Origin: a virus
Length of the DNA stretch: 20,862 bases
Direction: 5' to 3' (one strand)
IMG/VR virus record: IMGVR_UViG_3300031578_000415
Span: 1 to 20,862 of that record
Part shown: positions 1 through 20,862 of the stretch, in pieces
Numbering within the stretch: the stretch's first letter is position 1
Layout: each line of letters begins with the position of its first letter
Made by a program: the position numbers and the translations under genes
Notes under the pieces: model-generated
The model's input: the letters and a program-made list of their open reading frames with translations, nothing else
The model's database searches: none
What the model was told of the DNA's origin: nothing

Positions 1-20
1 GGTTCACGCCCGCGTAGCCC

Positions 21-506
21 ATGCAGATCCTCACTGTCAAATACGATCCTGAGACGAAGTTCTGCCCTCTCGAGTTCCGGTACAACAAAAGGTTCCACGA
101 GCTGCTCAGGACGGGTGTCAAGCCCCTGTCGTACCGAAAGTACGATCGAGACAGCAAGAAGTGGTCAATCCACGTCAGCAAGCTTCCGTTGGTCATAGCC
201 TTCGGCAAGCGGTTCTTCGCCCACGTTGACTACTCAGCCCTGCCGGAAGAGATTCAGATCCGTTTGGTACAGCTGCTGCAGGACGGTGGCTACAGGGAAG
301 ACCTAGGCCCAGGTCCGGCGGCGTCGGCTGCCGTGAAGACCCCTCACCAAATCCTCTACCTGCTCCCCACAGCCCCTCCCGCGGTTGTGAAGGCGTCCTA
401 CCGCGCTCTGGCGAGTTTGCACCACCCAGACCACGGGGGCAGCTCTGAGGACTTCAGGGCCATCCAGAAGGCCTATGACGAGATTCTCAAGAACGAGGGA
501 GACTAG
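21..506 (+). CDS. Phage J-domain (DnaJ-like) protein
   Basis: This 161-residue protein has a C-terminal J-domain at about residues 107-157, with the HPD tripeptide at residues 135-137 followed by GG and a closing helix ending AYDEIL. By family knowledge, J-domains stimulate the ATPase of an Hsp70 (DnaK) partner through HPD, so this protein may recruit host DnaK. The first 70 residues form a separate basic and aromatic domain (LSYRKYDRDSKKW) that loosely recalls HARP-type nucleic-acid-binding domains; that part is inference. An in-frame TAG lies two codons before the ATG, so the start cannot lie further upstream; I see no clear ribosome binding site. It is the only plus-strand gene and converges on the deoxynucleoside kinase gene, sharing its stop region. 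It lacks the Gly/Phe and zinc domains of true DnaJ. Confidence 0.85.
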   Translation: MQILTVKYDPETKFCPLEFRYNKRFHELLRTGVKPLSYRKYDRDSKKWSIHVSKLPLVIAFGKRFFAHVDYSALPEEIQIRLVQLLQDGGYREDLGPGPAASAAVKTPHQILYLLPTAPPAVVKASYRALASLHHPDHGGSSEDFRAIQKAYDEILKNEGD

Positions 507-1147
507 GTCCGGCAGGCATCCATCACGGTCGAAGCCACAGCATCCCAGTCTGGCATGGCGTTGACGGGGTCCCAGATCAGGGTGGTGACCTTCACAGCGT
601 GGCCCCAGGGCATGAGTCCGCGCTCTGCCTCCTTCAGGAGCCTCTGATACCCAGCTCTCAGCTTCTGCAGGTACTCGAGGGGGACTCCAGATTCGGCGCC
701 CCTGTTTCGAGTCCGCATTCTCTTGTGTGCCGTCTCGGGTTGTACATCCAGGAAGATCAACCTAGTGGGAGGAAGCAGCGTGTGGCACATGATGTTGTAG
801 CACATCTCGTAGGTCTTCCAGTCCAGCTCCGAGATGTTGCCCTCCTCCATATGGAGCCTGGCGAAGACGCGATCTCCGCTGAGGGAACGGTCGAGGATGG
901 CGCCTTCGAACCGACCCACACCTAGACTGACGAGGGCAGCAGCCTTCTGCAGGGCGTAGCGGCGATGCAGGAGATAGACCTGCATCATCGTCGCGTGGGC
1001 TTTGGGGTCCTTGTAGAAGACCTCGAGGTAGGGGTTGTCATCTACGGGTTCCTCGATGACTTGGAAGTTGAGCCTTTCTCCGATCTCCCTGGCGAAAGTT
1101 GTTTTGCCGCACCCGATGATACCCTCGATCCACAATAGTGGTTTCAT
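503..1147 (-). CDS. Deoxynucleoside kinase (dNK/dCK/dGK family)
   Basis: The 214-residue protein is a P-loop deoxynucleoside kinase, which would phosphorylate deoxynucleosides to dNMPs in a salvage route for phage DNA synthesis. The Walker A motif GIIGCGKT is at residues 9-16, an EEP motif carrying the likely catalytic glutamate is at 32-34, the DRS motif is at 86-88 in LDRSLSGDRVFA, and an arginine-rich lid (KRMRTRNRG) is near 142-150. Length matches the family (about 200-230). The ATG at 1147 is preferred over a TTG four codons upstream because GGAGGAAAC sits directly in front of it. It is the last gene of the leftward block. With the dNMP kinase gene further upstream it suggests a two-step dNTP supply. 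Which base it prefers cannot be read from sequence. Confidence 0.92.
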   Translation of the reverse strand: MKPLLWIEGIIGCGKTTFAREIGERLNFQVIEEPVDDNPYLEVFYKDPKAHATMMQVYLLHRRYALQKAAALVSLGVGRFEGAILDRSLSGDRVFARLHMEEGNISELDWKTYEMCYNIMCHTLLPPTRLIFLDVQPETAHKRMRTRNRGAESGVPLEYLQKLRAGYQRLLKEAERGLMPWGHAVKVTTLIWDPVNAMPDWDAVASTVMDACRT

Positions 1148-1155
1148 TGTTTCCT

Positions 1156-1220
1156 CCAACCCTGCTGATGGGATCGAACCATCTGGTGCCTACAGAATGA
1201 CACCATGCGCCAGCGCAGGA
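1156..1220 (-). ncRNA. tRNA-like element, D-arm deficient (possible tRNA-Gln remnant)
   Basis: Read on the minus strand, this short intergenic stretch contains a canonical T-arm: a 5-bp stem GATGG/CCATC closing the 7-base loop TTCGATC (1167-1183). Before it is a 7-bp stem-loop, TGGTGTC/GGCACCA (one G-T pair), with an 8-base loop ATTCTGTA that could present CTG as anticodon (1184-1205). Flanking bases TCCTGCG and AGCAGGG can pair over six of seven positions as an acceptor stem. Only about eight bases lie between the acceptor and anticodon stems, so there is no room for a normal D-arm, and no CCA follows. It may be a decayed tRNA, a minimal tRNA mimic, or chance. It ends within the leader of the kinase gene. 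Confidence 0.35.
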
Positions 1221-1234
1221 TCACCCAATCGTCA

Positions 1235-1426
1235 TTAGGTGTTTTTTATGGATTGACCTGACAGGCGTCCCTGCCCCTTCGTGGATCTTTTATGTTTTAG
1301 TGGGCACCAAAGTGGTGCCCCATCCGCATCGCCAATAGCCCACCACGCCCACACGTCTGAGTTGTCCAATCCGCAGTGTGCTTGAAGCGTAGTTTTATTG
1401 AGATGCTCGCACGTCCTGCAACTCAT
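1235..1426 (-). CDS. Small cysteine- and tryptophan-rich phage protein
   Basis: This is a 63-residue product starting at an ATG whose TGA overlap (ATGA) with the stop of the upstream Lar-like gene argues for translational coupling. Cysteines at residues 3, 6, 18 and 41 (CRTC, HCGL, WCPL) look like a four-cysteine zinc site with a tryptophan-rich stretch (DVWAWWA) between them; phage genomes often encode small unknown proteins of this general design. The reading frame stays open upstream, but a longer form would overlap the Lar-like gene completely, so the coupled ATG is chosen. The C-terminus is basic and probably disordered. No function can be assigned. It may act with the neighbouring Lar-like protein. 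Confidence 0.65.
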   Translation of the reverse strand: MSCRTCEHLNKTTLQAHCGLDNSDVWAWWAIGDADGAPLWCPLKHKRSTKGQGRLSGQSIKNT

Positions 1427-1614
1427 CTCTTCTCTCCATATGTCACGCGGCGTTCCCACGCTTTCCACGCTGCTTCTTGTGAGTCGTACCACCCTGTTTG
1501 TGCTTTGCATTCACAACAAACAACGTGCCACGAGTCGTGCTTGCTTGATGGACAGAATCCAAACTCCTGCACTTTCGTGTCGTAGGAGCCGCAGAACGGG
1601 CAAGGAAGGATCAT
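1423..1614 (-). CDS. Lar-like restriction alleviation family zinc protein
   Basis: The 63-residue protein begins with the LPCPFCGS motif (cysteines at residues 5 and 8), has a second knuckle CCEC at residues 33-36, and ends with an EAAWKAWERR helix. This order is typical of the small Lar-like family found in many phages and prophages. The founding member, Lar of the Rac prophage, modulates host type I restriction-modification to protect unmodified DNA. Most family members are untested, so an anti-restriction role is inference. The ATG directly follows the TAG of the upstream 49-residue gene, with purine-rich GAGGGAGAAG as ribosome binding site, and its stop overlaps the next start. Confidence 0.75.
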   Translation of the reverse strand: MILPCPFCGSYDTKVQEFGFCPSSKHDSWHVVCCECKAQTGWYDSQEAAWKAWERRVTYGEKR

Positions 1615-1764
1615 CTACTTCTCCCTCTTCCACGTTGTAGAGCCCCCCAATAGACGACCGAACACATGAGGTGCCAACCATCTTGGCAACGTGTAGCGAT
1701 CGAAGAACCATGCTGCAAACCGGCGGGGCATCAACGTGGCTAATAACCTGCCGAATATTTCCAT
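1615..1764 (-). CDS. 49-residue basic amphipathic micro-protein
   Basis: A 49-codon reading frame starts at ATG 1764, six bases after the stop of the upstream gene, and ends with a TAG placed directly against the ATG of the Lar-like gene. It exactly fills an otherwise empty gap in a tightly packed operon, which is the main support. The product begins MEIFGRLLATLMPRRF and continues with aromatic and arginine-rich segments (AAWFFDRY, LPRWLAPHVFGRLLGG) and a lysine-rich tail. It looks like an amphipathic, membrane- or protein-interacting peptide, with no classical long transmembrane helix. I do not recognise a family. Longer overlapping frames here would collide with the Lar-like gene. Confidence 0.55.
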   Translation of the reverse strand: MEIFGRLLATLMPRRFAAWFFDRYTLPRWLAPHVFGRLLGGSTTWKREK

Positions 1765-1770
1765 CTGGGC

Positions 1771-1932
1771 CTACGTCCCCTGCTCTTGATCTATTTCTCT
1801 CCTAATCAAAAAAGCCAAAGCCAGAGAGTAGTTTGGTTTCCCGTTGTCTTTGATATACCCTCGAGCTTTGCACCATTTGTTAAACAGCTTGGCTTCTGGA
1901 TCAGTTATCACCACCTGAAGTCTTGTTGCCAT
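1771..1932 (-). CDS. Small DNA-binding-like protein (possible ribbon-helix-helix)
   Basis: A 53-residue product starts at ATG 1932, three bases after the stop of the upstream gene, whose last codons supply a GGGGAG ribosome binding site. It opens with a short hydrophobic strand (TRLQVVITDPEAKLFNKWC), followed by two predicted helices separated by a GKPNYS turn and ending FLIRREID. The strand-helix-helix pattern and size recall ribbon-helix-helix DNA-binding proteins, so a repressor or small regulator is possible, but the match is only at the level of pattern. It belongs to the run of four very small genes between the ThyX-like and kinase genes. Confidence 0.6.
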   Translation of the reverse strand: MATRLQVVITDPEAKLFNKWCKARGYIKDNGKPNYSLALAFLIRREIDQEQGT

Positions 1933-1937
1933 CCCAC

Positions 1938-2714
1938 TTACTTCTCCCCGAATGCCACAAGGAAGTCCTTCATGTACGGCCATGACTTGATCCACTCGCA
2001 GATCGAACCCTCACATCCTTCACGCCACATCGGGAGTCGATGCTTCCTCCGGCTGCCAAACATTCTGAATCCTACTTCGTAGTTGAGGAGGAACGTCGCC
2101 ATCTGCAGGAACCCCTCGGGGAGCAGGTCTTTCATCGTCACCCGTTCCGCGCGCTTCGCTGCAGCCCCGTCAGCCTCTCGGAACTCGTCCACTGCACGAT
2201 TCAGCTCATCGAGGAACAGCTGCGGCAGCGGGTTCTCGAAGTCGTCCTGAGTGAGATGCCGCTTGCCCAGCATGTTCATCGTACTGCAGCTGTTGCGCAC
2301 CGTGCCGACCTTGTACGTGTCGACCTCCTGCCAGACATAGCGAGGAATGGTGATGTCGCAGCTGACGGTGATGTATCGCATGAACTTGCGATGGTCACCC
2401 CCACGTTTGATCAGCGACAGTGCGAGTTGCAGGTCGTCAGGGCCGATCACTGGCATCTCCCGCACGAGGTACCCAGGCGGGCAGAGGTCACGGTCTCCCG
2501 TGCTAAGGAGGGCTGCAGTGGGCTCTTCATCCTCTGCGCTGATCACCTTGTTGATCGGCCAGTGAGGTTTCTGGACATAGTCGATCATGTCCATGCCGTT
2601 GTAGTCAGAGTGGTGATGGATCCAGCTGTCGCTCTTGTCCCAGCTGTCAAACGGATTGCGCATGCTTCGCAGCGCTGGCTTGAATCCGTAGATATCGGTC
2701 AATTCGATCTTCAT
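1938..2714 (-). CDS. Conserved phage protein, possibly ThyX-like
   Basis: This 258-residue protein looks like a phage-conserved protein type with segments MRNPFDSWDKSDS near the N-terminus, then DHRKFMRYITVSCDIT, PRYVWQEVDTYKVGT and NSCSTMNML (about residues 105-150). The arrangement of a charged helix followed by a W-x-E/Q-x-D-x-Y-K segment loosely resembles the core of flavin-dependent thymidylate synthase (ThyX), which makes dTMP from dUMP. The exact ThyX signature RHRxxS is absent, so this is a hypothesis, not an identification. The context fits nucleotide metabolism: its ATG directly follows the TAA of the dNMP kinase gene, with GGAAGG as ribosome binding site. It could equally be an unrelated DNA-metabolism protein. 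Confidence 0.8.
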   Translation of the reverse strand: MKIELTDIYGFKPALRSMRNPFDSWDKSDSWIHHHSDYNGMDMIDYVQKPHWPINKVISAEDEEPTAALLSTGDRDLCPPGYLVREMPVIGPDDLQLALSLIKRGGDHRKFMRYITVSCDITIPRYVWQEVDTYKVGTVRNSCSTMNMLGKRHLTQDDFENPLPQLFLDELNRAVDEFREADGAAAKRAERVTMKDLLPEGFLQMATFLLNYEVGFRMFGSRRKHRLPMWREGCEGSICEWIKSWPYMKDFLVAFGEK

Positions 2715-3290
2715 TTACAACCTTCCCGCCTTCGCCATGCCATTGACGATGTTCCTCAACTGAAGATCTAGGAAATCCAACGTCGAATTGTTGCTGACGA
2801 CGTAGTCCCATTCGGTGAAGTCGTCGAGCGAGCATTCGGAGGCATGATGATCTTTGCTATCATCAAATTGGATATCCCGATCGACGCGGATGACGTGACC
2901 TCCCATATCCTTGATCATGTTCACTTCGTTCTTGAAGCGAATGTCCGTCACCACAACGGATTGAGGATGCTGCTGGTATCGACGTTGAAGCACCTTCACC
3001 CAGATGTTGCGGTCGATCTGCTGCCGGAACGCCTCGGTCCCCACAGTTTGAAGAGCCCATCGTGGTGTGAATCCCCAGAACGGGTCCTTGGCAGCCTTCC
3101 CCTCGGGCGTGTTCATTTGATCGTCGGTGAACCCGAACACGATGCGACACACGTCCTTCAACGTCAACGCGAATGCATCCATCCTGACGTCGTGACCACG
3201 CTCCTGCAGGATGAACGTCAGCATCTTTGCGGCGGTGTCCTTGCCGCGAAGACGCTTGCAACCCAATCCAATGATGATCTTTTTTGGCAT
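2715..3290 (-). CDS. Deoxynucleoside monophosphate kinase (T4 gp1-like)
   Basis: The 191-residue protein is a P-loop kinase of the phage dNMP kinase family, which phosphorylates dNMPs to dNDPs. The nucleotide-binding loop GCKRLRGKDT is at residues 10-19, with the KD-T/S ending typical of T4 gp1. The central block FGFTDDQMNTPEGKAAKD, WGFTPRWALQTVGTEAFR and NIWVKVL matches the family's conserved middle, and VVTDIRFKNEV supplies a following acidic strand. Its start has an excellent GAGGTGATAA ribosome binding site, and its stop abuts the next ATG. Together with the deoxynucleoside kinase it gives consecutive steps from nucleoside to diphosphate. An adenylate-kinase-like alternative is less likely given the loop sequence. 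Confidence 0.93.
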   Translation of the reverse strand: MPKKIIIGLGCKRLRGKDTAAKMLTFILQERGHDVRMDAFALTLKDVCRIVFGFTDDQMNTPEGKAAKDPFWGFTPRWALQTVGTEAFRQQIDRNIWVKVLQRRYQQHPQSVVVTDIRFKNEVNMIKDMGGHVIRVDRDIQFDDSKDHHASECSLDDFTEWDYVVSNNSTLDFLDLQLRNIVNGMAKAGRL

Positions 3291-3298
3291 TTATCACC

Positions 3299-3784
3299 TC
3301 AAAACGAGACGTCGTCCCCGTCGAAAAGGATGTCCATCTGGTTGTTGCGCCAATGCTCAAGCTCTTCTTGATCGTAGGCGGTCCTCGAGAGAGCATCCGC
3401 TTCGGAGTTCTCCTCTCGAGGAATCCAGTGGAAGGTGATGTTGTACTTGTAGCGCTGCCGGGCTTTCTGAACCATTGCGCACAACGGAACTAACTTCACG
3501 TCCCGGCACTCCCAACTACCATTGCACTGATTAACGATCAACTGTGAGTCGGATTTGATTACTGCTGGCCTTCGTTGATCCTCCGGCAGATTCAGCAACC
3601 ACAGCAGAGCCGCAATCACGGCGTGGTACTCTCCTACGTTGTTCGTTGCTTGCTCTCCTCCCTTCACCGAGACTTTGGCTTCTTCGTGTATGATCTCTTT
3701 TTTGGCTTTGACGATGAATCCCCAGGCGACAATTCCGTTTGGGTTAAACGGCTCGATGCTTGCGTCACACCAGATGTGGAACAT
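3299..3784 (-). CDS. Ribonuclease H type I
   Basis: The 161-residue protein is an RNase HI-fold nuclease, cutting RNA in RNA-DNA hybrids and so removing primers or R-loops during phage replication. The catalytic carboxylates fall in the expected order: D7 (WCDAS), E52 (NNVGEYHAV), D79 (IKSDSQL) and D130 (ENSEADALSR). The conserved NN-x-GEY motif and the IPREEN-x-x-AD motif are both intact. ATG 3784 is chosen because GAAGGAGAACGA lies directly upstream and the catalytic strand begins there; a longer frame adds 13 residues with no homology-like character. An in vivo role as a primer-removal enzyme is supported by the nearby polymerase and ligase genes. Confidence 0.93.
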   Translation of the reverse strand: MFHIWCDASIEPFNPNGIVAWGFIVKAKKEIIHEEAKVSVKGGEQATNNVGEYHAVIAALLWLLNLPEDQRRPAVIKSDSQLIVNQCNGSWECRDVKLVPLCAMVQKARQRYKYNITFHWIPREENSEADALSRTAYDQEELEHWRNNQMDILFDGDDVSF

Positions 3785-3990
3785 TCGTTCTCCTTCCTCA
3801 TGCACAGAGGCAGGTCTGGACACGGGGGCCAGAACTCATTCCCCACGCACAGAAAGGTCTTTCGAAAGAGGTTGGGACGACGGTAGAGCAACCGGCAGTA
3901 CGTCCTGACGGCTTCTGCCCAACCACCCTCCTTCCGTGACAAGACCGGCAGGCTACTCTTCGGGCCACTCTTCTTCACGGAGCCTCTCAC
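3664..3990 (-). CDS. Doubtful cysteine-rich small protein between KTSC and RNase H genes
   Basis: The 168 bases between the KTSC stop and the RNase H start are covered by an open frame of up to 108 residues, starting at a GTG inside the KTSC gene. The middle part (RTYCRLLYRRPNLFRKTFLC then FWPPCPDLPLCM) has evenly spaced cysteines and lies exactly in the gap, which is why it is listed. Against it are no ATG, a weak ribosome binding site (GAGAGG before a GTG at 3978), and a Ser/Lys-rich tail overlapping RNase H for about 120 bases. It may instead be untranslated leader for RNase H. Confidence 0.25.
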   Translation of the reverse strand: MRGSVKKSGPKSSLPVLSRKEGGWAEAVRTYCRLLYRRPNLFRKTFLCVGNEFWPPCPDLPLCMRKENECSTSGVTQASSRLTQTELSPGDSSSKPKKRSYTKKPKSR

Positions 3991-4192
3991 ATGCCTGGTG
4001 TCGCACGTTTTGGTGAAAGTACTTTCCGATCGACTCAGCTGAGATCAAGTCCTCGTAGTGTTGGGCCATGCTGGGGTATCGATAGAGGGTGCCGTTCTTG
4101 AACTGTATGATCAGGTAGTCATCACGCGTTCCGATCGCTGTGATGTGCGAAGAGTCTACCTCCTGACACTGATCTGGTTCTAGGTACTCCAT
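3953..4192 (-). CDS. KTSC domain protein
   Basis: The 79-residue protein matches the small KTSC domain, so named because it also occurs at the C-terminus of some lysyl-tRNA synthetases. Visible features are SSHITAIG near residues 14-21, the strand pair YLIIQFKNGTLYRY (26-39), and SAESIGKYFHQNVR (51-64), which parallels the family's A-x-S-x-G-x-(Y/F)-x-N ending. The function of stand-alone KTSC proteins, common in phages, is unknown; RNA or protein binding is a guess. GTAGGAGG lies before the ATG, directly downstream of a strong GC hairpin separating it from the histone-fold gene. An acidic tail (REEEWPEE) ends the protein. Confidence 0.82.
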   Translation of the reverse strand: MEYLEPDQCQEVDSSHITAIGTRDDYLIIQFKNGTLYRYPSMAQHYEDLISAESIGKYFHQNVRHQACERLREEEWPEE

Positions 4193-4206
4193 CGTGCGCC
4201 TCCTAC

Positions 4207-4228
4207 AGGGGCCCCCGAAGGGGCCCCT
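4207..4228 (-). promoter_or_regulatory. Perfect 9-bp GC hairpin with UUCG tetraloop
   Basis: On the minus strand the arms AGGGGCCCC and GGGGCCCCT close a TTCG loop, giving the especially stable C(UUCG)G RNA tetraloop. It lies between the stop of the histone-fold gene and the ribosome binding site of the KTSC gene. No U-run follows, so it is not a textbook intrinsic terminator. It may partly attenuate transcription, stop 3' exonucleases and so stabilise the upstream terminase-histone transcript, or mark an RNA processing point. Its perfect stem makes chance unlikely. Confidence 0.6.
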
Positions 4229-4233
4229 TCAGA

Positions 4234-4431
4234 TCAGATGTCCTGAGCCTTGATGGTCTTTCGTCCGCTCTCCTCGCAACGCTGCGCGGCCCTATCCAAC
4301 AGGCGTGCCACTTCGTCGCTGAGCCTATCGACCGCTTCGGCACCGAAGCGGTAGCCCTTGTCAGCTGCATACTGCTTCACTTTGCTGGCCACTACGTAGG
4401 TCACCTTGTCGCTCATGATCAATTCTCCCAT
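4234..4431 (-). CDS. Bacterial-type short histone-fold protein
   Basis: The product is 65 residues from ATG 4431, or 60 from the in-frame ATG at 4416 (MSDKVTYVV); both have plausible ribosome binding sites (AGGAAAAAG and GGGAG). It has the pattern of short bacterial or archaeal-like histones: VVASKVKQYAADKG as helix 1, a long central helix around residues 31-55 with small residues at dimer positions (LSDEVARLLDRAAQRCEESG), then the RKTIKAQDI ending that matches the loop R-x-T and following D of histone folds. The third helix is truncated, as in the bacterial histones described from Bdellovibrio and Leptospira. By family it should dimerise and bind or bend DNA. It follows the terminase gene by 21 bases, so roles in DNA condensation or packaging are attractive but inferred. 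Confidence 0.8.
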   Translation of the reverse strand: MGELIMSDKVTYVVASKVKQYAADKGYRFGAEAVDRLSDEVARLLDRAAQRCEESGRKTIKAQDI

Positions 4432-4452
4432 TCTTTTTCCTGTGTCCGCCGA

Positions 4453-7437
4453 TTATGCAAACGTCATAAGTGGCTGGCGGCGTAGCCGCTCTAACGCGAT
4501 GTTGCAGAAGTTCCACGCATGAACGGTGTGCGGATCCATCCCTAGATTCACCCACTCCATTCTGAACCTACCGACGTCTTCATCTACCACAGTTTTCTGT
4601 CGGATGATCTTGGTCATGTGCAGGTAGAAGTATGTCCGCATCAAAGCCTGGGGCTCGTAACGTCCGCTCTCCAATCCTCGAGCGGTTTGGACCAGGCGGT
4701 CTGGGTGACCCCACTCACAGTTGTGGTTTCCGATCTCAGACAAGGCGAAGTCGATTGACAGGTAGCGATTCAGGATGCAGGTGTATTTGAATTTGATCTT
4801 GGGTCCGCCGCGCCGAGTGGTCAGCTTCTCCTTAGGTCTGTCACCCCACTGAACGATGTCCCTCTGAGTCCCGCGGCTGTCGAGGTACCAGGCCACAAAT
4901 ACGCGCTTGGGGAAGGCCCGTGCGAAGTCCATCGCTTCGTTCGCGTTGGGCATGGCGTCGATGATGCAGAGGTTGACGCGGTAGTCCTTCATGAGCTGGT
5001 AGAGACGTTTGAACGGTGTGATCCTTTGTCCTGCCTCCATGTAGAGAGGATTCATGGAGTCTATGATCTCGTAGTGAATGATCCTCTTTTTAGTCTCAGT
5101 GCGTTCAGCGATCACCACGTAGTTGACACCGCTCATCTGGTCAACACCCATGGCGATCTGGGAGATCTTGCTGTGAGCTGGGCCCCAAACCACTTCAGGA
5201 TTCTCGCTGGCGATCAGGTCCTCAGTCGTAACGGGTACGTTCTCCTCGTCCACGTAGGGCTTGCCCAGCTTGGCGTTGTAGAACTCCTTGATGTTCTGGG
5301 TCGTCTGCCAAGCACGCCACACCTCCGAAGGGGAGATGTACCGGCTCATCATCTGGTGGATGTGGTAGCTCGAGATGTGGGCACCAGGATTGTGCTGCAC
5401 GAAGCGACCATTTTGCGGGTCATTGATCCGGGTCTTGCACCGGGGGCAGCGGTAGTAGATCTCCTCATCAGTGATCGCCACGCAGTCGGGCCAACAGTCC
5501 GACAAGATCACTCCGTCCGGACAGTTGTGGACGAGCAATCCACTATCAGCGAGAACAAAATTCTCATTGTCAGCCACCGAGATGCATCCCACATGAGCCT
5601 GCCCCGCTGGCTCTCGGCTCTTAATGGACACCGTGGACATTGATCCTTCTGAAGACAACTTACCTAACCGAGGCTTATTGAAATGGGACTCAGGGTTGTA
5701 TTGAAGTTCCCAGGCAGGTCTCTTTCCTTCAGACTCTCTGTACGTTACATATAGTGGAGTCCCCAACCGAAGACCGAGGAACACCAGTTGATCCTTTAGC
5801 TCAAAAGATGTAGTGCAGCATGACCACTGCCGACTACTATCATACCCACGACCGTCTTTGTCTCGAATAAACCGATGGCCATCCCCAGCAAGGTAGCCCT
5901 CCATCGCTACGTTAATTTGATCCTTTGATCCCAGCATTACAGCAGAGGGAAATCTCTTGTTCTGGCAGCCCTTATTGCACTCCTCGAACAATCGAATCAA
6001 ATCTGGCCGAGACGTGATGCTGACATCTACCCCAGACTCCACTTCATTCACGGGCAGATTATTCAAACCTGCCCATCTCAACACAGCATCTCGCAGAGGC
6101 TTGCCTTCAATCTGTGCAAAGTTGATCCAGGTATTTGCTTTCCATGATCCCTCAGCAACATATGCACCAATTGCGTACAGCGTCAGGTTATCCCAAGGTG
6201 TTTGACAAGCTGCTGTCTGGCCTTTTTGAAATCCAACATGGGAGCCAGTGTTGGGAATCTCTCGAGCTACAAGAACACTACTAACTCGTTCTTGCTGCTC
6301 AGCTGGCGTGGTTGCAATAGGAATCTCCCCAATCGGTACTGCTTTAGTTCGTGCATGCTTCCGCCCAGCATGCTGAAAGAATGGATGATCTTCCGTGACA
6401 CCAACCTTAGCCCCATTACGAAAAGTAGCCTCAATGATGCTCTTGACACCATTGTCGTGAAATTTGGTGATCGGCTTGTACTGCCAAATCTTATGGTGCA
6501 GGTTCCACGAGAGGGCTTCGTACTGCGTATATGTAGTCCTTAGTTCGTCAAGGCCTACTGCTTCTGGAATCAGTGACCCAATCTTGCGAGCAATGATCTT
6601 CTGGCAAAGAGGAAAGCAGTTGCACTTGGTGTGCCAGTAGTTCTGTGTCCCTTCCAGGAACCGGCGGTGGATGTCCGCGTGGGGGTATCCGGCGGTGGAG
6701 ACGTGCATGATCATCTTGTAGATGGAGTGACTGATGCGCTCGTAGGCCTGATCGATATCCTGCGCCGGAAGTAGCCGGACCTCATCAAAGGCGATGAAGT
6801 CGAACGGTGTGGAGTCCTTCGAAGCTACACCACCCAGATGCCGAAGGTAGAGGGCCGACTCCTTTCCGATCTTCTTATATCCGATCGTGTCGGTGTCCTG
6901 CACAGCCTCGATCAACTGGGCATTAGACTGCACCAGGGGCGTCAGGCGGTCCTTGGAGAGTAGGTTGACGCCGTCCTGGGTTGGGAAGAAGAAACAAGCC
7001 TTGGCGGAGCGGTAGAGGCAGAACCAGAAGATCTTCAACAGGACGAAGATGGTGGCCCCCATCTGGGCCGACTTCATCAGCACGAACTCCTGAGCCCGAT
7101 CCAAATACATAGGGATCAAGTATTTGTGGGAATCGATGTCGAACGGTTTGTGGTCTACTTTGATCCCCGACGTACATGCCCACAACAGGAAGTTGTGTCT
7201 CTTCAGAGCTTCCAGGTCTTCCGGGCTGATGCTAGCTGGAGACAGGGAAGACAAGTCTGCTTCCTCGAATTTGCCTCCAGGAGGAGCCAGGCCATCGAAG
7301 ATGTCCTGAACGGGTGTAACCACCCTTTCGACCTTCACGGCTGTTCGGGTCGATTTGACCTTCACAGCAGTTCGAGTAGGCGGTGGTGTTTTCCCAGGCC
7401 TATTCGGAGGGGGAGTCTTTTTTGGTGCGGTTGCCAT
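4453..7437 (-). CDS. Large terminase subunit (GpA type) interrupted by an intein
   Basis: The 994-residue precursor is the packaging motor and nuclease that translocates phage DNA into the prohead. After a basic Lys/Pro tail it shows a deviant Walker A, KSAQMGAT (residues 122-129), like lambda gpA (lysine at the start rather than before T), and Walker B FIAFDE (D218/E219). A zinc-ribbon-like segment and a C-terminal RNase H-like nuclease follow, with GVDQM (D766) and CIIDAM (D827). Residues 274-638 are an intein, so the spliced product would be about 629 residues, normal for GpA terminases. ATG 7437 is preferred to GTG 7443 because AAGGTGACC directly precedes it. The ribosome binding site lies inside the NYN gene, which overlaps by 38 bases. 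No small terminase or portal gene is adjacent, which is unusual. Confidence 0.93.
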   Translation of the reverse strand: MATAPKKTPPPNRPGKTPPPTRTAVKVKSTRTAVKVERVVTPVQDIFDGLAPPGGKFEEADLSSLSPASISPEDLEALKRHNFLLWACTSGIKVDHKPFDIDSHKYLIPMYLDRAQEFVLMKSAQMGATIFVLLKIFWFCLYRSAKACFFFPTQDGVNLLSKDRLTPLVQSNAQLIEAVQDTDTIGYKKIGKESALYLRHLGGVASKDSTPFDFIAFDEVRLLPAQDIDQAYERISHSIYKMIMHVSTAGYPHADIHRRFLEGTQNYWHTKCNCFPLCQKIIARKIGSLIPEAVGLDELRTTYTQYEALSWNLHHKIWQYKPITKFHDNGVKSIIEATFRNGAKVGVTEDHPFFQHAGRKHARTKAVPIGEIPIATTPAEQQERVSSVLVAREIPNTGSHVGFQKGQTAACQTPWDNLTLYAIGAYVAEGSWKANTWINFAQIEGKPLRDAVLRWAGLNNLPVNEVESGVDVSITSRPDLIRLFEECNKGCQNKRFPSAVMLGSKDQINVAMEGYLAGDGHRFIRDKDGRGYDSSRQWSCCTTSFELKDQLVFLGLRLGTPLYVTYRESEGKRPAWELQYNPESHFNKPRLGKLSSEGSMSTVSIKSREPAGQAHVGCISVADNENFVLADSGLLVHNCPDGVILSDCWPDCVAITDEEIYYRCPRCKTRINDPQNGRFVQHNPGAHISSYHIHQMMSRYISPSEVWRAWQTTQNIKEFYNAKLGKPYVDEENVPVTTEDLIASENPEVVWGPAHSKISQIAMGVDQMSGVNYVVIAERTETKKRIIHYEIIDSMNPLYMEAGQRITPFKRLYQLMKDYRVNLCIIDAMPNANEAMDFARAFPKRVFVAWYLDSRGTQRDIVQWGDRPKEKLTTRRGGPKIKFKYTCILNRYLSIDFALSEIGNHNCEWGHPDRLVQTARGLESGRYEPQALMRTYFYLHMTKIIRQKTVVDEDVGRFRMEWVNLGMDPHTVHAWNFCNIALERLRRQPLMTFA
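5524..6618 (-). other. Intein with LAGLIDADG homing endonuclease in terminase
   Basis: Residues 274-638 of the terminase precursor (365 residues) form an in-frame protein intron. The N-terminal junction is N|CFPLCQKIIARKIGS (block A). Block B is GVTEDHPFF, with T348 and H351. Two endonuclease motifs are visible, AIGAYVAEG (about 422-430) and MEGYLAGDG (512-520), with E429 and D519 as candidate catalytic acids. The end reads FVLADSGLLVHN|C, giving the penultimate His637, terminal Asn638 and Cys639 as first residue of the C-extein. All residues needed for class 1 splicing are present, so it should be active. By eye, the segment has lower GC content than the flanking terminase, consistent with acquisition. 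The flanks rejoin as HTKCN-CPDGV. Confidence 0.93.
7324..7377 (-). repeat. Two-copy 27-base tandem repeat in terminase N-tail
   Basis: Two adjacent 9-residue units, TRTAVKVKS and TRTAVKVER, occur at terminase residues 21-38, directly after two KTPPP motifs. At the DNA level both contain GTGAAGGTC and similar flanks, indicating a tandem duplication that has drifted. The tail is basic and probably disordered. Confidence 0.75.
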
Positions 7438-8017
7438 GGTCACCTTGTTTGGTCCTTGTCTCTATGAAGATCTCATTTTTGGATATAAATAGGATCGAAT
7501 CGGCAACCGCGTACAAGAGACTGGACGTTCTTTGTTCCACTGTGACGACTTCGGTCTTCTTGCCTCGATCGTGCAGCTCTCGAAGCAGGAGGGCGTAGTC
7601 TCCGTCTCCGGAGGCCAGCACGAAGGTGTCGTAGTCGTCAGCAGCGTTGATCGCGTCGATGGTGATGCCCACGTCCCAGTCCGTGTGAAACGCCTTCTTC
7701 GTGCCCTTCTCCTCCCTCATCTTTCGGGTTTTGACGTCGTACCCGAGAGCCGCCAGGTAGTAGAGGAATCGAGAGTTGCGAGAGGCGTACTGCTTCACGG
7801 TCTTCCCTGTGTCGTCGACCTTTCGATAGGGAAGAGATATGGCGTAGGCTACAAGCGTCAACCGACGCGGTCTTGTCTCAGTCTGCCTATTTTGGATCAG
7901 GTTCTTGATTGCGCTGTAGTCAACGCGTGCGTCAACCCCAAACACCTCACGGCAAGAGTGCCAGAGGTTGTTCACATCGATCGCTACGTATACGCGTTCT
8001 TCTGAGGTCGGAGTCAT
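7400..8017 (-). CDS. NYN/LabA-like PIN-superfamily nuclease
   Basis: The protein of about 205 residues has the NYN (DUF88/LabA-like) fold. Conserved acidic residues sit in YVAIDVNNLWHS (D14, N16, N17), HTDWDVGITIDAI (D113 and D115) and FVLASGDGDYALLL (D138, D140), the three carboxylate blocks of the PIN/NYN superfamily. Members are metal-dependent ribonucleases, some acting on tRNA or mRNA. A role in degrading or processing host RNA is inference. The start is uncertain: ATG 8017 is given, while TTG 8032 adds five residues; neither has a strong ribosome binding site. Its 3' end overlaps the terminase start and contains that gene's ribosome binding site, so the two are probably translationally coupled. 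Confidence 0.88.
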   Translation of the reverse strand: MTPTSEERVYVAIDVNNLWHSCREVFGVDARVDYSAIKNLIQNRQTETRPRRLTLVAYAISLPYRKVDDTGKTVKQYASRNSRFLYYLAALGYDVKTRKMREEKGTKKAFHTDWDVGITIDAINAADDYDTFVLASGDGDYALLLRELHDRGKKTEVVTVEQRTSSLLYAVADSILFISKNEIFIETRTKQGDHGNRTKKDSPSE

Positions 8018-8037
8018 CGGGGTGTCGTCCAATGGGA

Positions 8038-8184
8038 CTACTTCTTCAGCTCATTGTCCTTGCAGGCGCAGTGCAGAACCGACTTCTTGCACTTCTTGCA
8101 CACGGGGATCTTGAGATTAGATCCGGCTGGCACGACGGATCGGTCTTCGTGGGGGCGGGGTTTTTCCTTGCTGGGCTGGCTCAT
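8038..8184 (-). CDS. 48-residue zinc-knuckle protein
   Basis: A 48-codon gene starts at ATG 8184 with an excellent AAAGGAGGCAAAG ribosome binding site and ends just before the NYN gene. The N-terminal half is basic and proline-rich (SKEKPRPHEDR). The C-terminal half carries cysteines at 29, 32, 39 and 41 (CKKC and CAC), a likely zinc-binding knuckle. Its first 68 bases overlap the 3' end of the resolvase gene in another frame. The strong ribosome binding site and exact fit in the gap make it convincing despite its small size. I do not recognise a named family. Nucleic-acid or protein binding is plausible. Confidence 0.7.
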   Translation of the reverse strand: MSQPSKEKPRPHEDRSVVPAGSNLKIPVCKKCKKSVLHCACKDNELKK

Positions 8185-8734
8185 CTTTGCCTCCTTTCAT
8201 CTTGAGGGCTCCGTAGTAGGCGATCATCGCAGAATCTGCCCTACCGTCCATCGTCAGCTTCCTACCTTTCGGAAGCTTCAGAGGGATCTCAGGGAAGATC
8301 CTCTGGCACTTTCCCATCGAACGCGCCTTTGGATCTCCAGCGGGCATGTCTGCGAGGACCTCCTTCTGCCAAGCTCGGGGAGACACAATATCATATTTGA
8401 TCCCCAGGCCAATACAGATCCCTTCCCAGAGACCGAATCCTTGCCCAGTTTTGAAGGTGGAACTCAGGCCCTGTTTTTGCATGGGGAAGGCCTTTTCGAT
8501 CCAGATCATGAGGTGGACCCCCTCCGACGGGTCAAACTCGACCAGATATCGGAGAATCTTCCCCATCTCGGCAGTTGCGTACTCGTTGCGCGTCTTGGTC
8601 CTGCCGGACGGGGTCTTGCCCTTCTTCTGAGTGATGATCGGGGTATCCCACCACCCGATCACCTTCAGGTTCTCGTCCACGGCCGTCACAGCACCGCTAA
8701 CTCCGTTGTCGATGCCGACGGCTATGATCCTCAT
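8117..8734 (-). CDS. RuvC-like Holliday junction resolvase
   Basis: The 205-residue protein has an RNase H-fold core with acidic residues in RuvC order: D9 in AVGIDNGVSG, E80 in MIWIEKAF, and D163/D167 in MDGRADSAMIAYY. Q-x-x-Q-like and KTGQGFGLWEGI segments between them resemble phage RuvC-like resolvases, which cut four-way or branched DNA before packaging. ATG 8734 is chosen because it forms an ATGA overlap with the upstream stop and has GGAGCTGAAGAA before it. The C-terminal tail (GKTPPPRRPIRRASRI) is basic, lies beyond the catalytic core and overlaps the next gene. A nearby SbcCD, RecA and terminase support a recombination-to-packaging role. Specificity for junctions is inferred. Confidence 0.85.
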   Translation of the reverse strand: MRIIAVGIDNGVSGAVTAVDENLKVIGWWDTPIITQKKGKTPSGRTKTRNEYATAEMGKILRYLVEFDPSEGVHLMIWIEKAFPMQKQGLSSTFKTGQGFGLWEGICIGLGIKYDIVSPRAWQKEVLADMPAGDPKARSMGKCQRIFPEIPLKLPKGRKLTMDGRADSAMIAYYGALKMKGGKDEPAQQGKTPPPRRPIRRASRI

Positions 8735-9222
8735 TTCTTCAGCTCCGGCGGAATGTCTGTGGCCAACTCGATCCGTGGAGCGTCGACGTTGGCGTCGAAC
8801 ATCAGGCAGCACTTGGGGCACCGCACGACGTTCTGGCCTGGGTCCTTCTTCACAGGCGGGCACAGCGGCTGTTCAGCCTCACTGAGATCGAAGGACACTT
8901 CCGGTGTCTCTTCTCCAGGCATCTCGCCCAACTGCTCCGGTCCCTTGTAGACGACGAGGGTATCGATCGTCTTGTTTTTGTGATCGATCTGGTCATGAAC
9001 TTCAATGTTGGCGAGCATCCACTTGAGGAACGGCTTCAGCTTCATCAGCTGAGCGAACACTTCGAGGTATCGAAGAGCTTGGTTTAACTCTCGGACGGTG
9101 GGCCACTCCTGGAGCGCTCGTTGTGCAACAGCCTTCATCTCTTCCTGGACACGCTTCTTTTCCTTCAGCCGTGCCTCGAAGGACTTCTTGGTGGGTTTGT
9201 TATTGATCTTCTTTTCAGTCAT
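8731..9222 (-). CDS. Hypothetical phage protein with CPKC knuckle
   Basis: This 163-residue protein is not assigned to a family. It starts with a highly basic helical segment (KSFEARLKEKKRVQEEMKAVAQRAL) that probably forms a coiled coil, followed by a hydrophobic helix (LEVFAQLMKLKPFLKWMLANI). An acidic linker follows, then VVRCPKCCLMFDANV near residues 132-146, which could be half of a zinc ribbon. A clear GAGGAACAGAACA ribosome binding site supports ATG 9222. It overlaps its upstream neighbour by eight bases and the resolvase start by four, so it belongs to the same translation-coupled run. A structural or adaptor role in DNA metabolism is possible. Confidence 0.75.
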   Translation of the reverse strand: MTEKKINNKPTKKSFEARLKEKKRVQEEMKAVAQRALQEWPTVRELNQALRYLEVFAQLMKLKPFLKWMLANIEVHDQIDHKNKTIDTLVVYKGPEQLGEMPGEETPEVSFDLSEAEQPLCPPVKKDPGQNVVRCPKCCLMFDANVDAPRIELATDIPPELKK

Positions 9223-9574
9223 TGTTCTGTTCCTCGATCCAATCGTTAACCTCAGCCAAAGTCAACAGCTCTAGATCAAAGATCGGCATTCCGATCTTTT
9301 TGGCTTCCTCGTATTCACCGCGACTACCTTCGCTACCTCCCCATCCCTCAAGTAGGATGATGGCATCACAGCACCGGAGAAGCTCCATGGTGGCATCAAT
9401 CCAGAACTGGCCATCTTTCTCCCCGTCGAAGAAGCGATACATTGTGTGCGGAATAAAAGGGATCGCCCCCAGGCAGGCCACTTTGAGCCCGACACGCTCC
9501 GCTCTCCGAATGTTCTGTTCGACGAGCCAGGCCGTGGTGGCTCTAAATGGTCCTGCGATGTAGAACTTCTTCAT
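9215..9574 (-). CDS. Nucleoside 2-deoxyribosyltransferase-like protein
   Basis: The 119-residue protein begins FYIAGPFRATTAWLVEQNIRRAE, the signature opening of the nucleoside 2-deoxyribosyltransferase-like superfamily (including DUF4406 proteins). It continues with FIPHTMYRFFDG, a CCDAIILLEGWGGSEG strand-turn and a glutamate-containing helix (RGEYEEAKKIGMPIF), in the expected order. True members exchange bases on deoxynucleosides or hydrolyse the glycosidic bond. Phage versions are mostly untested and may serve nucleotide salvage, base modification or NAD-type signalling. GTAGGGGAAAGTC before ATG 9574 is a good ribosome binding site. Catalytic assignment beyond the fold is inference. Confidence 0.8.
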   Translation of the reverse strand: MKKFYIAGPFRATTAWLVEQNIRRAERVGLKVACLGAIPFIPHTMYRFFDGEKDGQFWIDATMELLRCCDAIILLEGWGGSEGSRGEYEEAKKIGMPIFDLELLTLAEVNDWIEEQNND

Positions 9575-9583
9575 GACTTTCCC

Positions 9584-10111
9584 CTACTCCGGCAGGTTCG
9601 TCCAGTCCGTGGTTCCTAGTCCACCCTCTTCGACGAGGGCCTCGTTATCGAGCCACTCGTTCAGGTCTTCTAGGGACAGATCAGAGAAGACGTACAGCAT
9701 GATCATTAACCTGTACTTGTCTTCGATAGTCTTCAACCGGAGTGTGGATGGGGGCCCAAGGACTCCGTAGGCGATCTTGTCGGCCTCAGCCAACTTGTCT
9801 ACCAGGAGGCCAAATCGACGCACCCATTCCTCGGGCAGCTCCTCGATGGGCTTGTCAAACTCCACGACCTTGGCCAAGGTCATAACAGAGTGAACCTCAC
9901 GCGTGTACTTCTGCGGAGGTCGATCTGATGGTTCCTGAGCCCAGATCGGTTTGAGTTGGTAGATCTCCCCATCCTCCCCGCGGTCAAATTGGATCGCACA
10001 GTTTCTGATTCCTGTGTTGACGAGCTTGCGTGCCTTCTCTCCAAGATAGGGCCAAAGCCGCTCTCCGATATCCACGCACCCGGAGAACCCTTCTTCTTTC
10101 GTTTCTTCCAC
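9584..10111 (-). CDS. Hypothetical phage protein, GTG start
   Basis: This is a 175-residue, acidic protein of unknown family. GTG 10111 is preferred because GTAGGAGACGTT directly precedes it and the upstream gene ends eight bases before it. The frame stays open upstream for 32 more codons, but that stretch lies fully within the preceding gene. Visible features are a compact N-terminal half (DIGERLWPYLGEKARKLVN, NCAIQFDRGED) and a long alpha-helical second half (PEEWVRRFGLLVDKLAEADK, LSLEDLNEWLDNEALVEEGG). No catalytic motif or metal site is obvious. It sits between the ligase-linked 186-residue unknown and the deoxyribosyltransferase-like gene. Confidence 0.72.
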   Translation of the reverse strand: MEETKEEGFSGCVDIGERLWPYLGEKARKLVNTGIRNCAIQFDRGEDGEIYQLKPIWAQEPSDRPPQKYTREVHSVMTLAKVVEFDKPIEELPEEWVRRFGLLVDKLAEADKIAYGVLGPPSTLRLKTIEDKYRLMIMLYVFSDLSLEDLNEWLDNEALVEEGGLGTTDWTNLPE

Positions 10112-10119
10112 AACGTCTC

Positions 10120-10680
10120 CTACTTCCACGGCGCCCGTTCGCACCGACGTTTGATCGCAGCATGCAACGTCATTGCACCCTTCATGCTCATAAAATGCTG
10201 CACCCACTCATCTACTTGTTGATCTGTATAGCTGGTAGTGGTAATGGATGCTATGAACGACGATGAAGACAGTCCAAGTTTTGCTTTGGCTTCCATTGTT
10301 TCGTGGAGGCGCCTGATCTCCGTACCGTAGTCGGTTCCAATATCTGCCAACATCGTATCTACCGTGTCATAAGAACCCAACTCGGCTTCAGCAGCAATGC
10401 AATCCATCAGGTCGTGTGGGTGGGAGGCTGTGAGTACCATTCCACTAACGTGTCGCTCACCACTAATTACCCTCTCTTCTTGGTTGAATGTGATCCTACT
10501 AATAAGAGTCATTACGATGGCGTCACTACAGGTGTCGGGCCACACTTCAATTCGGAAATCATTTATGAACGAGATCGGGTTCCATCCGATTTCAGCGAAG
10601 CGTCTGAACATGGTCTTCAGACACAACTCACACAGGAATGGTCCCTCGTTAAGCTGCTCGCACCACTTGAGAAGTCTCAT
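10120..10680 (-). CDS. Hypothetical phage protein coupled to ligase
   Basis: This 186-residue protein is not recognised. Its ATG overlaps the ligase stop (ATGA), indicating coupled translation. The N-terminus is cysteine-rich (KWCEQLNEGPFLCELCLKTM, cysteines at about 7, 17 and 20) and may bind metal. The middle has beta-rich segments (SDAIVMTLISRITFNQEERVI), and the second half is helical (RRLHETMEAKAKLGLSSSSFIASI). No known active site is visible. The G+C content appears a little lower than in its neighbours by eye, but not enough to claim transfer. Confidence 0.75.
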   Translation of the reverse strand: MRLLKWCEQLNEGPFLCELCLKTMFRRFAEIGWNPISFINDFRIEVWPDTCSDAIVMTLISRITFNQEERVISGERHVSGMVLTASHPHDLMDCIAAEAELGSYDTVDTMLADIGTDYGTEIRRLHETMEAKAKLGLSSSSFIASITTTSYTDQQVDEWVQHFMSMKGAMTLHAAIKRRCERAPWK

Positions 10681-11561
10681 GTGTCGTCTCGGTCACGGAA
10701 CCCTAACCAGATGGGAGTACGAGGAGCTTCCTTCACACCATGCGGCTGGTACTTGTACTTGATCAACTTTCCGAGATACAAGGCCCGAGTGTTCCAAATC
10801 TGCCGCCGGAGGTCGTGGGTCAGCCCCTTCCCCGTCCCCACTGCAAACTCAATTCCGGTCTTCTGGTCTCTGACCAGGAACTTGCCCAGCGTTCCGGCAG
10901 GGACCTTCCCTGCCTTAGCTGAGGATCTCTTGGCGTGGCCCAGTTCGTCCTGTTCCAGCTCATTCTCGTTGTGCATCATCTCTTCGAAGCCAATGATCTG
11001 GGCTTCAGCATCGACGAACCTTTTGATCTTGAGAAGCCACCCTTGCTTGACCGTGGAGCGTCCGCACTTGTAGGGGCTGTGCATCGTGCGCAGGATGACG
11101 CCCTCGTACCCAGCCGCCAGGGCCGCGTCCTCGTAGGTGACCAAGTCTTCATACGAGTGAACGAGCTTCACCTGAACGAACTTGACTCTGGGATGCTTCA
11201 GCTCGTCTACGCATTCGGCCAGGTCTATCAGGCGATCGGAGTAGTACTTGTCGAGGCTCTTTTTCACATAGTCGAAGACCCAGTACACGAAATCTGGCTC
11301 TCCACCACGACTCATGATCCCAGAACTGCAGTCCTGGAAGTTGTTACCGACGATCAGTTCACCGTCCAAACCGTCTGGCAGGCCCTTCAGCGTCTCCCTG
11401 ATGAAGACGTTGGGGATCTGTTTGAACTTCCTAGATAGGGCCCCTCCATCCACAATAAGACATCGGATTCCATCGAGCTTCGGCGTGGCGACCATCGGAT
11501 ACACGAGAGATTGGATATCGTCCGCGGTCAGTGCTGCAGCGAGCATCGGCTTGGTGATCAT
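10677..11561 (-). CDS. ATP-dependent DNA ligase (T7-like)
   Basis: The 294-residue enzyme seals nicks using ATP. All core nucleotidyltransferase motifs are visible: motif I TPKLDGIR with adenylated lysine K28, motif III DGELIVG (66-72), motif IIIa YWVFDYV (93-99), motif IV EGVILR (153-158) and motif V WLLKIK (175-180), followed by an OB-like domain holding VGTGKGLT. The short form without extra N-terminal domains resembles T7 and other small phage ligases. It would join Okazaki fragments and recombination intermediates. Its ATG overlaps the SbcC stop by four bases, and its stop overlaps the next start, so it is embedded in a coupled string. An RNA ligase is less likely because motif spacing fits DNA ligases. 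Confidence 0.94.
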   Translation of the reverse strand: MITKPMLAAALTADDIQSLVYPMVATPKLDGIRCLIVDGGALSRKFKQIPNVFIRETLKGLPDGLDGELIVGNNFQDCSSGIMSRGGEPDFVYWVFDYVKKSLDKYYSDRLIDLAECVDELKHPRVKFVQVKLVHSYEDLVTYEDAALAAGYEGVILRTMHSPYKCGRSTVKQGWLLKIKRFVDAEAQIIGFEEMMHNENELEQDELGHAKRSSAKAGKVPAGTLGKFLVRDQKTGIEFAVGTGKGLTHDLRRQIWNTRALYLGKLIKYKYQPHGVKEAPRTPIWLGFRDRDDT

Positions 11562-13459
11562 GCGGCTATCCTCGTTTCTCCGTTCACCTTCTCTACCTTG
11601 ATCTGTTTATTGAATAGACCCTTCATAACATCCTGGTGTGTGACAACGAAAATCGATCCTGACTCCAACACCATGTCTGCCAGAAGTTCCATAACAGACT
11701 CAACACCGGATTCATCCAGGCTTTCAAAAGGCTCATCGAGAAATCGCTGAGGAAAAGGTCGACGAGCACGCGCAGAAACAAGGTCAGACAGCGTGTAGTT
11801 GATTGCAAGATCAGCTCGAGACTTCTCCCCACCGCTGTTACCGGCGTAGGTGTCGGCCCCGATCCGGTTAGTAACCACGACAGAGAACTTCTCACGGATC
11901 TCTCCACTTTTCAGGACGGTCTGTGTGCTGAACTCGACTTTGATGTCGCCGCCGGTCAGAACCTGCGCGTAGTAGTTGACGCGCTCATTGAGGAACGGGG
12001 TGACGGACTGGAGGATGTAGCTTTTGAGTCCCTTGTTCGAGAACCCCGTACGCCAGAACTCAAGATGGTCTACCTCGAGCTGCAGTCCGCGAACCCTGGA
12101 CTTGCTCTTGGCGATCGTCTCCAGCTGGCACAGAATCTTCCGCTCAGTCTCTTGGAGCAGCTTACTGAACGGGGACTCTTCCTGCTGCTTCTCCTGGAAC
12201 CTCATGCGGATCGCAGACTCCCGGCGGCGAGAGGCGGATAGATCGTCAACCCAGCGCTTGGCTTGCTCAGCGTCCGTGACCAGGGTGAGGATCTTTTCCT
12301 CTGCAACTGTCAGCTCCTCAGCTGCAGCGATGATGTGCTCCCTGAAACTGGCCTGGTGCTCTTCCAGGCACGAGTTGACGCTGTCCATTCTCTTTCGAGC
12401 ATCTTCGGCCTGAACGCCCGCTTCTGCCAGGTCGGACTTGATCTTCATCACACACGATTCTACATGCTCCCCGTCGATACGTTGGTAGCAGGTAGGGCAC
12501 GTACTACCGAGTGTTCTAAGGTCCAGGATCTCCTGCTTCAGCCGGGCCATGTCAGCTTGAGCCTGTTTGAGATCGGATTTGGCCTCGAACAGCATGGACT
12601 GGTACTGGGTCGCCTCTTCCCGGTCCTGGTTCTCCAGGTCGAACTTGTTCTTCTTGAGGTTCTTGGTGCGCTCCCGGGCCTCCTCCATGGCGGCTCCGAA
12701 GTTCACCGTCTGGCTGTAGGCCCAGTAGTGCTCCTGCTCGAAGACCTCCTCCATCAGCTCCGTGGCAATAGCGGACAAGGCGTGGCGCTTCTTGCGGGCC
12801 CAGGTGTCTCTCTCAGTCTCGTAGGAGGCTTTCTCCTGCTGGAGAGCCTCGTAGTGGAGCCACTGCTCCCGGAGGGCTGTCTGGGCCGCTGAGAGCCCCT
12901 GGTGGGCCGTCGCGAGCTTGTCCTTGGTGACGTCGAGCGCCGCCGCGAGGACCCCTATCTGGAGAGCGCTCTCCAGGACAACCTTCTGCTCGGAATCGTT
13001 CATCTCACTGAATTTCTTGAAGGATCCCTGAGGCATCATGGGGCCCTGCACGAAAGTCGTGTAGTCGATTCCCAAAAAGCTGTCTATTTTCGCTTGGGTA
13101 AGGGTCGCAGTCCCCTGCGTCAGGTCGACGGTGTCCCCTGCATCTGTGAGGTGGTGGAAGTGGAGCCCGTTGCCCCCATCCTTGTGCTTGCGGAAGCGGT
13201 TGATGAAGTAGAGCTGACCCTCGTGGCGCAATTTGAGGCCGACGGAGCAGCCCTTCTTCTTCTTCCTGTTGACCACAGCGTCCCCGGTGTAGCCACGGAC
13301 GGTCTTTCCCCAGAGGCACCACACCAGAGCTTCGAAGAGGGTGGACTTCCCGGCGCCGTTCTCCCCAAAGATCAGTACGAGACCCTGGTTCTCCAGATTC
13401 CAGACGATGGGAGTAGAGATGCGAAAGAAGTTTTCGATCTTGGCCTGTACGAAGATCAT
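11558..13459 (-). CDS. SbcC/Rad50-like exonuclease ATPase (T4 gp46-like)
   Basis: The 633-residue protein is an SMC-like ATPase partner of the SbcD/Mre11 nuclease. Walker A GENGAGKST is at residues 32-40. Two long coiled-coil arms flank a zinc-hook CPTC at 321-324. The ABC signature NSGGEKSRADLA starts at 541, and Walker B RFLDEPFESLDE contains D575/E576, followed by VVTHQD with the switch histidine. Length is like T4 gp46 and shorter than bacterial SbcC. The complex resects DNA ends to load the recombinase, producing 3' tails for recombination-dependent replication. Its start overlaps the SbcD stop by four bases and its stop overlaps the ligase start. Confidence 0.95.
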   Translation of the reverse strand: MIFVQAKIENFFRISTPIVWNLENQGLVLIFGENGAGKSTLFEALVWCLWGKTVRGYTGDAVVNRKKKKGCSVGLKLRHEGQLYFINRFRKHKDGGNGLHFHHLTDAGDTVDLTQGTATLTQAKIDSFLGIDYTTFVQGPMMPQGSFKKFSEMNDSEQKVVLESALQIGVLAAALDVTKDKLATAHQGLSAAQTALREQWLHYEALQQEKASYETERDTWARKKRHALSAIATELMEEVFEQEHYWAYSQTVNFGAAMEEARERTKNLKKNKFDLENQDREEATQYQSMLFEAKSDLKQAQADMARLKQEILDLRTLGSTCPTCYQRIDGEHVESCVMKIKSDLAEAGVQAEDARKRMDSVNSCLEEHQASFREHIIAAAEELTVAEEKILTLVTDAEQAKRWVDDLSASRRRESAIRMRFQEKQQEESPFSKLLQETERKILCQLETIAKSKSRVRGLQLEVDHLEFWRTGFSNKGLKSYILQSVTPFLNERVNYYAQVLTGGDIKVEFSTQTVLKSGEIREKFSVVVTNRIGADTYAGNSGGEKSRADLAINYTLSDLVSARARRPFPQRFLDEPFESLDESGVESVMELLADMVLESGSIFVVTHQDVMKGLFNKQIKVEKVNGETRIAA

Positions 13460-14574
13460 CGCTCTGTCCTCTCCACCGCTTTGGTAAAGAGGTCACGGCC
13501 TACGGTGAGGAGCATCTCCTCGTCCAGGTCTTCGGGCATCTCGGTGTTGACGTAGGCCTCGACCATGCTCTCGTGGTCCATGGAAGGGTGGAACACGCTG
13601 GCAGTGTCGAGCGTCTTCTTCTCTGTCCTGGGGTTCGGGAAGAACTCGACAGCACGGATTCCTTCCGCGATGAGCTTTTTGGTGATCTCTTCTTGTGTGG
13701 TGAGGGGGATGTCTCGGTCGTAGGTGATGCGAACGAAACCATCGTGAGCCCAATCGAGATCGATGTCTTCCCATTCCTCCACTGGACACCTGACGAAGTG
13801 AGGTCCGGCAAGGAAGTGGAATTCGATCTTACCTGTTTCGGTATTCCAGATCAAACAACCCCTGGGCTGTCCCTCGTCGCTCCAGTTGTGGTGGTGAGTC
13901 GCCCCGATGTATTGGACGTTCTCGGCCAGAACCTGAGGCTTGTGGTAGTCACCGAGGAAGATCTGATCGAAGTACTTAGGGTGGAGGTCACCGACCTTGT
14001 AGGAACCGTTTCCGCGCATCACGAAGTTGCTGCCGACCGTGGCCCCCTCGATCCCCAGATGCCCTAACATGATGTGGGGTCCTTGGAAGTCTTCCCGGTC
14101 TGCATGGTCATCGATTGCGTGAGTGATCGCAGCGCCAAGATCTGGCTGTGTCGTAGCGGGAACCGCAAGGACGTTCAGGTACTCTCCGTTGCTTTCGAAA
14201 GCGTACCATTGAAGCTGATCCATCACGGTGACCGTGGATTGGAAAGCGTAGATGCTGTGCTCCGTTCCGGACTTGTTCCCTTGATCATGGTTTCCGACCA
14301 ACAGGCCGACGAAAGATCTCCCTATTTTGAGGCGTGCAACAGCCTCGAATACAGCATTGAAGGTGGGGATCTTCATGTTCCCCAATCCCGGACGGATGTG
14401 GAACAGATCCCCTCCGAACAGAATTCCTAGAACATCCTCCTGCCTACTGAGAGTATCGATCTGCTTCAGGATGTTGAGAGCATCCTGCAACCTGCTGTTC
14501 CGACCCTCAGGCGTCATCGTCGCGTAGGAGCGGAACGCGTGGGCATGCAGGTCGCTGAAGAGCAGAACCTTCAT
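13456..14574 (-). CDS. SbcD/Mre11-like nuclease (T4 gp47-like)
   Basis: The 372-residue protein is a calcineurin-like metallophosphoesterase acting as the nuclease subunit with SbcC. Metal ligands appear in the canonical order: D8 and H10 in FSDLHAH, D56 in FGGDLFH, N95/H96 in VGNHDQG, H172 in LGHLGIEG and H211 in LGDYHKP. The C-terminal cap region (VEEWEDIDLDW and following) matches the capping domain of Mre11 proteins. It overlaps its SbcC partner gene, so equal and coupled production is expected. It probably processes double-strand ends in phage replication and recombination. Host DNA degradation is an additional possibility. Confidence 0.95.
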   Translation of the reverse strand: MKVLLFSDLHAHAFRSYATMTPEGRNSRLQDALNILKQIDTLSRQEDVLGILFGGDLFHIRPGLGNMKIPTFNAVFEAVARLKIGRSFVGLLVGNHDQGNKSGTEHSIYAFQSTVTVMDQLQWYAFESNGEYLNVLAVPATTQPDLGAAITHAIDDHADREDFQGPHIMLGHLGIEGATVGSNFVMRGNGSYKVGDLHPKYFDQIFLGDYHKPQVLAENVQYIGATHHHNWSDEGQPRGCLIWNTETGKIEFHFLAGPHFVRCPVEEWEDIDLDWAHDGFVRITYDRDIPLTTQEEITKKLIAEGIRAVEFFPNPRTEKKTLDTASVFHPSMDHESMVEAYVNTEMPEDLDEEMLLTVGRDLFTKAVERTER

Positions 14575-14837
14575 GGGATCTTCCTTACCGGCGGCGGGGT
14601 CTTGTTGAACTTCACCAACCTGTACTCGTACTGGGTGGTGTCTCCCGCGGATTTACGTTTTCTGATCGTGACGAACCCTGGTCTCCTCCTAGAGTGAACC
14701 TCTTTCCGCAGCTCACGTAGACGACGGCACCCTTCGGAGCCTCCGATGTGGACCGCGTTGATCTCCATAGTTGTGTGCCATCGACAGTCTATCAGGAGGT
14801 CCCACACAGCGGCCCGTCGTGTTGAGTTGGACGTCAC
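14571..14837 (-). CDS. Small winged-helix-like phage protein with KTPPP tail
   Basis: An 88-residue product starts with GTG, supported by GGAGGAAATAACG immediately upstream and by the upstream stop three bases away. Residues 9-70 have a winged-helix-like pattern: helix RAAVWDLLIDCRWHTTMEINAVH, turn GGSEGCRRLRELRKEVH, then a basic wing RRRPGFVTIRKRK and a strand YEYRLVKF. Such domains usually bind DNA. The C-terminus is FNKTPPPVRKIP, one of several KTPP-type tails in this window. It overlaps the SbcD start by four bases. It could be a regulator or a replication accessory protein; neither is demonstrated. Confidence 0.75.
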   Translation of the reverse strand: MTSNSTRRAAVWDLLIDCRWHTTMEINAVHIGGSEGCRRLRELRKEVHSRRRPGFVTIRKRKSAGDTTQYEYRLVKFNKTPPPVRKIP

Positions 14838-14839
14838 CG

Positions 14840-15211
14840 TTATTTCCTCCAGGTAATTCCTTCCAACGTGATGTTCACCACGTCGGCCTTCTCTTCAAGA
14901 ATCTGAGTAACGCGATCAACCGCTTCTTGCATCGTGAGCGTACAGTTCCTGACGATTAGGTTTACCTCTTTGGCTCGGATCACGTTGAGCTTCACACCAG
15001 GGGTGGTGAACGCCATGCGGACCTTGGGTGGAAACTCCCGTCGCAGACCCTCAGCGAACTGAGCACTGCGGTCCTTGGATGTGCCGGGCGGGAATTGAAC
15101 ATGGACCACGGTTTCGTTGGGGCTGACTCGCATCAGATCTGTCTTGATGCCCGCGACCATCTTCCCGACACCTGGGATGTCCCAGATGGTTTTGGCTTCG
15201 TCGTCACTCAT
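14840..15211 (-). CDS. Hypothetical phage protein
   Basis: The 123-residue product is not recognised. It appears to be one alternating strand-helix domain: VSPNETVVHVQFPPGTSK, DRSAQFAEGLRREFPPKVRM, LNVIRAKEVNLIVRN, MQEAVDRVTQILEEK, ending with VVNITLEGITWRK. A small ferredoxin-like or related alpha/beta fold is a reasonable guess. The ATG overlaps the preceding gene by eight bases, with no clear ribosome binding site of its own, suggesting translational reinitiation. There are no cysteines beyond one and no obvious catalytic motif. Confidence 0.72.
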   Translation of the reverse strand: MSDDEAKTIWDIPGVGKMVAGIKTDLMRVSPNETVVHVQFPPGTSKDRSAQFAEGLRREFPPKVRMAFTTPGVKLNVIRAKEVNLIVRNCTLTMQEAVDRVTQILEEKADVVNITLEGITWRK

Positions 15212-15455
15212 CTTTGATCTTTAGGACTCGGTGGAGTTGCCCGTCAGTAGGTGGAATACAACATCCATTCCTCTTGCAACGAGTGATCTGCACCCACGCC
15301 CCATCCTCATTCGTTCCGCATCTGTGGATGGGGTGTTCCCGTTCCATCGACTCCACGTCCCAAGGACGAACCCCGTATCTTGCACGCCATCCGCGGCGCA
15401 TCTCGAGATCTCTGACGTACAGATCTCGAACTGTGAGTGGGGCGTCGTCGTTCAT
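15204..15455 (-). CDS. Small basic phage protein with cysteine pairs
   Basis: The 83-residue protein has an arginine-rich N-terminal helix region (VRDLYVRDLEMRRGWRARYG) and a C-terminal part with HRCGTNEDGAW and TRCKRNGCCIPP, providing histidine and four cysteines that could hold a metal. Its ATG overlaps the upstream TAA (TAATG), with only a weak purine stretch upstream, consistent with coupling. No family is recognised. The basic charge and cysteine set would suit nucleic-acid binding. Confidence 0.68.
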   Translation of the reverse strand: MNDDAPLTVRDLYVRDLEMRRGWRARYGVRPWDVESMEREHPIHRCGTNEDGAWVQITRCKRNGCCIPPTDGQLHRVLKIKDE

Positions 15456-15649
15456 TAGCTCAACGGGGGATAGTCTGTGTCGTCTTCCAAGATCGCAATG
15501 ATCTTGTTTACGTGATCATCATCCGCGGTACAGTTTTTGACGATTTCGTAAATGAGAGCCAGTTTACAGACGGCCTTACCATTGACTCTGTCAGCCAATT
15601 CGAGCTGCGATTGCATCTCAAGTAGCTGATCTTGGAGTACCTCTTTCAT
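15455..15649 (-). CDS. Small acidic helical phage protein
   Basis: The 64-residue product is mostly alpha-helical (KEVLQDQLLEMQSQLELADRV, KAVCKLALIYEIVKNC, HVNKIIAILEDD) with an acidic end. Its ATG follows the TAG of the preceding gene directly, and its TAA overlaps the next ATG, so it sits in a run of coupled small genes between RecA and SbcD. No family is recognised. A helical adaptor or inhibitor-type protein is possible. Confidence 0.68.
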   Translation of the reverse strand: MKEVLQDQLLEMQSQLELADRVNGKAVCKLALIYEIVKNCTADDDHVNKIIAILEDDTDYPPLS

Positions 15650-15949
15650 CTATTCCTCCAGCGGAACCTCGAAACATGGAGTGTTCTCACCCATCCAACT
15701 TCCCACCACGTTGAACTCGAAGTACTCCTCGGCCATCTCACGGTGATCATGTGGCACCAGAGAAGGTTTCGACGTGCTACCAGTGATGTGATCCCGATCT
15801 AACACGTCGACGCACTTCTCGTAGTCATACAGCGCCAGGTACCGGTTGAACTGCCGTACGATGCCAACGAGCGCCTCGTCGAACCCATCCGCGAAGAGGG
15901 CCTCCGGGTTGAGTTCGGCGAGACGCTCCTTGATTTTTGCAGGGGTCAT
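15650..15949 (-). CDS. Conserved small phage protein of unknown function
   Basis: The 99-residue protein starts at ATG 15949, preferred over the TTG one codon earlier because GGAGGTATTG precedes it. It contains EALVGIVRQFNRYLALYDYEKCVDVLDRDH and REMAEEYFEFNVVGSWMGENTPCF. I recall this combination from small hypothetical proteins of many unrelated phages, usually of unknown function, though I cannot confirm that here. The acidic patch EEYFEFN and invariant-looking WMGENTP could be functional. TGATG overlap with the upstream gene indicates coupling. Confidence 0.75.
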   Translation of the reverse strand: MTPAKIKERLAELNPEALFADGFDEALVGIVRQFNRYLALYDYEKCVDVLDRDHITGSTSKPSLVPHDHREMAEEYFEFNVVGSWMGENTPCFEVPLEE

Positions 15950-16182
15950 CAATACCTCCGGGTTACCAGATACCCGTTTTCAGGTTCCATCACGGTTCCA
16001 GACCCCGCATCAATGTGGATCGTCCTCATATAAGACGAAGTTTTAAGGGTCACACAGTACTCACCGTTTTTCAGGATCACTTCACAGAAGTCCAAACAAG
16101 CATCAGGATCCATTACCTTACGAAACCATTTCTTAGCTTTCTGGACAGCTTGATCTACGGTTAATATGAGTCGACCGGACAT
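15949..16182 (-). CDS. Small phage protein, possibly PepSY-like
   Basis: The 77-residue product begins one base after the RecA stop and so is likely co-translated with it. An N-terminal helix (TVDQAVQKAKKWFRKV) is followed by strands CEVILKNGEYCVTLKTS and TIHIDAGSGTVMEP. The helix-strand-strand order and the D-A-x-(T/S)-G-x-V turn resemble a single PepSY-type unit, but this is a weak pattern match, without signal peptide or membrane segment. It may be an accessory to the recombinase or unrelated. No known active site is visible. Confidence 0.65.
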   Translation of the reverse strand: MSGRLILTVDQAVQKAKKWFRKVMDPDACLDFCEVILKNGEYCVTLKTSSYMRTIHIDAGSGTVMEPENGYLVTRRY

Positions 16183-16183
16183 C

Positions 16184-17350
16184 TCACTCCCCGACGTGTC
16201 CGCTCAGCACGTAGCGGTTGGTGACCTCATCGACCAGAGACTGATAATCGGGGTGTGGAACCACCTTCTCCAAGAATCCGACCCATCCCTGGAAGTTGAT
16301 CTCACCACTGTCAGACTTCCATTTCAGCCACGCCTTGCTCTTGGAGATCACTCCCATCTTCACAGCCTGATCGAAGATCATGTAGGTCATATCGAAACCG
16401 CGATTACCGAGACACGGAACTCGGATCGTACGTAGAACGGGTGCCATCTTATTCTTCAAGATGTGTACCTTGTTCCTGTGGCCGACGGTGTCACGCTCGT
16501 CATCCTCTCCCTTTGATGGAGCGGAACCTTCTTTGATCGCCTGACCCTTAGCAAGACGAATACGAAGGGAGCTATAGAACGTCACCTTCTCTCCACCGTA
16601 GCTTGCCCATGGGTCACCATACTGGACGTTGATGTCGCGGTAGAGATGGTTGATAAAGACCAGAGCGATGCGTTCCTTCGAGATCAGATGGATGACTCGC
16701 TGCAGGTTCTTGCCGACGACCTTCGCCGCTTCAGCATAGAAATGTTGATCAGCTGCAGCGTTGAGCTGAGCCTTCGTAGGCGTTCCTCCCAGGGAGTCCC
16801 ATCCGATGAGCACGGGGACGGAGGCATCGAACTGCTTGATCGTAGCGATGAGGAACTCCATCCGCTCGAACACCTCTTCGATGCACTCAGCTTGAGCGAG
16901 CAACAAGTGGTCCAGGTTGACTCCCAGCTTCTCCCAGTAGTCCAGAGCGAGAGCCTGCTCGGTGTCGATCACGCAGGCCACTCCACCTTGCCTCTGGGTG
17001 TCTGCCACAGCGTGCCCCAGCAGAGTGGTTTTGCCCGATCCGTTACGTCCGGCAATCTCGGTCAGACGCCCGAAGGGGATGCCTCCAGGAATCCGGTTCC
17101 CACCAGCGATGGCAGAGTCGATCACGAAATTGCCAGTGGAGGCCCACTGCTCGACCTTGCACAGCACCGTGTCAGCCGTGGGAGTGATCGCAGACCCGGT
17201 CCCGAACTTCTTCTCCATGCCTGCGATGGCATGGTGGACCAGCTTCATTGCCTCTTCGTTGGTACGCGTAGACGTTGGCGCTCTAGTAGAAGATGAGGGG
17301 GCGGATGACTTCTTCGTGGGGATCTTCTTCTTGGGAGGCTGCTTGGGCAT
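16184..17350 (-). CDS. RecA/UvsX-type recombinase
   Basis: The 388-residue protein is a RecA-family strand-exchange ATPase. Walker A GRNGSGKT is at residues 101-108, the catalytic glutamate is E131 in VIDTEQAL, and Walker B is VLIGWDSLGG with D185. The loop region FINHLYRDINVQYGDPW leads to YGGEKVTFYSSLRIRLAKG, the order seen in RecA. The first about 30 residues are a Lys/Pro/Ser/Thr-rich tail not found in bacterial RecA. It is separated from SSB by 98 bases and has a CTGGAGTGCAAG ribosome binding site. It probably works with SSB, SbcCD and polymerase in recombination-dependent replication. It seems intact. Confidence 0.94.
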   Translation of the reverse strand: MPKQPPKKKIPTKKSSAPSSSTRAPTSTRTNEEAMKLVHHAIAGMEKKFGTGSAITPTADTVLCKVEQWASTGNFVIDSAIAGGNRIPGGIPFGRLTEIAGRNGSGKTTLLGHAVADTQRQGGVACVIDTEQALALDYWEKLGVNLDHLLLAQAECIEEVFERMEFLIATIKQFDASVPVLIGWDSLGGTPTKAQLNAAADQHFYAEAAKVVGKNLQRVIHLISKERIALVFINHLYRDINVQYGDPWASYGGEKVTFYSSLRIRLAKGQAIKEGSAPSKGEDDERDTVGHRNKVHILKNKMAPVLRTIRVPCLGNRGFDMTYMIFDQAVKMGVISKSKAWLKWKSDSGEINFQGWVGFLEKVVPHPDYQSLVDEVTNRYVLSGHVGE

Positions 17351-17448
17351 CTTGCACTCCAGGGAAAGGTGGACGGGAACACCTCCTGCCGGATTGGCAA
17401 TAGATGCTCCCGTCCTAGGGGAAGCTAAGCTGTCGTCCGCCAGTGCTA
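17351..17448 (-). other. 98-base intergenic gap before RecA
   Basis: Among the longest gaps between confidently called genes in the minus-strand block. It carries a GGCAGGAGGTG sequence and a CTGGAGTGCAAG ribosome binding site for RecA. I find no convincing promoter or U-tailed terminator; it may hold a promoter with phage-specific elements that I cannot recognise. Confidence 0.4.
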
Positions 17449-18762
17449 CTACTTGCGCTTACCGGTCGCCTGCTCCATCTCCTCCATCAGAGAATCGGCA
17501 GCCGACTTTCCGCCAGCCTTGCCCCCCGGTTTGGGCTTCCCAGGAGCCTTCCCAGGCCCCTTCTTCCCCGGAGCCTTCTTCGCCTTGGCAGCGTCGAGGG
17601 CGGCGATACGCTTGCCACAGCGAGCGTACAGAGGGCACTCCTTGCAGGTGTCGTCGTCCCCGTCGTACTGACGGGCCGTACCGAAGCACCCGATGTGGAC
17701 GGAGGTGCCATGGGCGTCCTGGACCGCCACGTTGGTGGGGTCCTCGATTTGCTCATCCGCGAGCTGATCGAAGTCCAGGTAGCCCTCATCGTCCACGGGA
17801 GGCCACGCCTCGGCCTGTACTCCGTTTCCTCCGTTCTCCTCCTCCTCCGGAGTCTCTTCCTCCTCCTCCTCCGGAGTCTCTTCCTCCTCCTCCGGAGTCT
17901 CTTCCTCCTCCTCCTCGGGCTCCTCCTCCTTTGCCTTCGCCTTCGGAGCCAGCTTCTTCGTCGGCTTCTTCTTCGTCGACGACTTGGCCTTAGCTTCCTC
18001 CAGCTTCTTGGCCTCCTCGGGATCGACGCCCTCCATGATGGCGATGATCTCGGCCGCCGACTTCACCTGCTGGACCATGTCCAGGTTGTGGAGCGTGGGA
18101 TCGTCATCCGGCACCGGAGCTTCCGAAGTGTTCTTCTCCAGACGCACGCGGTACTTGGTGTTGAGGTCCTTGCCCTCCTTGGTGATGATGACGTTGTACC
18201 CCTCTTCGAGGTCCGTCATGTCGATCTCATCGTTGTAGTAGTCCAGCAGCTCCTTGAAGATCATGCTGCCGAACCCGAACACCTGGATCTTCGGGGCGCC
18301 CACATCGGGGAGACGGTTCTCCTCCACGCCCCCGCCGATCATCTCGTCGACGTTCTCCTGGGTCCACTCGGGGTCTTCCAGGTCGATGGCGTTGACGAAG
18401 AGGCGCATGCGAGCACGCATCGACTTGGCCAGCTCGAGGTCTGCCGGATCGCCCGTGGCACGGAGACGCTCCACCTCATCACAGACGGGGCACTCACCTC
18501 CACCCGGCGGTGTCTTCTTTGGGCAAGCGAGCGTCTTCTTGTTGTCGTCATCAGGACCGATGCCCCAGTGGGTCCAGACTTCACGCCACCACTGGAAGGC
18601 GTTGACGCCTTCGTCGGTCCAGGGGGGCATGACCCTGACGCGGTTCTTGCCACTCTTCAGCTTGAGGAACGGCATGGGGCCGAAGTTCCCCATCGCTGCT
18701 GCTCGGGCAGCTTCCTCCGCTGCCTTTTGTTTGGATTTGCCGATGTCCGCTTTGATTGCCAT
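17449..18762 (-). CDS. T4 gp32-like single-stranded DNA-binding protein, extended
   Basis: The 437-residue protein matches gp32-type SSBs in its N-terminal half: a basic start, FLKLKSGKNRVRVMPPW, and a zinc site with H65, C80, C91 and C94 (spacing close to that of T4 gp32), followed by RLFVNAIDLEDPE. It binds and protects single-stranded DNA and recruits partners. Beyond about residue 245 it differs: a basic linker, a Glu-rich repeat (281-309), a second cysteine set C359, C373, C376 and C382 (CFG then CKECPLYARC), a Lys/Gly/Pro tail, and an acidic SLMEEMEQ near the end. The start has AAGGAGATCAAAG upstream. It is longer than T4 gp32 (301 residues). The second cluster might bind zinc or Fe-S. 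Confidence 0.85.
   Translation of the reverse strand: MAIKADIGKSKQKAAEEAARAAAMGNFGPMPFLKLKSGKNRVRVMPPWTDEGVNAFQWWREVWTHWGIGPDDDNKKTLACPKKTPPGGGECPVCDEVERLRATGDPADLELAKSMRARMRLFVNAIDLEDPEWTQENVDEMIGGGVEENRLPDVGAPKIQVFGFGSMIFKELLDYYNDEIDMTDLEEGYNVIITKEGKDLNTKYRVRLEKNTSEAPVPDDDPTLHNLDMVQQVKSAAEIIAIMEGVDPEEAKKLEEAKAKSSTKKKPTKKLAPKAKAKEEEPEEEEEETPEEEEETPEEEEEETPEEEENGGNGVQAEAWPPVDDEGYLDFDQLADEQIEDPTNVAVQDAHGTSVHIGCFGTARQYDGDDDTCKECPLYARCGKRIAALDAAKAKKAPGKKGPGKAPGKPKPGGKAGGKSAADSLMEEMEQATGKRK
17836..17922 (-). repeat. Acidic ETPEEEE coding repeat in SSB
   Basis: Residues 281-309 of the SSB contain three ETP units at 288, 295 and 303 separated by glutamate runs, that is 7- and 8-residue spacing (21 and 24 bases). 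The DNA shows repeated TCCGGAGTCTCTTCC blocks with TCC runs, prone to slippage. The acidic tract is likely a flexible linker or a DNA mimic of the kind that regulates SSBs. Confidence 0.85.
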
Positions 18763-18777
18763 CTTTGATCTCCTTAC

Positions 18778-19410
18778 CTAGGCTTCGGAGCCTGGTGGAC
18801 GCTTTCCTGGGGGCCGCTTCAGGGTTGGCGCCTTACCAGGAGGGGTTTTTGAGGACTGCCGCGATTGGGCCTCCTCGTGTTTACGTTGTGCTCGTTCTCG
18901 AGCTTTTTCCTTGGCGGCTTCTTTCAGGATGACCGGGTCGGCTTGTCCCTCCACGCGGTAGTTGGCACCGATCTGCAGCAGCATGTCTCGTCGGTGATCC
19001 ATCGCTGCGCGGCCCGCGGCAGCAAGGCCCGCCATCTTCTTGGCCTGCAGCAGCTGGGTTTGAGTCTCTCGATACTCCGCGTTGGTGATCACTTCGGACT
19101 CGACCATCTTCTCGGTGTACTTGATCGGCTTCCTCTTCGAATCTTTCGCTGCCTCCTCTTCTTGACGGGCCTTGTCGCGTACTGCAAAGTCCAGCTGCGC
19201 GTAGAGGATGGCGATTTGATTCTTCAGCATTTCGACATCCGCTTTGGCATGCTCAGCCAGGAAGGCCCACCACGCATACTTCTCTGGATGGGACTCGAAC
19301 TCAAACTCGAGGTCCGCGGGGTTGATTCGCACGTCCTCTTCGATGGGGTTCCCACGTTCGTCCCCTGCGATGTTCAAGCTCTCAGCTAGCCCAGAGAAGT
19401 CTTTTGCCAT
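18778..19410 (-). CDS. Coiled-coil phage protein adjacent to SSB
   Basis: The product is 210 residues from ATG 19410 (a GTG three codons upstream is possible; GGCGGTG lies between). Residues about 25-60 contain an acidic and aromatic segment (EFEFESHPEKYAWWAFLAEHA). A long charged coiled coil follows (ADVEMLKNQIAILYAQLDFAVRDKARQEEEAAKD), then a helical domain and a Lys/Arg/Pro-rich tail with SKTPPGKAP and KRPPGKRPPG. I recall no named family. Position between polymerase and SSB suggests a replication or recombination accessory, such as a recombinase or helicase mediator, but this is inferred only from position. The stop lies 15 bases before the SSB start. Confidence 0.75.
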   Translation of the reverse strand: MAKDFSGLAESLNIAGDERGNPIEEDVRINPADLEFEFESHPEKYAWWAFLAEHAKADVEMLKNQIAILYAQLDFAVRDKARQEEEAAKDSKRKPIKYTEKMVESEVITNAEYRETQTQLLQAKKMAGLAAAGRAAMDHRRDMLLQIGANYRVEGQADPVILKEAAKEKARERAQRKHEEAQSRQSSKTPPGKAPTLKRPPGKRPPGSEA

Positions 19411-19479
19411 CTGTTTCACCGCCTTTATCTCTTTGTACAGTTGAGGTCTCGTGAACTGTCACTCGAAGTTGAAAAAGTT

Positions 19480-20862
19480 CTAAGCAGCGAGATGTAATTC
19501 CTTTTTTGAGGCCCAGTTGTCGGTCGCGTAGCAGATGTCGGCCACGATCGGAATTGAGAAGTCCCAGTCTTCCATCACCGCCTTGATTTCGTCCAGCAGG
19601 TGAATCTCGTCCTTGTGCATGTAGAGGACGATCTCATCGTGGATGGTCATGATGAGGCGGCTCTTCGCGTTGCGCTCCCGGAGCAGGTCTGCGACTCGGA
19701 CCATGGCGATCTTGAACAGATCGGCACAGGTGCCCTGGATTTTGAAGTTGACCGCTTGCCTCTCGGCACGATCTTTCATCCAGGACTTGGAGTCCGGTAG
19801 GTTCTCTCCCAGGATCTCCAGCCGACGGTAGCGGCCGAAGAAGTTCTGCAGCTGGTGATCTTCCCGCACCTCCCTCTTGGTGCGTCCGATCCAACGCTGC
19901 AGCACTCGCAGGCGGGCGAAGTACTGCTTGATGAACTTCTTGCACTGGTCCTTGGTGTACTGCTTCTTTGGTGTTGAAATAGCAGAGCGGAGGTTCTCGG
20001 CACCGCCGCCGTAAATGACGAGGAAGTTGGTGATCTTTGCCACCTTGCGGAGCTGGGACAATTCATTATGACGAGGATGATTATCGTCGTGAAGAATCTC
20101 TACGGCCTCATCATAGTCGATCCCGAACACTTCGCACATCGTGTTGGTGTGAACGTCTCGGAACGGAGGCACCGTGTACGCCCTGAGGAGCACTGGGTCC
20201 TGACTGTAGTGCGCCGTCATGCGGACTTCGATCTGGCTGTAGTCGATGAAGACCATGATGTAGCCTTCAGGAGAGATGAAGGCTTTTCGGATCGTGTCTG
20301 TCCTACCGGGGATGTTCTGCAGGTTGGGCTTGCTGCTGCTCATACGACCGGTGACGACGTTCTGGTTGTAGGAGCAGTGGAGGTAGTTGTGAATATCGAT
20401 CATCACCTCCAAGTTGTCGACGTATGTGCTCTTGAGCTTACGTGCCTGTCGGCAAGCGACGATGTCCTCGCACACCTGATATCTGGATGCCAGGTTCTCC
20501 AGGACCTCCACATCCAGCGAGGGCTTCCCTGACGGCGTCTTTTTCTTCCAGGTGATGCCCTTCTCCTGGAGCGCCGTGATCAACTCAGCTACGGACCCGA
20601 CGTTCAACTCTGGTTTGTCAAAGTACGCACGTACCTTTTTCTCGTACTCATTAGCTTCCTTCTCGAGTGCGGGTCCTGCTACCTTGAGGTACTCCTTGTC
20701 GATCAGCACACCTCGGTGCTCCATGTCCAAAAGCACCCACAGCAGCCTCGACTCCATCAGGTAGAGCTGTTTCAGATCTGGGTCTGCAGCGACCAGGGGC
20801 AGCTTCTTTTTGAACAACGCCCAGGTGTAGTGACCGTCAGATGCGGCGTATGGCACCATCAT
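19480..20862 (-). CDS. polA: DNA polymerase I (family A), 5' end outside window
   Basis: At least 460 residues of a family A polymerase are present; the gene continues past the right edge, so the 3'-5' exonuclease domain is mostly missing here. The first residues PYAASDGHYTWALF resemble the end of that domain (Exo III). Palm and finger motifs are clear: TGRMSSSKPNLQNIP, motif A VFIDYSQIEVRM with D207, motif B KITNFLVIYGGG (K276, F280, Y284), QGTCADLFK, and motif C TIHDEIV with D409. In motif B the glycine following F280 in Pol I is replaced by leucine. Phe at 280 corresponds to the Phe762-type residue of E. coli Pol I. It is the replicative polymerase candidate. Its stop is followed by a 69-base gap. 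Confidence 0.95.
   Translation of the reverse strand: MMVPYAASDGHYTWALFKKKLPLVAADPDLKQLYLMESRLLWVLLDMEHRGVLIDKEYLKVAGPALEKEANEYEKKVRAYFDKPELNVGSVAELITALQEKGITWKKKTPSGKPSLDVEVLENLASRYQVCEDIVACRQARKLKSTYVDNLEVMIDIHNYLHCSYNQNVVTGRMSSSKPNLQNIPGRTDTIRKAFISPEGYIMVFIDYSQIEVRMTAHYSQDPVLLRAYTVPPFRDVHTNTMCEVFGIDYDEAVEILHDDNHPRHNELSQLRKVAKITNFLVIYGGGAENLRSAISTPKKQYTKDQCKKFIKQYFARLRVLQRWIGRTKREVREDHQLQNFFGRYRRLEILGENLPDSKSWMKDRAERQAVNFKIQGTCADLFKIAMVRVADLLRERNAKSRLIMTIHDEIVLYMHKDEIHLLDEIKAVMEDWDFSIPIVADICYATDNWASKKELHLAA

Follow-up and report, generated by a model that had tools for sequence, protein, structure and literature searches.

A predicted alpha3-truncated histone gene that recurs at shifting positions in an uncultured phage lineage

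Histones are DNA-bending proteins with which some bacteria and archaea fold their chromosomes. To our knowledge they were long held to be absent from bacteria and their phages, and the alpha3 histones of bacteria have been characterised from 2023 onward only. The window analysed here, a viral stretch of 20,862 nucleotides (IMG/VR record IMGVR_UViG_3300031578_000415), has a small histone-like gene directly behind the gene for the terminase large subunit, which raises the question whether its product serves the packaging motor or folds DNA, and whose DNA that would be. Our answer is that the product is probably a DNA-folding protein of the phage's own and not a component of the packaging motor, because relatives of this phage carry the histone away from the DNA-packaging gene.

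The gene lies on the minus strand, to which all genes of the window belong but one, a DnaJ-domain ORF (21-506). Its reading frame (4234-4431) is open for 65 amino acids from an ATG at 4431 with AGGA 6 nt upstream, while an internal ATG at 4416 with GGGAG 8 nt upstream gives a form of 60 amino acids (MSDKVTYVVASKVKQYAADKGYRFGAEAVDRLSDEVARLLDRAAQRCEESGRKTIKAQDI; 4234-4416, start codon at 4416, stop at 4234-4236), identified by phmmer, Pfam, AlphaFold2 and Foldseek. The possible N-terminal extension from the upstream start is the five residues MGELI (4417-4431), and a Shine-Dalgarno-like sequence stands before both starts. The sequence-only reading had described a protein of 60-65 residues with a VVxSKVK opening, a long central helix (alpha2) and an RKTIxAxDI end, all of which are present in this ORF. 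It had also placed the gene 21 bases after the terminase, which agrees with the upstream start (4432-4452); from the internal start the gap is 36 bases. On searching the PDB by phmmer with the 60-residue protein, full-length matches were obtained to Leptospira HLp (E 1.5e-8), Bdellovibrio HBb (9e-5) and Thermococcus HTkC (1.8e-4); the matches to 8qad and 9r1o, which are de novo designed helical proteins, were set aside as low-complexity helix matches. The histone-fold HMM check proposed earlier (CBFD_NFYB_HMF) gave a match to Pfam PF00808, the archaeal/CBF histone family, at E 3.5e-4, with a score at the edge of the cut-off of 21.4 bits (21.2 bits, or 21.7 with the flanking frame), and the match to the NCBIfam archaeal histone model is far below its cut-off. 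Also, an A3 profile of 11 alpha3 histones (the window protein itself and ten others) matched the window protein at 5e-22, self included, and independent homologues on four related phage contigs (G002, G003, G009 and G010) at 1e-11 to 1e-13. A chance match is excluded by the PF00808 and HLp values together with the A3 profile matches in the four relatives. From sequence and structure prediction, therefore, the gene 4234-4431(-) is predicted to encode an alpha3-truncated histone of 60-65 amino acids.

AlphaFold2 with an 11-sequence alignment gave a model of pLDDT 90.3 with helices at residues 10-19, 26-49 and 57-59, and the same elements were predicted without the alignment (pLDDT 82.5). The top Foldseek matches of this model were all histones, in the order HLp (9qt0; TM 0.95, 0.8 A), HBb and HTkC, which are the known members of the alpha3 group, and after them nucleosomal histones; with each of the three alpha3 proteins the window protein aligns end to end. 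A few unnamed phage proteins in BFVD have the same fold. The three-helix fold with a long alpha2 places the protein in the histone fold superfamily (CBFD_NFYB_HMF). It may be noted that alpha3 histones are defined by an alpha3 helix of only 3-4 residues and a shortened alpha2 (PMC11390915); in the window protein the chain ends at I60 with a last helix of 3 residues, and R52, T54 and D59 give it the RxTxxxxD motif of the alpha3 histones that bear one. The histone fold, its alpha3-truncated type and the phage location, all suggested at the outset, are thus borne out by sequence, structure prediction and fold comparison.

For comparison with characterised proteins, HBb residue numbering and DNA contacts were taken from PMC11317129 and HLp numbering from PMC12701072. 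The HBb contacts S9, K10, K12, K52 and T53 correspond to S11, K12, K14, K53 and T54 of the window protein, and the clamp pair R51/D58 to R52/D59, which means that the window protein retains the RxTxxxxD clamp, the KT loop and the first two lysines of alpha1. The other five of the ten HBb contacts differ (T8 to A10, K16 to A18, N22 to R23, S24 to G25 and R57 to Q58), which counts against a DNA-architectural reading; R23 in place of N22 is as in HTkC in the alignment. Among the residues of the HLp tetramer, R49 and R55 correspond to R46 and R52, and N53 to S50. Face-to-face (FtF) histones have the tetramer residues R and N at HMM positions 48 and 52, which are R49 and N53 in HLp (PMC11390915, PMC12701072). 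Bacterial dimer histones were taken as those that cluster with Bd0055, with RKTxxxD and alpha1 lysines at HMM positions 11, 13 and 17 and without R48 and N52; of these traits the window protein keeps RKT and two of the three lysines, the third being A18, and R46 is present. Judged by its residues, it appears to combine parts of the dimeric bending histones and of the FtF tetramer histones. The description as bacterial-type is reasonable in this sense, but the features behind it are common to FtF and bacterial-dimer histones, and a 58-column tree gives the protein no placement.

The closest known system is HLp (Leptospira perolatii, FtF alpha3), which has 40% identity and the same length and shares the truncated alpha3, the RD clamp and the tetramer arginine; unlike HLp, the window protein is phage-encoded, has S50 for the tetramer asparagine and has KT in L2 where HLp has TT. 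HBb (Bd0055, the Bdellovibrio bacterial-dimer alpha3 histone) has the same fold at 39% identity, the SKVK start of alpha1, the GRKT loop, the RD clamp and the five identical contacts, whereas the window protein does not retain the N22, the R57 and the third alpha1 lysine of HBb, R46 has no equivalent in HBb, and a one-residue deletion in loop L1 sets the two apart. Schwab et al. 2024 (PMC11390915) recognise five alpha3 categories, one of them termed 'phage histones', which have a C-terminal helical tetramerisation domain and no RxTxxxD motif. Both these and the window protein are alpha3 histone folds from tailed-phage metagenome contigs, but the latter ends at the histone fold, carries RKTIKAQD and falls outside that category. 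The histones of Marseillevirus and Medusavirus are likewise virus-encoded histone folds, but they are of eukaryotic type, full-length or doublet nucleosomal proteins of giant viruses, and not alpha3. The window protein is a tail-less, motif-bearing alpha3 histone, of the sort otherwise described from bacteria and archaea, and within the open-access literature (subscription papers and preprints lie outside this scope) no description of tail-less motif-bearing histones in tailed phages was found.

The upstream neighbour of the gene is the terminase large subunit (GpA type, 4453-7443, minus strand; phrog_675 6e-81, PF05876, PF14890, PF20454), which is interrupted by an intein at 5524-6522 (minus strand; PF14890 1.6e-5, residues 308-640); the terminase of the L010 contig aligns over 1021 residues, from which this relative seems to have an intein too. 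A KTSC-domain gene follows the histone (3953-4192, minus strand; PF13619 5.5e-10). The UUCG hairpin noticed earlier after the histone gene is real: it is GC-rich and lies between the histone and KTSC genes (4207-4228, minus strand; inverted repeat I9, RNA fold), with a perfect 9-bp stem (4207-4215/4220-4228) and a TTCG loop. As an intrinsic terminator it was rejected, being without a U-tract and absent from the intrinsic terminator listing. Further along, an ORF of 258 amino acids (1938-2714, minus strand) is without any Pfam match; a ThyX-like protein, identified by eye, takes its place in L002/L004, and the ORF is possibly a divergent replacement.

Thirteen IMG/VR contigs with related terminases served as the comparison set, and in the relatives no histone lies beside the terminase. 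Where the terminases are 75-80% identical, the gene order mostly follows terminase-KTSC-RNase H-dNMP kinase, and the slot after the terminase holds KTSC directly (L003/L004), another 65-aa ORF (L005) or an 85-aa cysteine-rich ORF (L002). A packaging-coupled gene as a general rule was rejected on this ground, and the suggestion that adjacency to the terminase points to packaging fails on it and on the histones of the relatives sitting elsewhere. Pfam PF00808 found no histone over the whole contigs of the terminase relatives, a result to be read with the fact that this model alone misses divergent ones; the A3 profile found histones away from the terminase in the four contigs named above, which overturned the idea of a one-off moron gene absent from relatives. 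Three of these are long (G009 77.6 kb, G010 115 kb and G003 109.6 kb), and the relatives with no A3 match are mostly short fragments of 4.5 to 36 kb. G002 and G003, together with L091, have the order gp32-histone-RecA (loci L085/L086/L091). The G002 and G003 contigs are otherwise collinear with the window, G002 sharing with it the order PolA, g18778, gp32, RecA, g14840, SbcD, SbcC, RuvC, NYN, terminase, KTSC, RNase H. In the window, RecA (16184-17350, minus strand; PF00154 7.9e-45) and the gp32-like ssDNA-binding protein (17449-18762, minus strand; PF08804 5.4e-10) are separated by an empty gap of 98 bases (17351-17448), which is the histone site in G002/G003; that the window histone does not adjoin these two genes counts against a DNA-architectural reading. 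In G009 and G010 the KTSC gene lies downstream of the histone, as it does in the window, both genes being in these two contigs well away from the terminase (histone 5947-6117 and KTSC 6422-6604 in L087; histone 5914-6117 and KTSC 7582-7779 in L088).

The histone genes of all four relatives have strong ribosome-binding sites. The G002/G003 protein (L085 6084-6281) has lost the clamp arginine and the KT motif (KMSTIKD), from which the DNA contacts are not uniformly constrained across the family, and it has an acidic C-terminal tail in common with the G010 protein. The G009 and G010 proteins are without an equivalent of R46. In a tree of 17 histones over 58 columns, which does not separate single from repeated acquisition, G003, G009 and G010 form a moderately supported group and the window protein is without placement. 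Since the histones of the four relatives sit at differing sites, the gene is recurrent in the lineage, moving or replaced. The lineage itself is uncultured, as tblastn of INPHARED gave no match and, among named relatives of the terminase, the best has only 33% identity. We conclude that in this uncultured phage lineage, of roughly 110 kb, the histone gene recurs and shifts in position.

PHROGs has no family for the window protein and gave only weak matches to the other phage histones, the best of which (4.8e-4) falls in the lysine-rich tail region of the L052 protein; single-sequence scans of IMG/VR for the histone found no match. DNA pattern scans of IMG/VR, however, found alpha3 histones in other, unrelated viral contigs (L017, L019, L025, L037, L042, L046, L052, L062 and L094), all viral per IMG/VR, with a terminase confirmed only in L019 and, weakly, in L052. 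These histones are often beside ssDNA-binding, RecA or SbcC/SbcD genes: the order is ssDNA-binding protein, histone, RecA in L019 (82 kb), RecA-macro-histone-SbcD in L052 (222 kb) and histone-SbcD in L025, and in L037 the histone is beside nucleotide-metabolism genes. Some of the proteins differ in build. L052 (10467-12645) and L025 (13922-14254) have histones with long lysine-rich, H1-like N-terminal tails that adjoin an SbcD homologue, with the macro-domain gene and RecA on the other side in L052, and the 48-kb viral contig L062 (1778-2131) encodes a protein of 117 aa in which a single chain contains two alpha3 histone folds. In L017 (6144-9007) a histone that resembles HBb and has a C-terminal tail of 30 residues follows a radical-SAM gene and lies between GTP cyclohydrolase I and QueC in a 7-deazaguanine pathway cluster. 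A link to 7-deazaguanine DNA modification (FolE/QueE/QueC in L017, QueD in L019) was considered and rejected as a general feature, QueC being found in only 2 of 8 histone contigs. Nucleosomal archaeal-type histones were also seen in L030, L031, L035, L045, L056, L058, L061, L063, L064, L073 and L074, contigs that are viral by IMG/VR classing; these may be virus genes or flanking host DNA.

What such a protein would do was judged from the fold, the HBb residues that are kept, the recurrence in G002, G003, G009 and G010, and the placement near recombination and replication genes. On these grounds we lean slightly to a phage-owned alpha3 histone dimer that bends or coats the phage's own replicating or recombining DNA. 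Two copies would dimerise through crossed alpha2 helices as a handshake dimer and may grip the DNA backbone non-specifically by K12 and K14 of alpha1, R23 of L1 and the KT motif (K53, T54) of L2, which the R52-D59 clamp would hold in place. Going by residue conservation, the dimer would bend DNA much as Bdellovibrio HBb does, and the target of this nucleoid-associated protein would be the phage genome under replication or recombination during infection. The net charge of only about +2 counts against this reading. The low charge would suit a small regulatory adaptor, for example for RecA, SbcCD or a transcription factor, as would the loss of KT and clamp residues in G002/G003 and the repeated place beside recombination proteins; yet the window protein and most other phage members retain the clamp, the KT motif and the lysines of alpha1, and we regard an adaptor in place of DNA architecture as distinctly unlikely. 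The dimer has also to be set against FtF tetramers wrapping about 60 bp like those of Leptospira HLp, which is the best match in both structure and sequence and whose tetramer residues R49 and R55 have equivalents in R46 and R52 (residues from PMC12701072). With S50 for the conserved asparagine and with G009 and G010 lacking R46, tetramers are rather unlikely.

Two further readings give the histone another target or time of action. A virion or packaging histone, condensing DNA for the packaged genome or travelling with it, would explain the place directly after the terminase, and giant-virus histones are packaged in virions (PMC11390915). The relatives speak against it by their slot without a histone and by histones that lie beside gp32/RecA or ahead of the KTSC gene. 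Bare DNA, moreover, is by general knowledge what tailed-phage motors package, and we take this role to be very improbable. The protein may instead be directed at the host, mimicking an alpha3 histone of the host so as to bind or poison its chromosome or histone dimers and shut down its transcription. Some bacteria, Bdellovibrio and Leptospira among them, rely on alpha3 histones as their main chromatin proteins (PMC10627809, PMC11390915), and cellular HLp, at 40%, is as close to the window protein as the phage relatives are; but nothing ties the lineage to a histone-bearing host, and in several contigs the histone is beside the phage's own recombination genes, so that we hold this to be quite unlikely.

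A phage-owned DNA-bending histone, the reading to which we lean, could be part of a larger scheme in which an uncultured tailed-phage lineage keeps its own chromatin: a minimal alpha3 histone of shifting position that would bend or cover the genome in replication and recombination and might protect it against host nucleases or silencing. As a whole this scheme is tentative and, in our estimate, rather unlikely. That an alpha3 histone with the full motif and no tail recurs in a phage lineage suggests that phages carry and use minimal histones, and the sporadic alpha3 histones of unrelated large phages beside RecA, SbcCD and ssDNA-binding genes suggest the same. At 60 residues the protein is of a size that makes direct expression and testing possible. 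The finding bears on the way in which alpha3 histones passed between archaea and bacteria and on whether tailed phages build chromatin during infection.

Follow-up and report, generated by a model that had tools for sequence, protein, structure and literature searches.

The terminase gene and its insert

The window, i.e. the whole stretch of DNA that was analysed, comprises 20,862 bases and is an unassigned virus record. On its minus strand lies the gene for a GpA-type terminase large subunit, which contains an intein in frame (Table 1). The neighbouring genes encode a dNMP kinase, RecA, a gp32-like single-strand binding protein, DNA polymerase A, SbcC/SbcD-like and RuvC-like proteins and an RNase H, a neighbourhood that fits a large tailed phage. 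Directly upstream of the terminase gene, and overlapping its start, there is a gene for an NYN-domain protein (putative RNase; 7400-8032, minus strand). The gene for the gp32-like protein has in-frame tandem repeats at 17836-17930, which encode an acidic TPEEEEE-like tract.

The terminase matches the GpA_ATPase HMM in its precursor form (9e-10) and also the phrog_675 (TerL) family (6e-81). When the two exteins are joined, the Pfam GpA_ATPase score rises from 39.0 bits (profile positions 25-198) to 46.4 bits (25-239; cut-off 25.6). Since the match is lengthened across the splice point, the domain is broken by the insert at that place. The joined exteins also give a GpA_nuclease match of 21.4 bits, slightly below the cut-off of 22.5. 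With both the GpA_ATPase and the GpA_nuclease domain recognisable in its sequence, the protein is a large subunit of the GpA family. Residues are numbered here from the GTG at 7443; in the earlier note on this DNA they were counted from the ATG at 7437, and its Cys274 and Cys639 correspond to 276 and 641 in our numbering.

Table 1. Positions of the terminase gene, its intein and the residues discussed in the text.
Feature	Position	Strand	Basis or remark
GpA-type terminase large subunit precursor gene, with in-frame intein	4453..7443	-	996 aa from GTG 7443; alternative ATG 7437; GpA_ATPase and phrog_675 matches
N-extein, residues 1-275	6619..7443	-	ATPase domain, ends ...YWHTKCN; empty-site relatives L002-L005
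Empty second site, STAGYPH/A, residues 255/256	6676..6681	-	Site of the homologous inteins of L032 and L033
Cys274, at -2 relative to the intein, putative first ligand in knuckle 1	6622..6624	-	Cys in all 90 terminases that span this region
Intein, 365 aa, residues 276-640, class 1, LAGLIDADG homing endonuclease	5524..6618	-	HMM matches at both ends, alignment, GC3
Intein Cys1 (precursor residue 276), in place of the second ligand in the precursor	6616..6618	-	Alignment
Intein Cys5	6604..6606	-	Alignment; Asp5 in L033, Asn5 in L032
Block B, TEDH (Thr and His of TxxH), residues 350-353	6385..6396	-	Alignment
Block C, IGAYVAEG, first LAGLIDADG motif	6148..6171	-	Alignment
Block E, LAGDGH, second LAGLIDADG motif	5875..5892	-	Alignment
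Intein Cys345 at F:4	5584..5586	-	Alignment; Asp in relatives
Intein terminal His-Asn (VHN/C)	5524..5529	-	Alignment, TIGR01443 match
C-extein, residues 641-996	4453..5523	-	Rest of zinc ribbon and nuclease domain; domain and family matches
Cys641 (spliced 276), +1 splicing nucleophile and probable second ligand of knuckle 1	5521..5523	-	Cys in 90/90; present in intein-free relatives
Cys654 of WPDC (spliced 289), extra cysteine outside both knuckles	5482..5484	-	Cys in 74/90
CPRC, knuckle 2, Cys666 and Cys669 (spliced 301 and 304)	5437..5448	-	CxxC 68, CxxxH 21, HxxC 1 of 90

The intein is recognised at its C-terminus by TIGR01443 (1.6e-4, 21.8 bits; cut-off 15.6) and at its N-terminus by TIGR01445 (1.2e-4, just below the cut-off), while the Intein_splicing HMM gives 1.6e-5 and 25 bits, below the Pfam curated cut-off of 35.8. 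Its GC3 is 0.47 and that of the two exteins 0.72 and 0.75, a difference expected of a recent arrival. A cysteine at position 1, the TxxH of block B, the terminal His-Asn and a cysteine at +1 are all present, as in class 1 inteins, while the Asp at F:4 is replaced by Cys345. This Asp is common in class 1 but is not a strict requirement of the class. There are two LAGLIDADG motifs, each with an acidic residue, and from what is known of the family the intein would be expected to act as a homing endonuclease.

It is important to point out that block A of the intein reads CFPLC, where the homologous intein of locus L033 has CxxGDT in the alignment. With a block A that lacks GDT and a cysteine at F:4, splicing may be slow or unusual. 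The previous remark that the residue set looks fully active is thus nearly right: Cys1, TEDH, His-Asn-Cys and the two LAGLIDADG motifs are in place, but block A and F:4 deviate. The cysteine at F:4 also prompted us to consider class 3, whose members have no nucleophile at position 1 and carry the WCT set, i.e. W at B:12, C at F:4 and T at G:5 (PMC5050341, PMC7664689). This identity is ruled out, as Cys1 is present and B:12 and G:5 are Phe and Val, respectively. In the AlphaFold2 model of the precursor, the intein has pLDDT values mostly below 50 and is not folded in the prediction.

Intein-free alleles and the second insertion site

The search for intein-less alleles that the earlier note had called for was successful. 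Four loci (L002-L005), representing three distinct terminase sequences that are 73-75% identical to the window over the exteins, read uninterrupted through the site as WH[ST][KR]CNCPDGV[IV]LSEVWPDC...YYRCPRC. Because these relatives are continuous, the ends of the window intein are precise, and the interval 5524-6618 given previously is exact to the base. The proposed rejoining of the exteins as HTKCN-CPDGV is likewise borne out, and YYRCPRC is indeed found downstream, about 22 residues past the splice point. At the DNA level, 14-19 of the 20 bases on each side of the empty site match the flanks in the window.

Searching viral contigs with the intein alone yielded no close relatives, and tblastn against phage records gave merely weak partial matches to mycobacteriophage inteins. 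The DNA patterns HNCPDGV and VHNCxDGV revealed no second intein at the ribbon site; besides L120 (see below), the matches look like chance. Two homologous inteins, in L032 (IMG/VR 3300031834_002271) and L033 (IMG/VR 3300014502_000004), were recovered by profile search only. The one in L033 (1966-3036; E 1e-42 to the window intein) is full length with endonuclease, and the one in L032 (2198-2638) is a mini-intein that has lost it. They share with the window intein the same gene and the same terminase clade, and the terminases are ca 61-62% identical to that of the window over aligned columns. However, both insert at STAG[YL]PN/S, which lies 20 residues upstream of the zinc-knuckle site and outside the ribbon. 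The +1 residue is Ser, F:4 is Asp in both, and position 5 is Asp in L033 and Asn in L032, whereas the window intein has Cys at both positions.

This second site is close to the presumed terminase coupling motif, which is STAG here and STP in SPO1. Loci L026 and L029 have the same residues there and no intein. In the maximum-likelihood tree, the window is inside a fully supported clade with three intein-free relatives, and L032 and L033 are found together in another one. Two sites of one gene, 20 residues from each other, have thus been taken by one intein family; separate gains are the simplest account.

The zinc ribbon

Terminase homologues were gathered from viral contigs, genomes and phage records, and 91 distinct sequences were aligned. 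One of them, L108, does not extend over the region, and the counts below refer to the remaining 90. The earlier note took the +1 cysteine for a probable metal ligand as well, and looked to homologues without cysteines at these positions for a refutation. The alignment does not provide it, as every one of the 90 keeps both knuckle 1 cysteines, and knuckle 2 consists of Cys/His throughout. The spacing within knuckle 1 is CxC in 29, CxxC in 54 and CxxxxC in 7 cases. In knuckle 2, Cys301 is present in 89 of the 90 terminases and the fourth ligand position is Cys or His in all of them. Exchange between Cys and His at a fixed position is seen for zinc ligands and not for disulfide cysteines, and the exchange at knuckle 2 therefore makes the ribbon positions typical of zinc ligands.

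The conservation pattern, with two knuckles of Cys/His, is that of a putative zinc ribbon, for which zinc binding would be expected from what is known of the family. It is, on the same alignment, very likely that the +1 splicing nucleophile is a native zinc ligand. The AlphaFold2 model of the intein-free terminase of L005 has pLDDT values of ca 96-97 over residues 260-310. Three strands (265-269, 287-289, 294-297) surround the two knuckles, and the fold of the model matches that of large terminases. A PDB sequence search with the terminase profile returned no terminase and no solved relative.

In the precursor, the KCN at the end of the N-extein is followed by Cys1 of the intein, which creates a C-x-C pseudo-knuckle already before splicing. 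The statement that only splicing restores the knuckle is therefore correct in that the native C-N-C is rejoined, but the precursor is not devoid of a C-x-C. Counting Cys-2, Cys1, Cys5, the cysteine at F:4 and Cys+1, up to five thiols are located at or near the splice junctions.

Proposed splicing route and alternatives

We consider it highly probable that a mobile class 1 intein, equipped with a LAGLIDADG endonuclease, is situated between Asn275 and Cys276 (spliced numbering) in knuckle 1 of the zinc ribbon of a GpA-family TerL, that it splices in the standard manner, and that the +1 cysteine then binds zinc. The ribbon interrupted in this way connects the ATPase domain with the nuclease domain. 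Starting from the precursor, Cys1 would bring about an N-S acyl shift on Asn(-1), and the native ribbon cysteine at +1 would attack to give a branched thioester. Next, the terminal Asn would cyclise, aided by the penultimate His, and an S-N shift would join CN to CP. The released +1 thiol, together with Cys274, Cys301 and Cys304, would then hold the zinc. That the window intein splices is what its family would lead one to expect, and packaging activity only after splicing can safely be assumed, as it can wherever an essential protein contains an intein.

The choice of the site is explained most simply by the preference of inteins for strongly conserved positions with Cys/Ser/Thr at +1, and not by selection for a zinc switch. 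Inteins naturally target conserved cysteines, and the coincidence with a zinc ligand therefore needs no regulatory explanation. In this default form of the best explanation, which is probably the correct one, an invariant Cys/Ser/Thr suitable for +1 is often a zinc ligand in this protein, and nothing is coupled beyond the need to splice. Three of the eight Cys/Ser/Thr positions that are at least 90% conserved in the terminase are ribbon ligands, so that hitting a ligand is unsurprising. The same intein family is also found at STAG[YL]PN/S, where +1 is no ligand, and inteins adjoining invariant residues are a general theme in phage proteins (Kelley 2016, PMC5050341). The extra cysteines at position 5 and F:4 are left over by this explanation, though they may represent drift.

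A different possibility is that the precursor has Cys-2, Cys1 and Cys+1 tied up by Zn2+ or in a disulfide, which would hold back splicing, such that a competent terminase is formed only under permissive conditions. We find this unlikely, although the cysteines at -2, 1, 5, F:4 and +1 place up to five thiols at or near the junctions and the inteins of L032 and L033 carry Asp or Asn at position 5 and Asp at F:4. The five-cysteine arrangement is carried by a single sequence, and a delay brings little obvious benefit in a phage burst.

There are precedents for such control. The site of the MoaA intein of P. abyssi would fall in the radical-SAM CxxC, and the +1 cysteine would thus be a ligand there too. 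In its precursor, a disulfide between Cys-3 and Cys1 blocks splicing (PMC3922620, PMC10663303), and a Cys1/Cys+1 disulfide is known for the Pab PolII intein (PMC3922620). The MoaA system resembles the present one in having an N-extein cysteine near Cys1 and a host protein whose cysteines bind a metal centre. It differs in that MoaA is an iron-sulfur enzyme and has no zinc ribbon, the cysteine is at -3 instead of -2, and the regulation has been tested experimentally.

Zinc reversibly blocks the mycobacterial DnaB intein (PMC7360933), and in the Cryptococcus Prp8 intein it inhibits splicing, with Cys1 and the terminal Asn as its binding residues (PMC6805012). Zinc can thus stop splicing through the catalytic Cys and Asn, but in these cases it sits on the intein itself, and the native metal site is not formed by the exteins. 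That several zinc-inhibited inteins reside in exteins that bind no zinc speaks against such a switch here. By analogy with these systems, metal or redox control of splicing is plausible. The full proposal, in which intein and zinc ribbon form one switch, with the same thiol acting as nucleophile and then as ligand while, before splicing, zinc or a disulfide is held by Cys1 and the cysteines at -2, 5 and F:4, is nevertheless improbable in our judgement. If it were true, the timing of terminase activation during infection would follow the zinc or redox state.

An intein that is dead or only cleaves, leaving the terminase inactive or in two fragments, is very unlikely. Blocks A and F are unusual and some HMM scores are just below the curated cut-offs, but the frame of 996 codons is intact, TxxH, His-Asn and both nucleophiles are retained, the exteins on both sides are conserved (73-75% to the relatives), and the large terminase is essential to a tailed phage. 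Finally, an origin of the insert as a group I intron or through chimeric assembly is extremely unlikely, since the reading frame is kept, both ends of the insert have intein motifs, and homologous inteins were sampled independently in L032 and L033, even if HNH-type elements are known in the same gene family (L031, see below). The group I intron is ruled out in addition by the lack of any Rfam intron match in the window.

Relation to known terminase inteins

The mycobacteriophage TerL inteins (TerL1-a to e, TerL6-f and Pham3880-g) are splicing competent, some with an active LAGLIDADG endonuclease, and are located at functional motifs (PMC5050341). Their host proteins are of the Terminase_1, Terminase_6 or Pham3880 type, with the insertion in the ATPase domain in all seven cases, and none is reported for a GpA-type protein or for the ribbon (PMC5050341). 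Microcystis phage Mic1 TerL (L114) has two inteins (PMC7156551). The second one resembles that of the window in being in a TerL, outside the ATPase core and with Cys at +1 (PMC7156551), but it joins ...QDHL/CDALRY in the nuclease domain of a Terminase_6-type protein, with no ribbon involved. A limited search of the open-access literature turned up no intein described for a GpA-type terminase or its zinc ribbon. Within the literature searched, the ribbon-site intein thus widens the range of terminase inteins by the GpA family and by a previously unreported site. It also offers a natural case in which one residue is the splicing nucleophile and afterwards a probable structural zinc ligand, and in which metal sensing at the host site is directly testable.

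Other homing elements in related loci

In L120 (1-700), an intein end is joined to CIDGVRYV, which resembles the Mic1 nuclease-domain site CDALRY.

In L031 (4781-5445), the terminase stop is immediately followed by an ORF encoding 200 aa, part of which is HNH-like (NHIDGDKTNNKLSNLE). Behind this ORF, the 3' end of the terminase occurs a second time (AWNLCNVALERLRRQPLMTFA) and closes with a stop. The arrangement resembles a homing element that supplies a gene end of its own.

The terminase genes of two Herelleviridae, Lactobacillus phage Semele (L018:2161-3845) and Staphylococcus phage Alsa_2 (L008:2342-3577), seem to be in pieces, with one break around RRWSTP and one after FFYK. This points to introns or homing elements elsewhere in the gene.
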